This document shows, piece by piece, positions 1 to 64,000 of a stretch of 64,000 nucleotides of DNA. Source of the DNA: Sutcliffiella sp. FSL R7-0096 (GTDB lineage Bacteria > Bacillota > Bacilli > Bacillales > Bacillaceae_I); assembly GCF_038595065.1 (NCBI RefSeq), contig NZ_CP152003.1, forward strand, positions 4,816,001 through 4,880,000, in the 5' to 3' direction. The stretch's first letter is position 1, and every line of letters begins with the position of its first letter. The position numbers and the translations under genes are program-made. The notes under the pieces were generated by a model that worked only from the letters and a program-made list of their open reading frames with translations, did not search any database and had not been told where the DNA came from.

Positions 1-401
1 TGGCTTTATTGCCTTGGCTGCTTGTGTTGGTTCCTTTTACCTTATATAGGGCTAATCGTTTGAACTTGCTTGGCATGAGTGAACCTGTGGCCATCGGGGT
101 TGGGGTATCGCTTGAAAAAGAGCGCGTGGTATTGTTGTTGACGGCAGTGGCGTTGGCAGCTTCGGCGGTCTCGGTGACAGGTGGAATTGCCTTCGTCGGG
201 TTGATGGCACCCCATATGGCCAAATCCTTGGTCGGGCCTCGAAATCAACTGTTTCTCCCCGTAGCGATCCTCATTGGTGGCTGGCTGTTATTGTTTGCCG
301 ACACAATCGGACGCAACCTGATCGATAGTGGAATTCCAGCAGGCATCATGGTCGCATTGATTGGAGCGCCTTATTTTATGTATTTGTTGTTGAAGAAATA
401 A
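1..401 (+). CDS. FecCD-family iron/siderophore ABC permease, C-terminal part (5' end outside window)
   Basis: The reading frame is open from the window edge to the TAA at 399-401, so only about the last 130 residues are visible. They hold hydrophobic helices and the SVTGGIAFVGLMAPHMAK segment, which is typical of the BtuC/FecCD permease fold where it contacts the ATPase. The tail, IDSGIPAGIMVALIGAPYF, is the conserved family terminus. The family imports ferric siderophores, haem or cobalamin through the cytoplasmic membrane; the substrate cannot be told from this piece. It converges on the Fur-regulated FbpABC operon and shares a bidirectional terminator with it. Confidence 0.93.
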   Translation, partial: ALLPWLLVLVPFTLYRANRLNLLGMSEPVAIGVGVSLEKERVVLLLTAVALAASAVSVTGGIAFVGLMAPHMAKSLVGPRNQLFLPVAILIGGWLLLFADTIGRNLIDSGIPAGIMVALIGAPYFMYLLLKK

Positions 402-454
402 AAAAGGGGTCTGACCTTCACCGCTTTAAAGAGGTGAGGGTCAGACCCCTTTTA
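402..454. terminator. Bidirectional rho-independent terminator
   Basis: A long perfect stem (AAAGGGGTCTGACC paired with GGTCAGACCCCTTT) is flanked by A and T runs, so it can stop both the permease gene on + and the fbpC gene on -. Confidence 0.9.
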
Positions 455-459
455 TCCCT

Positions 460-1137
460 TTAACTCATTACCAAGTCACAGGCCCTATTCACTAGTTGAC
501 CTTCGTCAATATAGAGGATGCGGTCAGCAATGGCTTTGGCGTCTGCAAAGTCATGGGTGACGAAGATGGAGGTGATGCCTGTTTTCTTCAGGATCTCTTT
601 TAACTCGTCACGGATTTTCTCTTGCAGATGGGCGTCTAGGTTACTGAACGGCTCGTCAAGGAGCAGTAGCGACGGTGCGGGCGCTAAGGCTCTGGCAAGG
701 GCCACACGCTGCTGTTGCCCCCCGCTTAGCTCGTATGGATAACGATGTCCGTATTCAGCTAAATTGATTAAGCTGAGCATTTCTTCTAGCCGCTCCTGCT
801 TTTCTTTTCTGTTCTTCTTTCGTAATCCATACTTGATGTTCTGGGCTACCGTCATATGTGGAAACAAAGCATAATCTTGGAATACCACTCCTATTCCGCG
901 CTTTTCCGGTACAATGAATGTTTTGGGATCAAACATCACTTCCCCGTTTACTTTCATGCTTCCAGACGTAGGGTTTTCGAGTCCTGCAATGATACGTAAC
1001 AGAGTACTCTTTCCGCTTCCGCTTTTTCCTAGGATGGAAACGATCTCCCCGCGCTCAATATCGACCTGGATATGGTCGAGCGTATTCTTTTTCGTATTTT
1101 TATACTGGAACTGCAAGTCTCTGATCTGGATAAACAT
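460..1137 (-). CDS. Ferric-iron ABC transporter ATP-binding protein (FbpC-like)
   Basis: ATPase of 225 aa. Walker A is GKSGSGKST (about residues 37-45), the signature is LSGGQQQR, Walker B is LLLLDEPFSNLD and the H-loop is FVTHD. It would energise uptake of Fe3+ delivered by the binding protein encoded at 2932-4047 through the permease at 1138-2829. At 225 aa it is shorter than classical FbpC/PotA-type ATPases (about 350 aa) and lacks their C-terminal TOBE-like regulatory region. Its ATG directly abuts the TAA stop of the permease gene, so the two are translationally coupled. Assignment to iron rests on operon context and Fur boxes; the ATPase alone could serve another substrate. Confidence 0.9.
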   Translation of the reverse strand: MFIQIRDLQFQYKNTKKNTLDHIQVDIERGEIVSILGKSGSGKSTLLRIIAGLENPTSGSMKVNGEVMFDPKTFIVPEKRGIGVVFQDYALFPHMTVAQNIKYGLRKKNRKEKQERLEEMLSLINLAEYGHRYPYELSGGQQQRVALARALAPAPSLLLLDEPFSNLDAHLQEKIRDELKEILKKTGITSIFVTHDFADAKAIADRILYIDEGQLVNRACDLVMS

Positions 1138-2829
1138 TTAGTTTGCCTCCTTATCAAGTACTCGGTGAAAAATAAAGATACACAAAGCACTTATGAAGAT
1201 GATCATCAGGGAAGCGATGGAAGCCTCCTGTACTCGTTCATCATTTGCATATTTGAAAGCCTGTGTGGCGAGTGTGGAAAAATTGAACGGCTGTAGGAAC
1301 AAAGTTAACGGTAATTCTTTTAGAATATCCACAAATACTAAGATAAATCCACTAGCGATCGCACCGCGCAATAGCGGAAGGTCTACAAGGAAAAACGTCC
1401 TCAGAGTCGATGCTCCAAGCATCCTCGAGGTTTCCGAGTATCTGTTCCCTATCTTTTCAAAGCCTGCCTCAATATTGTTAAATCCAATGGCAAGGAATCG
1501 TATCACATAAGCGAATATCAACATCCCCAGGGTCGTCCGTAACACAAACTCCGGTTTCAGGTTGAATTGCGCCAGGAAGGTCACAATGTACTGATCCAAT
1601 GACATGAATATCGTAATGACTGCAATAGCTATGGCAGCACCAGGAATGGAATAGCCAAGTGTCGTCACCCTTGAAATGAACTTGGTCAAAAGGCCTGATT
1701 GCAGCCTTGTATAGTTGGATATGATCAGTGCCACAAAGATGATGATAAGTGATGCAATCGTTGCTACGAAAACAGAGTTCTTAGCAAGGGTAATAAATTG
1801 TGCATTAAATACCTTCTCATACGTCATGAACGCCCAGCGCAACAACTGAAGTAACGGAATGATGAATGCGATGGTAAAAATCCCGAAACAATAAGCAAAA
1901 ACCCCCCAGGCTTTAGCTCCCGTAAGTTTTTTCGGCTGGATCGGACGAACTTTGGAAGAGGGATCAAAGAATTTTTTCCTACCCCTTAGAATCCTTTCAA
2001 ACATGAGGACGACCATCACGATGACCATCAAAGTCCCTGCCAGCTTCAAAGCGGAATCCAAATCCATCATCCCATACCATGTACGGAAGATGGCGGTACT
2101 CACAGTCTGTATGCCAAAATAGCTAGTTACCCCATAATCATTCAGTACTTCTAGGATAACGAGCGTCACACTCCCAACAATTGCAGCCCGAGAGATCGGC
2201 AAAGCGACCCGGAAGAACGTATCTATATCATTTCCGCCTAGCAATCTTGCATTCTCTAATACGGATGCAGATAAGTTCTGGAAAAAGCTTCTCGTAATAG
2301 CGTATACGTATGGAAACAGCGTAACTGTAAAAATGAAGATAGCTCCCTGAATGCTCATAATATTGAAGTATGACTGATTAACCTGCATATCAAACGAATT
2401 GCGCAGGGTCGTCTGTATGACACCGGTATAATTTAAAATGCCGTGAAACGTATAAGCGGCAATGTATGGCGGAATCGCCAACGGAAGAATCAGCGCCCAC
2501 TTCAAAAAGTTTCGCATCGGAAACTGATAAATAGTGATCAGCCAGGCAAGACTTGTTCCGATCAGCATCGTCGCAAGTGACGTGAAAATAATGATTACTA
2601 CTGTATTTTGAAGATAGTCCTTCAGTAAGTATTCTCTTATATGAAGCCAGTTGTCATTTCCTTCTGTAAAGAATTCAACGGCTATCAGTAAATTAGGTAT
2701 TAATATAATCGTTATAAATAGAAGACTAGCAAGAGCCCATCCTTTATGGCGCACCCTTGACCAATGAAACCGACCCACAGATGACACATCCTTCGTTGGT
2801 AAAGACCTGTTGCCTCTTTGTTTCTCCAT
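1138..2829 (-). CDS. Ferric-iron ABC transporter permease (FbpB-like, two fused halves)
   Basis: Membrane protein of 563 aa with about twelve hydrophobic helices arranged as two MetI-like permease modules, the FbpB/ThiP layout. Each half carries an EAA-type cytoplasmic loop (for example ENARLLGGNDIDTFFRVALP in the first and ETSRMLGASTLRTFFLVDLP in the second) that docks the ATPase. It lies between fbpA and fbpC in one minus-strand operon. The ATG at 2827-2829 has no convincing ribosome-binding site. A GTG at codon 18 has AAGGA about 10 nt upstream and is an alternative start. A Fur-box-like sequence sits just upstream of the first ATG. Confidence 0.92.
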   Translation of the reverse strand: MEKQRGNRSLPTKDVSSVGRFHWSRVRHKGWALASLLFITIILIPNLLIAVEFFTEGNDNWLHIREYLLKDYLQNTVVIIIFTSLATMLIGTSLAWLITIYQFPMRNFLKWALILPLAIPPYIAAYTFHGILNYTGVIQTTLRNSFDMQVNQSYFNIMSIQGAIFIFTVTLFPYVYAITRSFFQNLSASVLENARLLGGNDIDTFFRVALPISRAAIVGSVTLVILEVLNDYGVTSYFGIQTVSTAIFRTWYGMMDLDSALKLAGTLMVIVMVVLMFERILRGRKKFFDPSSKVRPIQPKKLTGAKAWGVFAYCFGIFTIAFIIPLLQLLRWAFMTYEKVFNAQFITLAKNSVFVATIASLIIIFVALIISNYTRLQSGLLTKFISRVTTLGYSIPGAAIAIAVITIFMSLDQYIVTFLAQFNLKPEFVLRTTLGMLIFAYVIRFLAIGFNNIEAGFEKIGNRYSETSRMLGASTLRTFFLVDLPLLRGAIASGFILVFVDILKELPLTLFLQPFNFSTLATQAFKYANDERVQEASIASLMIIFISALCIFIFHRVLDKEAN

Positions 2830-2841
2830 TCTAAATTATAA

Positions 2842-2856
2842 CGAAAATCATTCTCA
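2842..2856 (-). promoter_or_regulatory. Fur-box-like site before the permease gene
   Basis: On the minus strand TGAGAATGATTTTCG matches the TGATAATNATTATCA Fur core at about 11 of 14 defined positions. It would allow a second iron-controlled transcription start inside the operon. Confidence 0.5.
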
Positions 2857-2883
2857 AATGGAACAGAAGATTGCAAATAAATA

Positions 2884-2914
2884 GAACCGAAGCACTATCT
2901 GGTGTGCTTCGGTT
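2884..2914 (-). terminator. Hairpin between binding-protein and permease genes
   Basis: A 12-bp stem (GAACCGAAGCAC / GTGCTTCGGTTC) lies downstream of the binding-protein gene with only a weak T-rich tail on the minus strand. Such intercistronic hairpins commonly let the binding protein be made in excess over the permease. Confidence 0.65.
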
Positions 2915-2931
2915 CATGGTTTGTTCATTTT

Positions 2932-4047
2932 TTATTTCCAGCCAACCTCATTGAAGATACGGATTGCTTCTTGTTGGTTTTCACCCAATTTGGAGAGGTT
3001 GATGTCTTGCTCCTTGAACTCACCCCAAGATTTTAATAGCTCGGAAGGTTCTACATTTGCATTTACAGGGTATTCAGAGTTTGCTTCGGCAAATTGGCCT
3101 TGTGCTTCTTCGCCGCTTAGGAACTCAATGAACTTGATGGCATTCTCTTTGTTTTTCGCGTGCTTAGTAACACCTGCACCACTGATATTGATGTGCGTTC
3201 CTGTTGTTTCTTGGTTCGGGAAGAATACGCCAACGTTTTCAGCAACCTTCTTCTCTTCTTCATCCGTTCCATTTAACATAACACCGATATAGTACGTGTT
3301 CATGATCGCTACATCTGCTTCGCCTGCTACTACGGCTTTGGCTTGGTCGCGGTCTCCACCTTCAGGGTCACGGGCCATGTTATCTGCAATCCCTTGTGCC
3401 CACTCTTTTGCTTGGTCTCTTCCCATGATGTCAATGAAAGATGCTAAAAGAGACATGTTGTACATATTTTCAGAAGATCTTACAACCACACGGTCTTTCC
3501 ATTCCGGTTCAGTCAGAGCCTCATAAGTGGAAAGCTCCTCAGGGCTTACACGCTCTTTATCATAGACAATGACACGAGCACGTTTTGTCAAACCAAACCA
3601 ATGATTGTCCATATCGCGTAATTTTTCTGGAATGTTTTCTGCTAGGACATCACTTTCAACTGCTTGTAATAGTTCGCGCTCTTTTGCTTGGTGAAGGTTA
3701 CCAGCATCAGCTGTGATATATACATCCGCTTCTGTTGCTTCTCCTTCAATGTTTAAGCGCTCCATTAGCTCTTCGCCTTTACCTTCTACCACGTTCACTT
3801 TGATTCCAGTTTCTTCTTCAAACTTTTTGTAGAGTGCTTGATCCGCTTCATAGTGGCGGCTTGTATATACGTTCACTTCTCCGGATTCTTGCTCATTTGT
3901 TGCTTCTTCGTTTGTACCTTCTTCTGTATTGTTGCCTTGAGAAGCTGTATTTCCGTTGTTATTAGTGCTGCTCACACAGCCCGTTAATGCCAACATTAGA
4001 GCTAGCATCATACTTAAGATGACAGTAAACTTCTTCACTATGTACAC
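2932..4047 (-). CDS. Ferric-iron ABC transporter substrate-binding lipoprotein (FbpA-like)
   Basis: Protein of 371 aa with a lipoprotein signal peptide ending in the lipobox ALTGC, then an acidic Asn/Glu/Gly-rich linker and a periplasmic-binding-protein fold. The segment VNVYTSRHYEADQALYKKFE is typical of family 1 Fe3+ binders, and the paired tyrosines in NTYYIG correspond to the iron-ligating tyrosines of FbpA. It is first in the minus-strand operon and is preceded by two Fur boxes, which supports an iron role. It would be anchored to the outer face of the membrane and hand Fe3+ to the permease. Confidence 0.93.
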   Translation of the reverse strand: MYIVKKFTVILSMMLALMLALTGCVSSTNNNGNTASQGNNTEEGTNEEATNEQESGEVNVYTSRHYEADQALYKKFEEETGIKVNVVEGKGEELMERLNIEGEATEADVYITADAGNLHQAKERELLQAVESDVLAENIPEKLRDMDNHWFGLTKRARVIVYDKERVSPEELSTYEALTEPEWKDRVVVRSSENMYNMSLLASFIDIMGRDQAKEWAQGIADNMARDPEGGDRDQAKAVVAGEADVAIMNTYYIGVMLNGTDEEEKKVAENVGVFFPNQETTGTHINISGAGVTKHAKNKENAIKFIEFLSGEEAQGQFAEANSEYPVNANVEPSELLKSWGEFKEQDINLSKLGENQQEAIRIFNEVGWK

Positions 4048-4077
4048 TCCCTATAAATATATTAGTTTCACTAAAAA

Positions 4078-4092
4078 TGATAATCACTCTCA
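4078..4092 (-). promoter_or_regulatory. Fur box 1 upstream of fbpA-like gene
   Basis: TGATAATCACTCTCA matches the core TGATAATNATTATCA at 12 of 14 defined positions. It lies about 30-45 nt before the ATG, where Fur binding would block transcription. Confidence 0.75.
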
Positions 4093-4105
4093 TTTACTAT
4101 TTTAA

Positions 4106-4120
4106 TGATAATAATTCTCA
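4106..4120 (-). promoter_or_regulatory. Fur box 2 upstream of fbpA-like gene
   Basis: TGATAATAATTCTCA differs from the Fur core at one defined position. Together with the site at 4078 it makes a tandem operator for the iron operon. Confidence 0.8.
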
Positions 4121-4158
4121 AGTCAATGCTATTTTAGTCTTTTTCTGAAATTTTTTTA

Positions 4159-4174
4159 TGTTTCACGTGAAACT
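4159..4174. promoter_or_regulatory. parS site (ParB/Spo0J binding palindrome)
   Basis: TGTTTCACGTGAAACT matches the bacterial parS consensus TGTTNCACGTGAAACA at all but the last base and contains the perfect palindrome GTTTCACGTGAAAC. It lies between the divergent iron operon and the DUF421 gene, an intergenic place free of coding constraint. Confidence 0.85.
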
Positions 4175-4272
4175 CTCTATTTCGAGCCGTTTATAAAGAT
4201 TAAAAGCTCTATTTTTCGTACAGACTGCTAGATAAAGAGAAAGATCTGAATTGGTAGGGAGAGGTTTTTAAA

Positions 4273-4968
4273 GTGGAACTTAATTGGATAGAAATTTTGC
4301 TAAAAGTTGTATTGGGGTTCTTTATGCTATTCACGATTACACAAATACTTGGGAAAACCACCATTAAGCAGTTGACCCCCTTTGATTTTATATCCGCCAT
4401 TGTTCTTTCAGAGCTACTTGGGAACGGAATCTATGAAGAGAAGGTCCATATTGCTTATATTTTTTTCACTATTTTCACTTGGGGAGTTTTATTGGTAATC
4501 ATGGAAAAGTTGCTTTTGAAATTCAAGAAGCTAAGAGGCGTATTGGAAGGAAATCCATCCATTATCATCCGAGATGGGCAGATTGACCGCTATCAACTAA
4601 AGAAGAACCGCATGAATATTAATCAGTTGCTTAGTGTATTACGACAAAGTGAGACCTTCTCTATAAGAGAAGTCGCCTTTGCCATCCTGGAATCCAATGG
4701 TTCTATCAGCATACTAAAGAAAAGTAAATACCAGAAAGTTACTCTTCAAGATCTACAAATCCCGCCTCAACCGACCTACCTAAGTACATCTTTGATTATT
4801 GATGGCGAGGTCTTGGAAGACAATGTGAAAGACCTAGGCTTTGACTTGGAATGGCTTGAGCATCAGGTCCGCTCTAAAGGTTATTCCAAGGTAGATGATG
4901 TATTATATGCCGACTGGATGAGAGACGATGGGATCTATATCATCCCTTTTCGTTCTAAGGTCAATTAA
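4273..4968 (+). CDS. DUF421 membrane protein (YetF-like)
   Basis: Protein of 231 aa starting with GTG behind a GGGAGAGG ribosome-binding site. About three membrane helices occupy roughly the first 80 residues, followed by the family core: the GNPSIIIRDGQI strand, the MNINQLLSVLRQ segment and an AFAILESNGSISILKKS segment. These belong to DUF421, widespread in Bacillus (YetF, YdfS, YrbG, YkjA), whose biochemical role is not firmly established; related proteins are spore or envelope associated. It is monocistronic and ends at a strong terminator. Confidence 0.9.
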   Translation: MELNWIEILLKVVLGFFMLFTITQILGKTTIKQLTPFDFISAIVLSELLGNGIYEEKVHIAYIFFTIFTWGVLLVIMEKLLLKFKKLRGVLEGNPSIIIRDGQIDRYQLKKNRMNINQLLSVLRQSETFSIREVAFAILESNGSISILKKSKYQKVTLQDLQIPPQPTYLSTSLIIDGEVLEDNVKDLGFDLEWLEHQVRSKGYSKVDDVLYADWMRDDGIYIIPFRSKVN

Positions 4969-4970
4969 AG

Positions 4971-5001
4971 AAAGGTGCCTTTTAATGGAATGGCACCTTT
5001 T
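4971..5001 (+). terminator. Terminator of the DUF421 gene
   Basis: Stem AAAGGTGCC / GGCACCTTT with a short T-rich end immediately after the stop codon. Confidence 0.8.
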
Positions 5002-5011
5002 AAGTGCTATT

Positions 5012-5040
5012 GGCTGTTTTTGTATACTTTGTTGCTTTTT
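5012..5040. repeat. Terminal fragment of a MITE-like interspersed repeat
   Basis: GGCTGTTTTTGTATACTTTG plus the following TTGCTTTTT matches the reverse complement of the right end of the repeats at 24550-24720 and 30348-30534. Only this end is recognisable here. Confidence 0.5.
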
Positions 5041-5184
5041 CATGTCTTCAAATCTAAGAGACCTGCGCCAAGCTTTCATCATAAAAATATTTCAGTAACA
5101 TGCTCTTCTTCCTCTAGTTTTTAGTCCGATTTAATCCCTTTATTCCCTGAGATAGCTTCTCCTTAACCTTTGATAATATTTTAC

Positions 5185-5213
5185 TGAAACTTTCCTTTTG
5201 ACCGGATCGTATA
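5185..5213 (+). promoter_or_regulatory. ECF (sigma-W-like) promoter of the ydbS/ydbT pair
   Basis: TGAAAC, a 17-nt spacer and CGTATA match the -35/-10 pattern of sigma-W-type ECF promoters. It is about 20 nt before the first codon of the PH-domain pair; ydbST of B. subtilis is a known sigma-W operon. Confidence 0.75.
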
Positions 5214-5234
5214 GGTAGTAGGAGTGTGAATAAT

Positions 5235-5750
5235 ATGTATATAACAATGAATGAACCAAGTGAGAAGATTGCCAATCAAGCCGTTCAAGTATGGCGCATT
5301 TCTAATACGATAGGACATGGCATTGCGCTCATGGTTTTAGGAATCCTCCTATATTGCAGTGAGCACTTTAATTGGTACAGTTGGATACAAATCAGTTTAT
5401 TTGTACTAATTGGGCTAATTGGGCTGTCCGCTATATTTTCCATTTTTATAGAGCCGGTTTTTTTACAAAAAACATGGCGTTATGAGATCGATGAGGAATT
5501 CATTCAGATGAAAAATGGAAGATGGAATGAAAGTCATACGTTGGTACCCATGGAAAAAGTGGAATTTGTCCGGACAGAGCAAGGACCGATCATGAGAAAG
5601 TACGGACTATACAACCTTATAATAGGTACTACCACTAGCCAACATACCATTCCCGCCATTCCCGCAAAAAAGGCCAAATTGTTAAAAGTAAAAATAGCAC
5701 AACTGGCAAAGGTGAAAGAAAGTGATTTGGCTGAAGGGGAGGAAGATTGA
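5235..5750 (+). CDS. PH-domain membrane protein (YdbS-like)
   Basis: About 171 aa from ATG 5235, which sits 10 nt behind AGGAG; a GTG at 5226 is too close to that site. Two membrane helices (about residues 25-70) precede a bacterial PH-like (bPH2/DUF304) domain with the WRYEIDEEFIQMKNG strand pattern and FVRTEQGPIMRKYGLYNL. It overlaps the downstream larger PH protein gene by 1 nt (TGATG). In B. subtilis YdbS and YdbT act together in resistance to certain antimicrobial compounds; the same envelope-defence role is inferred here from homology, pairing and the sigma-W-like promoter. Confidence 0.88.
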   Translation: MYITMNEPSEKIANQAVQVWRISNTIGHGIALMVLGILLYCSEHFNWYSWIQISLFVLIGLIGLSAIFSIFIEPVFLQKTWRYEIDEEFIQMKNGRWNESHTLVPMEKVEFVRTEQGPIMRKYGLYNLIIGTTTSQHTIPAIPAKKAKLLKVKIAQLAKVKESDLAEGEED

Positions 5751-7213
5751 TGACCCAAGAGGTGAAAAGATTTCATCCAGCGTGGATGATGTTTGAGGTA
5801 GTCAAGCTGATGAAGAATTCCATCGCCATCTTTCTCTTCCTATTTGTTTTAAAATTCAACTCTACATCCGAATGGGTAATTTGGGGACGTTACCTCTTTT
5901 TGGTTGGTATCGGCTGGACGCTGATTATGATTCTATTAAAATGGGTCTTCTATCGATACGAAGTGGTAGGAGATTCTATTGCCCTTAAAGAAGGGATCTT
6001 TGTAAAAGAGCATCGGACCGTTTCTTTTGATAAGATACAAAATCATCAAACCAAAACCACTTTCTTGCATAAATGGTTAGGCTTGACCTCGTTGACACTT
6101 GAAACAGGAACTTCCCTTGAGGAAGCAGCGGTTTATTTTCCTGTACTGAAAGCAGATGAAAAGGAGCGAATCCTATCTAGACTTGAAAATAAAAATCCTG
6201 AGACCGAGGAAAACACCGATATCAAGGTAGGGCAAGCAGGAAGGAAGATCCATTTCCGTTCCAACAAAAGAGATTCATTGAAGGCATCCTTTACTTCCTT
6301 AAGCTTTCTGGCCATTTTCCCCTTGCTATCTACGATTTATTTCAACCTGGCCGATTTCTTCGATGTAGAGGATACAGCAGAAGGAGCATTTGATTATTTG
6401 CTTTTGCATTGGTGGATGCTGATCATCCTTTTTGTGCTGGCAATGGCCATTTCCGTAGGCATCGGCTATTTGCAAACAACCATTAAGTATGGTAACTATG
6501 AAATCAGTGACGATGAAGCGCGGATTTATATAAAAAAAGGGGTAGGAAGCACGAGCAGTTTTGTCATTCAAAAAGAAAAAGTACAAGCTGTTGTAGTGGA
6601 GCAATCAATGATTAAACGCCTTCTGGGTCTTGCCTCTGTAAAATTGATCAGTGTTGGCGCGATGAAAACAGAAGAGCAGGAGACAAGTTCTCTCTATCCT
6701 TTTATGCCTAAACAGGAGGCATATCAGCTTATGGAGACCTTGTTGCCACAATATCCAATTCAAGAAAAAATGGACCGATTTCCAATTAAAGTGCTCTGGT
6801 ACAAATTGCTGGTCCCTTACTACTTCACTATCATTACAGCTATCGGGCTTTTTATCTTCAAAAAGGAATGGATCTGGATTGCCGGTATTATTTTTGCAGT
6901 CACACTGATTACTCGCATATTGGACTATTTTTTTACCAGTTATCTCCGCCAAGAAAACACCGTTCAGATACGCAAGGGTGGACTTACAAACGAAACATTT
7001 ATTACACATTACAAACGAATTCAACAGGTGTCGGTTGAACATTCCTGGCTGCAGAGAAAATTCGGGATTGCCTCTTTGTACTTTCAAAATCGGGCAAACC
7101 CTCTTCACATAAGTGAACTTCATGGAGTGTCGAGGGAAGAAGCGAGCGCATTTTTTAACTGGTTCAAAGAGAAGCGGAAGCGGCTTGTACACCGTAATAA
7201 AAAGATAAGCTAA
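5750..7213 (+). CDS. PH-domain membrane protein (YdbT-like)
   Basis: About 487 aa, starting at ATG 5750 behind GGGGAGGAAG. Three bPH2 modules alternate with pairs of membrane helices: the first near YRYEVVGDSIALKEGIF, the second near YGNYEISDDEARIYIKKGV, the third near NTVQIRKGGLTNETF. Each ends with the recurring QxxxVEQSxIKRLLGLASVKL-like pattern of the family. It is the larger partner of the YdbS-like protein and probably forms a membrane complex with it. Length and layout match YdbT (about 490 aa). Followed by a terminator shared with the converging TRAP operon. Confidence 0.9.
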   Translation: MTQEVKRFHPAWMMFEVVKLMKNSIAIFLFLFVLKFNSTSEWVIWGRYLFLVGIGWTLIMILLKWVFYRYEVVGDSIALKEGIFVKEHRTVSFDKIQNHQTKTTFLHKWLGLTSLTLETGTSLEEAAVYFPVLKADEKERILSRLENKNPETEENTDIKVGQAGRKIHFRSNKRDSLKASFTSLSFLAIFPLLSTIYFNLADFFDVEDTAEGAFDYLLLHWWMLIILFVLAMAISVGIGYLQTTIKYGNYEISDDEARIYIKKGVGSTSSFVIQKEKVQAVVVEQSMIKRLLGLASVKLISVGAMKTEEQETSSLYPFMPKQEAYQLMETLLPQYPIQEKMDRFPIKVLWYKLLVPYYFTIITAIGLFIFKKEWIWIAGIIFAVTLITRILDYFFTSYLRQENTVQIRKGGLTNETFITHYKRIQQVSVEHSWLQRKFGIASLYFQNRANPLHISELHGVSREEASAFFNWFKEKRKRLVHRNKKIS

Positions 7214-7256
7214 AAAAAAGCAAGGACCCTATCAACATACTGGGACCTTGCTTTTT
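7213..7256. terminator. Bidirectional terminator
   Basis: Stem AAAAGCAAGGNCCC / GGGNCCTTGCTTTT with one internal mismatch between two convergent genes; A and T runs serve both directions. Confidence 0.8.
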
Positions 7257-7257
7257 A

Positions 7258-9285
7258 CTATACCGTTACATTGGGTTTCTCTTCTTGCTTCTTTCCTTGG
7301 ATAAAATTGATTGCCATTGTCACACCCACAATGATAATACCGTAAATATCTGAATTGGATTCAGGCAGGATCATCATTAGCGCACCAGCACCCATCAGGA
7401 TACGCAATAAAACATTCAGCCCTGTTCTGAAATAGCCTTCCACCGCTGCACTCAACGCGATAATTCCGATGATGGCTGTTACAGATATTAAAAGGATCTC
7501 CATGATCGGAGGCATGGCGAAATCCCTTGCATTTATCGCGACGTCTGTCGTGTCAATCATTAACATCGCAGGGTTATAGACAAATAGATATGGAATGATA
7601 AAACCTGCGATGGACAGCTTCAAGGCATTGAAACCGGTTCGCATCGGATCGCCACCTGAAATACCAGCACCGGCAAATGCTGCAAGTGCCACAGGTGGTG
7701 TGATATTGGCAAAAATCCCGAAATAGAACACGAACATATGCGCAACCAGGATAGGAATGCCGAACTCCGCCAAAGCAGGAGCGGCCATCGTAGCCGTAAT
7801 GATATAAGCAGGGATGGATGGCAACCCCATTCCTAATACCATGGACGCAATCATCGTGAAGAACAGCGTTAGGAACAAGGAATCTGCCCCAAGGCTTGTG
7901 ATGGATGATGTCATCACATTACCGAAGCTCGTCAAGCTGACAACACCAATGATGATTCCCACCACCGCACAGGCCACCATAACGGATAGGGACTGTCTCG
8001 CCCCATTTTCAAGCGCTCCAAGTATATCCTTGAAGGACATTCTTGTGTTCTTCCTGAATGCCGCCACAACTACCGTCGATATGATGGTATAGAACGCAGC
8101 GTGCGCAATTGGAAGGTTTTGATAAAGCAATACGATCAAAAAGACGATCGGTAGTAATAAATGACCGCGCTCTTTCATGATTTCCTTTACTTTCGGCAGG
8201 TTCGCTTTTGGGATGCCCTTCAGGTTATCCTTTCCTGCACGGAAATGAACTTGCATGATGACGCCAAGGAAGTAAAGGACAGCCGGAATTAAGGCAGCAA
8301 GCGCAATCGTCCCGTAGGCAATACCCGTTGTTTCGGCCATGATGAAGGCACTGGCCCCCATGATCGGCGGAAGGATTTGACCACCCACGGAAGCACTTGC
8401 CTCGACCGCACCGGAAAAGTTTCTCGAGTAGCCGATCTTTTTCATTAAAGGAATGGTAAATGCTCCTGTACCAACCACGTTTGCTACTGCAGCACCGTTA
8501 ATACTCCCCATGAATCCACTTGAGATGACCGCCACTTTTGCGGGTCCCCCTTGCTTATGGCCAGCAAGAGCCAAAGCAAGGTCATTGAAGAACTGCCCCA
8601 TGCCAGAACGTGCCAAGAAGGCGCCGAACAGGATGAACAGGAAGATGAAATTTACCGAAGCACCGATGGCGGTGGAATAAAGACCCTCCGTTTTCAAAAA
8701 TAGTTGCCCAAAAATATCCCCAAGGTCATAGGGACGTGTTGCCATCTTAAGCGGCATCCAGTTCATATGGCTGACAAATGGATAGGCAAGGAAAATAAGT
8801 GCAATGATGGGCAAAATGATGCCTGTAACTCGCCTTGCCGCCTCCAAGACCAGAACGACGGTCATGATGGCCACCAGGATATCCAATGTATTAGGAATCC
8901 CTCCACGGGAAGTAACGATTTGCGTGTATTCTACAATCAGATAGCCTGCGGACCCAAGGGCCAGGAAAAATAAAATCCAGTCATACCAGGCTACCTTTTT
9001 GCGGTCCTGCTTTTTTGTAACAGGATACAAAACAAAGATCAAGGCAATCCCCACCGCTACGTGAATGGCCCTTTGTTGCAAGGCGGGCATTGGGTTGAAA
9101 GTAATATATAAATGGAATAAGGAATAAAGGATGGCGATGGCAGAAACCAATAAAACGATTTTTTTGTTTGCAAATTTGCGGACCTTGGACTCTGCATCAT
9201 ACTTTTCCAATACCTCGGCCTTTTTCTCTTCCGATATCATTTCTGTATCCTTTAATGGATCTGTCACTTTTTGCTTATCCGTCAC
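7258..9285 (-). CDS. TRAP transporter fused permease (DctQM-type, TAXI system 1)
   Basis: Very hydrophobic protein of 675 aa. The N-terminal part corresponds to the small DctQ subunit and the rest to the large DctM subunit, with motifs such as FILFGAFLARSGMGQFFNDL, SGFMGSINGAAVANVVGTGA and MVLGMGLPSIPAYII. Fused permeases of this kind work with TAXI binding proteins and are ion-gradient driven importers of organic acids or amino acids. The start overlaps the DUF1850 gene by 4 nt. It is a paralogue of the permease at 18364-20379 with the same neighbours. Substrate unknown. Confidence 0.93.
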   Translation of the reverse strand: MTDKQKVTDPLKDTEMISEEKKAEVLEKYDAESKVRKFANKKIVLLVSAIAILYSLFHLYITFNPMPALQQRAIHVAVGIALIFVLYPVTKKQDRKKVAWYDWILFFLALGSAGYLIVEYTQIVTSRGGIPNTLDILVAIMTVVLVLEAARRVTGIILPIIALIFLAYPFVSHMNWMPLKMATRPYDLGDIFGQLFLKTEGLYSTAIGASVNFIFLFILFGAFLARSGMGQFFNDLALALAGHKQGGPAKVAVISSGFMGSINGAAVANVVGTGAFTIPLMKKIGYSRNFSGAVEASASVGGQILPPIMGASAFIMAETTGIAYGTIALAALIPAVLYFLGVIMQVHFRAGKDNLKGIPKANLPKVKEIMKERGHLLLPIVFLIVLLYQNLPIAHAAFYTIISTVVVAAFRKNTRMSFKDILGALENGARQSLSVMVACAVVGIIIGVVSLTSFGNVMTSSITSLGADSLFLTLFFTMIASMVLGMGLPSIPAYIITATMAAPALAEFGIPILVAHMFVFYFGIFANITPPVALAAFAGAGISGGDPMRTGFNALKLSIAGFIIPYLFVYNPAMLMIDTTDVAINARDFAMPPIMEILLISVTAIIGIIALSAAVEGYFRTGLNVLLRILMGAGALMMILPESNSDIYGIIIVGVTMAINFIQGKKQEEKPNVTV

Positions 9286-9749
9286 TGTATCTCACCTCTT
9301 AGGAACTCCCACACTGGCAGTTTTTTTATTTCAATTTTTACACTTTCGTAGTCTGCTACCATTTCATAGAGACGGTACTCCTTTGAGTCCGTGGTAAGCG
9401 TTGTTTCCACATTCGCCGAAACGATTAAATCGATCGATTCCACTTCCCGGTCTATTTTCATATGGACATAGCCATCTGTGGATGGGATCACTTCCCCATC
9501 GGATGGAGTGCCTGCCCCAAACGTCTTAAATCTGGTCTTCACCAAATAGAGGCGACTCCCCTCTTTCTCATAGGTTTCCATCCACGCTTCTTTTTCAACA
9601 GAATGGATCCAAGAGACTTCAAACGAGTCCTCCTTTAAAGGAAAACCGCCATCTTCATATGATACATAAAGGGTCGGAACCTTCATAAAAAGGAAAAGAA
9701 GGAGCACGATCAAAACTGTGCTCCCAAGAATGAAAATCTTATTGTTCAT
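9282..9749 (-). CDS. DUF1850 protein of TAXI-TRAP system 1
   Basis: Protein of 155 aa with one N-terminal membrane anchor (about residues 5-24) and an extracytoplasmic domain containing SWIHSVEKEAWMETYE, the HS-EKxxxxE pattern typical of DUF1850. The family is found almost only between a TAXI binding-protein gene and a fused TRAP permease gene, so a role in the transporter complex is inferred; no biochemical function is known to me. It overlaps the binding-protein gene by 11 nt and the permease gene by 4 nt. Confidence 0.88.
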   Translation of the reverse strand: MNNKIFILGSTVLIVLLLFLFMKVPTLYVSYEDGGFPLKEDSFEVSWIHSVEKEAWMETYEKEGSRLYLVKTRFKTFGAGTPSDGEVIPSTDGYVHMKIDREVESIDLIVSANVETTLTTDSKEYRLYEMVADYESVKIEIKKLPVWEFLRGEIQ

Positions 9750-10716
9750 CGTAGAACTTCTTTGCCCCCGGATGTATTGGCGCTACCATACCTTCTTGTG
9801 CATTCTTTAAAGAGATTTCCGTAGCAGCTTGGTGAGCATTTCCTAGTGTATCCAGGCTATCAAAGAACGTTTTCGTCAATTCATAGACATCATCTTCACT
9901 AAGATCACTATTAACCACCAGTGCATTCATAATTGCTGCAGTCGGTACGGCTTCTTCGTTGTCATATGTGCCTTCAGGAATATCTAACGCTACAAAATAC
10001 GGTTGGTCTTTAGCGATTTCTTCAATTTTGGCAGAATCCACCGATACAAGCTTCAAATCTATTGTCTTTGCGAGTTCCAATACAGAAGCATTCGGCAATC
10101 CACTTGTCAGAAATGCAGCGTCGATGGATCCGGATCTGAGCCCATCAGCTGCTTCCGCATAGCCCAAATAGTCAACGGTGATGTCGTCATAACTAATGTC
10201 GTGACCAGCAAGAAGGTTTCTTGCATTCACTTCTACCCCTGAGTTCTGATCTCCTACTGCAACACGTTTCCCAACCAAGTCCTCAATTGTTTCAATTCCA
10301 GAACCTTCTGTCGTAACAATCTGTACAAAGTTCGGATAAAGCGTTGCAACTTGTGCTACATTTTCTACCTTTTCAGAGAAGTTGCCCGTTCCCTCTACCG
10401 CTTCTGTCAACACATCACTCATCACAAAGGCCATTTCAATCTTGCCTTCTTTGATCAGGTTGATATTCTCCACAGATGCACCAGTCGCCTGTGACTTGGA
10501 ATTTACCCCGTATTCGTCAGAATAGATGTTAGCCAGAGATGATCCAATAATATTGTAAGGGCCAGACGATCCACCCGTTCCGATGGTTACCAATCTAGTA
10601 TCCAAACCTTCGCCGTCCCCACCACTAGCACCTTCTCCACCGCCACATGCCACAAGCATGGAGCTAATAGCTAAAACGCTTACAATAGTTGTACCTAATT
10701 TCTTGAATTTTTTCAT
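9739..10716 (-). CDS. TAXI-family TRAP solute-binding lipoprotein 1
   Basis: About 325 aa from ATG 10714-10716, chosen because GGGGAGGG lies just upstream and the signal peptide MKKFKKLGTTIVSVL begins there. The lipobox SMLVAC is followed by a Gly-rich linker. The TAXI fold is shown by VTIGTGGSSGPYNIIGSSLA near the N-terminus and RVAVGDQNSGVEVNARNLL in the middle. It captures the solute outside the membrane for the TRAP permease at 7258-9285. The family binds glutamate-like or other carboxylates; the ligand here is unknown. Confidence 0.93.
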   Translation of the reverse strand: MKKFKKLGTTIVSVLAISSMLVACGGGEGASGGDGEGLDTRLVTIGTGGSSGPYNIIGSSLANIYSDEYGVNSKSQATGASVENINLIKEGKIEMAFVMSDVLTEAVEGTGNFSEKVENVAQVATLYPNFVQIVTTEGSGIETIEDLVGKRVAVGDQNSGVEVNARNLLAGHDISYDDITVDYLGYAEAADGLRSGSIDAAFLTSGLPNASVLELAKTIDLKLVSVDSAKIEEIAKDQPYFVALDIPEGTYDNEEAVPTAAIMNALVVNSDLSEDDVYELTKTFFDSLDTLGNAHQAATEISLKNAQEGMVAPIHPGAKKFYDEQ

Positions 10717-10769
10717 TGTTAACCCTCCCCTTTGTTGTGTAAAATCGTTCAAAAAAAGCTTTCGGAAAT

Positions 10770-10798
10770 ATTTTACCAGAATAATAGTTTTACTTCAA
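10770..10798 (-). promoter_or_regulatory. Sigma-A promoter of TAXI-TRAP operon 1
   Basis: On the minus strand TTGAAG, a 17-nt spacer and TAAAAT lie about 55-80 nt before the start codon. The layout nearly duplicates that of TAXI operon 2. Confidence 0.65.
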
Positions 10799-10835
10799 AT
10801 AATATTCTGTATTTTTAGAAATTTTGTAGATAAAT

Positions 10836-10876
10836 AAAGAGTGTCAGCCTTTATATTATAAGTCGGACACTCTTTT
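10836..10876 (-). terminator. Terminator of the LXG module
   Basis: Stem AAAGAGTGTC / GACACTCTTT just after the last gene of the minus-strand LXG module. It also insulates the TAXI operon downstream. Confidence 0.75.
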
Positions 10877-10881
10877 CCATT

Positions 10882-11298
10882 TTATTTATTATTCAAATAC
10901 GCAATGGCCTCTTCTAATTTATCTGTGTAACATTCTGCGTTCTCGTAATCATACATGACCTTATGCTCTACTATCATATACTCATCTGGATGGATTGCGT
11001 TGAACAGCCTGTTCCACCTGTTCTTCCGCTCCATCTCTTTTATCGCCTGATTCACTAAATCCTCATGAACCCTGATGACAACATAACGAGGGAACGATGA
11101 CAGCTGACTTTCAGGAAACTTTCTTTTTAATACTTCCCATTCTTTTACGTATCGATCGACTGTGATTTCACTTACTTCGCCAACACCTTTTAAGTCGTTA
11201 AGGGGCTCGGCAAGCTTGTCATATTCCTCCTGCGATAATTCGTTTTCTACCAAAATCGCAACAGCGTAATCTTCATATTTCCTTTTCTTTTTAAACAT
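10882..11298 (-). CDS. Hypothetical protein, last gene of the LXG module
   Basis: About 138 aa from ATG 11298, with GGAGG 6 nt upstream; a GTG two codons earlier overlaps that site. No family recognised. The protein is soluble, charged and without signal peptide or membrane helix, with a mixed alpha/beta pattern and an acidic, tyrosine-rich end. It follows the 261-aa gene by 36 nt and lies last in the operon headed by the YwqH-like gene, so it may be an accessory or immunity protein. That is inference from position only. Confidence 0.7.
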   Translation of the reverse strand: MFKKKRKYEDYAVAILVENELSQEEYDKLAEPLNDLKGVGEVSEITVDRYVKEWEVLKRKFPESQLSSFPRYVVIRVHEDLVNQAIKEMERKNRWNRLFNAIHPDEYMIVEHKVMYDYENAECYTDKLEEAIAYLNNK

Positions 11299-11334
11299 GT
11301 ACACCCTCCACCTTTCTGTTTCAATCGTTGCAAG

Positions 11335-12120
11335 CTAGGAAGGCCGTTTTACTTTTACCCTTTTGACAACTCCTAGTATCTCCTCCAAGAGCTCCTGACC
11401 TGCTGACTGCTTTGCCTCCAGCATTTCGTTTCCGTCCTTCTGCACCATCCTTAATGTCCAGTTGCCGGAAGGAGATGTCAATAGATGCATGCCTTCCACC
11501 CTCCACTGCTCGTCTTCTCTGTAGAAGGTCATCAAGCGATTGGTATGTATTTTTCTCTGAATAGCAATATCCAAGTGTTTTACAACGGGGGCTTCTAGTG
11601 CGGCATGCCTTTCTGCTAGCTCGTCCCTGTTTTCTATTTTGGCATTTCCGCAATAGGTGGTGTATTCCTTTGGTGTGAGATACAGGCTTTTTTTCTGACG
11701 GGCAGGAATATTCTCTACGCCCATTAACATCCTTGGGATGATCACTTGATTCCATGTCCAATCAGGGGTAGGGTGGTTCTGAAGATCGTACTCCTCTTCA
11801 TTGCGCTTCCTCACATCCACCACCCTGTCCTCACTAAAATAAAACAGGCACTGATCCGCTTGATCTGTCATGATTTCGGTGACCATGTTGGACCTTGCCA
11901 TCACCCACAGTGTTTGAATAAAATTTTCTTCAAATTGCAACTCGCCTTCCACTAGGTCAACCAAGTCCCAGCCGTGGAGCTTCTTGAACGTGGCCTCCCA
12001 TTCCTGTTCCATCTCATCCGCGCGATGCCTGAGGAATGGATTGGGGATGCCGACAAGGACTTTTGCGCCTAGCATCTTGGTTAAAAGGTAGAGATCTTTT
12101 ATGGTTAGGGTCCAGTTCAT
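11335..12120 (-). CDS. Protein of unknown function linked to the type VII LXG module (possible DUF5081/EspG-like adaptor)
   Basis: Protein of 261 aa, soluble, no signal peptide. The opening MNWTLTIKDLYLLTKMLGA and a Trp/Phe-rich middle resemble small adaptor proteins encoded beside ESX/type VII clusters of Firmicutes, and I suspect the DUF5081 family without being able to confirm it. Such adaptors are thought to act as chaperones for secreted cargo. It lies 18 nt after the presumed immunity gene and before the 138-aa gene, clearly inside the toxin operon. Confidence 0.6.
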   Translation of the reverse strand: MNWTLTIKDLYLLTKMLGAKVLVGIPNPFLRHRADEMEQEWEATFKKLHGWDLVDLVEGELQFEENFIQTLWVMARSNMVTEIMTDQADQCLFYFSEDRVVDVRKRNEEEYDLQNHPTPDWTWNQVIIPRMLMGVENIPARQKKSLYLTPKEYTTYCGNAKIENRDELAERHAALEAPVVKHLDIAIQRKIHTNRLMTFYREDEQWRVEGMHLLTSPSGNWTLRMVQKDGNEMLEAKQSAGQELLEEILGVVKRVKVKRPS

Positions 12121-12138
12121 AAAGCCATTCCCCCTTGG

Positions 12139-12870
12139 TTATTTTTTCTTCTTCTTTTGAAACGTTTTCCGCTGATTTTTCGGAAGTCCGAAATCAGGAT
12201 AAATTTCTTTCACCAAGCTGAAATTTTTCTTAATGAAAAAATATTTATGTACGAATGTTGAAAAGAATGCTGTCACAATCGATAGTAAAGATATTAAGGA
12301 GACCAATAAAACGACTGTAAAGGAATCCGAATAGACGACAGACATAATTAATTGAGCCAAGAAGTACCCCACTCCTGAAGCTGCTATGATGGGAGAAACA
12401 TTTATATTAGTCCCGTTCTTTTGCAGTTTAGCGTAAAGCCCTGAATACAGGGCTTTGATATTAAAAATGTTAAAGGTAATTAATATACCTCCATAAAGAA
12501 TTGCTCCTACTATAAGTGGTATGGGGGAGCTTATATTTAAATGAGCATACATCAGCTTTTGTGTAGCGAGAAAATAGACATATGTATTGATAAATCCATA
12601 TATCCCGAAAAACAAATAATAGGAGCGTTCAAATCTGTATGGATCAATAATATAAATGATCGCCCAAAGGTGGATGATAGCTACAGGAACAATTGCAGCT
12701 ATAAAGTAATCCCATGCATATGGATACGCAAGTAGTGGCAAAAGACCAATTAAATCAAGTATTACGATGAAAAAGACTAAGATGTTTCCTCTATTTTCTT
12801 GTGGTGTTTGTAGATTTAAATATGATAATGCAATCTTGTTTTCTCTTTGATGCTTTTTCAATAGGCTCAC
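12139..12870 (-). CDS. Polytopic membrane protein, likely immunity protein for the LXG toxin
   Basis: Protein of 243 aa with about six hydrophobic helices (roughly residues 27-47, 50-75, 83-105, 118-140, 155-178, 183-208) and a strongly basic lysine-rich tail. No enzymatic family is recognised. It is the first gene after the toxin, 27 nt downstream, the usual place for an immunity gene. A membrane immunity protein fits a toxin whose C-terminus is a glycine/alanine-rich membrane-active segment. Immunity function is inferred from position and topology. Confidence 0.65.
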   Translation of the reverse strand: MSLLKKHQRENKIALSYLNLQTPQENRGNILVFFIVILDLIGLLPLLAYPYAWDYFIAAIVPVAIIHLWAIIYIIDPYRFERSYYLFFGIYGFINTYVYFLATQKLMYAHLNISSPIPLIVGAILYGGILITFNIFNIKALYSGLYAKLQKNGTNINVSPIIAASGVGYFLAQLIMSVVYSDSFTVVLLVSLISLLSIVTAFFSTFVHKYFFIKKNFSLVKEIYPDFGLPKNQRKTFQKKKKK

Positions 12871-12897
12871 CTCAGAACGATACCATTAGATTTTTAT

Positions 12898-14346
12898 CTA
12901 TTTCCCAAACCAGGAACCGACTTTATTAATAATACCTGTCGTTCCCTTTTTTATCGCATCTCCAATGGAATCTCTCTTCCCATCCTTATCTACATCCATA
13001 AATTTCAAGTCACTTAGCAAACTAGTAACAACAATACCTGCAGCAGCTCCAACAGCTGCACCAACAACTACACCGACTGGTCCTCCAAAAGCAGCACCAG
13101 CCACTGCTCCAATTTTAGCACCAGCTGCCGCAGAAGCTGCAATGGAAGCTCCCGCAACCACTACATCACCCGTTACATTCCCCGCAATCTCACTTGCAGA
13201 TTGGTTGGTCTGTACCCCATGGACAATATCTCCTGTAACCGTAGCACCTACTCCAATATAACCCAAGCGATTACTAGTCCATTTAAAGGCATCTTTCACG
13301 CTTGCAGCGGGATTGACCATCTTCCACAACTTAGGATGGTTGGTGGCATTGGTACCACTATACGTTTTCTTATTAACCCCAGCTAGTTGGGGCTCACTTA
13401 CTGTAATTCGCGGCTTGGTCACTCCTTGTGCGGTTGTATAACTGGATAATTGCACGCCAAAACCTTGTCTGGCAAGATTGATTCGTTTGGATGCCCCATA
13501 TGCCGTGGCAGTAACGACCCCTAAATTAGTTGCTGCATTGATCGGCTGCTCTCTCCATTGATCAAAATTCAAACCGAGCGTCGGGGTAGGATCCCAATCA
13601 AACGGCACATCCCTACCAGTATCGGCCGCATCCACTCCGTTTGCGACAACTCGTGGATCTGTGGAAAATCCATAGAATGGATCTCTGCTTCCACCATTCT
13701 GGAGGTACTCTGGTGCATAGCAAAAGTTAGGGCTATAGGTGTCGATGGAGACACTTCCACTTGTAAAAAGGCCTTGTACTTGCTGGACATACTGATTCAT
13801 AAACTGAAGGCCCTGCTCTACGGGGTCAAGGGCTCTTGTCTGTGTCTGATCAAAGCGGTGCAATTTTTCAAGTGTTTGGTCGACATGATTCCTGGCTGCA
13901 TGAACCTGCCCTTGAAAAGTACCATCTTGAATTCTTGGTAAGGACACGATATCAGATACACTTTGGACCTTCCGATTAGTTTCGTCCGCCAGATCCATCA
14001 CAAAATCCCTTGCCTGGTTCAATCCCTGGTCTACTTCGTGCTGAAGGAAACTTTCTTTTATTACGCCGTTTGAGGCCGGCTCCACACCGCTTAATTCATT
14101 CTTGAGCGCATTTAAAGTGGATTCATACGTATCCACTATTTCTTTGAAGAATTGCAGAAAAGGCTGGTGGCTGTCCTGGTAAAAACCCCGAATGGACTGC
14201 CCTGCTTGGCCTCGAAAAGAATCATCGAGGGAGGTGAAGTTTTTTACCGCAGATTCTAACGAGTTCACTTGCTCTTTATGCTGTGATAACTTTGTCAGCA
14301 ATTGGTCCACACCGGATTGTAAGGTCGATACTTCAAGCGTTTTCAT
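12898..14346 (-). CDS. LXG-domain polymorphic toxin (YwqJ-like), glycine-zipper C-terminus
   Basis: Protein of 482 aa. Residues 1 to about 200 form the helical LXG domain that targets type VII secretion (MKTLEVSTLQSGVDQLL at the start, then FRGQAGQSIRGFYQDSHQPF). A linker region follows. Residues from about 385 to 445 are a Gly/Ala/Val-rich hydrophobic stretch with small-xxx-small spacing (AGAKIGAVAGAAFGGPVGVV and onward), resembling pore-forming glycine-zipper toxins. Near the end, DVDKDGKRDS fits a DxDxDG calcium-binding loop. No nuclease, ADP-ribosyl or deaminase domain is visible. It is preceded by two small helical partner genes and followed by a membrane-protein gene. Confidence 0.85.
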   Translation of the reverse strand: MKTLEVSTLQSGVDQLLTKLSQHKEQVNSLESAVKNFTSLDDSFRGQAGQSIRGFYQDSHQPFLQFFKEIVDTYESTLNALKNELSGVEPASNGVIKESFLQHEVDQGLNQARDFVMDLADETNRKVQSVSDIVSLPRIQDGTFQGQVHAARNHVDQTLEKLHRFDQTQTRALDPVEQGLQFMNQYVQQVQGLFTSGSVSIDTYSPNFCYAPEYLQNGGSRDPFYGFSTDPRVVANGVDAADTGRDVPFDWDPTPTLGLNFDQWREQPINAATNLGVVTATAYGASKRINLARQGFGVQLSSYTTAQGVTKPRITVSEPQLAGVNKKTYSGTNATNHPKLWKMVNPAASVKDAFKWTSNRLGYIGVGATVTGDIVHGVQTNQSASEIAGNVTGDVVVAGASIAASAAAGAKIGAVAGAAFGGPVGVVVGAAVGAAAGIVVTSLLSDLKFMDVDKDGKRDSIGDAIKKGTTGIINKVGSWFGK

Positions 14347-14364
14347 CCATTTCTCTCCTTCCTG

Positions 14365-14643
14365 CTACCGAAGCTGCATATTGGAGGATAGCTGTTGGTC
14401 TTTTTCCACCATTTGCTGGACAGACTGTCTGGTCATTTCTTCATTATGAAGCAAGAGTGCTTTATAATTTTCTGTCAGCTGCTCCAATTTACGGTTAATT
14501 TCATTTAATTTATTGACTACATCTAATTGATTACCGCTTCCAATAGAGGAGGGGAATGAGGAAGTAAGAGCTTCTGAGGAGGATTTCATTTGTGTAAGTG
14601 CCTGCTCTATTTCACTTTGCTTGATTTTGATTTCTGTGCTCAT
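14365..14643 (-). CDS. YwqI-like helical LXG partner protein (DUF5344 type)
   Basis: Small helical protein of 92 aa, no signal peptide, starting MSTEIKIKQSEIEQALTQMK. Two long amphipathic helices are separated by a Ser/Gly-containing turn (SFPSSIGSGNQL), the WXG100-like hairpin seen in YwqI. It sits directly before the LXG toxin gene, 18 nt upstream. In related systems such helical partners bind the LXG domain and are needed for export through the type VII machinery; this role is inferred from family and position. Confidence 0.82.
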   Translation of the reverse strand: MSTEIKIKQSEIEQALTQMKSSSEALTSSFPSSIGSGNQLDVVNKLNEINRKLEQLTENYKALLLHNEEMTRQSVQQMVEKDQQLSSNMQLR

Positions 14644-14661
14644 ATGGAGACCTCCTTTGAT

Positions 14662-15027
14662 TTAATTGTACCTTTTCGCAGCCCGTTCTTCTGCAAGCTG
14701 CAATTCTAATGAAGCGATGGTTTGCTTTAGTGAGTTGATTTCACGATGAAGTTGTTGGATTTTGTTGTCGATACCGGAGAAGATGGCACTGAACTGACTT
14801 TGTTCCATCTCGGAATAATAATGAAGCATCCCATTTGTCCTGATATCTTCAAATCGGTTGGCAAGTGTGCCCTGCCAGGTAAACGAGGAAAGTTCAGGCC
14901 TTGTGACAGAAGCTCTAAAACTGGCAAACTCCTGCTGTTTTCCCCTAAGTTGCCTTTGACAGTCTTGAAGCCGCTGGAGATGCTGCTGCTTTTCCCGGAG
15001 CAGAGCATTATAATATGCGATAGACAT
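14662..15027 (-). CDS. YwqH-like helical LXG partner protein (DUF5082 type)
   Basis: About 121 aa from ATG 15027, with GAGGTG upstream (two closer start codons overlap that site). Long coiled-coil helices rich in Gln and Leu surround a central segment with a WxG motif (FTWQGTLANRFEDIR), as in YwqH/DUF5082. First gene of the toxin operon. By analogy with B. subtilis ywqHIJ it is a secretion partner of the LXG toxin. No core type VII genes (ESX ATPase, YukD, YueB) lie in this window, so the machinery must be encoded elsewhere. Confidence 0.82.
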   Translation of the reverse strand: MSIAYYNALLREKQQHLQRLQDCQRQLRGKQQEFASFRASVTRPELSSFTWQGTLANRFEDIRTNGMLHYYSEMEQSQFSAIFSGIDNKIQQLHREINSLKQTIASLELQLAEERAAKRYN

Positions 15028-15330
15028 GTTCATCACCTCAAAAAGAATAGTTATGATTTATATGTAAACATCTGGTATGTTTCAATTTCTCAATACCTTT
15101 TACTATAACATGGAAGAAAAATACCAAAATGATGAAAACTATTTATTTTTGAATGAGTTAGGATGGGTAATTTGTACTATTTTGTGAGAAATGGATAGAT
15201 TTGTGCGGAGTAAGTCGATTGACACCCAACCAAGCGAAAAGCACTACTAGTTACATAACACATTTTTTGGAAAATGAAACCTTGGTTTGTTGGTGGAGTT
15301 GAGGTAATGGTGGGCGGCCGATACCTTTTT

Positions 15331-15592
15331 ATCCTAGTTTTATAGAAGTTATCGACCGGATTTTATGGGATATCATGCACTATGGAAGGATTATCAGCCG
15401 GAGATGGTGAGATATTAACCATTTTCGGTGGGATATCAACCGGATTTGGTGGGATATCACCCACTTTGGGTGAAACATCAACCAACTCCAGCTGGATATC
15501 ATGAAAATTTGAAATATATCATGAAATTTCGCAGGATATCAGGAATTCCCACGATATATCAGGAAATTTTAGATTTTATCAGGAAATCGCCA
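15331..15592. repeat. Degenerate tandem array, 20-21 bp period, GATATCA-like core
   Basis: ATC(A)-type anchors recur at 15331, 15351, 15372, 15393, 15414, 15435, 15456, 15477, 15498, 15518, 15538, 15558 and 15578, that is steps of 20 or 21 bp. Typical unit beginnings are GGGATATCA and GGATATCATGAAA. Sequence between anchors varies, with the left units Gly/Thr-rich in the coding sense and the right units AT-rich. The array fills most of the gap between the YwqH-like gene and the dehydrogenase gene. The rest of that gap (15037-15330) shows nothing I can assign. Confidence 0.85.
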
Positions 15593-15641
15593 AAAAAACG
15601 CCATTACTCCTGCCGATAACCTCCCTCACTACCCCTACCCT

Positions 15642-16583
15642 TCAATACCCCCGCCCAACATTCACCGTATTCCGCAACTCACGACCGCTCTCTACACCCT
15701 CCAACGTCTCCAGAAAACAAGCCACCGCTTCTTCAGGCGTCGTAATCGCCGAAATATGTGGGGTGATCGTCACACCACGATGACTCCATAACCGACTCCC
15801 AACAGGTAATGGCTCTTCCTCAAATACATCTAAGACTGCCGCTTTAACGTTACGGCTATCCAATGCAGCCAATAAAGCATCATGGTCTACAGTCCCTCCT
15901 CTTCCTACGTTCAGGAACACCGCTTGATTCAGCTTTCCAAAGAATCCATCATCAAACAAACACTCCGTCTCCACAGTAAGAGGCAATGTATTTATCACAT
16001 AGTCAGCTTCTCCGATACAACTATCTTCAATCCCACCCAAAGGCATCACCTTACAAAAGTGGCTCTTTTCCGTCCCACTGCGGGATACCCCGTACACCTT
16101 CACCCCAAAGTATGCAAGGATCCGCGCTACCTCCTGACCGATCTCCCCTGTCCCAAAAATGACCACCTTCACTTCCTTCAATGCCCTTGGAGCAAGCATC
16201 TTCCATTCCCCACGCCCCTGCTGATCACGAAAAGTATCGTGATGCTGTAAGTCTTTTAGCATATAACTAAGCGTGTACTCTCCGATTTTCTGCCCAAATG
16301 AAGTGATCGTTCTTGTTAGGAGCACATCTTCGGGCCAATTCCCCAGTGCCATGTATCGGTCTACCCCGGCGCCAAGCGAGTGTACCCACTTCACATTTCC
16401 AAATTGAAAGTTCACTGTCGGTTGAAACGCCACATAAGCATCTGCCCACTCTAAGTCCTCCCGGCTAATCACACTTTCAGGAATAAAACGCAGATCTCTT
16501 CCTTTCAACGCTTCACTAGAATCTAACAACGAATCTAACTCTTTTATCAACCTACCTGTAAAAAGGATATTATTTATTTTCAT
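15642..16583 (-). CDS. D-isomer-specific 2-hydroxyacid dehydrogenase (NAD-binding)
   Basis: Protein of 313 aa. The Rossmann motif GTGEIG (residues 144-149) lies in the usual central NAD-binding domain. Catalytic elements of the family are visible: NVGRGGTVD (substrate-binding Arg), the Glu in DVFEEEPLP, and the His in ITPHISA. The enzyme reduces 2-oxoacids such as glyoxylate or hydroxypyruvate, or oxidises the D-hydroxyacids; the substrate is not predictable. It stands alone on the minus strand, divergent from TAXI operon 2, whose transported solute might be an organic acid, but a functional link is only a guess. Confidence 0.9.
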   Translation of the reverse strand: MKINNILFTGRLIKELDSLLDSSEALKGRDLRFIPESVISREDLEWADAYVAFQPTVNFQFGNVKWVHSLGAGVDRYMALGNWPEDVLLTRTITSFGQKIGEYTLSYMLKDLQHHDTFRDQQGRGEWKMLAPRALKEVKVVIFGTGEIGQEVARILAYFGVKVYGVSRSGTEKSHFCKVMPLGGIEDSCIGEADYVINTLPLTVETECLFDDGFFGKLNQAVFLNVGRGGTVDHDALLAALDSRNVKAAVLDVFEEEPLPVGSRLWSHRGVTITPHISAITTPEEAVACFLETLEGVESGRELRNTVNVGRGY

Positions 16584-16714
16584 TAAAGAGCACTCCCCAC
16601 TACTACGTTTTATCTATTCACTATTTTAGCATGGTAGAGTACAAGTGTAATAGCACACACTCCTCCGAAGAAGAGTGATTATAACAGAAAACCGCCTAAA
16701 TACTGGATTCACAT

Positions 16715-16743
16715 TTGATAAATCTCTGTAATGAATGTAAAAT
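16715..16743 (+). promoter_or_regulatory. Sigma-A promoter of TAXI-TRAP operon 2
   Basis: TTGATA, a 17-nt spacer and TAAAAT end about 35 nt before the start codon. Confidence 0.7.
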
Positions 16744-16777
16744 AGGAGATGTTAAAATTATTATTAGGGGGAGTTCG

Positions 16778-17758
16778 ATGAAAAAGAATAGTTTCTTAGC
16801 CTTATCTATGGTTCTAGTATTATCCTTATTCTTGGCTGCATGTGGTGGTGGAGATAATGGTTCTGGCGGGGAAGGCGGCAGTGAAGATCCAAAGTTCTTA
16901 AGCATGCTTACTGGTGGAACAAGTGGTACATACTATCCGCTAGGTGGAGCAATGGCTAAAATTATCGGTGAGAAAACAGATATCCAGACTGACGCAGTTT
17001 CTTCCAATGCATCTGCGGATAATGTAATCGCTTTATCTGAAGGCGACGCAGAGCTTGCTTTCGTTCAAACGGATGTTATGGCTAATGCGGTAGAAGGCAC
17101 AAACGCTTTTGAAGGAAAAGCTGTTGATAATGTTTTGGCTATTGGTTCTCTTTATCCGGAAACAATCCAAATCGTTACAAAGGCTGATTCTGGGATTTCC
17201 AGTGTAGAAGACCTAAAAGGTAAAACAGTATCTGTAGGTGCTCCTGGTTCTGGTACGTACATCAACGCACAACAAATCCTTGAAGTGCATGGCATGACAA
17301 TGGACGATATCAATGCTCAAAACCTTGACTTCGGTGAGTCCACTGGTGGAATCCAGGATGGAAACATCGACGCTGCGTTCATCACTTCCGGAACACCAAC
17401 TGGTGCGGTAGAAGGTCTATCTGCTACTACATCCGTTAGCATCGTTCCAATCGCTCAAGATAAAATTGATGAGCTAGTGGAAAAATATCCATACTATGCT
17501 GCTGATACAATTGAAGCTGGAACATACAACATGGAAAACGAAGTGACGACTGTCGCGGTCCTTGCAATGTTAGCTGTTTCTAAGGACCTTTCTGAGGACC
17601 TTGTTTATGAAATCACAAAAGCAATCTATGAAAACACTGGGGAAATTGCCCATGCCAAAGGTGAGTTCATCACCCTTGAAACGGCAACGGACGGAATCGG
17701 TATCGACTTCCACCCAGGTGCTGAGAAGTACTTTAAAGAAGAAGGTTTACTCGACTAA
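16778..17758 (+). CDS. TAXI-family TRAP solute-binding lipoprotein 2
   Basis: About 326 aa from ATG 16778, with AGGGGGAG upstream and the signal peptide MKKNSFLALSMVLVLSLF beginning there. The lipobox FLAAC is followed by a Gly/Asp/Ser linker. TAXI hallmarks are LTGGTSGTYYPLGGAMAKII near the N-terminus and TVSVGAPGSGTYINAQQIL in the middle. Paralogue of the protein encoded at 9739-10716. It delivers an unknown, probably anionic, solute to the permease at 18364-20379. Confidence 0.93.
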   Translation: MKKNSFLALSMVLVLSLFLAACGGGDNGSGGEGGSEDPKFLSMLTGGTSGTYYPLGGAMAKIIGEKTDIQTDAVSSNASADNVIALSEGDAELAFVQTDVMANAVEGTNAFEGKAVDNVLAIGSLYPETIQIVTKADSGISSVEDLKGKTVSVGAPGSGTYINAQQILEVHGMTMDDINAQNLDFGESTGGIQDGNIDAAFITSGTPTGAVEGLSATTSVSIVPIAQDKIDELVEKYPYYAADTIEAGTYNMENEVTTVAVLAMLAVSKDLSEDLVYEITKAIYENTGEIAHAKGEFITLETATDGIGIDFHPGAEKYFKEEGLLD

Positions 17759-17781
17759 TATCAGCTATAAGAATAGAGATT

Positions 17782-17829
17782 GGCCGACACTTGGTTCCAC
17801 TTTGCTGTCGGTCCTTCTTTTTATTTTTT
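17782..17829 (+). terminator. Intercistronic terminator/attenuator after the TAXI gene
   Basis: Stem GGCCGACA / TGTCGGTC followed by a long T-rich tract, placed between the binding-protein gene and the DUF1850 gene. It would lower expression of the membrane genes relative to the binding protein. Confidence 0.7.
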
Positions 17830-17843
17830 CTAGGTGGGTTAAG

Positions 17844-18371
17844 ATGAAAAAAAGAATGCTTGCAATCATATTATCCTCTACCATCGTTTTGCTATTATCG
17901 ATATTCTTCTTGGTCCCTTTGCGGACAGCATTGGTTTTCGATACGCAAAACACCGGACACATCCAAGCATACCTCCCCATAAATAAAGAGGACACCTTTC
18001 AAATCACCTTTACACATTCCATCCATTTAACGGATGTAGTGGAAAAATATATGGTGACAGATGACCTCCAAATCGTTCAAACCGAAATTGTCTATGAAGA
18101 ATTCGGAATTGGCATGCCATCCAATGCGGAAGACGGGGAGGAATTTGTCTATGAAGATGGCAAATACCATATCAAAGATTTGAATAATGTCTTCTCCTCT
18201 ATGAATATCCGAAATGGTAAAACCGTTTCCAAAAATCGACTTTCTTGGGGCCAAAACGGAGAAAAAATGATTTGGTTCAACGAATACTTTACTCCAGGAG
18301 ACTGGTATAATGTAAGAGTCGAAAAATTGACATTATGGCAGTATATGAAAGGAATGAAAATTCATGAGTGA
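17844..18371 (+). CDS. DUF1850 protein of TAXI-TRAP system 2
   Basis: About 175 aa from ATG 17844, with AGGTGGG upstream; the open frame extends further 5' but only as a shadow of the TAXI gene. One N-terminal membrane helix (about residues 5-25), then an extracytoplasmic domain with FTHSIHLTDVVEKYMV, matching the HS-x-E/K pattern of the copy at 9282-9749. Its last 8 nt overlap the permease gene start, indicating translational coupling. Confidence 0.87.
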   Translation: MKKRMLAIILSSTIVLLLSIFFLVPLRTALVFDTQNTGHIQAYLPINKEDTFQITFTHSIHLTDVVEKYMVTDDLQIVQTEIVYEEFGIGMPSNAEDGEEFVYEDGKYHIKDLNNVFSSMNIRNGKTVSKNRLSWGQNGEKMIWFNEYFTPGDWYNVRVEKLTLWQYMKGMKIHE

Positions 18372-20379
18372 TACAAACGCTAATAAGGACAAGGCATTGA
18401 CGGCAGAAGAGCAAGAACAACTGCTTGAAAAGTACGATCCAGATGCGAAAACCCGGCACCTGACAGGTTACGCAGGAAAAGTGGTCTTTTTCATGTTGAT
18501 CGCCTTTTCCCTTTTTCAACTTTACACAGGGATATTCGGCCAATTTACGGCATATATCCAACGTACTGTTCACTTGGGCTTTGCCCTTACACTGATCTTT
18601 CTGTTGTTCCCTGCCAGAAGAGGGGCACCGAAAAATAAGGTCGCTTGGTACGATTACATCCTTGTCGGATTGACCATTGTCGTCTGCGGATACTGGCCAG
18701 TATTTTATGACACGATGATCCAACAGATCGGCAGCATCAATTCCCAACAAGCGGTAATTGGTGGACTGGCCATCCTTTTGGTTATAGAAGCGACAAGGCG
18801 TGCTATCGGGCTACCGATCACCATCATCGCTACCGTATTTATGATTTACGCCTTATTCGGGCCATATATGCCTGGAATGCTTGCACATAGAGGTCTCAGC
18901 CTTAATCAATTTATTCAAAGTATGTTCTTTACGACAGAAGGAATTCTAGGAACACCGCTACAGGTATCATCTACCTATATTTTCTTATTCTTATTATTTG
19001 GTGCGTTCCTTGTTCAAACCGGAGTCGGAAACTACTTTAATGATTTGGCCATTTCCCTAGCAGGCAGAAGAACTGGTGGGCCTGCAAAGGTTGCCATTTT
19101 CTCCAGTGCCTTGCAAGGTACAATCTCTGGAAGCTCTGTTGCGAATACAGTTACAACTGGTTCCTACACCATTCCTTTGATGAAGCGACTGGGATACCAC
19201 CGCAACTTTGCCGGAGCGGTAGAAGCAGCTTCTTCCACTGGTGGACAAATCATGCCACCAATCATGGGTGCTGCCGCTTTCTTGATGATCGAATTTGCAG
19301 GTGTGGCATACTGGGATATCGCCAAAGCCGCTACCATCCCAGCAATTCTATATTTCTCAGGAATCTGGATCATGACTCACCTGGAAGCGAAAAAGCAAGG
19401 CCTGCATGGCTTGCCAAAAGAAGAAATACCAAAGAAGCGTGAAGTATTAAAGAAGATTCACCTGTTATTACCTATACTAATCATCGTATTCCTTTTATTC
19501 CAAGGCTTCAGTATTGAACGTACTGCCCTACTTGGTATTTTAAGTACGATCATCGTAAGTATGTTCCGGAAAGATACGAGAATTAATTTAGAGAGATTCA
19601 TTCTTGCACTGACAAATGGGGCACGTACCGCATTAGGTGTTGCTGCTGCCACAGCGTGTGCTGGTATCATCGTAGGGGTCGTGACGAAAACTGGACTTGG
19701 ACTTAAAATGGGGAACAGCCTTGTAGGAATCGCTGCATCCATTACCTCCACTCCAACATTGCTATTGTTATTGACTCTATTCTTCACGATGATTGCTTCG
19801 ATCATCTTGGGGATGGGTTCACCGACGACAGCCAATTATATTATTACATCGACGATTGCGCTACCTGCCATCATCGCATTGAATAACCAGCTAGAAGTTG
19901 CCATTCCGATTCTTGCTGCGCACATGTTCGTGTTCTACTTCGGAATTGTAGCCGATATCACTCCACCAGTAGCCCTTGCCGCCTTTGCTGCAACCGGGAT
20001 ATCCAAAGGGGAGCCGATACGTACCGGAATAAATGCCTCCAAGCTTGCCATTGCGGCATTTATCATCCCGTACATGTTTGTATTCCAGCCACAGCTGCTT
20101 ATGATCGATACGACCATTCCGGAAGTTTCCTGGATACTTGTGACCTCCATTGTCGGGATGATCTCCATCGGTGCCGGCCTTATCGGTTTCTGGTACAGAA
20201 AGCTTCACTGGATCGAACGTATCATCACCGTTTCTACAGGGTTGCTTCTAATTTACCCTGAGGCCAATACAGATATCTTCGGATTCATCGCCTTTGGTGT
20301 GATGCTAGCTTTACAGATTTTCTGGAAGCGAGGCAACACAGGAAAAGGTACGGAGAAAGCTGTAGTGGAAGCGAAATAA
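18364..20379 (+). CDS. TRAP transporter fused permease (DctQM-type, TAXI system 2)
   Basis: Polytopic protein of 671 aa, the same length and layout as the permease at 7258-9285: a DctQ-like N-terminal region after a charged cytosolic start, then a DctM region with LLLFGAFLVQTGVGNYFNDL, SALQGTISGSSVANTVTTGS and ILGMGSPTTANYII. Small divergence, for example GSPTTA against GLPSIP in the same loop, suggests the two systems may differ in substrate. Third gene of the operon and followed directly by a strong terminator. Confidence 0.93.
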   Translation: MSDTNANKDKALTAEEQEQLLEKYDPDAKTRHLTGYAGKVVFFMLIAFSLFQLYTGIFGQFTAYIQRTVHLGFALTLIFLLFPARRGAPKNKVAWYDYILVGLTIVVCGYWPVFYDTMIQQIGSINSQQAVIGGLAILLVIEATRRAIGLPITIIATVFMIYALFGPYMPGMLAHRGLSLNQFIQSMFFTTEGILGTPLQVSSTYIFLFLLFGAFLVQTGVGNYFNDLAISLAGRRTGGPAKVAIFSSALQGTISGSSVANTVTTGSYTIPLMKRLGYHRNFAGAVEAASSTGGQIMPPIMGAAAFLMIEFAGVAYWDIAKAATIPAILYFSGIWIMTHLEAKKQGLHGLPKEEIPKKREVLKKIHLLLPILIIVFLLFQGFSIERTALLGILSTIIVSMFRKDTRINLERFILALTNGARTALGVAAATACAGIIVGVVTKTGLGLKMGNSLVGIAASITSTPTLLLLLTLFFTMIASIILGMGSPTTANYIITSTIALPAIIALNNQLEVAIPILAAHMFVFYFGIVADITPPVALAAFAATGISKGEPIRTGINASKLAIAAFIIPYMFVFQPQLLMIDTTIPEVSWILVTSIVGMISIGAGLIGFWYRKLHWIERIITVSTGLLLIYPEANTDIFGFIAFGVMLALQIFWKRGNTGKGTEKAVVEAK

Positions 20380-20393
20380 CATTTTTAATTTTT

Positions 20394-20433
20394 AAAAACC
20401 TGCCTCCGATTTGTTTGGGGGCAGGTTTTTTTT
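20394..20433 (+). terminator. Terminator of TAXI-TRAP operon 2
   Basis: Stem AAAACCTGCC / GGCAGGTTTT with a run of T. Confidence 0.9.
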
Positions 20434-20549
20434 ATGTGGTATGAAGGTCTTTTGTTAGTCTTTTTCAGTTTGGAATGAGATTCTACTAGTATATTAGGCC
20501 CTTTTGTTAAACTTCCTACTAATTTGAAGGTAATCTCGGAAGTCGAAGT

Positions 20550-20645
20550 GGCCCAAGTGCCAAGTTGATGCCAAAATGAAGCAAGTTCGTACCAAATTGA
20601 GGCAAGTTCGTGCCAAAACACCCTGAGTTCATGCCAAACCCTATA
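20550..20645. repeat. Degenerate tandem array, 21-bp period, AGTTCGTGCCAAA core
   Basis: The dinucleotide CC of the core GCCAAA recurs at 20571, 20592, 20613 and 20634, exactly 21 bp apart, with a weaker unit to the left near 20552. Units look like AGTTCGTGCCAAAACACCCTG. The array lies between two convergent genes, flanked by their terminators. Confidence 0.8.
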
Positions 20646-20685
20646 TTTCCTTCTTCCACAGCTCCCCCAACGGCAAACACCCCAA

Positions 20686-20720
20686 ACAAAAAAGCAGTAG
20701 GGCGCAATCTCCCCTACTGT
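20686..20720 (-). terminator. Terminator of the 5-oxoprolinase operon
   Basis: On the minus strand the stem ACAGTAGGG / CCCTACTGC is followed by TTTTTT. Confidence 0.85.
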
Positions 20721-20741
20721 GAATAATCCTCTAAACTCTTA

Positions 20742-21686
20742 TTATGTCAACTTCTCCAGCACACTAAAAAACTTGGCCCTCTTCACATACAATGCTTGTG
20801 CTTCTTCCACAGAAACTTCCCTGAATCGAATCTGAGTTCCTGGCTGTGCCTGAGCCAGTAGCGGTATATCATAGGAAATGACGGTAGCAATCCTTGTATA
20901 ACCGCCGGTTGTCTGCCTGTCGGCCATCAATAGTATCGGGCTTCCATCTGCAGGAACTTGTATCCCCCCAAGAGGGATCGCTTCTGAGATGATATCTGCC
21001 GATGTTTTGTGCTCGATTTTAGGCCCTTTTAGTCTATAGCCCATCCTATCCGATTGCGGGGTGACTTCATAAGTGGAGGAAAGGAATGTTTCCACAGATG
21101 ATTCATGAAAGGCCTCAAGATGGGGCCCAAGGCATACCCTTATTTCCATCTCTTTATTGTAGGAAGGTATCTCTTGGGGATGGATGGATCGTCTGGTTCG
21201 TACACCAACATGACCTTCTCCGTATAGTACATCGTCCTTTTCCAGCCCCCGGCCGTTCAACCCGCCAATTTTCGCTTTTAAAAAGGTTGATTTACTTCCC
21301 ATTACAACCGGGACATCGAATCCCCCGGCCACACAAATATAAGAACGGGCACCCTCTATTGGCTTCCCGAACTCAAGAAGCTCTCCCTTTTTCACCTTGA
21401 AACTCTTCCACATGGATACTTTTTTCCCATTGACCTTAGGAGATAAATTCCCACCGCATATGACAACGACAACATCCTCTAAAGCCTTTAGCTCTGGCCC
21501 CATGAAGGTGACTTCGAGTGCCGCCTCCCCTTTATCATTTCCGACCAAAAGGTTGCCTATCTGAAGGGCGTACTCATCCATCGCACCTGAAACAACCACC
21601 CCAAACTCCTGAAGTCCTGTCCGCCCTAAATCCTGAAAGGTTGTTAATAGCCCTGGTTTCATTACTTGAAACAGAGGTTTAGTCAT
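20742..21686 (-). CDS. pxpC: 5-oxoprolinase subunit C (KipA/PxpC)
   Basis: About 314 aa from ATG 21686, 8 nt inside the end of pxpA. The carboxyltransferase-like fold is shown by FQDLGRTGLQEFGVVVSGAM near the start, CGGNLSPKVNGKKVSMWKSF, and the late ADRQTTGGYTRIATVIS. With PxpA and PxpB it forms the ATP-dependent 5-oxoprolinase that converts 5-oxoproline (pyroglutamate), a spontaneous metabolic damage product, to glutamate. The B. subtilis homologue KipA also binds KipI, the inhibitor of sporulation kinase A. Last gene of the operon. Confidence 0.92.
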   Translation of the reverse strand: MTKPLFQVMKPGLLTTFQDLGRTGLQEFGVVVSGAMDEYALQIGNLLVGNDKGEAALEVTFMGPELKALEDVVVVICGGNLSPKVNGKKVSMWKSFKVKKGELLEFGKPIEGARSYICVAGGFDVPVVMGSKSTFLKAKIGGLNGRGLEKDDVLYGEGHVGVRTRRSIHPQEIPSYNKEMEIRVCLGPHLEAFHESSVETFLSSTYEVTPQSDRMGYRLKGPKIEHKTSADIISEAIPLGGIQVPADGSPILLMADRQTTGGYTRIATVISYDIPLLAQAQPGTQIRFREVSVEEAQALYVKRAKFFSVLEKLT

Positions 21687-22455
21687 GGATCTCCACCACC
21701 CCAAAGGCTTGGATCTCCACCTGTTCTTCCTCCAATTTCGCTCTTAACTTCCGAACAAACTCTAAGGCTTCCGGTTCATCTCCGTGCACACAGATGGTAT
21801 CTGCTTGAATGGAAATGTCCTGGCCGTCTACGGCTTCCACCTTTCCATCCGTCACCATTCTCAGTACCCGCTCTACTGCAAGGTCTGAATCGTGTATCAT
21901 GGCATCTGCATGGGACCTTGGAGTGAGTGTTCCATCAGGTTGATAGGTTCTATCGGCGAATACTTCCTGTGCCACTTTTAAGCCGACTTTTTCTCCTGCC
22001 CGGACGAGTTCACTTCCTGCCAAGCCGAATAAAATCAGGTTCGAATCGACTGTGTGTACCGCTTTTGCAATGGCCATAGCCACTTCACTATCTTTAGATG
22101 CCAAGTTATACAAGGCACCGTGCGGCTTCACATGATGAACGTGTGTCCCATATACTGTTGCAGCAGCCTGTATTGCTCCAATCTGATAGACTACAAGGTT
22201 GAAGATCTCTTCTCGGCTCATAAACATATCACGTCGGCCAAACCCCGCCAGGTCGGGGAATCCAGGGTGGGCCCCAATGGAAACTCCTAGCCCTGCAGCT
22301 GTCTTAACGGTTTCCATCAACACATTGTAGTCCCCGGCATGAAAACCGCAGGCAATGTTTGCAGACGAAATGTACTTCAGTACTTCCTGATCATTTCCGA
22401 TGGTATACGCACCATAGCTTTCGCCTAAATCACTGTTCAGGTCGATGGTTTTCAT
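21679..22455 (-). CDS. pxpA: 5-oxoprolinase subunit A (LamB/YcsF family)
   Basis: About 258 aa from ATG 22455. Family motifs are DLNSDLGESYGAY at the start, ANIACGFHAGD, SIGAHPGFPDLAGFGRR and KPHGALYN; the acidic and histidine residues in these form the active site of the LamB/YcsF fold. Acts with PxpB and PxpC on 5-oxoproline in the cytosol. It starts 26 nt inside the end of pxpB and overlaps pxpC by 8 nt, so all three subunits are translationally coupled. Confidence 0.94.
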   Translation of the reverse strand: MKTIDLNSDLGESYGAYTIGNDQEVLKYISSANIACGFHAGDYNVLMETVKTAAGLGVSIGAHPGFPDLAGFGRRDMFMSREEIFNLVVYQIGAIQAAATVYGTHVHHVKPHGALYNLASKDSEVAMAIAKAVHTVDSNLILFGLAGSELVRAGEKVGLKVAQEVFADRTYQPDGTLTPRSHADAMIHDSDLAVERVLRMVTDGKVEAVDGQDISIQADTICVHGDEPEALEFVRKLRAKLEEEQVEIQAFGVVEIHD

Positions 22456-23188
22456 CATGTCCTCCCCCTTTTTGATAGCTTTTCACCTTATATTCACCAA
22501 GCTTGATGGCTTCTTCTATCTCTTCATATTCTTTTTGTCCAATAGGAACGAAGCGGATATAAGCCCCAGCAGATAAAAGGATCGGGTCCTCCCTCTCTGG
22601 ATCATAAAGCTTCACGGGCGTCTTCCCGATAACCTGCCATCCACCTGGAGTTTCTAAAGGGTAGACACCTGTTTGCTCCCCCGCTATTCCTACTGATCCA
22701 GCCTCGATTTTTGCCCTCGGATTTTCTCGTCTTGGTGTGGCAATATCTTTCGTCATTCCACCCAAGTAAGGAAAGCCTGGGACAAACCCCATCATGTATA
22801 TAAGATAGGACTGGGCAGAATGGATAGAAACGACCTGATTTTCCGTCAATCCATTGCAGCTTGCCACCTCTGACAAATCAGGCCCGACCTCCCCTCCATA
22901 CAGGACAGGGATTTCATAGACGATAGAGTCAGAGTTTACATCTTCCCTTTGTGATTGGTCTTGAATTTCCTCGAGCTTTTGGCACAAATCCTTATAGTTA
23001 ATTTTATCCGGTTGATAGAATATAGTGAGCGTCGTATAGGCCGGCACCCACTCTATAATGCCTTCGATATCTTGCTTCCTAAGGTGATCCGCAAACAGTC
23101 TAATCTGATGATTCGTTTTTTCTGATATGTCGGACCCAAATAGAATCTGTATACCTGTATCCCCTAATGGGTGAAATTGGACTTTCAA
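22430..23188 (-). CDS. pxpB: 5-oxoprolinase subunit B (KipI/PxpB)
   Basis: About 252 aa. The start is taken as TTG 23188, which lies behind GAGGAGGGG; a TTG at 23206 has no such site. Family features are FHPLGDTGIQILFG at the N-terminus, YMMGFVPGFPYLGGM and GEQTGVYPLETPGGWQVIG. The protein is a cyclophilin-like/allophanate-hydrolase subunit 1 relative. KipI of B. subtilis inhibits the sporulation kinase KinA in addition to its enzymatic role; a second role here is possible but not shown by sequence. Confidence 0.92.
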   Translation of the reverse strand: MKVQFHPLGDTGIQILFGSDISEKTNHQIRLFADHLRKQDIEGIIEWVPAYTTLTIFYQPDKINYKDLCQKLEEIQDQSQREDVNSDSIVYEIPVLYGGEVGPDLSEVASCNGLTENQVVSIHSAQSYLIYMMGFVPGFPYLGGMTKDIATPRRENPRAKIEAGSVGIAGEQTGVYPLETPGGWQVIGKTPVKLYDPEREDPILLSAGAYIRFVPIGQKEYEEIEEAIKLGEYKVKSYQKGGGHDENHRPEQ

Positions 23189-23218
23189 TTTGGCTCCCCT
23201 CCTCAAGTTCTGTCTATA

Positions 23219-24448
23219 TTATGAGAACAGCTTCGGCACCTGGTTGATTAACGTGACCGCTGCCAAGTAAGCTGTTGCGATAAACACAACCGCACCAAAA
23301 ATCGTCAACCACAACGGGTGTTTGTAATCCCCGACAATCTCTTTTTTGTAAGCTGCTATCAGTAGCGTTCCAAGTGCGACAGGTAAAATAAGTCCGTTAA
23401 ACGCACCAGCCAAGATCAACAATAGAACTGGCTCGCCAATGAAAGCAAAAATAATCGTGGATACGACAATGAACCCAATGATGACCTTTGAGTTATTTCG
23501 ATCAATCTTTTTAGACAATGTTCGTAAAAAAGAAACAGATGTATAAGCTGCCCCGACAACAGAGGTGATCCCCGCTGCCCAGAGCACTAGGCCGAACATT
23601 TTATAACCAACCATTCCCGCTGCCTCCATAAAAACGGATGCAGGTGGATTGTTTGGATCTAATTTAAAACCGGCGGCAACAACACCAAGCACGGCAAGGA
23701 ACAAGAATATTCGCATGATAGAAGCGATGACAATTCCTGATACAGAACTCTTCGTCACATGATGCAGGTTTTCCTTTCCGCTGATTCCGGCATCCAATAG
23801 CCTGTGTCCACCAGCGAACGTGATATAGCCACCAACCGTTCCACCAACCAGGGTAATAATGGCAAAGACATCAATGGTTTCCGGCGCAAACGTACGGAAA
23901 ACAGCCTCCCCTACAGGCGGATTACTTTGGAATGCCACATAAAGGGTGAGCAAAACCATCATCAATCCCAAATAACGAGCAATCTTGTCCATTGCCACTC
24001 CTGCCTCTTTGGATAGGAATATCCCTATGGCAATGGCAGCGGTGATGACGGCTCCAATTCGCACATCGATACCAAAAAGTACGTTCATTCCGAGGCCCGC
24101 CCCACCAATGTTACCTACGTTGAATGCAAGACCACCCAAGGCAACGGCAAAAGCGAGGAAATACCCAAGTCCAGGCAGGACCATATTGGCAATATCCTGC
24201 CCCCTTTTCTTGGAGACGGCGATAATTCTCCAAACATTTACCTGTACCCCAATATCCAAGATGATCGACATTAATATGACAAAACCGAAGCTTGCAAGAA
24301 GCTGTTCAGTAAATACAGCCGTTTGCGTTAAGAAACCCGGTCCGATGGCAGAAGCCCCCATCAGAAAGGCCGCTCCTAGCAGGACACTCCAGTTACTTTT
24401 CGTCGGTTTATGTAAATCATCGTAGCTGTTCTTCTGTTTTGAAGACAT
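23219..24448 (-). CDS. NRAMP-like transporter of the 5-oxoprolinase operon (YcsG-like)
   Basis: Protein of 409 aa with about eleven membrane helices. The overall fold resembles NRAMP divalent-metal transporters, but the first helix reads SAIGPGFLTQTAVFTEQ, so the canonical metal-binding DPGN motif is absent. It heads the minus-strand operon, 30 nt before pxpB, as ycsG accompanies kipI/kipA in B. subtilis. Given the missing metal ligands and the neighbours, transport of something other than Mn2+/Fe2+, for example 5-oxoproline, is plausible but unproven. Confidence 0.85.
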   Translation of the reverse strand: MSSKQKNSYDDLHKPTKSNWSVLLGAAFLMGASAIGPGFLTQTAVFTEQLLASFGFVILMSIILDIGVQVNVWRIIAVSKKRGQDIANMVLPGLGYFLAFAVALGGLAFNVGNIGGAGLGMNVLFGIDVRIGAVITAAIAIGIFLSKEAGVAMDKIARYLGLMMVLLTLYVAFQSNPPVGEAVFRTFAPETIDVFAIITLVGGTVGGYITFAGGHRLLDAGISGKENLHHVTKSSVSGIVIASIMRIFLFLAVLGVVAAGFKLDPNNPPASVFMEAAGMVGYKMFGLVLWAAGITSVVGAAYTSVSFLRTLSKKIDRNNSKVIIGFIVVSTIIFAFIGEPVLLLILAGAFNGLILPVALGTLLIAAYKKEIVGDYKHPLWLTIFGAVVFIATAYLAAVTLINQVPKLFS

Positions 24449-24475
24449 ATATCGAAAACCCCCTTTGCCTTTATG

Positions 24476-24504
24476 ATTTTATAAAATTTGAACTATTATT
24501 CCAA
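24476..24504 (-). promoter_or_regulatory. Candidate sigma-A promoter of the 5-oxoprolinase operon
   Basis: On the minus strand TTGGAA, a 17-nt spacer and TAAAAT end about 28 nt before the start codon. Confidence 0.45.
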
Positions 24505-24549
24505 TATACTAACCCTACCACAAAAGTCCGAAGGATAAAAATCCTCAAA

Positions 24550-24720
24550 AAGGCACTTTTATATCCCCTAGTAAAAAGTCGGCAATTGAACTTTTTACTG
24601 AGTATTTACTCAAGATATGCATGTAGCATATCTAGTATTGCGGGGAAAAGAGCACGAAAGGAAGGAGTATTACGGTTGGTTTAAAAATAAGTAAAAGCAA
24701 CAAAGTTTACGAAGAAGCCT
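24550..24720. repeat. MITE-like interspersed repeat, copy A
   Basis: Shares GTAAAAAGTCGGCAATTG (24571-24588), GAAAAGAGCACG and the end AGCAACAAAGTTTACGAAG with the copy at 30348-30534. Spacing between these blocks is similar. No open frame is present. The left end is diverged. Confidence 0.7.
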
Positions 24721-24721
24721 A

Positions 24722-24746
24722 CAAAAAAACCACCGCTATGGGTGGC
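24722..24746 (-). terminator. Terminator of the degV-family gene
   Basis: Minus-strand stem GCCACCC / CGGTGGT with a T7 run. Confidence 0.85.
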
Positions 24747-24756
24747 TTCACGTACA

Positions 24757-25623
24757 TTATTTTTTCTCAACAAAGAACATGGAAAGGGCACCAAGTCCCA
24801 CATGGGTACCAACAGAAACGCCCATCTGCATGATATGGATGGCACCGGTGAAATCCGTTTCCTTTTCTAGCTTCACTTTCAGGTTCTCGGCAATCTTTAT
24901 GTCAGAAGTGTAGCCGATGATAATAAAGTCCGTCACTGTTTCATCATTACGCTTGATGAACTCCTCCACATAATGCTTGAGGACCCGTTTCAAGCCTCTT
25001 TCTTTCGCAACGATGGCGCCTTTCCCGTTTTTCATGGTCATAATCGGCTTAAGCATCAGCAGCTTTCCGAGGAATGCACTGGCATTTGAAAGCCTTCCAC
25101 TTTTAATTAAATGATCCAGATCATCCACGGAAAGGAAGTGTTTCACATTGGTTTTATAGTTCTCATTAAAATCAATCAACTCTTGGAAGGAGGCGCCTTT
25201 CTCCCTCATCATCGCGCTCTTTAACAAAAGCCAGCCGCTTCCATGACTCATACACTTGGAATCTACCACATGAATCTTCACTGGTGAATCTGGATTTTCC
25301 TCAAAGAAATATCCTTTTGCCAATTCAGCTGATTGTTGGGATCCACTTGTCCCACTGGACATGCAAATGCAAAGTATTTCCTTGTAGCCGCTCTCGACGG
25401 CCTCCTTGATAATGGTCAGATACTCTACCGGACTAGGCATCCCTGTCGTCGGAAACTCTGAAAGGGCCTCCATCATGCCGTAAAATTCATCCGGTTCTAT
25501 GTCAACTCTATCTTTAAAGGTCTTTCCCTCAATATTAATGCTCAATGGTGCCAAACTGATGTCATACATCTCTAGCACGTCGTTGGATAAATCACAAGTT
25601 GAATCTGCCATTAGTTTAATCAT
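24757..25623 (-). CDS. DegV-family fatty-acid-binding protein
   Basis: Protein of 288 aa. Begins IKLMADSTCDLSNDVLEMYD and has the family serine motifs TTGMPSPVEYL and CICMSSGTSGSQQSA that surround the carboxyl group of the bound fatty acid, plus a late LGALSMFFVEK. DegV/FakB proteins present fatty acids to the FakA kinase for incorporation into phospholipid. FakA is not encoded in this window. Monocistronic, ending at its own terminator. Confidence 0.93.
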   Translation of the reverse strand: MIKLMADSTCDLSNDVLEMYDISLAPLSINIEGKTFKDRVDIEPDEFYGMMEALSEFPTTGMPSPVEYLTIIKEAVESGYKEILCICMSSGTSGSQQSAELAKGYFFEENPDSPVKIHVVDSKCMSHGSGWLLLKSAMMREKGASFQELIDFNENYKTNVKHFLSVDDLDHLIKSGRLSNASAFLGKLLMLKPIMTMKNGKGAIVAKERGLKRVLKHYVEEFIKRNDETVTDFIIIGYTSDIKIAENLKVKLEKETDFTGAIHIMQMGVSVGTHVGLGALSMFFVEKK

Positions 25624-25711
25624 TCGGTTCCTCCAATAAAAAACATAGTGCCTTCATCTTAACTGAAAGGGCTTTAATAGACTATTCTTTTCAGGTAAAT
25701 AGTTGGAGGGT

Positions 25712-25752
25712 AAAAAAAGGAAAAGAGGGAGGAATGATAAGCTTCTCCCTCT
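25712..25752 (-). terminator. Probable terminator of the yibF/yibE pair
   Basis: Minus-strand AGAGGGA / TCCCTCT stem overlaps the stop codon of the last gene and is followed by TTTTCCTTTTTTT. Confidence 0.6.
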
Positions 25753-26518
25753 AATGTCCTACCTTATTCGTTTTCACTAAAACATACGCCGTAATCCAGG
25801 AAGCGATCGGAATCACAATGGCGATACCTGTCCCGGCACAAAGGATCGTGATCATCTCGGCACTGAACACTTTAGAATTGATGATTTGCCCGGTAGAATA
25901 GGACAGCTCCTTAAACCAGATAAGCAAGGCCAGATAGCCTCCAAAAAAGGCGAAAAAGATAGTGTTGGCACTTGTCCCTAGAATATCCCTTCCTATGCTC
26001 ATACCGGACATAAACAGTTCTTTTCGGCTGATGTTCGGATTATGATGATGTATTTCACGCATGGGAGATGTGATGGAGATGGCAATATCAACAATGGCAC
26101 CGATCGTGCTCATGATGATGACGGAAGCCCCAATTTTAACAAAATCTACTCCTAGATACATGGAATACATGCCCATCTCTTCTATTTCTTCTTCACTGAA
26201 CCCCTGGATCATGGAATGTTTCGTGATAAAAGAAATAAAGAGTAGCATGATGATGATAGAGATGACCGTCGAAATAAATGCAATGGTTGTTTTGACGTTC
26301 CATTCATTAATATAAAACAGGCTGACACAGCTAATGATGATGCAGGCAATCAAGGTCAAGACAATAGGATTCGCATTGGGATCTGTCATAAACAGAATGG
26401 TCATAAAGAGCACACCGAAATTAACGAAGAGTGCGATGAAGGAACGCACCCCTTTTTTCCCACCAACAAGAACCATCAAGAGGAACAAGATCGCTGCAAG
26501 TACAACTAATACATTCAT
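25751..26518 (-). CDS. YibE/F-family membrane protein (second of pair)
   Basis: Protein of 255 aa with about seven membrane helices. It contains the family block GAIVDIAISITSPMREIHHH and MSGMSIGRDILGTSANTIFF. YibE/F proteins usually occur as adjacent genes in Firmicutes and are of unknown function, presumed transporters. It overlaps the upstream partner by 4 nt and lacks the extracellular N-terminal domain seen in that partner. Confidence 0.9.
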   Translation of the reverse strand: MNVLVVLAAILFLLMVLVGGKKGVRSFIALFVNFGVLFMTILFMTDPNANPIVLTLIACIIISCVSLFYINEWNVKTTIAFISTVISIIIMLLFISFITKHSMIQGFSEEEIEEMGMYSMYLGVDFVKIGASVIIMSTIGAIVDIAISITSPMREIHHHNPNISRKELFMSGMSIGRDILGTSANTIFFAFFGGYLALLIWFKELSYSTGQIINSKVFSAEMITILCAGTGIAIVIPIASWITAYVLVKTNKVGH

Positions 26519-27636
26519 GCCCTCGCCCTCTTCCGGTTGACAAAAAATATCGACACATATAAACCGATTGGAATCGTCAGCACAATCCCTATTCCCCCAG
26601 CCAATGCCCTGGCAAGCTCTAAGGAAAGGTTAAGGGATAGGGTGTAGCCGAAAGGCGAAGCATTCATAAAATATAAAATCAAGATGGGAATAGAACCGCT
26701 CACATAAGCGAAGAACAAAATGTTGGTCATGGTTCCCATGATATCTTTTCCGATATCCATCCCAGATGCCACAAGTGCCTTTACCGATATGTTCGGCTTC
26801 TTTTCATATAAGCTGAAAATGGAAGAGGACATTGTGATGGCAATATCCATTACCGCACCGAGCGACCCCACCAAGATCCCAGCCATGAACACCACCTCAG
26901 GAGGCCGGGTTAAAAACTGCATGTCCTCATACCTTAATCCATTTCCGGAAGTTGCCCCGATAACGAGATAGGTGATGAACATTAATGCCAAGGTGCCCAG
27001 CAAGGTAGAAATGACCGCCGCATAGGACTTTTCATTCCGTCCATTAACCAGCAAGAGAGAAATGACCGTGAACAATATCGCACTGATGCCGCATATCAAC
27101 ACCAAGCTGATATTGGAGGATTTCATATAAATAGTTAATGCATAGGATAATAACATCGCGTTCACGACGAGACTTACGATCGAATATATTCCCTGTTTCT
27201 TTCCTACCAAAACTAACACCAAGACAAACAACCATGCCGTTAATAGAAGAAATTTATCCCGCTTCACGTCCTCTATGTTACCTTTTAGCATGGCACCCTC
27301 TTCTTGGGAGGATTGGAAGGAAACAAAAAGCTCATTACCAACTCGGTATTCCTGGTCGTACCCCCCGGAATTCGAATACTCATTTGTTAAAAAGATTTGC
27401 TCACCTTTGTGCTTTCCGTTTTGCAATTCCGCAATAACCTGCTGCCTGTACATGACATCTTCATTCTCATACATATCAACCAGCTCTGTCTGATCCTCAA
27501 GCTTTGTTTCCACTACTTTGGCTATTGGCCGGTCATAAAAGGAATGGTTATTTTGGACAAAGAAAAAGGAGGAGAACATGCAAATGGCTAAAATAAGGTA
27601 GAGGGATATATATTTTCGTTTAGTAGTGTTGAACAT
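26515..27636 (-). CDS. YibE/F-family membrane protein (first of pair)
   Basis: About 373 aa from ATG 27636, which has GAGG 6 nt upstream; the ATG at 27648 overlaps that site. After an N-terminal helix there is a roughly 110-residue extracytoplasmic beta-rich domain, then about eight helices with the paired motifs GSLGAVMDIAITMSSSIF and VASGMDIGKDIMGTMTNILF, matching the second protein of the pair. The two probably form a heteromeric membrane complex. Substrate unknown. Confidence 0.9.
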   Translation of the reverse strand: MFNTTKRKYISLYLILAICMFSSFFFVQNNHSFYDRPIAKVVETKLEDQTELVDMYENEDVMYRQQVIAELQNGKHKGEQIFLTNEYSNSGGYDQEYRVGNELFVSFQSSQEEGAMLKGNIEDVKRDKFLLLTAWLFVLVLVLVGKKQGIYSIVSLVVNAMLLSYALTIYMKSSNISLVLICGISAILFTVISLLLVNGRNEKSYAAVISTLLGTLALMFITYLVIGATSGNGLRYEDMQFLTRPPEVVFMAGILVGSLGAVMDIAITMSSSIFSLYEKKPNISVKALVASGMDIGKDIMGTMTNILFFAYVSGSIPILILYFMNASPFGYTLSLNLSLELARALAGGIGIVLTIPIGLYVSIFFVNRKRARA

Positions 27637-27810
27637 GTCCAACCTCATTTCCCTATTTGAACAGAATAGATATTAATTATATGGGATCAAATTACTGATT
27701 GTCGAAACGATACAGGTTAACGTTTCAAGCTCCCCTTCGCCTATAATATCTATATTTACCCTATCTATCAACCAACCTTTAAAAAATGTCCCTCTACTTC
27801 TTAAGAGTGT

Positions 27811-28671
27811 TTATTGGGAAGACGGCCCAAACCTTCCCATACGGTAGTCCTCAAACGCATCTTCTATCTCCGCCTCCGTATTCATCACAAATGGCCCCCT
27901 CGCAACAAGCGGCTCCCCAATAGGTTTCCCCGTATAGATTAGCATTTTCGACCGCTCCAAAGCCTTGATTTGAAGAACATCCGTCTCACCATCTTCCGCA
28001 CTCTCCTCATAAGACAACAGCCCCGCCTCTGTCTTCCCTAATGTCACTTCTTCCTCCAATCCAAAACTCATCTTGCCTTGCAGCATGTAGATATGGCCGT
28101 TGTGATTCGCAGGCAACTCCAAGGAATATTGCTCTCCTGCTCGCAAGTAGATTTCAAACATATTAATAGGGACCAATGAGTTCATCGGACCTGTCACTCC
28201 CTCTACACTTCCCGAGTAAACCCGCAACGAACCACCGTCCACTTCCACCAAAGGAGCATCTTCCAAAAGAACATTCTGATACGAGGATTCCGTTTGCTTC
28301 AAGCTCTTCGGCAAATTCAACCAGAGTTGCAACGTGTGGATGACATCCTCATCGACCGCTTCCTCGGCATGGCGGGCACCGCTCCCCGCATTCATGTACT
28401 GGACATCCCCTGCGTGCAAGACAGAATGCCCGCCCTGGTTATCGGTATGCTCTAGCCTTCCATCGATCACATAGGTGATGGTCTGGAAGCCCCTGTGAGG
28501 GTGATCGGAGAAGGTCCCTCGTTTGAACCAATCATCCGCCATCAGGATGAACGGGTCATACTCATACATCCGGTCTGGAGGCAAAACCCACCCTTGCTGG
28601 ACATGGGGATAACCTGGATTTTTATATTGCACCTTCCAATGGTCCCTGATAACTCGATTAGCCTTTTTCAT
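27811..28671 (-). CDS. Pirin-family protein
   Basis: Bicupin of 286 aa. The N-terminal metal-site motifs are DHPHRGFQTITYVIDG, the His of RLEHTDNQGG and the MNAGSGARHAEE block, the conserved pirin signature; the C-terminal cupin carries PVEPLVARGPFVMNT-like text (here GEPLVARGPFVMNT), also typical. Bacterial pirins include quercetin dioxygenases and redox-linked regulators; which one applies is not evident. It stands alone on the minus strand behind the mqo gene. Confidence 0.9.
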   Translation of the reverse strand: MKKANRVIRDHWKVQYKNPGYPHVQQGWVLPPDRMYEYDPFILMADDWFKRGTFSDHPHRGFQTITYVIDGRLEHTDNQGGHSVLHAGDVQYMNAGSGARHAEEAVDEDVIHTLQLWLNLPKSLKQTESSYQNVLLEDAPLVEVDGGSLRVYSGSVEGVTGPMNSLVPINMFEIYLRAGEQYSLELPANHNGHIYMLQGKMSFGLEEEVTLGKTEAGLLSYEESAEDGETDVLQIKALERSKMLIYTGKPIGEPLVARGPFVMNTEAEIEDAFEDYRMGRFGPSSQ

Positions 28672-28757
28672 AAAAAAACCTCCTTAGGATCTTGGATATT
28701 ACTTTCAGCATACAGAAGTTGGAATCTCCAACTCAAGTTTCCGGCTTTAAAAGTAAC

Positions 28758-28793
28758 AAAAAAACCTTCAATCCAAAGGAGGGTCGAAGGTTT
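28758..28793 (-). terminator. Terminator of the mqo gene
   Basis: Minus-strand stem AAAACCTTC / GAAGGTTTT with a T run. Confidence 0.8.
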
Positions 28794-28810
28794 TACCGTT
28801 TATTCTAATT

Positions 28811-30322
28811 TTAATGAAAGGAAAGCTCTTTTTGTTCCTTACTAAGAAAGAGAGTTTCCGCGGTGGAGGCAAAAAGCTCATCAAATAGCGCAGGGTTATC
28901 TACTAAAGATACGCCATAGCTAGGAATCATTTCTTGGATTTTCTCTTTCCATTGAAACATCTGCTCTGGGAAGCATTTCTCAAAGACCTCAAGCATGACA
29001 TGAACAGCAGTAGAAGCCCCCGGAGAAGCGCCAAGCAATGCTGCTATCGAGCCGTCACTGGCGCTGACCACTTCCGTTCCAAATTGAAGAGTCCCTTTGC
29101 CGCCAGCTTCTGTATCCTTGATGACTTGAACACGTTGACCCGCCACGACAATCTCCCAATCTTCGCTTTTAGCGTTAGGGATAAACTCGCGCAGCTCATC
29201 AATGCGCTTTTCATTGGATAACAACACCTGTTGAATCAAATATTTTGTCAGGGCCATTTCCTTGAATCCTGCAGATAACATCGTCATGACATTATACGGC
29301 TTCACGGATCCGATTAAATCCAGATTGGATCCTGTTTTCAAAAACTTTGGTGAGAAGCCTGCAAATGGGCCGAACAGCAGACTCTTCTTGTTGTTGATAT
29401 ACCTTGTATCAAGATGCGGTACAGACATCGGAGGCGCACCAACCTTTGCCTTTCCGTATACTTTCGCATGATGCTTCTCGATGACCTCAGGATTGTTGCA
29501 TACGAGGAAGAGGCCACTTACCGGGAAACCGCCAATATTCTTCGATTCCGGGATACCGGTCTTTTGCAATAGAGGCAGGCTTCCGCCACCCCCGCCGATA
29601 AAGACGAACTTGGCATAATGAGATTCGACTTTTCCGGATTTGATATCACGGATCTTCAATTCCCAAGAGCCGTCCTTGGCACGCTTAAGGTCCTCCACAC
29701 TATGCTCATAATGGACTTCCACATTGCTTTTCTCTAATTGGTCAAACAACATGCGGGTCAACGCACCGAAATTCACATCTGTACCAGAGTCAATTTTCGT
29801 TGCCGCAATCGGCTCCGTCGAGGTGCGCCCCTCCATCATAAGAGGCATCCATTCCTTCAGTTTTGCCGGATCCTCGGAATATTCCATGCCTTTGAACAGC
29901 GGATTCCTTGACAGCGCTTCCATCCGTTTTTTCAAAAACGTGACATTTTCTGTCCCTTCCACAAAACTGATATGTGGAATCGGCATGATAAAGTCCTGCG
30001 GATTGCTAATCAGGTTGCGTTTTACTAGATAGGACCAGTACTGTCTGGAAAGTTGGAACTGTTCGTTGACTTTGACCGCCTTGCTGATATCAATGGAGCC
30101 GTCCGCTTTCACGGATGTATAGTTAAGTTCGCATAGTGCAGCATGTCCCGTACCCGCATTATTCCATTCATTCGAGCTCTCTTCCCCAGCGCTTGCCAGC
30201 TTCTCGAATACTTTAATCTCCCAATCTGGCGCTACTTCTTTTAATAACGATCCAAGCGTCGCACTCATGACCCCGGCACCAATTAAGATAACGTCTGTTT
30301 TTTTCTGCATGTTGCTCATCAT
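28811..30322 (-). CDS. mqo: Malate:quinone oxidoreductase
   Basis: Protein of 503 aa starting at ATG 30322 behind AGGGGA. The FAD-binding motif [15 protein letters not shown] is at residues 13-27, followed by [20 protein letters not shown] and, centrally, [20 protein letters not shown], all strong Mqo signatures. It oxidises malate to oxaloacetate at the membrane and passes electrons to quinone, a TCA-cycle step parallel to NAD-dependent malate dehydrogenase. Length is normal for the family. Monocistronic, with an interspersed repeat in its upstream region. Confidence 0.96.
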
Positions 30323-30347
30323 TACACATCCCCTAAGTTTATAAAAA

Positions 30348-30534
30348 AGCTCTTTTCTCGAAGATTGTTGCTATTCACTGGTAAAAAGTCGGCAATTGGA
30401 CTTTTCTCTGCTTACATACCTAGAAATCACAAGGAGCAGTATGCTTCGTATAACAAAGAAAAGAGCACGTCAGCAAGTCATATAACGGCTATATTGAGTA
30501 TACGAAACAGCAACAAAATTCACGAAAACAGCCT
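30348..30534. repeat. MITE-like interspersed repeat, copy B
   Basis: About 187 bp with imperfect terminal inverted repeats: the left end CTCTTTTCTCGAAGATTG..TTGCT pairs with the right end AGCAAC..AAAATTCACGAAAA. Internally it shares GTAAAAAGTCGGCAATTG (30381-30398) and GAAAAGAGCACG with copy A. Non-coding. Confidence 0.75.
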
Positions 30535-30756
30535 ATAATAAAGAGCAGGCATACTTGCTAGAAAATAACCTTAAGCAAGACACCACCTATAAACACACTT
30601 GTCCATCTTAATTTCTATCATATCATATTCTACTAAAATATTTCATAAGAGTATCATTCTATTTATCTGACTATTATAAACTATTTTGAGCACTTAAAAA
30701 AGTGTGAAGTCTTTCCATGGAGCGGGTGGCCCGATAAATAAGCCAAGAGAAATTTG

Positions 30757-30893
30757 GAGCGAGTTCGCCTAAAAACCATTCGGGCGATTATTAATATATA
30801 CGGGCGTTTCTCGAGTGCAATCGGGCGATAATATGATTTTACGAGCGATTTTCACAAGCAATCGGGCGAACGTCAAAATCAGCCTAAGCGAAA
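30757..30893. repeat. Degenerate tandem array, about 21-bp period, CGGGCGA core
   Basis: GCG anchors recur at 30784, 30804, 30825, 30845, 30866 and 30888, steps of 20-22 bp, with an outlying unit at 30759. Units begin CGGGCGATTATTAATATATA or CGGGCGTTTCTCGAGTGCAA. It lies in the 637-bp gap between mqo and metQ, between repeat B and the metQ terminator. The rest of the gap (30535-30756) is AT-rich with nothing assignable. Confidence 0.8.
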
Positions 30894-30909
30894 GACATAA
30901 TGTTCATGA

Positions 30910-30943
30910 AAAAACCCTTCACCTATTCAAATAGGTAAAGGGT
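30910..30943 (-). terminator. Terminator of the metNPQ operon
   Basis: Minus-strand stem ACCCTTTACCTATT / AATAGGTGAAGGGT followed by TTTTTT. Confidence 0.9.
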
Positions 30944-30959
30944 CTTGTCAAAAATAATC

Positions 30960-31796
30960 TTAAAATGCCGGAATCGCCGTTTCGTCATAGTTTTCTTCTA
31001 GAAATTCACGTACTTCCTGACTTGTCATGGCTTCAGCCAGCTTCTTGATAGCTTCTGCGTCCTTGTTGTCTTCACGGGCTACAAGTGTGATGGCAAATTC
31101 GTTGTCGGTTCCTTCTGTCAGTAGTGCATCACTTTTCGGCGTCAATCCAAGTGGAGCTGCGTAAGCTGGAGTCATGACCACCGCATCTGCGTCATCGTAC
31201 ATTCTAGCAAGCATCAGCAGGTCGACTTCTTCGAATTTATAGTTATTCGGGTTTTCTACGATATCTGCTTGTGTATGGTAAGGTCCTGTTTTTTCTTTTA
31301 ACGTGATGACATCGTGTTGTGCAAGAAGTGCCAATGAGCGGTCGATATTGGAAACGTCATTTGCAATGGCAACGACAGCGCCTTCTGGCAGTTCTTCCAT
31401 ATCGTTGTAGTCTTTCGCATATACGCCATAGTTCGCATAATAGATTGGTGTGATCCCAACCAACTCTGCGTCGTTGTTACGGTTGAATTCCTCCATGTAA
31501 GGAACGTGCTGGAAGAAGTTTGCGTCCACTTCACCATTTGCAAGGGCGCTGTTTGGCTGGACATTATCGCCTAATACAACCACTTCTAAATCAATGCCTT
31601 CCTCTGCAAGCTTTGGTTTCACAAGCTCCAAAATTTCTGTCATTGGCGGAATAAGGGAAGCCACTTTTAGCGTTGCTTGTTCTTTTTCTTGATTCTGGCC
31701 AGCATCCCCAGCCTCTCCTTCATTTCCTTGATTATTTTGCGCGCAGCCAGCTAGCATTACGATAGCTAACGTCATTAAAAATATTAATTTTTTCAT
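30960..31796 (-). CDS. metQ: Methionine ABC transporter substrate-binding lipoprotein
   Basis: About 278 aa from ATG 31796, with AGGAGGATATTCTTA upstream. Lipobox MLAGC follows the signal peptide MKKLIFLMTLAIV. The NlpA/MetQ fold is visible in LKVASLIPPMTEILELVKP, NGEVDANFFQHVPYMEEFN and VVAIANDVSNIDRSLALL. It binds L- or D-methionine outside the cell for import by MetNP. Third gene of the operon. Confidence 0.92.
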   Translation of the reverse strand: MKKLIFLMTLAIVMLAGCAQNNQGNEGEAGDAGQNQEKEQATLKVASLIPPMTEILELVKPKLAEEGIDLEVVVLGDNVQPNSALANGEVDANFFQHVPYMEEFNRNNDAELVGITPIYYANYGVYAKDYNDMEELPEGAVVAIANDVSNIDRSLALLAQHDVITLKEKTGPYHTQADIVENPNNYKFEEVDLLMLARMYDDADAVVMTPAYAAPLGLTPKSDALLTEGTDNEFAITLVAREDNKDAEAIKKLAEAMTSQEVREFLEENYDETAIPAF

Positions 31797-31826
31797 TAAG
31801 AATATCCTCCTGTTGCACATTCATGC

Positions 31827-32492
31827 TTATCTTTTATCAATCATTCTTGATACAGTCATGCCTGTAAATTGTATCAGTTGTACCAGTATGACCATAATGA
31901 TGATCATATACATCATCAATTCGGTTTCAAATCGTTGATAGCCGTAACGGATGGCGAAATCCCCGATTCCACCGCCGCCTACCACGCCCATGATGGTAGA
32001 GTAGGAAATAAAGCTGATGATCGAGGTGGTCAATCCAAGGACAAGGCCGGACCTGGCTTCCACGTAAAGGAATTTAAAGACCACTTCCCTTACTGAAGCA
32101 CCCATCGAGACAGCTGCCTCCAACACCCCTTTAGGCACATCCAATAAGGACTGCTCGACAAGGCGGGAATAGTGCGCGATGGCAATGATCGCAAGCGGCA
32201 CGGTCGCTGCTGCCGTTCCGATAGCTGTCCCGATAATCCAGCGGGTAAATGGAATCAAAAATACGACCAATAGCAAAAACGGGAAGGAGCGGATGATGTT
32301 CACCAATAGATTCAACGTGGAGAAGGTAAGCTGATTGGCTAGCAAATTCCCTTTTCTGCATAGGAAAAGAAGTGTCCCTACCGGAAGCCCCACCAAAATC
32401 GCAGCGAGAATGGACATGCCGACCATGATGAAGGTTTCTCCTATGGACCGCCAGATTTCCGCTTCATACTGAAGTAAGATTTCAGGCATCAT
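31827..32492 (-). CDS. metP: Methionine ABC transporter permease
   Basis: Protein of 221 aa with about five membrane helices and a MetI-type permease domain: ETFIMVGMSILAAILVGLPV near the start, NIIRSFPFLLLVV, and the EAA loop EAAVSMGASVREVVFKFLYV that contacts MetN, then SYSTIMGVVGGGGIGDFAIR. It starts 11 nt inside the ATPase gene. Normal length for MetP/MetI. Confidence 0.93.
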   Translation of the reverse strand: MMPEILLQYEAEIWRSIGETFIMVGMSILAAILVGLPVGTLLFLCRKGNLLANQLTFSTLNLLVNIIRSFPFLLLVVFLIPFTRWIIGTAIGTAAATVPLAIIAIAHYSRLVEQSLLDVPKGVLEAAVSMGASVREVVFKFLYVEARSGLVLGLTTSIISFISYSTIMGVVGGGGIGDFAIRYGYQRFETELMMYMIIIMVILVQLIQFTGMTVSRMIDKR

Positions 32493-33231
32493 CTGTGTCA
32501 GCCCCCTTCACCAGCTGGTCGACAAAGTATTGTGGATTGCTGTCTATCTGTTTGACACCCTGCGGTTTTGTTCGCACCGTCTCATATACTTCCCCGTTTG
32601 CCATGACCGTCACGTTATGGCAGATACTTTTGATGACTTCCATTTCATGACTGACCACGACCACTGTGACACCAAGGCTTTTGTTGACATTTTCCAAAAC
32701 ACGTAGGACTTCAGCAGTTGTGTTTGGATCAAGCGAAGAGGTGGGTTCATCGCACAATAGCACTTCGGGATTATTCGCCAAAGCCCTTGCAATGGCCACA
32801 CGTTGCTTTTGCCCTCCGCTCAACTGTGCAGGGTATTTCTCCACAAAACCTTCCATCCCTACAAATTGAAGGCATTCCATTACTCGTTGACGACGTTTTT
32901 TCCACGGAAAGCCTGACAATTGAAGGGATACGGCAACATTTTCGTAAACCGTTTTATTTGCCACCAAATTAAAATGCTGAAAAATCATCCCGATGGACTT
33001 TCGAGCCTCGCGGAGTTTGTTGCCCCGCAACTTTGTGAGATCCTGACCGTTCACTTCCACCTGTCCGGCGTCCGGGACTTCCAACAGGTTGATCAGTCGC
33101 AGCAAGGTTGATTTACCGGCACCACTGGCTCCAATAATCCCATGGATTTCCCCTTTATCTATTTTCAAAGAAACAGCTTTTACGGCTTGAAAACCTTCGA
33201 ATTCTTTACTGACATGATGTAATGTAATCAT
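32482..33231 (-). CDS. metN: Methionine ABC transporter ATP-binding protein, short form
   Basis: About 249 aa from ATG 33231 behind GGAAGGGG. Walker A GASGAGKST, signature LSGGQKQR, Walker B VLLCDEPTSSLDP and the H-loop VVSHEME identify a polar-amino-acid/methionine ATPase. Full-length MetN proteins are about 340 aa and end with a NIL domain that binds methionine and shuts the transporter down. That domain is absent here, the frame closing after TKPQGVKQIDSNPQYFVDQL. First gene of the operon. Confidence 0.88.
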   Translation of the reverse strand: MITLHHVSKEFEGFQAVKAVSLKIDKGEIHGIIGASGAGKSTLLRLINLLEVPDAGQVEVNGQDLTKLRGNKLREARKSIGMIFQHFNLVANKTVYENVAVSLQLSGFPWKKRRQRVMECLQFVGMEGFVEKYPAQLSGGQKQRVAIARALANNPEVLLCDEPTSSLDPNTTAEVLRVLENVNKSLGVTVVVVSHEMEVIKSICHNVTVMANGEVYETVRTKPQGVKQIDSNPQYFVDQLVKGADTDDA

Positions 33232-33282
33232 AAAAAAACCCCTTCCCATTACATTGAAAGGTGTGTAATCACAACGTTCCTA

Positions 33283-33312
33283 ATTATAGCGTAAGATAGC
33301 AAGGCTTGTCAC
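33283..33312 (-). promoter_or_regulatory. Promoter of the metNPQ operon
   Basis: Minus-strand GTGACA, an 18-nt spacer and TATAAT. An 8-bp perfect inverted repeat (ATAGCGTA at 33286-33293, TACGCTAT at 33320-33327) brackets it. No S-box (SAM) riboswitch is visible in the short leader. Confidence 0.65.
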
Positions 33313-33392
33313 TTTGGCATACGCTATGAGTTAACTTCACTACTGAGTTGGGCACCGGGTTTTGCTTTTGGCAGGCGGGGTGCTAATAAGTT

Positions 33393-33650
33393 CCATGAAG
33401 ACCTCTCCCATCCTTTTCCTGCGTCACTGAGGTCCTCATAACCCCCATGAAGACCTCTCCCACTCCATTTCTTGCGTCACCGAGGTCCTCATAACCCCCA
33501 TGAAGACCTCTCCCACTCCATTTCCTGCGTCACCGAGGTCCTCATAACCCTCATGAAGACCTCTCCCACCTCCATCTCCTCGTCACCGAGGTCCTCATAA
33601 CCTCCATGAAGACCTCTCCCACTCCATTCCCTCGGCACCGAGGTCTTCAT
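33393..33650. repeat. Five tandem copies of a 53-bp hairpin unit
   Basis: Units begin at 33393, 33445, 33498, 33551 and 33604. Each reads CCATGAAGACCTCTCCCA, a variable 12-15 bp middle and a (C/G)ACCGAGGTCCTCATAACC-like end. ATGAAGACCTC and GAGGTCCTCAT within each unit are near-perfect inverted repeats, so each copy can fold as a hairpin. Copies are about 85-95% alike by eye. Lies between the terminator of the YiaA/B-like gene and the metN promoter. Confidence 0.92.
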
Positions 33651-33656
33651 ATCCAA

Positions 33657-33703
33657 GAAAAAAGCGGTACTGACAGGCTTTGATAAATCAGCCGACAGTA
33701 CCG
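33657..33703 (-). terminator. Terminator of the YiaA/B-like gene
   Basis: Minus-strand stem GCGGTACTG / CAGTACCGC, extended by further pairs, followed by TTTTTT. Confidence 0.9.
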
Positions 33704-33712
33704 CCCTCCCTA

Positions 33713-34183
33713 TTAATCTCGTTCTCTGGCATTTTGCGTATCTCGAATATTTTTCTGGATCGTGATTGCCGCAAATAAGCTTAGCACAAATGACATGCCG
33801 TAGAATCCTTTTTCACTTAAAATGATACTGCCCGCATTGTACAGCCCGATCGCCATCAAGGAAATGGCGACAATGACCGCAAACCAACTGAGTCCGTAGT
33901 AGATACCGGAAACAGGGATATCCTCTTCCTTATCTCTTACTGCTTTTTGGAGGGATACAGCTGCGTACAGGCCGAATACCAATACAGCAAAATAATAGCC
34001 CTTCTCATTCAGTTCCATCGCGGCATTGAACAGTCCGATGAGATAAGCTGAAACCCCTACCACAAGAGCAGCCCAGCTTGCACCTTTAAACGCAGCAGTC
34101 GGCTCGCCTTCTTTTCTTTCCACTTTGATCTTCGGTTTATTTTCATCCCTTTTCAATAAAGGATTTTCATTCATTTCAGCCAT
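33713..34183 (-). CDS. YiaA/YiaB two-helix domain protein
   Basis: About 156 aa from ATG 34183 behind GGGGGAGA; the longer open frame upstream lacks a ribosome-binding site. After a charged cytosolic stretch it has two repeats, each a pair of membrane helices ending in a conserved YAAVSLQKAVRDKEED- or AAITIQKNIRDTQN-type motif, as in the YiaAB family. Function unknown; members are small inner-membrane proteins. Monocistronic. Confidence 0.88.
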   Translation of the reverse strand: MAEMNENPLLKRDENKPKIKVERKEGEPTAAFKGASWAALVVGVSAYLIGLFNAAMELNEKGYYFAVLVFGLYAAVSLQKAVRDKEEDIPVSGIYYGLSWFAVIVAISLMAIGLYNAGSIILSEKGFYGMSFVLSLFAAITIQKNIRDTQNARERD

Positions 34184-34268
34184 TATCTCTCCCCCTTTGT
34201 TCATATGTATATGGTTATTATAGCAATTTTTTACAAGTAATGGCCTGATGTTAAAAACTATTTTTGTT

Positions 34269-34346
34269 TTAGCCAACCTCTGCCCAGACAATTCTGTTCC
34301 TTCCGCCGTTTTTGGCGTTGTATAGCAGTTTATCCCACAAAATCAA
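34269..34346 (-). pseudogene. C-terminal relic of a GGDEF (diguanylate cyclase) gene
   Basis: The minus-strand frame ending at 34269 reads DKLLYNAKNGGRNRIVWAEVG, matching the last segment of GGDEF domains (ADxALYxAKxxGRNRV). No GGEEF signature or upstream part of the domain is present; the adjoining upstream sequence is unrelated and runs into the EamA gene. I read it as the scar of a deleted diguanylate cyclase gene. Confidence 0.6.
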
Positions 34347-34386
34347 ATATTTTCCTTCCGTTGAAGGAAAGGGTCCCTCCACCCAT

Positions 34387-35280
34387 CTAGCCTTTAAAGG
34401 ATAAACGGGCAGAATTCCCTGTCCCCTTGGCTCCAACAACCAATAACCCGATTCCAAGCATTAAAAGGACCATACCAATCCAAGAGGTTGAATTCAATTG
34501 TTCTCCTAACAGAAACACCCCAAATAAAGCTGCCGTTAACGGCTCTGCCAGTGCAAGGGTTACCGCGGTGGATGAGGAAACATAGGTAAGCCCCTTCCCA
34601 AAAAGAAAATACGCCACCCCTGTCGTCATGATTCCAAGGTAAAGAATGATGCTCCAACCTCTTACCTCCACCATCCAAGACATATCAAAGATAAATAAGA
34701 ATGGCGCTAAGAAAACGGCACTAAGCGTAAACACAACCGCAACAACCGAGAGGGATGGATATTTCCCTACCAGATCCCGGCTGACAATCGCATAAACAGC
34801 AAACGATAGTCCTGCACCCAAGGCCATCAACACCCCAACTGGATCCACGATGACAGACTCCTTATTTAAAAAGAGCATAAGACAGCCCGTAATGGACAAA
34901 AAAGTCGAGCCCCACCAAACTTTAGTCGGACGCCTTTTTAGGAAAACCCATTCCAGGAAGCCAGATAATATCGGCGCACTCCCTATCGCAACCACTGTCC
35001 CAATGGCCACCCCTGTGACCGTCACGGCAGTAAAAAACAATGGTTGAAACAGCGCCATGCTTAAAGCGGCTAAAATTGTTGATTTAAGCGGCCAATTTTT
35101 CAAGCTCAACCCGCCGCTCATAAAAACAAGGGACAATAACAATAGACCTCCAACTGCCAATCGGGCCGCCCCAATGGCAACCGGATGTGCCGCTTCAGGT
35201 GCAAATGTCTGTGCCGTACCGGTGGTTCCCCACAGTACCGCAGCTATTATAATAAAAAAAGGAGCTGTTTTTCCGTTCAA
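34387..35280 (-). CDS. EamA-family (DMT) transporter
   Basis: About 297 aa with ten membrane helices in two EamA repeats. Start taken as TTG 35280, which has GAGGTGAGG a few bases upstream; a GTG at 35289 overlaps that site. Family features include the early LWGTTGTAQTFAP segment, FLEWVFLKRRPTKVWW between helices and LTYVSSSTAVTLALAEPLTA in the second repeat. These export amino acids or other metabolites; the substrate is unknown. The AraC-type regulator encoded 73 nt upstream on the same strand may control it. Confidence 0.9.
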   Translation of the reverse strand: MNGKTAPFFIIIAAVLWGTTGTAQTFAPEAAHPVAIGAARLAVGGLLLLSLVFMSGGLSLKNWPLKSTILAALSMALFQPLFFTAVTVTGVAIGTVVAIGSAPILSGFLEWVFLKRRPTKVWWGSTFLSITGCLMLFLNKESVIVDPVGVLMALGAGLSFAVYAIVSRDLVGKYPSLSVVAVVFTLSAVFLAPFLFIFDMSWMVEVRGWSIILYLGIMTTGVAYFLFGKGLTYVSSSTAVTLALAEPLTAALFGVFLLGEQLNSTSWIGMVLLMLGIGLLVVGAKGTGNSARLSFKG

Positions 35281-35362
35281 AATCCTCACCTCTTAAAAAA
35301 GAATACTAAACTTATCTTAGAAAATTCATCAAAAAATTTCTTTACCAAGTTTAATATCCTTT

Positions 35363-36064
35363 TTAGCCATTATGAATATGTCTGTATTTTTGAGGGGGCA
35401 ATCCTTCCATGCGGACAAACCACCTTGTAAAAGAGGAAGAATTCTCAAAGCCTATTTCCTCCCCAATCCTCGACATCGTCCACCCTGTAGAAAGCAACAG
35501 GTTTTTAGCCTCCTTCAAACGAAGCTCAGACACATAGACCTGCAGACTTTTCCCTGTTTGTTTTTTAAACCATGAAGAATAGTAGACCGGGTGATAATGT
35601 TCCATTTCTGCTAGCGCTTCCAGCATGATGGCCTCCTTATAATGACGATGAACATACGCGATGGAAGGTGGTTTCGAAGTTTGAAGCTTGCTAGCCACGT
35701 ACCTTGTCAAATCTGTTAACGAAGACCTCTCCTCCTGAGTTCTTGCCTCCTGCAAAAGCAAGTAGCGAATGGACGACCACTGCTCATCCAAGTGGATATA
35801 CATACTGCTCGTACCCTCCTGCAAATAACGCATCGGAATATCCAATATTAAAAACTCGTTCCGATCCTTGGAACTAAAATGGTGGTCAAATGTTGGTGGG
35901 AGATAAAAACAGTAGGTCGGATCAAGATTTATCTCCTGCCACTCCGTCTTAATATCCAAGGAACCCTCCAAGGGGAACAAAAATTGCCCAAACGAGTGCT
36001 GGTGAGAGGTCAACTCTCTCGTATAAGATCTTTTTTCACAGGTTGGCTGGATTAGCGGTTCCAT
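35363..36064 (-). CDS. AraC-family transcriptional regulator
   Basis: Protein of 233 aa. The N-terminal half is a cupin-like sensor (HQHSFGQFLFPLEGSLDIKT). The C-terminal half has the two AraC helix-turn-helix motifs: SSWFKKQTGKSLQVYVSELR and MSRIGEEIGFENSSSFTRWF. Immediately upstream of the EamA gene in the same direction, so a local-regulator and exporter pair is likely. Signal unknown. Confidence 0.9.
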   Translation of the reverse strand: MEPLIQPTCEKRSYTRELTSHQHSFGQFLFPLEGSLDIKTEWQEINLDPTYCFYLPPTFDHHFSSKDRNEFLILDIPMRYLQEGTSSMYIHLDEQWSSIRYLLLQEARTQEERSSLTDLTRYVASKLQTSKPPSIAYVHRHYKEAIMLEALAEMEHYHPVYYSSWFKKQTGKSLQVYVSELRLKEAKNLLLSTGWTMSRIGEEIGFENSSSFTRWFVRMEGLPPQKYRHIHNG

Positions 36065-36104
36065 GGGACAGACTCCCCCTTCCTCACAATTCTAATCTGT
36101 CTAT

Positions 36105-36386
36105 TCATTTATCCGAAAGCTTGTATTTCTCCTTTAACGAAGCAGGTGCCATCTTCACCATCCGCTCCAAAACAAACGTTACAACCATAATGTCATCCAA
36201 GACACCAACAAACAAAAGATAATCAGGAATAAGGTCAAAAGGGAAAATCAGATAACCTATTATGAGCAGCACTCCAGTTATTTTTTTCGTCCCGGACACT
36301 TCACCTGACTTAAAAAAATCTAGAAGAAAAGGCGTGAACCTCCAGAATGTAATTATAAATTTCAAACGCCTAAACACCCTCCACAT
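36105..36386 (-). CDS. YkvA-family DUF1232 protein
   Basis: Membrane protein of 93 aa with the DUF1232 core: GYLIFPFDLIPDYLLFVGVL followed by DDIMVVTFVLERM. The DLIPDxxxxxGxLDD pattern is diagnostic. Function unknown; members are often small proteins near transporters or regulators. It is transcribed in the same direction as the AraC gene 40 nt downstream, but no link is known. Confidence 0.88.
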   Translation of the reverse strand: MWRVFRRLKFIITFWRFTPFLLDFFKSGEVSGTKKITGVLLIIGYLIFPFDLIPDYLLFVGVLDDIMVVTFVLERMVKMAPASLKEKYKLSDK

Positions 36387-36599
36387 GCTTCTCCCGCCTT
36401 TCCATTGTTAACCTTTATTATAGCTTTATCTACTCAACTTCTCATCTGCATAGATTAATTAAGTATTATGCACCGTTCAGTCTAGTAAAATATTATTAAT
36501 GTAAAATGAAATCATTCTTTATTGAGATAAGGTACAGGCAGAGACTTCTCGTGGGGCTGATAAATTAGATTTAGGGTTAATTGGTTGGATCATTGCATC

Positions 36600-36633
36600 A
36601 AAAACAGCGGGAAATTTACATTCGCCGCTGTCT
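36600..36633 (-). terminator. Terminator of the dihydrofolate-reductase-like gene
   Basis: Minus-strand stem ACAGCGG / CCGCTGT followed by TTTTT, directly after the stop codon. Confidence 0.85.
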
Positions 36634-37217
36634 TAGTCATTAATGACTTTGCCAATCCTATTGTGGTAAGTTAATTGTACGACGCCAGAGGAAAACGTTC
36701 TTGTATGAACCAATTTTAAATTTAATCTTTTTCTGATATCTACAAACAAAGGTTTTCCTACTCCTAGAACAACGGGGTGGATGGATAATCTGAATTCATC
36801 AACGAGTCCTAAATTTATGAAAGTCGTAATCAGGCTTGCTCCGCCATAGAGCCAAATGTCTTTACCAGGCTTGTCCTTCAACTTCATCATCTCTCCATGA
36901 ATATTTTCATTAATGAATATCGTTTTATCATCTGTTCCTTTTTGTGTTTTGGAAAAGACAACTTTCTCTTTACCATGAACCAAATTCCACATTACTTTGT
37001 CCATTTCGGAAACCTCGTCTTTAGGTGTATATTGGCCCCATAAATCGTAACTTTTTCTACCGTAAAGAATCGTATCTATTTCATTCAAGAATGTAGTGAA
37101 CTCCATATCAGGATCCATAATGCACCAATCCACTTCGCCATTTTGCCCTTCAATAAAACCATCTAAAGTAACGGCTAAATCTAAAATAATTCTTCTTGGT
37201 CTTATGGTGTCAGACAT
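36633..37217 (-). CDS. Dihydrofolate reductase family protein (RibD C-terminal-like)
   Basis: Protein of 194 aa. The RibD/DHFR-like fold is shown by RRIILDLAVTLDGFIEGQNG at the start, ILYGRKSYDLWGQY in the middle and DIWLYGGASLITTFINLGLV, then LSIHPVVLGVGKPLF. Proteins of this type (YyaP/YwjB group) are uncharacterised NADPH-dependent reductases and do not replace true DHFR. Monocistronic. Confidence 0.9.
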   Translation of the reverse strand: MSDTIRPRRIILDLAVTLDGFIEGQNGEVDWCIMDPDMEFTTFLNEIDTILYGRKSYDLWGQYTPKDEVSEMDKVMWNLVHGKEKVVFSKTQKGTDDKTIFINENIHGEMMKLKDKPGKDIWLYGGASLITTFINLGLVDEFRLSIHPVVLGVGKPLFVDIRKRLNLKLVHTRTFSSGVVQLTYHNRIGKVIND

Positions 37218-37548
37218 GTTTTCACCTCCCCATCTAAGCTACTATTTCATCCCTATTATTTTATGATACTTTTGCTAGCGTGAAAAAGAATATAAAAATT
37301 AGCTTTTATATAATATAGCGCACGGTGGTGATTACATATGAAAAACAGCATTGGCAAACCTACCAAAGCTGTTTTTAAATAATTCATCAGCCTCACCGGA
37401 TGAGCCTGGTAATGCCATAAAATCATTGAAAGAACTTTATATGATGCGGTTACTTCAAGGTTTCCCTGCTTTGAATGGATGGAGATTTTTTAAAAATAAG
37501 GCTCTGTTAAACCGCGCAACTGAGTAAACTTTTACGCCCGAGCATCCT
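37218..37548. other. Intergenic gap without an assignable gene
   Basis: Between the divergent-side promoter region of the reductase gene and the end of gerC. It holds one hairpin (separate entry). A 14-codon ATG frame runs through that hairpin, and a stop-free stretch of about 60 codons without a start ends near 37525; neither resembles a known protein. Confidence 0.5.
37341..37376. terminator. Hairpin terminator downstream of gerC
   Basis: Perfect 9-bp stem AAAAACAGC / GCTGTTTTT; the T run works in either direction. The nearest gene ending towards it is gerC, about 170 nt away. Confidence 0.55.
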
Positions 37549-38628
37549 TTATTCAATTATACCCGCTTGAATTACATGGACTTCCGTTTGAATATCTACC
37601 TTTAGATCCGGATAATGCTCCTTCCAAGTATTTTCATCAAAGATACCTTTCTGCCTGGCTTTCTCCCCCAGACCTAAAGGGTCCACATTAAGTTCTTTAA
37701 ATTGCTCCATTAAGCTATAAGCTTTTTGGGTAATTTCTTCCGATGCTTTTTTCTCCACCTTCTTAATATTTTTCTCCTTTGATAAGTCCAACCCGCCACT
37801 TTCAGCGATTCGCCCTTTTATTTTGATTCTAAAATTCACTTCATACCCCTCATTTGATTTTCGGACTTCATAGTCTGTATGTGTATATAAGTTCTGCATG
37901 CTTATGTAGCCATCTTCCTCCTCCCCTTCCATTTCGAAATGGCCTTTTTGTGTATCTTCATAGAGGAGTTTAAAGATATAGCTTTTTTCCAATGGCACCA
38001 TCCCTACATACTTATCATCTTCAAAAAGGGCGATCCCTAATACCTCTAATTTATTTTCCTTTTTTGTAACTAACGGCATGAACGGATCGAAGCCAGGTGT
38101 GTAATATTGAAAAAGGAAATGGTGGAAATTCATATCAGGAATGGTTCGTTCCATATTTTGATCTACGACATCGATAATATATTGTGACACCGTATCACTT
38201 TCTATATAATTAGTTTTTAGAATATCCGCTGCACTTCCTACAGAAACTGCCAAAAGAATATTTCTGCCAATACTAGAGTCCCGTTGAAAATTATCAATTA
38301 AGGGGAAAATCCCTTTAGATGCCACTTCCTCATTAAAAATTACCACTCCTACCCTTCCAATCTCAATAGGCTTCGCCGATAACGCTTGGATTTGTTGCCT
38401 TATTTGCTTTCCTGTTTTCCCAACCGTTGTAAAGACAAGATTCCTGGGTTGTGCATCCTCACCAGGTGGAATATAAGCGGCTCCAGCGGAACCTATAATT
38501 TCCTTCTCACTCTTATAGTCATAGCCCACAGATTGAATCAATTGGATATCCTCGAGTATTTTTGGAGAAGGAGTACATCCAAAAAGAATTAGAAATAGGG
38601 TAAAGCTTACCTTCCGATATTTTTTCAT
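37549..38628 (-). CDS. gerC: Spore germinant receptor C subunit, Ger(x)C family lipoprotein
   Basis: Protein of 359 aa with a lipoprotein signal peptide ending at FGC (Cys 18). The body fits the Ger(x)C family: LIQSVGYDYKSEKEIIG near the start, RVGVVIFNEEVASKGIF, and a C-terminal domain beginning YEVNFRIKIKGRIAESGG. It would be lipid-anchored at the outer face of the spore inner membrane as part of a GerA-type receptor. Its start overlaps the gerB gene by 4 nt. The germinant is unknown, so the symbol is generic. Confidence 0.9.
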   Translation of the reverse strand: MKKYRKVSFTLFLILFGCTPSPKILEDIQLIQSVGYDYKSEKEIIGSAGAAYIPPGEDAQPRNLVFTTVGKTGKQIRQQIQALSAKPIEIGRVGVVIFNEEVASKGIFPLIDNFQRDSSIGRNILLAVSVGSAADILKTNYIESDTVSQYIIDVVDQNMERTIPDMNFHHFLFQYYTPGFDPFMPLVTKKENKLEVLGIALFEDDKYVGMVPLEKSYIFKLLYEDTQKGHFEMEGEEEDGYISMQNLYTHTDYEVRKSNEGYEVNFRIKIKGRIAESGGLDLSKEKNIKKVEKKASEEITQKAYSLMEQFKELNVDPLGLGEKARQKGIFDENTWKEHYPDLKVDIQTEVHVIQAGIIE

Positions 38629-39716
38629 TTCTTTTTCCTCACTTTAAAACTTATATACTGAATGATGAACAATAATGGGATATAAATATAAATGGTATAG
38701 AACCCCACTTGAGATACAAATTTATTAAGGAAATCGATTTCCTTCCTGTCATTAATTAAAATAGCCAGCAATAGCAGAATAAAACACATGGCTCTTAGAG
38801 AAGTCCGTTGGCTGACTGGAAACAATCGGTGTGCCGCACGGCTTGCACACCAAAGGCCAATGCAAATATTGGGCAATACTATAAAGAACCAAATGCAAAT
38901 ACCTACATATTCAAAACGTTCAATAACGGCAAGGTCTACAATTTTCCATAATGTCAGTGTCGCCCAGGTAGTAGTCTCTAATTGTTCCAAACTAAAGTAG
39001 GCAAAAGAAACCAAGGCTATGACTAAATAAATGATTATCGTAAAAACAGTACCAAAGTGCGCCCATTTCTCTGATTTTGGGCCACTTCTGATAAAAGGAT
39101 AGAAAAGAAATAGTACCTCAAAACCTAGATAATTCAATGTCATCGTTTTGGTTGATTGAAATAGCTCAGTTAATGTCAGTTCAAAGATTGGTAGTAGATT
39201 ACCGAAATTGCTATCTTTTAATGGAAAATAAAGCGTTAATAACAAGGGGAGTCCATATATCACTCCAAGAAAGCTGATTCCTGTTACGACCCGAAAGCCC
39301 CCGATGACATAATAGTAGGCAATGAAAAGAATAAGGATTAAAAATATCCATGGAAATACATCGGGAAATACCCATACCTGAATGACTTCAACGTACGTTC
39401 TTACCAATACCAAAACAAACATGACATAATACACGATGAAGTAAAAGCTGATTACGCCACCAAGCCATTTCCCGAAAACATCATGATGGATGGCTATGAC
39501 GTCATTATTTCCTCTATTTAGTATCCTGTACGAAATCCATATAAGCATGAGGATGGTGATACCAGAGAGAATTACGGAGATCCAAGCACTATGCCCTGCG
39601 TCTTTCGCTATTTGTCTTTGGAAACCTAATACCCCCACCCCTATCTGCATAGTATGAACTAAATAAAAGACAAAATAGGGAGAGACCTGCTTATCTAATT
39701 TCGGTAACGGATACAT
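38625..39716 (-). CDS. gerB: Spore germinant receptor B subunit (GerAB/APC-type permease)
   Basis: Protein of 363 aa with ten membrane helices of the spore-germination permease family (related to amino-acid transporters). Typical text includes VLGFQRQIAKDAGHSAWISV near the start and the LGFEVLFLFYPFI segment in the sixth helix. This subunit carries the germinant-binding pocket in GerA-type receptors. Middle gene of the operon, 12 nt after gerA and overlapping gerC. Confidence 0.93.
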   Translation of the reverse strand: MYPLPKLDKQVSPYFVFYLVHTMQIGVGVLGFQRQIAKDAGHSAWISVILSGITILMLIWISYRILNRGNNDVIAIHHDVFGKWLGGVISFYFIVYYVMFVLVLVRTYVEVIQVWVFPDVFPWIFLILILFIAYYYVIGGFRVVTGISFLGVIYGLPLLLTLYFPLKDSNFGNLLPIFELTLTELFQSTKTMTLNYLGFEVLFLFYPFIRSGPKSEKWAHFGTVFTIIIYLVIALVSFAYFSLEQLETTTWATLTLWKIVDLAVIERFEYVGICIWFFIVLPNICIGLWCASRAAHRLFPVSQRTSLRAMCFILLLLAILINDRKEIDFLNKFVSQVGFYTIYIYIPLLFIIQYISFKVRKKK

Positions 39717-39728
39717 GAAAAATCTCCT

Positions 39729-41258
39729 TTAATCTTCTATGTCTCTTTTTTCTTTTTTATGTGGTCCATCCTGAAAACGTTGTTTAATTTTCGATCTCGT
39801 TTGAGTAGGCCTCTGCTTCTGAAGATACATCGGTAATCGGAAAAGGGAGTCTTTAAGATCCACCATTCGCAATGGATAGACTGGTGCTAAGTAAGGTCTT
39901 CCAAGAGATGTCAACTTCAGGAGATGACCAAGAAACAAAGCAAAAGTAAAGGTGACACCAAGCATTCCCCAAAGCTGAGCAGAAAGGAGGAATGGAAAGC
40001 GAATTAAACGGATGACATTACCCATCTGATAAACAGGAGTCGTAAAGGATGCCAAGGCTGCAAGTGCCACAATGATTAGTAGAACGTTACTTGTTAGACC
40101 CGCTTGCACGGCGGCAGTCCCAATAACGATACCACCAACGATACCAATTGTTTGTCCAATTTTAGTTGGAAGTCGTGCCCCAGCCTCTCTCAAAAGTTCA
40201 ATGGTCAACTCCAATATGATCGCTTCTAAAATCGGCGGAAATGGAATCCCACTTCTTGAAGCAATCAATGGGTTTATCAGATTTTGAGGAATCATTTCAT
40301 AATGATAGGTCATAATCGCCACATAGAGCGGTGTGGAAACCACAGAAAAAAAAACAGCCATCAGACGTATGAGCCGAAAAGCAGAAGCAAGATGCCAGGA
40401 AAGAAAATAATCCTCAAAAGCTGAAAAAAACTCCACTAATGGTGTTGGTCCTGTCAATGCATGAGGAGACCCATCCACTAATATGGTTATCTTCCCTTCC
40501 CCCAGCACCCCTATCACCCGATCGGGACGTTCCGTATCGATCATCTGTGGAAAGGGGGAGCTGCTATTATCCGAAATAATCTGGGCAATGAAAGAGCTAT
40601 CAATAATACTATCAAAATCAATTGCTTTAATTCGTTGCCGTACCGTATTGATATTTTCTTCATTTGCAATGTTCCTTACATAGATGATTGCCACTCTTGT
40701 CTTCGTTAACCTTCCGACCTTAAGCTCCTCCACCACCAATTCTGGAATTGGCATGCGTTTTCGGATAAGGTTTAAATTGGCATCAATGGATTCAACAAAT
40801 GCTTCCTTTGGGCCAACCACGCTATATTCCACTTCAGGTAAACTAACAGATCTTTTTTCAATGGAAACAGCAGGAATCATCAGTACCTCTTCTAGGTTTC
40901 CTTTCAATTGAAGCATGATATTACCCGTCAGCAGCAAATCCTGCACCGAATCTAAATCCTTAACAATCTGGGTATTATCTATAGAAAGCATGCTTCGTAC
41001 CTCGTGAAGTGTTATTCGGGTACCACTCTCACGAACAATAGGCAAGACAATATCCTGAAGAATGTCTGGACTTATGATGCTCTTAAAATAATGAATATAG
41101 ACATCGCTATTATCTGAGTATCGAAAGGAGACAAAATCGCTGGACTGCTTACAGGAATGCAGCAGTTCATCAATTTTTATATCATTGGATACAGTAGATT
41201 CCTTTGGAACATTCTGTTTATCATCATTTTTTAATTTCCTATTTCTCTTTTTAAGCAA
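39729..41258 (-). CDS. gerA: Spore germinant receptor A subunit (GerA family)
   Basis: About 509 aa. The start is taken as TTG 41258 because GGAGGAG lies exactly 6 nt upstream; the open frame extends further but has no such site. A soluble N-terminal domain of about 240 residues precedes the GerA membrane domain: VRNIANEENINTVRQRIKAI, PDRVIGVLGEGKITILVDGS, YHYEMIPQNLINPLIASR and the RLPTKIGQTIGIVGGIVIG block. The C-terminus is basic. With GerB and GerC it forms a nutrient receptor in the inner membrane of the dormant spore that triggers germination. Confidence 0.94.
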   Translation of the reverse strand: MLKKRNRKLKNDDKQNVPKESTVSNDIKIDELLHSCKQSSDFVSFRYSDNSDVYIHYFKSIISPDILQDIVLPIVRESGTRITLHEVRSMLSIDNTQIVKDLDSVQDLLLTGNIMLQLKGNLEEVLMIPAVSIEKRSVSLPEVEYSVVGPKEAFVESIDANLNLIRKRMPIPELVVEELKVGRLTKTRVAIIYVRNIANEENINTVRQRIKAIDFDSIIDSSFIAQIISDNSSSPFPQMIDTERPDRVIGVLGEGKITILVDGSPHALTGPTPLVEFFSAFEDYFLSWHLASAFRLIRLMAVFFSVVSTPLYVAIMTYHYEMIPQNLINPLIASRSGIPFPPILEAIILELTIELLREAGARLPTKIGQTIGIVGGIVIGTAAVQAGLTSNVLLIIVALAALASFTTPVYQMGNVIRLIRFPFLLSAQLWGMLGVTFTFALFLGHLLKLTSLGRPYLAPVYPLRMVDLKDSLFRLPMYLQKQRPTQTRSKIKQRFQDGPHKKEKRDIED

Positions 41259-41464
41259 GTGCTTCTCCTCCGGTACGTGATTGAATACCCTTAAGTTTGA
41301 AACTGTTGACAAACTTTAGATTCGCTGCAATCAACGGGGAAACTATTCCACAAAATTATTTTGTCTACACCTAATATTTTCCTTCGTTTTTAATAAAATA
41401 TTCGTTTTAATTATCTTTTGGCATCTTTTATTGGAAAGACCAACATGAAAGGATAGGAGAAAAA

Positions 41465-41644
41465 ATGGAAGATCAATGGGTTCTGGCGTTGGATAGGAAA
41501 AGGAAGGAGTGCGATGGAAAGTCTACCTTGCTATCACGGAAGGTTCGAGTTGCAACGGAAAAATTGAAACTCCTCTTTGTAAGTCGAAGATACCGGTTCT
41601 TCCCTCTTAATCCCAAATTTCTTTACCTTGGAAAAAGGATCTAA
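41465..41644 (+). CDS. Possible small basic protein, 59 aa
   Basis: ATG at 41465 with AGGAG at 41455-41459 (5-nt spacing) and an uninterrupted 59-codon frame to TAA. The product begins MEDQWVLALDRKRKECDGKS and is rich in Lys and Arg. No family recognised. It is divergent from the gerA operon. The ribosome-binding site is good, but no promoter is clear and the frame may be chance. Confidence 0.4.
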   Translation: MEDQWVLALDRKRKECDGKSTLLSRKVRVATEKLKLLFVSRRYRFFPLNPKFLYLGKRI

Positions 41645-41653
41645 AAAGAACCA

Positions 41654-41683
41654 TAAAAAAGCCACCAACTGTTATTGGTGGCC
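41654..41683 (-). terminator. Terminator of the M14 carboxypeptidase gene
   Basis: Minus-strand stem GCCACCAA / TTGGTGGC followed by TTTTTT. Confidence 0.85.
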
Positions 41684-41707
41684 AATTAAATGAAATATTA
41701 AAGTTTA

Positions 41708-42345
41708 TTAAAACCCAGGAGTACGCGAGCTTAAAGGAATATCCTCATATCTTTCAGGATCTAATTCGTTCACAGATCCATCGGCTACGCCGTTAATGAT
41801 TCCCATCAAACCTGTTTCAACTGTTTTTACCAGCTGACCTTTTTTCTTTTGGCCGAAATTCTGGGTTTGCCCGCTTACTTCGAAGAGTACGGTTCCGCTT
41901 CCGTTCAATGCAAAGGAACCAAGGGCCGTTCCAGGCAGGTCAATATTTTGATCATACAGGGAAATATTAGTGAAGACCGAATTCCCTTTTGCCTGCAGAG
42001 CATCATAAAGTGCCAAGTTTAATTGGCGGGAGAAATCATAGTCATAATTATCCGCATAAGCATCATATTTTTCGCCGCCAGGACTGTTTGGATCAGTGAC
42101 AAACTTTCCTGAAATGGACATGGTCACCCTGTCATCTGTCCCCTCGATATATGGGAATCCTTGATGATGGAGATCAACGAATACATCCACATTTCCAAAC
42201 TCCGCCTTTAAATCCTTGTACACATCTCTTACGGTTTGCGCTTCAGGTGTGATATACCATCCATAGGCATTGGACGCTCCAGGGAAATCTTCCGCCTGTG
42301 GAACATAGTCCAGGTCGGGGTTGAAGTCACGGTTCACGTCAAAGC
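41708..42345 (-). pseudogene. M14 zinc carboxypeptidase, C-terminal fragment (split by IS21 element)
   Basis: The frame from FDVNRDFNPDLDYVP to the stop codes for the second half of a peptidase-M14 domain: VDVFVDLHHQGFPYI-like text (VDLHHQG, the third zinc ligand His) and GTVLFEVSGQT with the catalytic Glu. The IS21-family element at 42346-44830 separates it from its N-terminal half at 44831-45391. Fusing the two across one copy of the 5-bp duplication restores the frame NPGF-DVNRD without change, giving about 397 aa. The gene is inactivated by the insertion and was probably intact until recently. Confidence 0.9.
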
Positions 42346-42462
42346 TGTAAACGCTAGAATAAAGTTGACACTTTTTGCTTGATAGGATTTTACACTTTTG
42401 CTCAATCAACCTATTACTTTAGTAAAATAGTTTGTGACGTTATTTTACTGGAGGTTAGGATT

Positions 42463-44022
42463 TTGGAGGAGAAGTTAGTGTTATATATTAAGATTCATGA
42501 ATTACATAAAAGAAAGTTTAAAGTATCACAAATAGCTAAAGAGCTTAAGGTCTCAAGGCCAACTGTCTATAAGTATTTAGAAATGACATTCGATGAGGCT
42601 ACAGCTTATACTGAACAACCTTTAGGAAAGAAGAAAAAACTAGATCACTATAAGGACTGGATACTTGCCTGGCTAGAAGAGTACCCTCATCTAAGTAGTG
42701 CTCAGATCCATGATTGGCTTTTAGAGAGATACCCCGACCTCGTGGTCGGTGGAAGTACTGTAAGAACATATGTGAGGGGTATTCGAGAAGTCTACCAGAT
42801 TGAGAAAAAGGTGATTGTCCGTCAATACGAAGCAGTTCCTGAACAGCCTATGGGTAAACAACTCCAGGTAGATTGGGGAGAAACAAAACAGAAAACAGTA
42901 AACAACAAAGAAACCAAGCTGTACTTTATTGCCTTTGTACTCGCTAACTCTCGTTATAAATACATGGAATGGCAAGCACGCCCATTTACGACAAGAGATG
43001 CGATCCGTTGTCACGAAAATGCGTTTCAGTTTTATGGAGGGCGAACAGAAGAAATTGTCTACGATCAAGATCATTTAATCTCAGTGAGTGAAAATGCAGG
43101 ACAACTGCTTTTAACAGCTGAATTTCAAAGCTATGTTAATGAGCGTAAATTCAAAATATACCTGTGCAGAAGAGCAGATCCCGAATCTAAAGGTATGATT
43201 GAAAATGTAGTGAAATACATTAAAGGCAATTTTGCAGACAGTCGTGTATTTAATGACATTGAAGATTGGAATGAACGTGCACTACAATGGCTCAAGCGTA
43301 CTGGTAACCACCAGGTGCACCAGACAACGAAAAAAAGACCAGCAGAAGTGTTTCTCCTCGAAAAGCAACACTTACAGCCAGTCTCTTCGTTACTTTCATA
43401 TGAAAGCACCAATAATCAAAGTATAACAAGAAGTGTAAGCAAGGACAACACGATTCGCTACAAGTCAAACCGTTATTCCGTCCCACTCGGGACTTATCAA
43501 ACTATGAGTGAGAACCTTGTGTGGGTTGAAGCGAAGGTAGAAGATCACAAAACTCTTGTCATACGTAGAGAAGCAAATGGTGAAGTGATTGCCGAGCATG
43601 TCATCAGCTCGGAAAAGGGAAAACTTATTCAAAATCGTCACCATACCCGAGATCGCTCTAAAGGCATTAAGGAACTTAAGCAACGCCTCATTTCTCTCTT
43701 TGAAGAACAGCTTAAAGCAGCTGCATACTTGGATGAGGTTAGTCAAAGATACCCAAGGTATCAGCGAGATCAGTTTGCGATTATCTATAAAGTAATCCAG
43801 CAGTATCCGACCTTAGTTGATTCTGTTTTAACTAAGTGCATGACAGAGAAGCTTTACAATGCGAATGATTTTCGTGATATCGCTCATCATCTCGATACAT
43901 TACAAGTTGAACCGGCTGAAGAGGTACAATCCTTTTACACAAATTCGTTAAAACACTCTCATATCAAAGCATCTACGCGTTCTCTTAATGCTTATACCAG
44001 TATTTTAGGAGGTAGAGCATGA
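42463..44022 (+). CDS. istA: IS21-family transposase IstA
   Basis: About 519 aa from TTG 42463 (GGAGG upstream; a GTG at 42478 behind GGAGGAG is an equally good start). An N-terminal helix-turn-helix (KRKFKVSQIAKELKVSRPTV) is followed by an integrase core with the catalytic acids in VDWGETKQK, VYDQDHL and SKGMIENVVKYIK (D, D, E). It catalyses strand transfer of the element. It overlaps istB by 4 nt. No frameshift is seen. Confidence 0.95.
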   Translation: MEEKLVLYIKIHELHKRKFKVSQIAKELKVSRPTVYKYLEMTFDEATAYTEQPLGKKKKLDHYKDWILAWLEEYPHLSSAQIHDWLLERYPDLVVGGSTVRTYVRGIREVYQIEKKVIVRQYEAVPEQPMGKQLQVDWGETKQKTVNNKETKLYFIAFVLANSRYKYMEWQARPFTTRDAIRCHENAFQFYGGRTEEIVYDQDHLISVSENAGQLLLTAEFQSYVNERKFKIYLCRRADPESKGMIENVVKYIKGNFADSRVFNDIEDWNERALQWLKRTGNHQVHQTTKKRPAEVFLLEKQHLQPVSSLLSYESTNNQSITRSVSKDNTIRYKSNRYSVPLGTYQTMSENLVWVEAKVEDHKTLVIRREANGEVIAEHVISSEKGKLIQNRHHTRDRSKGIKELKQRLISLFEEQLKAAAYLDEVSQRYPRYQRDQFAIIYKVIQQYPTLVDSVLTKCMTEKLYNANDFRDIAHHLDTLQVEPAEEVQSFYTNSLKHSHIKASTRSLNAYTSILGGRA

Positions 44023-44786
44023 TGAACAAGACTGTACATGAACTACAAGATCAATTCCGTCAGCTACGATTGGCGGAGACTGCGGAGGAGCTTCCACTGC
44101 TTCTTCGCGAAGCTGAAAAAGCATCATGGACCTACTTGGAGTTTTTAGAGTCTATTACCCGACATGAATTAGCCAAACGTGAAGCGAAAAGCCTTGAAAA
44201 AAGAATGAAATGGGCACGCTTCCCTTTCGTGAAGTCATTAGATGAGTTTGAGCTGAAAGGACAAAACGTTCTGACGGCTCGACAGCTCTCCCAACTCCGT
44301 GAATTAAGCTGGCTGGAGCAACAATACAATTTAATTCTTCTTGGTCCCCCTGGCATTGGAAAAACATATATCGCAATTGGACTTGGACTCGAGGCTGTTT
44401 ATAGAGGGTTCAATGTTTATTTCGCCACAATGGGTGAACTTGTGCAGCTTTTAAAATCAGAAGAGTACTTGAACAAATCTAAAGTCCAATTAAAAAGAAT
44501 CAGAAATGCCGACCTAGTAATCATCGACGATTTAATGTATATGGCCATGGATCAGAGAGAAGCGAACCTATTTTTTCATTTGATTAATCATTTGTACGAA
44601 CGAAGTTCGATTATCCTGACATCAAATAAAAGTCCAGATGAATGGGGCAATTTAATAGGAGACCAAGGGATCACCACAGCTATTTTAGATCGTTTACTTC
44701 ATCGTGTGGAGGTCATCCATGGAGACGAAAAAGAGGAAAGTCATCGGATGAAAAATCGGAAGAGCATTTTTTCAGCAGAAATGTAA
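44019..44786 (+). CDS. istB: IS21-family helper ATPase IstB
   Basis: AAA+ ATPase of 255 aa: Walker A LLGPPGIGKTYIAIGLG and Walker B DLVIIDDLMYM, followed by the HLYERSSIILTSNKSPDEWG sensor region typical of IstB/DnaC-like proteins. It assists IstA in target selection. Ribosome-binding site AGGAGG precedes the ATG that overlaps the istA stop. Confidence 0.95.
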   Translation: MMNKTVHELQDQFRQLRLAETAEELPLLLREAEKASWTYLEFLESITRHELAKREAKSLEKRMKWARFPFVKSLDEFELKGQNVLTARQLSQLRELSWLEQQYNLILLGPPGIGKTYIAIGLGLEAVYRGFNVYFATMGELVQLLKSEEYLNKSKVQLKRIRNADLVIIDDLMYMAMDQREANLFFHLINHLYERSSIILTSNKSPDEWGNLIGDQGITTAILDRLLHRVEVIHGDEKEESHRMKNRKSIFSAEM

Positions 44787-44830
44787 AAAGGAAATGAGCA
44801 AAAAGTGTAAAATTCAACTTGACGTCTACA

Positions 44831-45391
44831 AAAGCCTGGGTTCTGGTCATAATTCCAGACTCCAGGATAGGAATAATAGTTCCATGCAGGTGAGACCCCT
44901 GCAAGCTGAGGGAATGCTGCCACCACCTCTGCCCATTCCATTTCATTTGCACGTCGGCTCAATTCGGAACCATCCACGTTCAGCATAGGAATCGCCACAA
45001 TCGTCAGCTCATCCAATATTCTATTTACTTCAGGAGAATTGCTGGATCCTAACTTCTGTAAAATATTGAGAAGTGCAACCGTACCTGTTTTCTCGTTACC
45101 GTGGATTTCACTTTGGATCAGGACTACCTTATCGCCATGGCCGACAGAAGCCTTATAAATACCGCGTCCCTGATTCGTATAGCCCGCAGTCTCCACCGTC
45201 ACCTTCCCTTGGCTTGTCTGTTGAATCTGCTCTAATTTTCTTCCAAGCTCCTCATAATTGATGTACCCATTGATAGGCAAAGTTTCATTCGGCTGCGGAC
45301 TCGGCCCCGGATCTGCAGAACCCATCGTCGGCACAGCCAGTAACGAAGCTGCTAAAGCTGTTGAACTTAAAATTTTCCATACCTTATTCAT
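44831..45391 (-). pseudogene. M14 zinc carboxypeptidase, N-terminal fragment (split by IS21 element)
   Basis: Starts at ATG 45391 behind GGAGGG with a signal peptide (MNKVWKILSSTALAASLLAV, cleavage near MGSADP), so the intact enzyme was secreted. The M14 fold follows with GYTNQGRGIYKASVG and the zinc-binding HxxE in SEIHGNEKTGT. The gene stops being M14-like after NYDQNPGF, exactly at the IS end, and the frame runs on into IS sequence. The fragment could make a truncated, probably inactive, secreted polypeptide lacking the last zinc ligand and the catalytic Glu. Confidence 0.9.
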
Positions 45392-45660
45392 TCTAAATCC
45401 CTCCATGCTTTTATGTAGTTGCAAGGAAGGATTTCTACATTTTACGCTCGATTCCTTTCGGGTTCCGAAAAATGATTAGATATGACTAAATCGCTAAATG
45501 AAGAAGTGGGAGTTAATAATCATATTTTTCTGACTAATTTATAGATAGACGTTCTAATGAACTATTTAGATATTCGAAACTTTCGGATTACTAATTTTTA
45601 TTGAAAATATCAGGTTTACTCTCAATGAGCATAATGGAGTAAACAATGAAAATATTAATT

Positions 45661-45704
45661 TAAAAACCACCTAAAACGCTATAATATCCACGTTCCAGGT
45701 GGTT
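45661..45704 (-). terminator. Presumed native rlmH terminator, displaced by the island
   Basis: On the minus strand, about 20 nt beyond the second copy of the rlmH 3' end (stop TAA at 45721-45723), stem AACCACCT / AGGTGGTT is followed by TTT. It is where the rlmH terminator should lie if the island were absent. Confidence 0.65.
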
Positions 45705-45724
45705 CCTTTTAAAACCTCATTTAC

Positions 45725-45738
45725 TTATGGTACGGTTC
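45725..45738. other. Left attachment repeat of the rlmH island (attL core)
   Basis: TTATGGTACGGTTC is identical to 55238-55251. On the minus strand the sequence around it codes for GEPYHK and a stop, the conserved C-terminus of RlmH, although no rlmH gene lies here. This is the signature of site-specific insertion into the 3' end of rlmH. Confidence 0.85.
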
Positions 45739-45758
45739 ACCGTGGTTATTTAAGAGGC

Positions 45759-45797
45759 AAAAAACAGACAGGAAAAATACTTTCCTGTCTGTTTTTT
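45759..45797. terminator. Strong bidirectional terminator inside the island
   Basis: AAAAAACAGACAGGAAA / TTTCCTGTCTGTTTTTT stem with a 4-base loop, usable in both directions. It probably ends the ABC-3C transcript. Confidence 0.85.
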
Positions 45798-45823
45798 AGG
45801 TCATATTTTTGTTCATAAAGTAA

Positions 45824-45868
45824 CACAATTTTGAGTCGTGCGCGTCTGCCAATTCCGCCCAAACACGC
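45824..45868 (-). pseudogene. 5' half of a tRNA-Leu(CAA) gene
   Basis: On the minus strand GGGCGGAATTGGCAGACGCG is the D-arm region typical of tRNA-Leu. It is followed by an anticodon arm with stem CACGA/TTGTG and loop CTCAAAA (anticodon CAA). The sequence then loses all tRNA character; no variable arm, T-arm or CCA is found. It is a truncated gene within the island. Confidence 0.7.
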
Positions 45869-46056
45869 TAGTAAAGGATTTTAGCCAATTATATCAATGC
45901 TTTTTGTGTTGTTGTCCATACGATTATTAAAGTACCCATAAATATTATATAACATTATTTAATAAATTTTAATAAATGAATCATGTATTTCTTAGCATTA
46001 AAACTATCTCTATACGTTTATACGGTTAAATCAATGTAAACATTTTTTATAAAATA

Positions 46057-47904
46057 TTAATCTTCATTAATTAAAGCATTTCCATATCTAAACTCTTCAA
46101 CTAAATGGAAGTTCTCCATTCCATCCCACACACTTGTTGGAATGTGCTCTAAAACAATAAATTGAAATTCCTCATTATACATTTTATTTACATGACTAAT
46201 AAAATCATTTAACAACTTCATCGCAGTGGTGATTTTTCCTTTATCACTTACTTCGACTTTACTCCAATTGTCCTCTTCCTCACCATAATAGGGTCTGCTA
46301 GGTTGGTCTAAAATCATAAATTGAGGAATATAAGGAGATTTCTGTATGATACTAGCCTCATGTAACCCTAAAAATAAACACAAATGCATAAATAGATGAT
46401 TAGAACTACTTCCCACATAAGAAGCATAAATTGAATTACTAGGTCTTAATGACAATGACTTATCCTTGAAGTTAAATAAAGCTCTATACCCTTCATAATT
46501 ACCTAATGCACTACCGACCTTATCTAAGTAATTTTGTATCAAAGACTCTAACATACTTTTAAAGGCTTCTCTGTCGATTTTTTCATCCCGCACTAAATTA
46601 TTTAGTCTCTTTAGCTCTTTTTCCTTCTCCTCAAGTTCTTCACTAAAGTCTTCATTTTCATCCCTTTTCTGATATAATGACAATTTATACTTTAGTTCCC
46701 CGAGGAATAAGAGTTTTTCTGTTTCGCTGCCTAATGAAAGATAATTTTCTTTTTGAGGATATTGTTCAAGTTTATTATTAATATGTGACAGTTTTTGTTC
46801 TAGTTTATTTAATTCATCACTGATGTTTAAGTTAAAAGGTTTCTTATTTTTCAACTGTTTTTTTATTGAATTAAACTCATCTTCTAATTGTTCTACCAGT
46901 GAGGACGTTTCTGGTAGTAACAATAGTTCACTAAAATTTTCTTTTACATATTTGATCGGCTTTAAGCTATCATAGTTATTTTTTTCAATTTCAAGGTAGG
47001 ATTTATATTGATTTTCTAGTTTTTTGAAGTTCCTAATTTTCCTTATTATTAAATTTTTCTCTTTAGTTAATTCATCAATTTCAGAAAAAGAATTAGATAT
47101 ATCATACACCTTTTGTTCATTACATAATTCTTGTAAGGTATTAAGGTAGTTTTCAGGTCCGATAAATTTATCATCGATTAAGTTTAATATTCTTGCTTGT
47201 TTTATGTCTTTTTTAATGTAAGACTCAAATAAATTTTCTTCTTTCTCGAATAAAGTTTGTTTCTTTTTTATTCTATTGATTTCTTTTTCAATTAAAACTA
47301 TTTTTTCTTTTAGTAATATATTTTCAATATCTTCAATTTTTAGGGCAATATCAAATATTCTTTCTAAAGCTTCTCTGTATCTAGTAATATTTTGCTTATC
47401 AAAATAAACTTCATTATTTGAAATAGTATTTCCAGATTGAGTATTAAATAATAAAAAATATCTAAATGATACCTTGTTTCCAGCCTTTATACTTTTACCA
47501 CTATATGGTATTACCAATTTGCTACTTATTGAAAATTCTGTTTGAATTATTTCCTTAAGTTCTTCTTCTGACATATTAGTATGAGGCTTTTCTGGTACCT
47601 TTCCTGATGAAGAGTAATAATAGTTAGAAGAGCCACGTCTGTTTATTATTTTTTCCCTAGCTATAGTAAAACACTTGTCATTAATGAAAAAAGTTAATCC
47701 ATACCATTCTACATTTTCATTAATTTTCTCTTCAGAAATTGCAGCATTACTTGAAAAAAAGCAATAATCAATAATTGACATAATCTCAGATTTGCCAGTG
47801 CCACTAGCACCCGTAATAACATTAACTTTATTTGGTTTAAATTTAATTTCTCTAATCCTATTCTTCTTCAACCATAATGTGACCGCTTCTATATAAAATT
47901 TCAT
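46057..47904 (-). CDS. ABC-three-component (ABC-3C) system ATPase (DUF3732-like)
   Basis: Protein of 615 aa. Walker A GASGTGKS (residues 32-39) comes after FKPNKVNVIT; a long coiled-coil middle (about residues 190-440, with Lys/Glu/Asn-rich heptads) separates it from the Walker B region QFMILDQPSRPYY near residue 520. The layout is that of SMC/Rad50-type ATPases of the DUF3732 group, which power ABC-3C conflict systems. Third gene of a three-gene operon, overlapping the middle component by 4 nt. An anti-invader role is inferred from the family and from the mobile context. Confidence 0.85.
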   Translation of the reverse strand: MKFYIEAVTLWLKKNRIREIKFKPNKVNVITGASGTGKSEIMSIIDYCFFSSNAAISEEKINENVEWYGLTFFINDKCFTIAREKIINRRGSSNYYYSSSGKVPEKPHTNMSEEELKEIIQTEFSISSKLVIPYSGKSIKAGNKVSFRYFLLFNTQSGNTISNNEVYFDKQNITRYREALERIFDIALKIEDIENILLKEKIVLIEKEINRIKKKQTLFEKEENLFESYIKKDIKQARILNLIDDKFIGPENYLNTLQELCNEQKVYDISNSFSEIDELTKEKNLIIRKIRNFKKLENQYKSYLEIEKNNYDSLKPIKYVKENFSELLLLPETSSLVEQLEDEFNSIKKQLKNKKPFNLNISDELNKLEQKLSHINNKLEQYPQKENYLSLGSETEKLLFLGELKYKLSLYQKRDENEDFSEELEEKEKELKRLNNLVRDEKIDREAFKSMLESLIQNYLDKVGSALGNYEGYRALFNFKDKSLSLRPSNSIYASYVGSSSNHLFMHLCLFLGLHEASIIQKSPYIPQFMILDQPSRPYYGEEEDNWSKVEVSDKGKITTAMKLLNDFISHVNKMYNEEFQFIVLEHIPTSVWDGMENFHLVEEFRYGNALINED

Positions 47905-48359
47905 AGTTCCACCCTTAATTGAAGATATAAATTTTTAGTATCTTCCATTAGTATTTGAGATAAGTTTTCAGCTCCAAGAATTATTTCTTTCGCTCTGTTT
48001 CCAAGACTTTTATTTTCTATTTCGAATACATTATCCTCTTTAAGTAATATTTCCCCATCTTTAATACTGATCAGTTTCATTCTATTCAAAAGAATAATTG
48101 AGTTTATTGATACAGGAAGAAGAGAGTAGAACCTTTCATTATAATTGGAAAAGTTTGATGGATACTTAATGATAAATTCTTCTAAACTTCTAACTTTTAT
48201 ATTCTTTCTTTTTAATACTTTTAAAGTATTATTATGTGAAAAAAACGGTAAAATCAGCATTGATTTCCCTATATTCATTTTTTTATGGTAATTAAGTACG
48301 GACAATATTGAAATAAGACCAATTAATTCGTTATTATAGATTGTTAGATTTTTATTCAT
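47901..48359 (-). CDS. ABC-3C system middle component
   Basis: About 152 aa from ATG 48359, with AGAGGT upstream; the longer open frame overlaps the previous gene too far. Small, helical, basic and AT-rich, no enzymatic motif. Its opening MNKNLTIYNNELIGLISILS and its position between the nuclease-like and ATPase genes are those of the ABC-3C middle component, thought to bridge effector and ATPase. It overlaps the upstream gene by 8 nt and the downstream one by 4 nt. Confidence 0.7.
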   Translation of the reverse strand: MNKNLTIYNNELIGLISILSVLNYHKKMNIGKSMLILPFFSHNNTLKVLKRKNIKVRSLEEFIIKYPSNFSNYNERFYSLLPVSINSIILLNRMKLISIKDGEILLKEDNVFEIENKSLGNRAKEIILGAENLSQILMEDTKNLYLQLRVEL

Positions 48360-49650
48360 TTTTATACCTCTTACCCCAATCGTATCTCCAACCAATCAAA
48401 GGCTTATCTGACAGTAAATAAAATTGACCATTGCTCATCTCTAGATCTAATTGTGTTTCATCAATGTTCAATTTCTTGCTTAAAATCTCATCTAAACATA
48501 GGTTTGCTAAACCAATTAATTCATTCTCATCGACATGTGTACCTTTTAATCTTAGTTTTCTTTTTAATTTTGAATAGGTACTATTAAATATAACTTCCCA
48601 TTCATATATCGATTCTTCATCGAACCTATCTTTCTCTAGGCTCATTATTTCTCCTTCTTGCTTCCACTGTTCTAGGTTATTGAAAGTCAGCAGTTTTGCT
48701 ATCGTTCTCTTTATAACCTGGTCTTTGTAGTCATCATCTTCTTCGGAGATAACTCCAATATCTTCTAGCTGTTTGATAAATAATTGCTCTTCGGGGTTCC
48801 CCTCAATTATAGGCTTATCTCTTCTTACTACCTTTTTATTTGTCTTTCCTAATAAAAAACACCTTGTATATTTCTCATATAAATCATCAAAACTGTATTC
48901 AATTCTTCCTCTTTGTTTAATAGTAATATAATTATCCCTTCTTATATTACTATCAAGACTGTTAAAAACATCGTCTATATTATTTTCTGGAATAAATTTT
49001 GCTTTAATTCTTAATCTAATTCTTCCAAATAAATCATCTTCATTAAGACTAAAACTAAGCTTTTCCAAGAAAACACTTAGCCATTCATCATTTTGATTTA
49101 ATAATTCCTTTATATAAAGTAAGACTTTATTTTCTCCCTTTTCATCATCCTTCTTATCCTCTTGTTTTTTTATTCCAGCTCTATACTTTTCTTTTAGGTA
49201 CTCTTTAAACTCTTCAATACTAAATACACCATCTTTAAACTTTCTATGATTAACTAAGAAATTATTTGTTGTATTATCAGCTTTATTAGAAATCAAAATA
49301 AAATTAGTCTTTTTTATAAATTCAAGTTGAGAATCTAAATCTTTTCTTTTTTCAACAGTATCATTTATAACTTTTATCCAGTTATAAATAGTCTTCCATA
49401 GGTCAACATCACTTTCTCTAAGGTTTATTATTTCATCCTGTGCATTAGTTTGTATGGAATGTTTTAATTGCATTAAGGTCTGGGTTCCATCTTGGTAGTC
49501 TATATGAATGTCATCCTTAATTTCCAATCCAATTGACTCGCCTGATTCTAAGCCCAGAATCAAATAAAGAAAATAGTAATATTGATATTCAAATCCAATA
49601 GACTTATCTTCCGCTGCTGTAATATCTTGATGTGACTTAACCTTTGTCAT
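48352..49650 (-). CDS. ABC-3C system effector with nuclease-like N-terminus
   Basis: Protein of 432 aa starting behind GGGGAT. The N-terminal region (about 10-70) has GFEYQYYYFLYLIL, KDDIHIDY and LMQLKHSIQ, a pattern like the restriction-endonuclease-fold (Cap4/DUF4297-like) domains found on conflict-system effectors, with candidate catalytic residues D, D and the Q-x-K motif. The C-terminal half is helical and unrecognised. First gene of the operon. In ABC-3C systems this subunit is proposed to be the effector that cuts or recognises invading nucleic acid; activity here is inferred. Confidence 0.75.
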   Translation of the reverse strand: MTKVKSHQDITAAEDKSIGFEYQYYYFLYLILGLESGESIGLEIKDDIHIDYQDGTQTLMQLKHSIQTNAQDEIINLRESDVDLWKTIYNWIKVINDTVEKRKDLDSQLEFIKKTNFILISNKADNTTNNFLVNHRKFKDGVFSIEEFKEYLKEKYRAGIKKQEDKKDDEKGENKVLLYIKELLNQNDEWLSVFLEKLSFSLNEDDLFGRIRLRIKAKFIPENNIDDVFNSLDSNIRRDNYITIKQRGRIEYSFDDLYEKYTRCFLLGKTNKKVVRRDKPIIEGNPEEQLFIKQLEDIGVISEEDDDYKDQVIKRTIAKLLTFNNLEQWKQEGEIMSLEKDRFDEESIYEWEVIFNSTYSKLKRKLRLKGTHVDENELIGLANLCLDEILSKKLNIDETQLDLEMSNGQFYLLSDKPLIGWRYDWGKRYKNE

Positions 49651-50139
49651 TTACTTATCCCCTTTTAGATTTGTATAAGAATATTGTAGGAGCATAATAC
49701 AAACAGCAAGCACTATACACTTAATTTTTAAAATTAGCAAACAGTAAAATTATACCATAATTCATCTAAATTCTACAAAAATTTCAATGATTCCAATAAT
49801 AATAACATTGGTTCCTTTATTCTTAATTAGATTAGTAATATAGGTTCGTAGAATTTTTGAATAGAATTTATGTATAGATGTACTACCTACTATAATAAAG
49901 GTAGGTGATATTTTTAAACCTGTTATCCCCCGTTTATTGTCCATTTCCTATTCTTATAACACAATAATCTATTAAATTAATTTCTAAATATTCTATAGTT
50001 GTAAATGTACACCTCTTAAGCTGACAAGATGTTCTACTTTCATAATATACTAGAAAACTCCTTCGAATCCATAAATTGTTAATTAATAGACGTAATTTAT
50101 GATACTATTATCTTAAAAAGAAACAATGAGGCCACAAGT
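49651..50139. other. AT-rich intergenic gap in the island
   Basis: Shared upstream region of the ABC-3C operon (leftward) and the GIY-YIG fragment (rightward). It contains a weak hairpin ACCTAC/GTAGGT at 49884-49906. A 60-codon minus-strand frame at 49762-49944 matches nothing I know and is not called. Confidence 0.5.
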
Positions 50140-50550
50140 ATGAGTGAATTAGTATTTGAAAAGAGAGATTTCAGACGAGATTCAAACTATAACCTTAAAA
50201 CGGTCCAACTAAATAATTATCCTATTGTCTATATTCTTTATAATGAGAAAAAAAGGCCATCCGCTTATATCGGACAAGCCGTTCAAGCTACAAGAAGGTT
50301 AAAGAATCATTTAGAAGATAATAGGCGCAAAGATTTGAAAACTCTACTCCATAATGCTTCACCGTTCATTACTTTACACCTCGACACGCTAGATTATTAC
50401 CATAATTATACATACCTTATACCCTTTTATCTATGTATATCTTCATATATTTGTATAAACAATAAACCCGCCAATCAGGTTATAGTCCCCTTGATTGGCG
50501 GGTCGGATCAATATCTTATATTTCAACGTCAAGCTCAATCCCGGACTTGA
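50140..50550 (+). pseudogene. Truncated GIY-YIG protein (N-terminus of a larger DUF2075-type gene)
   Basis: The first 75 or so residues are a GIY-YIG nuclease start: YPIVYILYNEKKRPSAYIGQ with the VYI and YIG elements, then RRLKNHLED. Known proteins with this opening continue for several hundred residues into a P-loop (DUF2075) domain. Here similarity ends near LLHN (about 50357) and the frame runs on through a hairpin into unrelated DNA. It is read as a 3'-truncated gene. If expressed it would make a 136-aa fragment. Confidence 0.65.
50467..50502 (-). terminator. Hairpin following the relic reading frame
   Basis: Stem CCCGCCAATCA / TGATTGGCGGG, 11 bp, with a T-rich tail on the minus strand. 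It fits as the terminator of the relic at 50518-50597. Confidence 0.7.
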
Positions 50551-50597
50551 ACTCTACAGTCACTTTATCACCATCAAGAGTTACCTTCTCATGTCAT
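50518..50597 (-). pseudogene. C-terminal relic of a lost minus-strand gene
   Basis: A minus-strand frame reads EKVTLDGDKVTVEFKSGI and then ELDVEI before a stop, and a terminator hairpin follows. The short beta-rich tail resembles the ends of some recombinases and other enzymes, but the piece is too short to assign. Upstream sequence to about 50700 has no open frame. Confidence 0.35.
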
Positions 50598-50738
50598 TTC
50601 AATGCGCAGTAAAAAGCTTAATACGAAAAAACGATCACCTAATAAGTGACCGCCTTCCTCATAAAATTGTTTGATTCCAAGTATATTTGTACTGTGCAGG
50701 AAAAAACTTTCATTTAACCCAAGGCCCTTTTTGGTGGT

Positions 50739-51056
50739 TTAGAGTAAAGGTATTGCTCTTTCTGTTTGGATAAAGTTTAAACTTTTTTCTTCCTGTTTAG
50801 TCAATAAAGTAATATCTAAAGTTATATTAAATTCATAAAAAAAAGTACAATACAAGTTCTTTCTCAAAAGAAGTATGTCTTGAATAGATATTTCGTCTTT
50901 ATTATAAACTATTATTAAATCAATATCATTGGGTGAATTAGAATAAAGTAAAGAACCAAAAAGATAAAAATCTAAATTAGAATAAAGAACGTTTTCCTTT
51001 TTTAAGTTGTTCACGCTGGAACGGAGTAAGGTAATTAAGGAATAGGTTTCCTTCAA
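50739..51056 (-). CDS. Minimal nucleotidyltransferase (MNT-like)
   Basis: Up to 105 aa. The nucleotidyltransferase core is plain: FGSLLYSNSPNDIDLIIVY contains GS and the DxD metal-binding pair. The true start is uncertain: TTG 51056 gives 105 aa, but a GTG at 51014 inside the overlap gives about 91 aa. It overlaps the 139-aa gene by 38-80 nt, so translation is coupled. MNT proteins often pair with HEPN toxins or act as effectors that add nucleotides to RNA or protein; no HEPN motif (RxxxxH) is evident in the neighbour. Confidence 0.75.
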   Translation of the reverse strand: MKETYSLITLLRSSVNNLKKENVLYSNLDFYLFGSLLYSNSPNDIDLIIVYNKDEISIQDILLLRKNLYCTFFYEFNITLDITLLTKQEEKSLNFIQTERAIPLL

Positions 51057-51396
51057 AATTTAAAGCCCCCATAAACTCATCAATGAGAAATAACCCAATT
51101 TTATTAGCTTTTGCAACTTCCTTTCCACTTACCGAGTAACTATTCCAAGTGCTGATGGTAACAATAGCATCAATATGATTATGACTTGACATTATTTCTA
51201 TAACTTCCGCTTCACTTACGGAATAAAAATTTGTCAAGTGAACCAAAACGTTTCTCCCGTTCGTTTTGGTAATCTTAAAGAGTTGTTTTTCGACTTGTTC
51301 AATTTTTCTTACTTTATTGTGGCTACCAATAGCATCTAAAAAATATTGGATACTTTCTGGTCTAGGTATTTTTTCGTATCTTCCTCCCTCAGGCAT
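50977..51396 (-). CDS. Unknown protein between metallophosphoesterase and MNT genes
   Basis: Protein of 139 aa starting behind a strong AAGGAGG site. No family recognised. It has an alpha/beta pattern with NVLVHLTNFYSVSEAEVIEI, IDAIVTISTWNSYSVSGKEV and NKIGLFLIDEFMGALN, suggesting alternating strands and helices as in nuclease or Rossmann-like folds; no catalytic triad is certain. It follows the metallophosphoesterase by 18 nt and overlaps the MNT gene, so the three act as one unit. Confidence 0.8.
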   Translation of the reverse strand: MPEGGRYEKIPRPESIQYFLDAIGSHNKVRKIEQVEKQLFKITKTNGRNVLVHLTNFYSVSEAEVIEIMSSHNHIDAIVTISTWNSYSVSGKEVAKANKIGLFLIDEFMGALNFEGNLFLNYLTPFQREQLKKGKRSLF

Positions 51397-51414
51397 AAAT
51401 ATCTTCCTCCTTAT

Positions 51415-52728
51415 TTATTCTAGAATTGTTAGTATTTCTTTGGGAAATGTAGGAACTTTAGAACTTTTATATTTAGATAAATGATTCATTTCAAACCCTT
51501 CTATATGATTCTTATATAAATTAAGAACAAATAATTTGTCCTCTGAAATTAATTCTTTATTACTTTGTAGTATTTCTAAAATTTTTTTATTATTTGGAAT
51601 AATATCAGTAATGCACTTTTCTTTCCACATATATGCAAACTCTGAAACTGGGGTATGCTGGGCTGTAATACTAAATGGTCCATATTGCTTAAAAATTCGT
51701 TCATTTTCTGAAAATAGTTCACTTAATTCTTTTTTTAGTTTATCTTTTTTACAATTTATTTCATCTTCTGATCTATTTTTATTATTTGAGAATTTTGGGA
51801 TGTGATACTCCAAAACGCCATTTTCCATTTTCCTACCTAACGTATTATTTAATGTCCAATATTCATGTTCACTGTTCCAAATATATTGGGAAATTTTCGC
51901 AACGCCATCCTCGATTAAAAAGTCTCCGAAACCTCCTAGAGAATATTCATCTGAGTGCACTCCAGCACTAACAATATTTAAGAGATTATTATATTGATTT
52001 GCTTCTATATTGTATGCTGCTCTATGTACATGACCAGAAAGGTATAAATCAATATTAAAATCATCAAATAAACTTTTAATTGCATTTTTATCACTATCAG
52101 CCATACATTCTAATGTATGGTGCCCAATGGCAATAGACAATTTATTATTATCTACTCCTAAATTAGATAAACAATCCAATAATTTATTCTTCCCAATAAG
52201 TAATGCCCCTTCTTCTCCAGCTCTATTTGCAATAAGACATGTATTTAAATGCACTATATTATAATTTTCTGTTTCAAGTAAAAAGTGAATATTATTTAAG
52301 GGGTATTCTTTTGTTAAAAAGTCAAAATAGAAGGTTGAAAAAGAATCGAAACTACTCAATATTTTAGACTTATTCTCCTCATCTTCAAGATATTCATCTA
52401 ATGTGTTTGAAGGGTTATTTGATTCAACGATTTCATTAATCAAATCAGTTCTATCACTATTTCGTCTGATGTCATGATTTCCAGGAATAATATATATTTG
52501 CTTTTTCGATAAATTAAGTATTCTAAAAATTTCTTCGAAAAATCTCATTTGATTTTCGTTAAAACCTTGTCCTTGATGGGAGAGATCTCCTGTTAAAATA
52601 ACAAAATTAAATGGGTTTACTTGATTTAACTCATTTATTTTTGTTAATAGCCTCATCCTCATTCTTCTAGATTGATAATTTTCAACTTGAAAGTGAATAT
52701 CAGAAATATGTAAAAAACGCAAAAGCAT
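51415..52728 (-). CDS. Calcineurin-like metallophosphoesterase with unknown C-terminal domain
   Basis: About 437 aa from ATG 52728 behind GAGGTG. All metallophosphoesterase motifs are present in order: SDIHF (D10, H12), LTGDLSH, PGNHDIRR, IGHHTLE and SGHVH. After about residue 285 a separate domain begins, with NERIFKQYGPFS, DIIPNN and LYKNHIEGFEMNH as its most conserved-looking parts; I recall similar tails on other bacterial conflict proteins but cannot name the family. First gene of the three-gene operon. Substrate (nucleotide, cyclic nucleotide, DNA or phosphoprotein) unknown. Confidence 0.85.
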   Translation of the reverse strand: MLLRFLHISDIHFQVENYQSRRMRMRLLTKINELNQVNPFNFVILTGDLSHQGQGFNENQMRFFEEIFRILNLSKKQIYIIPGNHDIRRNSDRTDLINEIVESNNPSNTLDEYLEDEENKSKILSSFDSFSTFYFDFLTKEYPLNNIHFLLETENYNIVHLNTCLIANRAGEEGALLIGKNKLLDCLSNLGVDNNKLSIAIGHHTLECMADSDKNAIKSLFDDFNIDLYLSGHVHRAAYNIEANQYNNLLNIVSAGVHSDEYSLGGFGDFLIEDGVAKISQYIWNSEHEYWTLNNTLGRKMENGVLEYHIPKFSNNKNRSEDEINCKKDKLKKELSELFSENERIFKQYGPFSITAQHTPVSEFAYMWKEKCITDIIPNNKKILEILQSNKELISEDKLFVLNLYKNHIEGFEMNHLSKYKSSKVPTFPKEILTILE

Positions 52729-53072
52729 TGTATAGCACCTCAAATATTTAACATAAATTCGAATAATCTATTATATACTCTGAATTATTATTAGTATTCT
52801 ACATCGCTTCCAATTTTTCCTTCTTCACTTTAACTGCTTCGTTATTTTGAGTGAAATCCTACACAAAGTCCATAGAATAAAGGAGGATTTTGCACATTAT
52901 TACGTCTACTGTGCAACAGATTACAAAAAAGAAGCGGGATATATCGAACCCACTTCAACCCCAAAATACCTCGATATAAACAACGAATTTGATTTAAACT
53001 TGAATATATTAAGAAAATTCATGTTATAGAAATCATCCAGAATTTTTATATTCCATCTATTTAATGTTATAT
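52729..53072. other. Degenerate AT-rich stretch in the island
   Basis: Contains a 60-codon plus-strand frame (52847-53029) including HYYVYCATDYKKEAGYIEPT that resembles a gene fragment but matches nothing I recognise, with no good ribosome-binding site. Otherwise nothing. Confidence 0.4.
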
Positions 53073-53216
53073 TTACTTCGTAAGCTGCCTAGTTCTTTCA
53101 GGGGTTAGAGTTAACATTACTCCTACATCCCTAAATTTCATAGGTTCATCACTGACCCCGTATATAGAATCTAAAATTAGTTGTTCTCTATCTGATAAAA
53201 CACTCTTATTTTCTTA
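53073..53216 (-). pseudogene. Relic of a sigma-factor region 4 domain
   Basis: A stop-to-stop minus-strand frame reads LSDREQLILDSIYGVSDEP and then KFRDVGVMLTLTPERTRQLT. This is the helix-turn-helix of sigma-70 region 4 (L..RE...L...YG...........G..L..T.ERxRQ). No start codon or upstream domains exist. The rest of the sigma-like gene has been lost. Confidence 0.6.
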
Positions 53217-53568
53217 ATGAACTTTTTATACTCTTGTGATTCTCTCTCCTTTATTATTTAATAATAGCGCTTTTTTTCATTTATCTTTTAATTTGTCCTT
53301 ATCTCTATATAGTAAAGAACATCTTCCTTAGTTATCATATAAAATTTCAACAACTCCTTTTTTCATACTAGTCAGTAAATCACTCTAAAACATAATTCGA
53401 CAACTAATGTTATATACCTCCAGAACTTGAAAAGCATGTGTTTTTATAACGTCTTCAGTTTTGTCATAACATTACCTTTAACCACTCATCTGTGTACTAA
53501 TAAATCCCTAGTTTAATTAGGTATTTTTCCCCTCCTTTAAGACCAATACTGTTATAAACGATAATGGA

Positions 53569-55293
53569 GTGGTTAATCTGAATGAAATAAAAAGCGTAGC
53601 AATATACGTTCGTGTCAGCACCGAAGAACAGGCAAGTGAAGGCTATAGCATTTCTGCACAATTGCAAACCCTTCGCCAATTTACTCATCTTTACGGCTGG
53701 CAGATCGCTGAAGAATACGTCGATGAAGGCATTAGTGGTAAAGATATAAAAGGCCGACCGGCATTGCAAAGAATGATATTGGATGTGGAGAAGGACAAAT
53801 TCCAAGCTGTATTGGTATGGAAGATATCACGTCTTTCAAGAAATATGTTAAATACTCTTGTGCTGCTAGATAAATTCGAAGAGTATGTTGTAAAGTTCAT
53901 TTCCTACTCTGAGAATTTTGATACATCCAGTCCTATAGGTAAACTGGTCGTACAATTGATGGCATCCATTGCCGAAATGGAGAGAAATACCCTTTCTGAA
54001 AATGTGAAGCTAGGAATGACTCAACGTGCTAAAGTAGGAAGCTGGAACGGCGGCGTGGTTTTCGGATTTGATTCTATAGAAAAAGAGCTTATCATTAATC
54101 CAAAAGAAGCAGAGATTGTTCAACTTATTTTTACTCTATATGCAGAAGGTAAAGGTCTCAAAGCCCTCGCTAATCACTTAAACAAAGAAGGATATCGGAC
54201 TAAACGTGGCAGACACTTCTCAATCAATGGTATTGCTACAATATTAGATAATCCTATCTATGTTGGTAAAATACGATGGTTACAAGTTGAGAACTGGGAT
54301 AAAAAGAGAAGGCGTGGAAAAAATACGAATCCCATTTTAGTTGAAGGGAAACACGAAGCAATTATCTCCGACGAACTTTGGAATATCGTTCATGCCCGTA
54401 GACAAAGTAAGTCATTTAAGCAGCGTCAGTCTAACGAACCTTTTCTCTTAAGCAGTATCCTTAGATGTCCTAACTGTGGTCAAGGCATGGTCCCATCTAT
54501 TACTATTTCTACTCGAAAAGATGGAACTAAACGAAAGCATCGCTATTATGTCTGTAGTGACTTCCACAACAAAGGATCATCAGCATGTAAAGCAAATTCA
54601 ATTAAAGCCTACTATGCAGAAGATGCTGTCATTAATCGTATAACAGACTTCTTAAACGATTCAGCTGGCTTTAGTAATACTATAGAGAATATTAATGAAG
54701 ACACGGTTCATACAAATGTGAAACTAAAAGAGCAGTTAGAGATGATTGAAGCAGAACTTAAAAAAGCCAATGCCATGCAAGAAAAATATATGGAAGCTTT
54801 TGAGCAAAATCTCTTCCCTGTATCCATACTACAGGAAAAGTTACACAAGTTAGCTAAATCGAAGAATGACTTAGTTCAAAAGAAAAATGAACTTAGCTTT
54901 CAACTAAGTTCATCCGACTCAAAAATTATTACACCTGACGTGGTTAGGCATTTATTAGAAATGTATGTACAAGTATTTCAACAGTCTTCGAGAGAAAAGA
55001 AAAAGCAGCTTTTTCAACTTTTAATAAATAAGATAACGATAATACAAGCTGACGGTCGCTCTCGAACGGTGGATAATATCGAACTCGATTTTGATTTTTC
55101 AGAAGTCAATCTGTCCAAAACATTTACACTTATTCACATCTTGTATCTTGAATCAGATCATTCAGAGCAAAATTCCTCTTCAAAACCTGATTCAAAAGAC
55201 AAAATGCCATCTTATCTTCAGTTTTTTTTGCCTCTATTTATGGTACGGTTCCCCCCGATTAATCCGAAAACCCCGATAAACCTGCTCCAATAG
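53569..55293 (+). CDS. Large serine recombinase (integrase of the rlmH island)
   Basis: Protein of 574 aa from GTG 53569. The resolvase domain starts [20 protein letters not shown] with the catalytic Ser in VRVST and includes [14 protein letters not shown]. The recombinase domain has [20 protein letters not shown] and [12 protein letters not shown] zinc ribbon follows with [10 protein letters not shown] and YYVCSD, then a coiled coil (about residues 385-450) and a C-terminal tail. The class catalyses attP x attB integration and includes staphylococcal Ccr proteins. The last 60 nt overlap rlmH; the final 13 or so residues are coded by host DNA. Confidence 0.93.
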
Positions 55294-55713
55294 TATCAAC
55301 TTCATCAACTGATGCGGAAACGTCATCCTAGAAAAAGACAACGTATCATTCGCCCTCTTCATCACGTCCCCGCTCAACCCAAGCGATCCCCCAATCACAA
55401 ACGCTACCTTACTCTTCCCATAAGTAGCCAGCTTGTCCATTTCCCTCGCCAATTCTTCAGATGAACGTTGCTTCCCTTCAATCGCCAAAGCAATCACATG
55501 GGTATCATCAGAAATCTTCCCTAGTATCCGTTCGCCTTCTTTATTTTTCACTTGTTCCATTTCGGCTTCGCTTAATTGTTCTGGGGCTTTTTCGTCTGGG
55601 AGCTCAATGATGTCTATTTTTGCGTAGGCACTCAAACGTTTCAAATACTCATTTATTCCTTGTTTCAGATACTTCTCTTTTAGTTTTCCTATTGTGATTA
55701 TTGAGATATTCAC
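55234..55713 (-). CDS. rlmH: 23S rRNA (pseudouridine1915-N3)-methyltransferase
   Basis: Protein of 159 aa, the standard RlmH length. Begins [20 protein letters not shown]; the SAM-binding knot of the SPOUT fold shows as [15 protein letters not shown] and the C-terminus is [11 protein letters not shown]. It methylates the pseudouridine at 1915 in helix 69 of 23S rRNA on the assembled ribosome. The island is inserted at its last codons; the element supplies an AAA TAG end in place of the native AAG TAA, so the protein is unchanged. This is the Bacillus yydA locus. Confidence 0.96.
55238..55251. other. Right attachment repeat of the rlmH island (attR core)
   Basis: TTATGGTACGGTTC, identical to 45725-45738, codes on the minus strand for the EPYHK end of RlmH and on the plus strand for the MVRF stretch near the recombinase C-terminus. 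Confidence 0.85.
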
Positions 55714-55737
55714 ATGTCATACCACCTTGCAAACAGT

Positions 55738-56009
55738 TTATCCACAGAAGTTATCCACATATCAACAATTTCTATCCACATTTAGTGGGCGAATATTAGT
55801 TCCCCACCATATATATTGCAGCTTCTTTACAAAATTCACAGGTTGTTGATAACTTTTCTTCTTCCGGTAACATCTCTAAAATTGGTGCTTCCTCGTGTTC
55901 ATCTATGTACATTTCCATTGCTAACTCAATATGCTCTAAACAGCATTTCATTTTATCCACAATCCTTTCAAAACCTTCTTTAACTTCACTAGAATACCAT
56001 TTATCCACA
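55738..56009 (+). promoter_or_regulatory. Cluster of five DnaA boxes
   Basis: TTATCCACA occurs perfectly at 55738-55746, 55751-55759, 55953-55961 and 56001-56009, and CTATCCACA at 55772-55780, all in the same orientation within 272 bp. Three lie in the rlmH leader and two inside the CxxH/CxxC gene. B. subtilis has a known oriC-proximal DnaA-box cluster at yydA (rlmH), so this is probably its counterpart. Confidence 0.85.
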
Positions 56010-56044
56010 TGTGAGGAAACAGAAAGGGAAGAGATTTCTGCCAT
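55796..56044 (-). CDS. CxxH/CxxC small protein
   Basis: Up to 82 aa. The family signature is KCCLEHIELAMEMYIDEHEE (CxxH type) followed by TTCEFCKEAAIYMV (CxxC), likely a metal-binding site. An ATG at residue 32 would give 51 aa, closer to the compact family size. The first ATG follows GGGGAGAG with very short spacing, so the start is uncertain. It regularly sits between htrC and rlmH in Bacillaceae. Function unknown. Confidence 0.8.
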   Translation of the reverse strand: MAEISSLSVSSHVDKWYSSEVKEGFERIVDKMKCCLEHIELAMEMYIDEHEEAPILEMLPEEEKLSTTCEFCKEAAIYMVGN

Positions 56045-56060
56045 CTCTCCCCTTTTCTTC

Positions 56061-57314
56061 TTATTCGCCGGTTGTATCTTCCGTTAAATTCACGGTTGTT
56101 GATTTTTGATCCTTGCCTCGATAGAAAGTTACCTTCATATCATCGCCGACCTGTTTTTCATTATAAAGATGCTTGCGCAACTCAATGACATCCCGCACTT
56201 GTTCGCCGTCAAGGTCCACAATAACATCATATTCCTGCAATCCTGCTTTAGCGGCAGGTGATCCAGGTGCCACTCCCGTAATATACACACCTGCACTTAC
56301 TTCTTTCGGAAGCTTCAACGTCTGTTGCCAGTGGTAGCTTGATACATCGGACAACGAGCCAATGCTGACACCAAAGTATGGCCGTTTAACCTGGCCGTAT
56401 TGCTCCAAGTCACTAATGATTGGAATCGCCGAGTTGACCGGTATGGCCAAACCGATACCTTCCACCGCGGACTGGGCAATTTTCATCGAGTTGATGCCGA
56501 TGACTTTCCCTTGGATATTGATCAAAGCGCCTCCGCTGTTACCAGGGTTGATGGCAGCATCTGTTTGCATGACATCCGCGTGCCAATCCGGAGTGCCGTC
56601 CCTATTCACATCAACAGGAATGCTCCGATCTGTTCCGGAGATGATTCCCTGTGTTACCGAGCCGGAAAACTGCAGTCCTAGAGGGTTTCCGATGGCGATC
56701 ACAGGCTCGCCTGTACGGACGCTGTCAGAGTCCCCGAAGTCCGCCACCTTTGTCACCATTTCATCTGCCATGGATAACACAGCAAGATCTGTCAACGGAT
56801 CTTCACCGAGCACCTCTGCCGGTACCCTTGTCCCGTCAATCAGGCTGAGTTCCACCTGGGTTGCCCCTTCAATAACATGATAATTCGTCACCACATAGGC
56901 TTTTCCGTTCTCTTTTTTATAGATGACACCAGAGCCTGTCCCCGCCTCGCCTTCCTCATCTGTTTCGACTTCCGTGTCGTTCCAGAAGGAGGCATTTTGC
57001 AGGTTGATGACGCCGACAACTGCTTCTGCGACATTATCGACTGCTTCTGTTACACCTGATGTTACATTAACGGAGACATTGCGAATTTCCGCTGCAGTAC
57101 CACCGGATTCTGACTGATTTGGCAACTGCCCGCGCTGTTCCACCGCTTGACGATTACTCCCATCCGGCATCACTCTTCCCGTCAAACCAGGGAAGGCCAC
57201 AGCCAATAATAAAACGCCAAGTGACAACGCCACGATTCCAGGGAGAAAATACCTCCCTCTGTTTCCTTTTTGCTTAGAATGTTTGGATGGATCTTGTTTG
57301 TCGTAATATCCCAT
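56061..57314 (-). CDS. htrC: HtrA-like membrane serine protease (HtrC)
   Basis: About 417 aa from ATG 57314, with GGAAGG upstream. One N-terminal membrane helix (about residues 23-43), a trypsin-like domain with the triad in VVTNYHVIEGA (His), DLAVLSM (Asp) and INPGNSGGALIN (Ser), then a C-terminal PDZ domain (YFGVSIGSLSDVSSYHW onward, ending with VIDLRKHLYN-like text). DegP-like proteases degrade or refold damaged exported proteins at the membrane surface. Follows walJ in the conserved wal cluster. Confidence 0.94.
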   Translation of the reverse strand: MGYYDKQDPSKHSKQKGNRGRYFLPGIVALSLGVLLLAVAFPGLTGRVMPDGSNRQAVEQRGQLPNQSESGGTAAEIRNVSVNVTSGVTEAVDNVAEAVVGVINLQNASFWNDTEVETDEEGEAGTGSGVIYKKENGKAYVVTNYHVIEGATQVELSLIDGTRVPAEVLGEDPLTDLAVLSMADEMVTKVADFGDSDSVRTGEPVIAIGNPLGLQFSGSVTQGIISGTDRSIPVDVNRDGTPDWHADVMQTDAAINPGNSGGALINIQGKVIGINSMKIAQSAVEGIGLAIPVNSAIPIISDLEQYGQVKRPYFGVSIGSLSDVSSYHWQQTLKLPKEVSAGVYITGVAPGSPAAKAGLQEYDVIVDLDGEQVRDVIELRKHLYNEKQVGDDMKVTFYRGKDQKSTTVNLTEDTTGE

Positions 57315-57422
57315 GTTGTCCTTCCTTTCTTTCACATCGCAACTACCATCGCCACTCCATGTAAAAGTCCTAAAGGGTCCAGGAAAAAAGACAAAAAGAA
57401 AGGCGCTATAAGCCTAAGACTT

Positions 57423-58217
57423 TTACACGAAAGCAAGCGCGGTTGGTTTCTCAGGATCTGTGTCATACAACTCCACTTGTTCTCCCACGATTACTCCCCG
57501 TGTGGCAAGTGTTTGCTGGACAGACATCCTCGCTAGATCTTTCATGTTATTATCTTTACTTAAATGCGCCAAATAAATACGCTTCGTTTTGTCTCCCATG
57601 ACATCCGCCATGGCAAGGGCTGCATCCTCATTGGATACGTGTCCTACATCGCTTAAGATACGTCGTTTGATGCTCCATGGATAGTGTCCCATCTGTAACA
57701 TCTGCACGTCATGATTGCTTTCAAAAACATAGGCGTCTGCATCGGAAATGATGCCTTTCACCCTGTCGCTGACATAACCAGTGTCGGTGATGACAACAAC
57801 TTTTTTATCCCCATCATGGAAGGAATAGAACATCGGCTCTGCTGCATCGTGTGATACACCGAATGATTGAACATCCAGACCACCAAATGTTTTCACCTGT
57901 TCCAGCTCAAACGTGAATTTTTGCTCTGTCGGGATGACGCCAACCAGGCCGTCCATCGCCTTCCATGTCTTTTCATTGGCATAGATCGGGAGCTTGTACT
58001 TTCTGGCAAGTACGCCAAGTCCCTTAATGTGATCGCTATGCTCATGTGTCACCAAAATACCGGATAGATCTTCTATTTTTCTGCCTATCCCATTAAACAG
58101 TTCTTGCATTTTTTTGCCGCTCAAACCAGCATCGATTAATAAAGAATGCTCCTCTGTTGCGACATAAATTGCATTTCCTGTGCTGCCGCTTGCTAGCACG
58201 CTAAAATGCAGGCTCAT
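57423..58217 (-). CDS. walJ: MBL-fold hydrolase WalJ (YycJ)
   Basis: Metallo-beta-lactamase-fold protein of 264 aa: [20 protein letters not shown] at the start, the metal motif THEHSDH, VFESNHD and the final HLSKDNN. WalJ is co-transcribed with walRKHI and has been linked to cell-wall metabolism and DNA mismatch repair (5'-3' exonuclease activity in relatives). 6 nt after walI. Confidence 0.95.
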
Positions 58218-58223
58218 GTCACT

Positions 58224-59030
58224 TCACTCCAATGTTCGATTGTCTTTTTTAATAATGGATCCTTCAAATGCGTTTACGAAAAAGTCCTGTTCAAGGTTCT
58301 TATTCTCGTTGATGACGATATGCCAAGTCGGGATCAATACATGCGAGTTCGTATTATCCAACAAGGTGTAATAGCCGAGTTCCATATGGCTGACATGGCT
58401 TCTTGACCGTAAATCGCCGCTGTTGTACAAGTTCTCCAATGCATTGAAAACAGAGATGACATCTTGCTCTACATCCATTTCCTCAAGATCCGTGATATAT
58501 GTCTGCATATAGGAGACAATCTCACCCAGTTCGTTTAATTGTACCGTTACCATCCCACTCGAGTTACTGTAAATATGCTTTCCGTCATATTGCTGGAAAA
58601 AATATAACGTATTGCTAACAGGATTAAAGCCCCAGAACTTATATTGGTCGGCAAAGAGAATTTGATCTTGGAAAACCGTATTGAGCTTTGAGGTCATATT
58701 AGTTTCCGGAAGCGCAATCGGTTCCTTCCACTCAGCAAGTATTGTTGTTTCGTCTATACGCTTTACCTCTTGCCCCTTTTCCTCCATTAACTCCTTCACA
58801 TCTTCATCAGTGAACACATAGCTGCTCCCGCTGATATAGCTTTCTTTAGAAGGTGCTTTTGGAAGGTCTGCATAGGTAATTTCATCTACCTCAAACTTCT
58901 CCTCTGTAGAGGCCTCAGCAAGTAATTCCAACTGACTTTTCTCTCTTTTATCAAGTATTTTTGCTCCAAGAAAGAGGTTTAAGACAAGGAACGTAAGGAT
59001 GAAGATTGTCTTGGTTTTCCTCCAATCCAT
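58224..59030 (-). CDS. walI: WalK regulator WalI (YycI)
   Basis: About 268 aa from ATG 59030, with GGAAGGGGGA upstream. One N-terminal transmembrane helix (MDWRKTKTIFILTFLVLNLF) anchors an extracytoplasmic YycI domain with YISGSSYVFTDEDVKELME. It forms a complex with WalH and restrains the kinase WalK. One nt separates it from the walH stop. Confidence 0.94.
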   Translation of the reverse strand: MDWRKTKTIFILTFLVLNLFLGAKILDKREKSQLELLAEASTEEKFEVDEITYADLPKAPSKESYISGSSYVFTDEDVKELMEEKGQEVKRIDETTILAEWKEPIALPETNMTSKLNTVFQDQILFADQYKFWGFNPVSNTLYFFQQYDGKHIYSNSSGMVTVQLNELGEIVSYMQTYITDLEEMDVEQDVISVFNALENLYNSGDLRSRSHVSHMELGYYTLLDNTNSHVLIPTWHIVINENKNLEQDFFVNAFEGSIIKKDNRTLE

Positions 59031-59031
59031 C

Positions 59032-60369
59032 TTACATTCCCCCTTCCAAATCATCGTTTTCCGTAAAGTTAAGCTTGGACCATGTTGAATGGCTTTCCTG
59101 GTAAACCCATATCGGTTCGATCGTGATGATCTCCGTTGTTTCAGAACTTCGCTTTAGTTCATAAGCGATTTTAATATCAGTCACTTTGCTGGGATCGATG
59201 TTCAACTTTTCCATTTCCCTCAATACACGCTCTCCTCTAGGAAGTTTCTTTTGGGGAGATCTAGGCACAATGATGCCAAATTCAAAGATTGGCCGAGTAT
59301 ACTCACGCAGTTCATTATTCCTCCAGGATTGTACAATCTCTGTGACCGCATCTGAATTAAAGTTGAATATTGGATAGTCACCAACATACATTCGATAGGA
59401 AACGGTGTCCTCCAAGGTACTCCTATTCCATTTATCCAGCTTATAATTTTCTACAGGTCCCGTCCAACCGCTATGATTATTCACAAACTCGATTCCTTGC
59501 TCAATGACATTGAATTCCAATGTATTTCCTTGTCCGGTGTTCCCGGGGTTTACATATTGGAGTTTATAATCATGATTGGTTACCCTCATCAGCCTGGAAT
59601 CATCACGGTATACCTCCGCATCGAGCGTCATGTCTTTTGTTACAATGCTCGGCTCGCTAAAAAGTGCATCTTTGAAATCTTCCGGATTTAACTGATCGGT
59701 AAAATAACTATAGGTGCGTATTTGCTCCTCTTTCCTGTCCAGGGCAGGGAAGAATACATATCGATCATCCTGCGCTTTTAAAGAGAGGTAGAGCGGATTT
59801 GTTCTTCCTGTTTGATAAAAGGCACGCTCCATTTGGCTAAGCGATAGGTTGCTTACCCTTGCCGAATAAACTTCCTTCTCTTCGTAGTTGACCAAGAAGA
59901 TGGTTTGCTCACTACCTTCAGATACAACGTTAAAATCAATCAGTATTCTGTTGATATTAATTTCCGGGATCTCACTATCCCTAAAGTTTGTTAGAAAACG
60001 GAACGTCTGCAACGGGATATCATCAGGAAATACCACTTCCATTTTTCTGTTGCCATGCATAAAAGAAGTAAAGTCATGGTTGTTATTGTCCACCCGTTCA
60101 ATATCATAAAGGCTCCAACTTTTAAACTCATTCAGAAAGCGATCTGTATCCACATTCCCATGATGTACATCATCATAATGAAAAAGCATATGGCTTGGTT
60201 TTACAATTTGGTTGATTTCCTTCTTTTCCCTGATTTCCACATCACTGATGACTCGATCGCTGTTGATGTATTCATAGTCAGGTTGATAGGTCCACAGATT
60301 CCATGTAAGAACGAGGCTTAGTAGTACAAGAAAGGTTAAAATTAATGATTTAATAGTTTCATAATTCAT
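59032..60369 (-). CDS. walH: WalK regulator WalH (YycH)
   Basis: Protein of 445 aa with a single N-terminal membrane helix (about residues 7-27, LILTFLVLLSLVLTWNLWTY) and a large extracytoplasmic YycH domain. Together with WalI it contacts the WalK transmembrane helices and tunes its activity. Overlaps walK by 4 nt (ATGA). Confidence 0.94.
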   Translation of the reverse strand: MNYETIKSLILTFLVLLSLVLTWNLWTYQPDYEYINSDRVISDVEIREKKEINQIVKPSHMLFHYDDVHHGNVDTDRFLNEFKSWSLYDIERVDNNNHDFTSFMHGNRKMEVVFPDDIPLQTFRFLTNFRDSEIPEININRILIDFNVVSEGSEQTIFLVNYEEKEVYSARVSNLSLSQMERAFYQTGRTNPLYLSLKAQDDRYVFFPALDRKEEQIRTYSYFTDQLNPEDFKDALFSEPSIVTKDMTLDAEVYRDDSRLMRVTNHDYKLQYVNPGNTGQGNTLEFNVIEQGIEFVNNHSGWTGPVENYKLDKWNRSTLEDTVSYRMYVGDYPIFNFNSDAVTEIVQSWRNNELREYTRPIFEFGIIVPRSPQKKLPRGERVLREMEKLNIDPSKVTDIKIAYELKRSSETTEIITIEPIWVYQESHSTWSKLNFTENDDLEGGM

Positions 60370-62201
60370 GCCCAGTCATCCTCTTGTTCCTCTTGGGAGA
60401 TAGGAAGTGTGAAGTAGATGGTAGTGCCTTTTCCTTCTTCACTCGATGCCCATATATCACCGTCATGGGCTTGGATCATTTCTTTGGCAATCGCCAACCC
60501 CAGTCCAGTACCCCCAAGCATTCTTGTTCTGGCTTTATCCACTCGGTAGAAACGCTCAAAGATTTTATTAATATCAGCCTTTGGAATTCCAACTCCTTGA
60601 TCACTGATGCTTACCAAGATCTGATTGGCTGATTCTTCAATGTCAACTGTGAATATAATGGTCCCACCTTCTGGCGAATATTTCATGGCATTGGAAATAA
60701 TATTATCCAGGACCTGCGTAATTTTATCTGTATCAAGGGAAACCTGAATTTTTTCTTTTGGAATGTTCCGTATGAAAGAAACCTTCTGAGATTTGGATAA
60801 TTCAAACCTGTCAATAATCCTATTAAAGAATTCACCAAAGTCTATCTGTTTCTTATAAAAATGATAATCTCTGGAATCCATTTTGGAGAGTTGTAATAGA
60901 TCATTAACTAACCTGATCATTCTTTCCGTCTCTGTTTGCGTGACATCCAAGAACCTAGGTGCGATCTCGTCATCCTTCCAGGCTCCATCAGCCAATGCCT
61001 CTAAGTAACTACGCATTGTAGTCAGTGGCGTTCTTAATTCATGCGATACATTTGCCACAAATTCCCGACGCTCCTGATCGATTTTTTCCTGTTCGGTGAT
61101 ATCGTGCAAAACGGTTATCAATCCATTAATAAACCCTGTCTCCTTCTGAATAACAGAGTTGCTCGCTCTAAGTATAAACGGTTTTTTCTCTGTACTGAAA
61201 TCTAGAATCAAGGATTCCTGTTCGGAAATCAACAGGTCAAATGTGTGGGTTTCCTCAATGCCCAACACTTCAATGATCGATTTGTTTATAACTGTTTCAC
61301 GTGGAACATCCAGCATCCCCAAGGCAGGTTCATTGATGAGGATGATTCTTCCTTTTCTATCCGTCGCAATTACACCATCTGTCATATGGGATAGAACAGA
61401 ACTCAACTTTCTACGTTCGCCCTCAGTGGTCGCTTGAGCTTCCTGTAGCTTTTTTGTCAAGTTGTTGAAAGAGAGCGCCAACTGGCCAATTTCATCATTA
61501 CCGTAAATATTAACCTTCCGGGAAAAATTCCCTCTGGCCATTTCCAGGGCCTGTTTTCTCATATCAGACATCGGTCTTGTAATTGTCTGGGCAAGGATAA
61601 CGCCAAGTACCGCAGTAAATGCCATGGCAATGATCGTTCCTGTGGCAAAAATCCCATTGATTTGCCGCATCTGTGTATATAGTTTCTCCATGGAAGCCTC
61701 AACATAAATGGCACCGATGATCTCTTGGTTATTGGATTTAACAGGTGTAGCTATTTGTCTAACCCGATTCAAGGTCTGTCGATCTATTGCATCCTTAGGA
61801 GTTGACTTTCCCGTTACTAAAGCCCGTTTTACAAGAAGCTCTGTCGTCCTTTTTCCTACACTTGTTTGATTGTATGGATTAGAAGTCCCCAAGACCCTGC
61901 TGTTTGCATTCATCACTCGAATCTCATCAATGTCTTCCATTGTTACATCTTGCAGCACGGCACGGATATCTTCCTCAATGGTTGGAGAAGTATCATCCCG
62001 CTGCTTCTTTATTTCTTGCTCAATGCTGTATGCCAAAAGGTTGATACGCTCATTTAGGGATTCATTAAAGTTTTCAATCAGCTGATTTTCCAGCTTGCTG
62101 ACAAAATAAACCCCGATGATCTGCATGGCAACCAAGATCAGCAATACATAGATCACCACAAACTTAAGATGAATGGATCGAAAAAAACCTACCTTTTTCA
62201 T
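60366..62201 (-). CDS. walK: Cell-wall sensor histidine kinase WalK
   Basis: 611 aa from ATG 62201, the same size as B. subtilis WalK. Two membrane helices (about 14-34 and 184-204) bracket an extracytoplasmic sensor domain. HAMP (RPMSDMRKQALEMARGNFSR), PAS (VIATDRKGRIILINEPALGM), the phospho-acceptor box VSHELRTPLTTMRSY and the ATPase motifs NAMKYSPEGG, DQGVGIP and GTGLGLAIAK follow in order. It phosphorylates WalR and controls autolysin genes. A perfect parS site lies inside the coding region. Confidence 0.96.
   Translation of the reverse strand: MKKVGFFRSIHLKFVVIYVLLILVAMQIIGVYFVSKLENQLIENFNESLNERINLLAYSIEQEIKKQRDDTSPTIEEDIRAVLQDVTMEDIDEIRVMNANSRVLGTSNPYNQTSVGKRTTELLVKRALVTGKSTPKDAIDRQTLNRVRQIATPVKSNNQEIIGAIYVEASMEKLYTQMRQINGIFATGTIIAMAFTAVLGVILAQTITRPMSDMRKQALEMARGNFSRKVNIYGNDEIGQLALSFNNLTKKLQEAQATTEGERRKLSSVLSHMTDGVIATDRKGRIILINEPALGMLDVPRETVINKSIIEVLGIEETHTFDLLISEQESLILDFSTEKKPFILRASNSVIQKETGFINGLITVLHDITEQEKIDQERREFVANVSHELRTPLTTMRSYLEALADGAWKDDEIAPRFLDVTQTETERMIRLVNDLLQLSKMDSRDYHFYKKQIDFGEFFNRIIDRFELSKSQKVSFIRNIPKEKIQVSLDTDKITQVLDNIISNAMKYSPEGGTIIFTVDIEESANQILVSISDQGVGIPKADINKIFERFYRVDKARTRMLGGTGLGLAIAKEMIQAHDGDIWASSEEGKGTTIYFTLPISQEEQEDDWA
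61293..61308. promoter_or_regulatory. parS site inside walK
   Basis: TGTTTCACGTGGAACA, on the other strand TGTTCCACGTGAAACA, the exact B. subtilis parS consensus. Confidence 0.9.
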
Positions 62202-62206
62202 GTATA

Positions 62207-62908
62207 TTATTCCTGCTCGGTTTGTCGCAGGTAATAGCCAACTCCTCTTCTTGTAACTATCCATGTCGGATGACTTGGATTATCCTCAATTTTTTCACGT
62301 AGGCGACGTACCGTTACGTCCACGGTTCTCACATCTCCATAATAATCGTAACCCCAAACCGTCTGCAGGAGATGCTCACGTGTCATTACTTGTCCAATGT
62401 GCTTGGCAAGGTAATGAAGTAATTCAAACTCACGGTGCGTCAACTCGATCATGTCTCCACGTTTTGTCACCATATATGCATCAGGATGGATGACAAGGGA
62501 ACCAATCGAGATTTCCGTCGGTTCTTCCGTGTCAGCAGCCTTTTGCTGGTGACGGCGCAGGTTTGCCTTCACACGTGCAATCAACTCCCGTGTGCTGAAT
62601 GGCTTCGTCACATAGTCATCGGCACCAAGCTCAAGCCCGAGTACCTTATCAATTTCGGAATCCTTTGCTGTCAGCATGATGATTGGCATTTCATATTTTT
62701 TACGGACTTCCCTGCATACTTCCATGCCGTCTCTTTGCGGTAACATGATATCAAGTAAAATTAAATCTGGACGCACTTCCTCTACCTTATTGACCGCTTC
62801 TTCGCCATCATAGGCACAGTACACTTCATAGCCTTCTTTTTGAAGGTTGAATTTCAATATATCGGCAATTGGTTTCTCGTCGTCTACCACTAATATTTTC
62901 TTTTCCAT
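62207..62908 (-). CDS. walR: Cell-wall response regulator WalR
   Basis: 233 aa, OmpR family. Receiver domain with [20 protein letters not shown] and the phosphorylated Asp in [17 protein letters not shown]-terminal winged helix with [20 protein letters not shown] and [16 protein letters not shown]. It is the essential regulator of peptidoglycan hydrolase genes, first in the operon. A TATAAT-like -10 element at 62965-62970 (minus strand) lies about 60 nt before the ATG, but no good -35 accompanies it. Confidence 0.97.
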
Positions 62909-63031
62909 CTGAGTTTCGCTCCTTCAACTTCTATCTATTTATATCATTCAGTATTTACGAAAGCATTATACTATTTACTTTACCATGTAGAGCTTTGTAA
63001 AGCATCTATTAAGGGAAAGCTTCATTAACTC

Positions 63032-63160
63032 CTGTAGATTTCCATTCCATGTGTTCGCTTATCCAGAGGGCGCTATTTGAGCCTCCCCACAACGCTTCAG
63101 AGGTCTCAACCTTCCCCTACCTCCCGCCGGAGTCACCACAGCGTGCACTACAATCTACAG
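63032..63160. repeat. Degenerate copy of a Bacillus interspersed palindromic repeat
   Basis: Ends are perfect inverted repeats CTGTAGATT (63032-63040) and AATCTACAG (63152-63160). The interior contains TTCCATTCCATGTGTTCGCT and a CTCCCGCCGGAGTC-like block. I recognise the pattern of a non-coding element common in Bacillaceae genomes (ends in CTGTAGATT, inner GGAGACTCC-type blocks). It lies between the walR promoter region and the terminator of the M23 gene. Confidence 0.65.
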
Positions 63161-63186
63161 GTGGACTTGTAATACTCTTCAGCATA

Positions 63187-63222
63187 TAAAAACCTCTAGC
63201 TAACTTTCAGGTTGCTAGAGGT
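63187..63222 (-). terminator. Terminator of the M23 peptidase gene
   Basis: Minus-strand stem AACCTCTAGC / GCTAGAGGTT followed by TTTTATA. Confidence 0.85.
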
Positions 63223-63234
63223 TCGTGTATGTGT

Positions 63235-64000
63235 TTAGTTGCTTAAATACTGCATTGGATCTTTAAGTTGTCCGTCTTTGTATACTTCAAAGTGTAAGTG
63301 GATACCAGTTGACTGACCAGTCGTTCCCATCACACCAATTTTTGATCCACGTGAAACAGTTTCTCCTACTGATACACTCATAGAATCAAGGTGAGCATAA
63401 ATGGTTTTCATGCCGTTCTGATGGTTGATGACAATCTTATTTCCGTAACCGCCATCCCATCCGGCAGATTCTACAACGCCGTTATCGGCAGCTTTGATCG
63501 TTCTGTCACTTGGACGGGCAATGTCGATCCCTTTGTGCATTTTGCCCCAACGGTGCCCCATTTTACTGGAGATATAGCCGCCGACTGCAGGCCATGCAAG
63601 TGAGCCGCTCCCACGGGAAGGAATCACTTTTGTTCCTTTTAGAACGATGTGTTTCACAGGCTCTTTCAATGTTTCATCATGCGTTACTTCCGTTTTCATC
63701 GTAACGCCGTTTTCCTTCGTCGTAATGGTGCGTACGTTCTTTTCACCATTTACTCCTTGTTGCTTCACTTTCGTTTCTCCCTTAGGAAGTTCTTTGTCTT
63801 CAATAACTTCCTGCTCGTAAGGGATTTCTTCATTTTTAGATGCTTCTTCTTTTACCAGTACTTTGAGGTATGGCTTTTTGGCGGACACATTCAATGTTTT
63901 TCCTACTGCAAGCAATGAACTCATTTCAATATCTGGATTCAATTTCAATAATTCTTCTGAAGTCAGGTCATGCTTTTCGGCAATATCCCCTAGGGAATCT
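63235..64000 (-). CDS. LysM-G5-M23 peptidoglycan endopeptidase (5' end outside window)
   Basis: The frame is open to the window edge, so at least 254 aa of a longer protein are seen. A LysM repeat (DSLGDIAEKHDLTSEELLKL) is followed by a G5 domain (IPYEQEVIEDKELPKGETKV and onward) and an M23 domain with HRWGKMHKGIDIA and GIHLHFEV, which hold the zinc ligands. Enzymes of this kind cleave peptidoglycan cross-bridges outside the cell. Position upstream of walR is typical of Bacillaceae. A parS-like site lies inside. Confidence 0.93.
   Translation of the reverse strand, partial: DSLGDIAEKHDLTSEELLKLNPDIEMSSLLAVGKTLNVSAKKPYLKVLVKEEASKNEEIPYEQEVIEDKELPKGETKVKQQGVNGEKNVRTITTKENGVTMKTEVTHDETLKEPVKHIVLKGTKVIPSRGSGSLAWPAVGGYISSKMGHRWGKMHKGIDIARPSDRTIKAADNGVVESAGWDGGYGNKIVINHQNGMKTIYAHLDSMSVSVGETVSRGSKIGVMGTTGQSTGIHLHFEVYKDGQLKDPMQYLSN
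63343..63358. promoter_or_regulatory. parS-like site inside the M23 peptidase gene
   Basis: TGATCCACGTGAAACA differs from the parS consensus TGTTCCACGTGAAACA at one position, 2 kb from the perfect site in walK. Confidence 0.75.

Follow-up and report, generated by a model that had tools for sequence, protein, structure and literature searches.

Introduction

Staphylococcal cassette chromosome (SCC) elements, which made MRSA, insert at the EPYHK/EAYHK end of rlmH by means of CcrAB or CcrC recombinases. Integration can also rewrite a protein, as in mycobacteriophage integration-dependent immunity, where attP lies in a coding sequence and integration alters the C-terminus of the repressor. Outside staphylococci, rlmH islands have appeared in print (PMC10061031, PMC6222049). 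The Enterococcus cassette chromosome (ECC) targets rlmH, carries a ccrAB pair in an operon and has been shown to transfer (PMC6222049). The PolA-SSB primase islands of Bacillota, chosen for the presence of a primase and a helicase, lie after rlmH, encode one large serine recombinase or two, form composites and carry conflict genes; the final ~12 bp of rlmH serve to identify their second end, and SCCs are stated always to encode the helicase of the recombinase core locus (PMC10061031).

We analyzed a window of 64,000 nt, by which we mean the whole stretch of DNA examined, from Sutcliffiella sp. FSL R7-0096 (GCF_038595065.1, NZ_CP152003.1, positions 4,816,001–4,880,000, forward strand). An island of about 9.5 kb with anti-phage-type genes aboard sits in the last codons of rlmH, and positions 45738–55251 very probably represent a site-specific integrative island placed at the rlmH 3' end by its own large serine recombinase. 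Its ends, an empty-site counterpart in a congener, an attP dyad, a frozen att arm and the families of recombinase and cargo were read from the sequence.

The island and its empty-site counterpart

An exact 14-bp sequence, TTATGGTACGGTTC, occurs twice on the same strand, as the attL core at 45725–45738 (+) and the attR core at 55238–55251 (+), in agreement with a sequence-only reading that had described direct 14-bp repeats at both ends; in a search of the whole window, the remaining seven matches carry three mismatches each. The same reading had placed a large serine recombinase gene beside an intact rlmH, and the recombinase ORF at 53569–55293 (+) indeed reads through attR into rlmH (55234–55713, −; Pfam SPOUT_MTase, 202 bits), the intact target, whose last codons and stop are supplied by the element. 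The extra rlmH coding end reported at the far left is present as a second copy, but its origin had to be reversed: the far-left copy (CAT AAG TAA), in the attL core, is the original host rlmH end, the host side matching that of the congener G011, and the copy now ending rlmH (CAT AAA TAG) is the one supplied by the element.

The original rlmH terminator (45661–45704, −) lies outside the island on its far side, between the old rlmH end and an M14 gene, which an IS21-type insertion has interrupted. The terminator folds well in both the window and G011, where its match stands directly after rlmH, bearing out the presumption of a displaced terminator; a simple consensus terminator scan did not list it. 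A relative lacking the insert had been expected to show rlmH, terminator and M14 in succession, and this order was found in G011, where rlmH is followed by a match to window positions 45645–45710 (83% of 66 nt). A second match, to 45427–45618 (87.5% of 192 nt), lies 6.15 kb away, just before the M14 gene. The 6.15 kb breaking the flank looks like a separate insertion. The shortness of the repeats would suit an origin of the second rlmH end by local duplication with no mobile element involved, but the recombinase abuts the repeat, the empty-site counterpart exists and the att arms are common to many genera; we ruled this origin out on the arms shared with relatives, leaving it a probability close to nil.

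Attachment sites and repair of the target gene

Rebuilding attP from the two ends of the island yields a 54-bp dyad with 12-bp inverted arms, TTTTTTGCCTCT and AGAGGCAAAAAA, around a central TC, symmetrical at 34 of 54 positions overall, at 12/12 in the arms and at 5/5 in the centre. By comparison of the att sites, the left half (45739–45764, +), ACCGTGGTTATTTA followed by AGAGGCAAAAAA, carries the stop for int in the predicted circle (FTVVI-stop), and the right half, shared with attR (55224–55251, +), consists of the arm TTTTTTGCCTCT (55224–55235) and then ATTTATGGTACGGTTC. Each of the 24 named clade I elements that were listed has the same right arm, and the five clade I left ends found have the same left arm, the left end of most named loci lying beyond the 10 kb read; the left-arm search pattern includes letters of the int stop, and the five ends were also recovered by core-only searches.

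In the relative L104 the two repeats disagree at the ninth base, which, provided that the difference is old, confines the exchange to GGTTC; we infer that the exchange point is most likely the central TC at 45737–45738 (GA on the rlmH strand). The attP of the circle would accordingly be expected to recombine with the rlmH codon for the Glu of EPYHK. The remaining 12 bp are very probably repeated because the right arm of attP mimics the rlmH end, not because the enzyme needs them, and integration would therefore restore an RlmH with the catalytic PYHK tail. On this reading the visible repeat exceeds the requirement of a serine recombinase because it patches the end of the gene that the element enters. 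Positions 55224–55251 code for FLPLFMVRF of the integrase and, antisense, for PYHK-stop of RlmH; by this comparison the right arm is triple-coded, combining a putative recombinase site, the integrase C-terminus and an antisense PYHK-stop predicted to repair RlmH. Across 39 distinct homologues, int codons 553–557 show 0.014 synonymous differences per site, versus 0.74 in codons 161–510. The island may continue to excise; a directionality factor was not identified within it.

The integrase and its relation to SCC recombinases

The integrase (574 aa) contains, in order, the Pfam domains Resolvase, Recombinase and Zn-ribbon. Its best curated match is CcrB, at 396 bits against an NCBIfam cut-off of 900, with 329 bits for CcrC (cut-off 900) and 137 bits for CcrA (cut-off 700), and the folded-domain homology to CcrB stops near residue 496. 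In the phylogeny against Ccr proteins that the sequence-only reading had proposed, a quick search over 77 hand-picked rows, the integrase and CcrB fall in one 59-row clade of modest support (SH-aLRT 85), staphylococcal CcrB forming its own starred clade outside that of the window. The integrase can thus be regarded, with modest tree support, as a distant relative of the SCC recombinases, as had been suggested. A phage origin was rejected, the best phage relatives being 30–31% identical, as was a plasmid origin, with best relatives at 30–41%, staphylococcal CcrB-type genes among them. Several relatives have an upstream partner recombinase, which we rejected as CcrA because, in a comparison of recombinase ORFs of at least 400 aa, it fits the window integrase better than CcrA (~170–210 versus ~69–93 bits) and because it forms its own group in the tree.

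The idea that the island belongs to the staphylococcal family outright, as a genuine SCC cassette that spread into Bacillaceae, draws on several shared features: the same target codons at the rlmH 3' end, end repeats, the same recombinase class with CcrB as best curated family, variable cargo and composite arrays among the relatives, for instance in G022, whose integrase is found beside an att core inside the array, 17.6 kb away from rlmH. However, the recombinase falls below every Ccr cut-off and outside the clade of staphylococcal CcrB, it is single, with no second recombinase next to it or elsewhere in the island, and no helicase family was found among the eight non-rlmH ORFs scanned with Pfam. 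It also occupies the extreme edge of the island, with an ORF that crosses att, whereas CcrB in staphylococcal genomes lies 4–13 kb from rlmH. Family cut-offs and anatomy led us to reject membership in SCC or ECC, and we consider a true SCC highly improbable. The island resembles ECC in target gene, large serine recombinases and variable cargo, and differs from it in having one recombinase in place of a paired ccrAB operon (PMC6222049). It is like the PolA-SSB islands in lying downstream of rlmH in Bacillota with a large serine recombinase, in the rlmH-end sequence that marks its second end, in the composites among its relatives and in its conflict-type genes, and unlike them in that Pfam revealed neither a PolA-SSB pair nor a helicase by the recombinase; the passages of PMC10061031 consulted mention neither an att-crossing recombinase ORF nor a second rlmH.

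rlmH as an integration hotspot

Reading up to 20 kb downstream of rlmH, we found a second copy of the genome's own rlmH end with 0–1 mismatch in 5 of 16 genus genomes, the present one included, and with up to two mismatches in 7 of 16. rlmH lies inside the 1.5 kb flanks at 24 of 28 order loci, and because 30 of the 33 CcrB-like recombinases that share a contig with rlmH are within 30 kb of it, the gene is a hotspot for these serine integrases. The two possibilities raised earlier, a general hotspot and a distant relative of SCC, are therefore both supported. With modest support, CcrB seems to sit inside a wide set of Bacilli recombinases clustered at rlmH with anti-phage systems, which suggests that the staphylococcal cassettes, with their recombinases and their preference for rlmH, descend from defence islands.

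Elements of a sister lineage deprive the host RlmH of its catalytic end, so that the host gene ends in PYLV or PYIF, and bring an rlmH copy with them (7/7 elements), a clean case of a mobile element swapping a conserved host enzyme. rlmH islands outside staphylococci were already known; the att-crossing ORF and the rlmH-replacing lineage are seemingly unreported, as the main texts of open-licence PMC articles yielded no report of an att-crossing serine integrase ORF or of an element-borne rlmH replacing a damaged one.

The integrase frame across the insertion point

Among clade I homologues of at least 500 aa, all 39 distinct sequences keep the int ORF open across the crossover (49 were kept after dropping those below 500 aa or 54% identity; broken copies, e.g. 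in G001, G014, G157, G071 and G080, are outside the 39). As the gene runs through the insertion point, the adjoining DNA dictates the last residues of the enzyme. In the free circle the integrase would end in FTVVI-stop, followed by a hairpin with a U-run located just inside the left end (45759–45797, +; folding z −5.8), which the consensus terminator scan did not list; in the integrated state it would end in residues read off the opposite strand of rlmH. The arrangement would work like mycobacteriophage integration-dependent immunity, with attP inside a coding sequence and a protein C-terminus changed by integration, except that a serine integrase rather than a repressor would be altered. A second inverted repeat, in the integrase linker codons (55148–55195, −; arms 55148–55156 and 55187–55195), is kept by compensatory changes; it was rejected as a terminator because no U-run follows it on either strand.

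The overlap could be passive, an int gene placed compactly beside attP with an arm that happens to be stop-free and extra residues that are idle, or it could be functional, with the circle producing a defined, terminated int mRNA and the integrated state a host-tailed protein and a transcript colliding with rlmH, so that integration turns the enzyme off or alters its direction. Linker codons 531–546 are nearly neutral (pN/pS 0.9), host-coded tails vary in length and sequence with the neighbour, and the folded-domain homology to CcrB ends near residue 496, all of which fits idle residues; CcrB and the Paenibacillus group, moreover, lack the overlap altogether. Against passivity, the frame stays open for ~30 codons in every one of the 39 homologues, a PxYLQ motif immediately before the arm is kept with varied codons, and core-crossing recurs elsewhere: a neighbouring lineage shows it in a different frame (TYGTV, 4 ORFs), while L024 and L047 show it in sense orientation. 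These further cases come from 56 ORFs with an internal core, among which L133, L167 and the L036 ORF of 514 aa probably fit the loose pattern by chance. A functional swap would also account for FTV[VS]I-stop at 5/5 left ends and the hairpin at 4/5, but the stop is there partly by construction, the left-arm pattern holding its letters, and a clear U-run follows only two of the four hairpins (the window and L026). On balance we lean towards the passive overlap and regard the functional swap as rather unlikely.

Tentatively, and with more doubt than conviction, att can be pictured as a genetic switch plate, in which a single 28-bp arm would be recombinase site, integrase C-terminus and RlmH repair patch at once. 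Integration would rewrite the int tail and the mRNA 3' end and lock the element in place, and in the sister lineage it would disable the host rRNA methyltransferase and supply the element's own, so that the host would come to depend on the element for RlmH.

Defence-type cargo

The cargo had been described as defence-like, and PADLOC agrees, finding together LmuA, LmuB and LmuC, the combination that defines Lamassu. The genes, all on the minus strand, are lmuB (46057–47904), an SMC/ABC-type ATPase of Lamassu (ABC-3C) with 272 bits and Pfam DUF3732; lmuC (47901–48395), the middle component, with a weak 28 bits and 37 bits for Pfam MC3; and lmuA (48352–49650), the effector, with 132 bits and CTD7 below cut-off. 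The island thus resembles Lamassu/ABC-three-component defence in its lmuA-lmuC-lmuB order and families. Farther along lie a GIY-YIG domain fragment, probably decayed (50140–50550, +; just below the Pfam cut-off), a nucleotidyltransferase-like small protein (50739–51056, −; Pfam Polbeta below cut-off, weak PADLOC PDC-M63A) and, upstream of it, a small protein (50977–51396, −) with no family in Pfam, PADLOC, NCBIfam or PHROGs. Several of the island's genes are fragment-like. A calcineurin-like phosphoesterase (51415–52743, −; Pfam Metallophos 70 bits, PADLOC Effector 243 bits) is a candidate defence effector, and the interval between it and int contains no ORF of at least 80 aa on either strand, save one antisense to the int start. 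The defence genes presumably work, in which case the Lamassu operon and the phosphoesterase module would guard the host against phages. At 16 named loci out of the clade I loci found, 85 cargo ORFs match 236 PADLOC families, compared with 11 families for the 116 ORFs that flank rlmH on its opposite side.

Boundaries of the island and origin of its repeats

The window covers positions 4816001–4880000 of a genome of 4.9 Mb in a single contig. In the window, exact copies of TTATGGTACGGTTC occur at 45725 and 55238 and all other matches carry at least three mismatches, bearing out the sequence-only reading of 14-bp direct repeats at both ends of the island (45738–55251). From left to right, the island contains a Lamassu operon (lmuB, lmuC, lmuA) on the minus strand, in agreement with the defence-like cargo proposed earlier, a GIY-YIG fragment, a small nucleotidyltransferase-like protein, an unknown protein, a calcineurin-like phosphoesterase and a large serine recombinase of 574 residues (53569–55293, plus strand), whose reading frame ends inside the oppositely oriented rlmH (55234–55713), 42 bases beyond the right repeat.

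Read in the rlmH direction, the left repeat copy is GAACCGTACCATAAGTAA, followed by a hairpin. Because the sequence directly 3′ of rlmH in the congener G011 matches the left flank of the window (83% of 66 nt, 87.5% of 192 nt), we infer that the original end of the host gene is the one at the left and that the element brought the right copy (AAA TAG). The empty site expected in a relative is supported by G011, in which rlmH is joined to the matching flank, but the expected adjacency to the M14 peptidase gene is obtained only after discounting an extra insertion in G011, in which the two flank-matching pieces lie 6.15 kb apart. The M14 gene of the window, outside the island, is split by an IS21-type istA/istB pair (42379–44786). 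As an rlmH island outside staphylococci, the window island is a variant of the kind described in general in PMC10061031 and PMC6222049.

Recombinase kinship and rlmH as a target

Two explanations had been offered for the location, rlmH being a hotspot for serine integrases or the island being a distant relative of SCC. The first is well supported: CcrB-like matches at 1e-90 or better occur in 42 of 398 genomes of the class, and of 47 such matches (33 on a contig where rlmH was also located, 9 not, 5 without a contig look-up), 30 of the 33 that share a contig with rlmH, the window's own counted among the 33, are no more than 30 kb away from it; the exceptions are G447 at 147 kb and one match each in G623 and G670 at >2 Mb. 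The second also finds support. CcrB is the best curated match of the window integrase (396 bits), followed by CcrC (329) and CcrA (137), but all cut-offs (900, 900 and 700) are missed; a quick tree built from 77 chosen rows recovers the window clade and staphylococcal CcrB as distinct groupings (both starred at 100) within a 59-row group with a support of 85, and CcrA is distant. Across the order, a homologue at 1e-70 or better was present in 59 of 397 sampled genomes, with rlmH within 1.5 kb at 24 of 28 retrieved loci; the flanks examined for the 12 most distant named relatives (L164–L175) contained no rlmH. With moderate group support, rlmH specificity may be older than CcrB.

At several loci (L102, L104, L105, L107, L108, L111, L163 and others), a second large serine recombinase, not CcrA by sequence, stands in tandem with the integrase, just upstream; the window's closest relatives have none beside the integrase. 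Other element types with the arm TGGTAAA occupy the same rlmH end in Sutcliffiella congeners (L024, L030, L031, L037), and the L024 integrase, at the distal end, terminates inside the att core. A 75-residue rlmH fragment stands next to a broken copy of the window's element in G001 (L004, L038), where the native rlmH is at another place on that contig; apparently, a piece of the target travelled with the element. L106, from a record titled Pseudomonas sp. ISL-84, carries a Bacillaceae-like rlmH and integrase, and the label looks wrong.

At 16 named loci of clade I, the window integrase's own clade, 85 cargo ORFs match 236 PADLOC families at 1e-10 (BREX, type I restriction-modification and others), whereas the 116 ORFs across rlmH from the cargo match 11; the values count families rather than ORFs. 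A resolvase domain is present in about 19 cargo ORFs.

The att site and repair of RlmH

Joining the element ends yields a predicted attP, TTTTTTGCCTCT-ATTTATGGTACGGTTCACCGTGGTTATTTA-AGAGGCAAAAAA, with perfect 12-bp inverted arms, a perfect inner ACGGT-TC-ACCGT and 34 of 54 positions symmetric. Single-base changes aside, the right arm is identical in 24 of 24 named clade I elements compared, and the left arm is common to five left ends (window, L026, L033, L104, L111). The ninth base differs between the two repeats of L104, which places the predicted exchange point within GGTTC. Considering that serine recombinases require only a matching central dinucleotide, the most plausible reading of the remaining identity between the 14-bp copies is that it mimics the rlmH end. 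Such mimicry fits the function of the enzyme, as catalysis by E. coli RlmH requires every one of its terminal residues Y152, H153 and R154 (PMC5430550), and the window RlmH retains PYHK.

A sister lineage breaks and replaces rlmH

A complete host rlmH was found at 61 loci. Its product is without the Tyr-His pair at five of them (L121, L124, L126, L127, L149), and the first four alone among the 61 have another complete rlmH in the stretch examined; at L149 (host end PYRR), none was found in the flank examined. In this sister lineage (L121, L124, L126, L127, L180–L183), the His-Lys end of the host RlmH is replaced by PYLV, AYIF, PYIF or PYIFQG, and in all seven distinct elements the host rlmH match ends at residue 157 and is paired with an element rlmH ending EPYHK. 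The element copies are 81–94% like that of L121 but 54–63% like host rlmH. Two rlmH matches at 1e-25 were found in only 5 of 397 genomes, namely G001 (the fragment) and G088, G173, G198 and G389; these last four show the L121-type arrangement, the G173 element being that of L121. In G088, the native rlmH is additionally interrupted by a premature stop, which would be expected had its role passed to the element's copy. No report of an rlmH-replacing lineage was found in the literature searched; two rlmH alleles are also present in ECC hosts (PMC6222049).

The integrase is read through its own crossover

The reading frame is open across the crossover in all 39 distinct homologues (at least 500 aa, identity 54–100%). 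Per-site synonymous differences drop from 0.74 (codons 161–510) to 0.014 in the att arm (codons 553–557), with no amino-acid changes there, indicating that the arm is frozen at the level of the DNA itself. The protein is also constrained just before the arm, because PxYLQ is conserved despite a variable leucine codon; the linker (531–546) is near neutral. For a triple-coded att arm with an integrase reading through its own crossover, the literature searched likewise yielded no report.

Beyond the crossover, the tail is set by the neighbour and is rlmH-derived where the element adjoins rlmH; L042, L046, L047, L101, L103 and L153 have different tails, and their flanks, as far as examined, contained no rlmH. 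On the predicted circle, the tail would be FTVVI-stop (four left ends) or FTVSI-stop (one); the left-arm search pattern contains the letters of the stop, and core-only searches recovered the same five ends. A hairpin follows this stop at four of the five, with a clear U-run in two. That the tail swap has any effect is unlikely. Crossing of the site is also seen in related recombinases, in a different frame for four ORFs that end in TYGTV or continue past it, and in sense orientation for L024 and L047; crossing may therefore have more than one origin.

The near-neutral linker holds an inverted repeat (55148–55195 in the window, and at the equivalent position in clade I relatives). For the 39 homologues, the mean folding z is −2.56 versus −0.94 in a control stretch (p = 4e-4, a value that ignores kinship). 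Of 266 cells, 90.6% are paired, double changes number 33 versus 13.5 in shuffles, and on the rlmH strand G-U cells outnumber A-C cells by 26 to 11.
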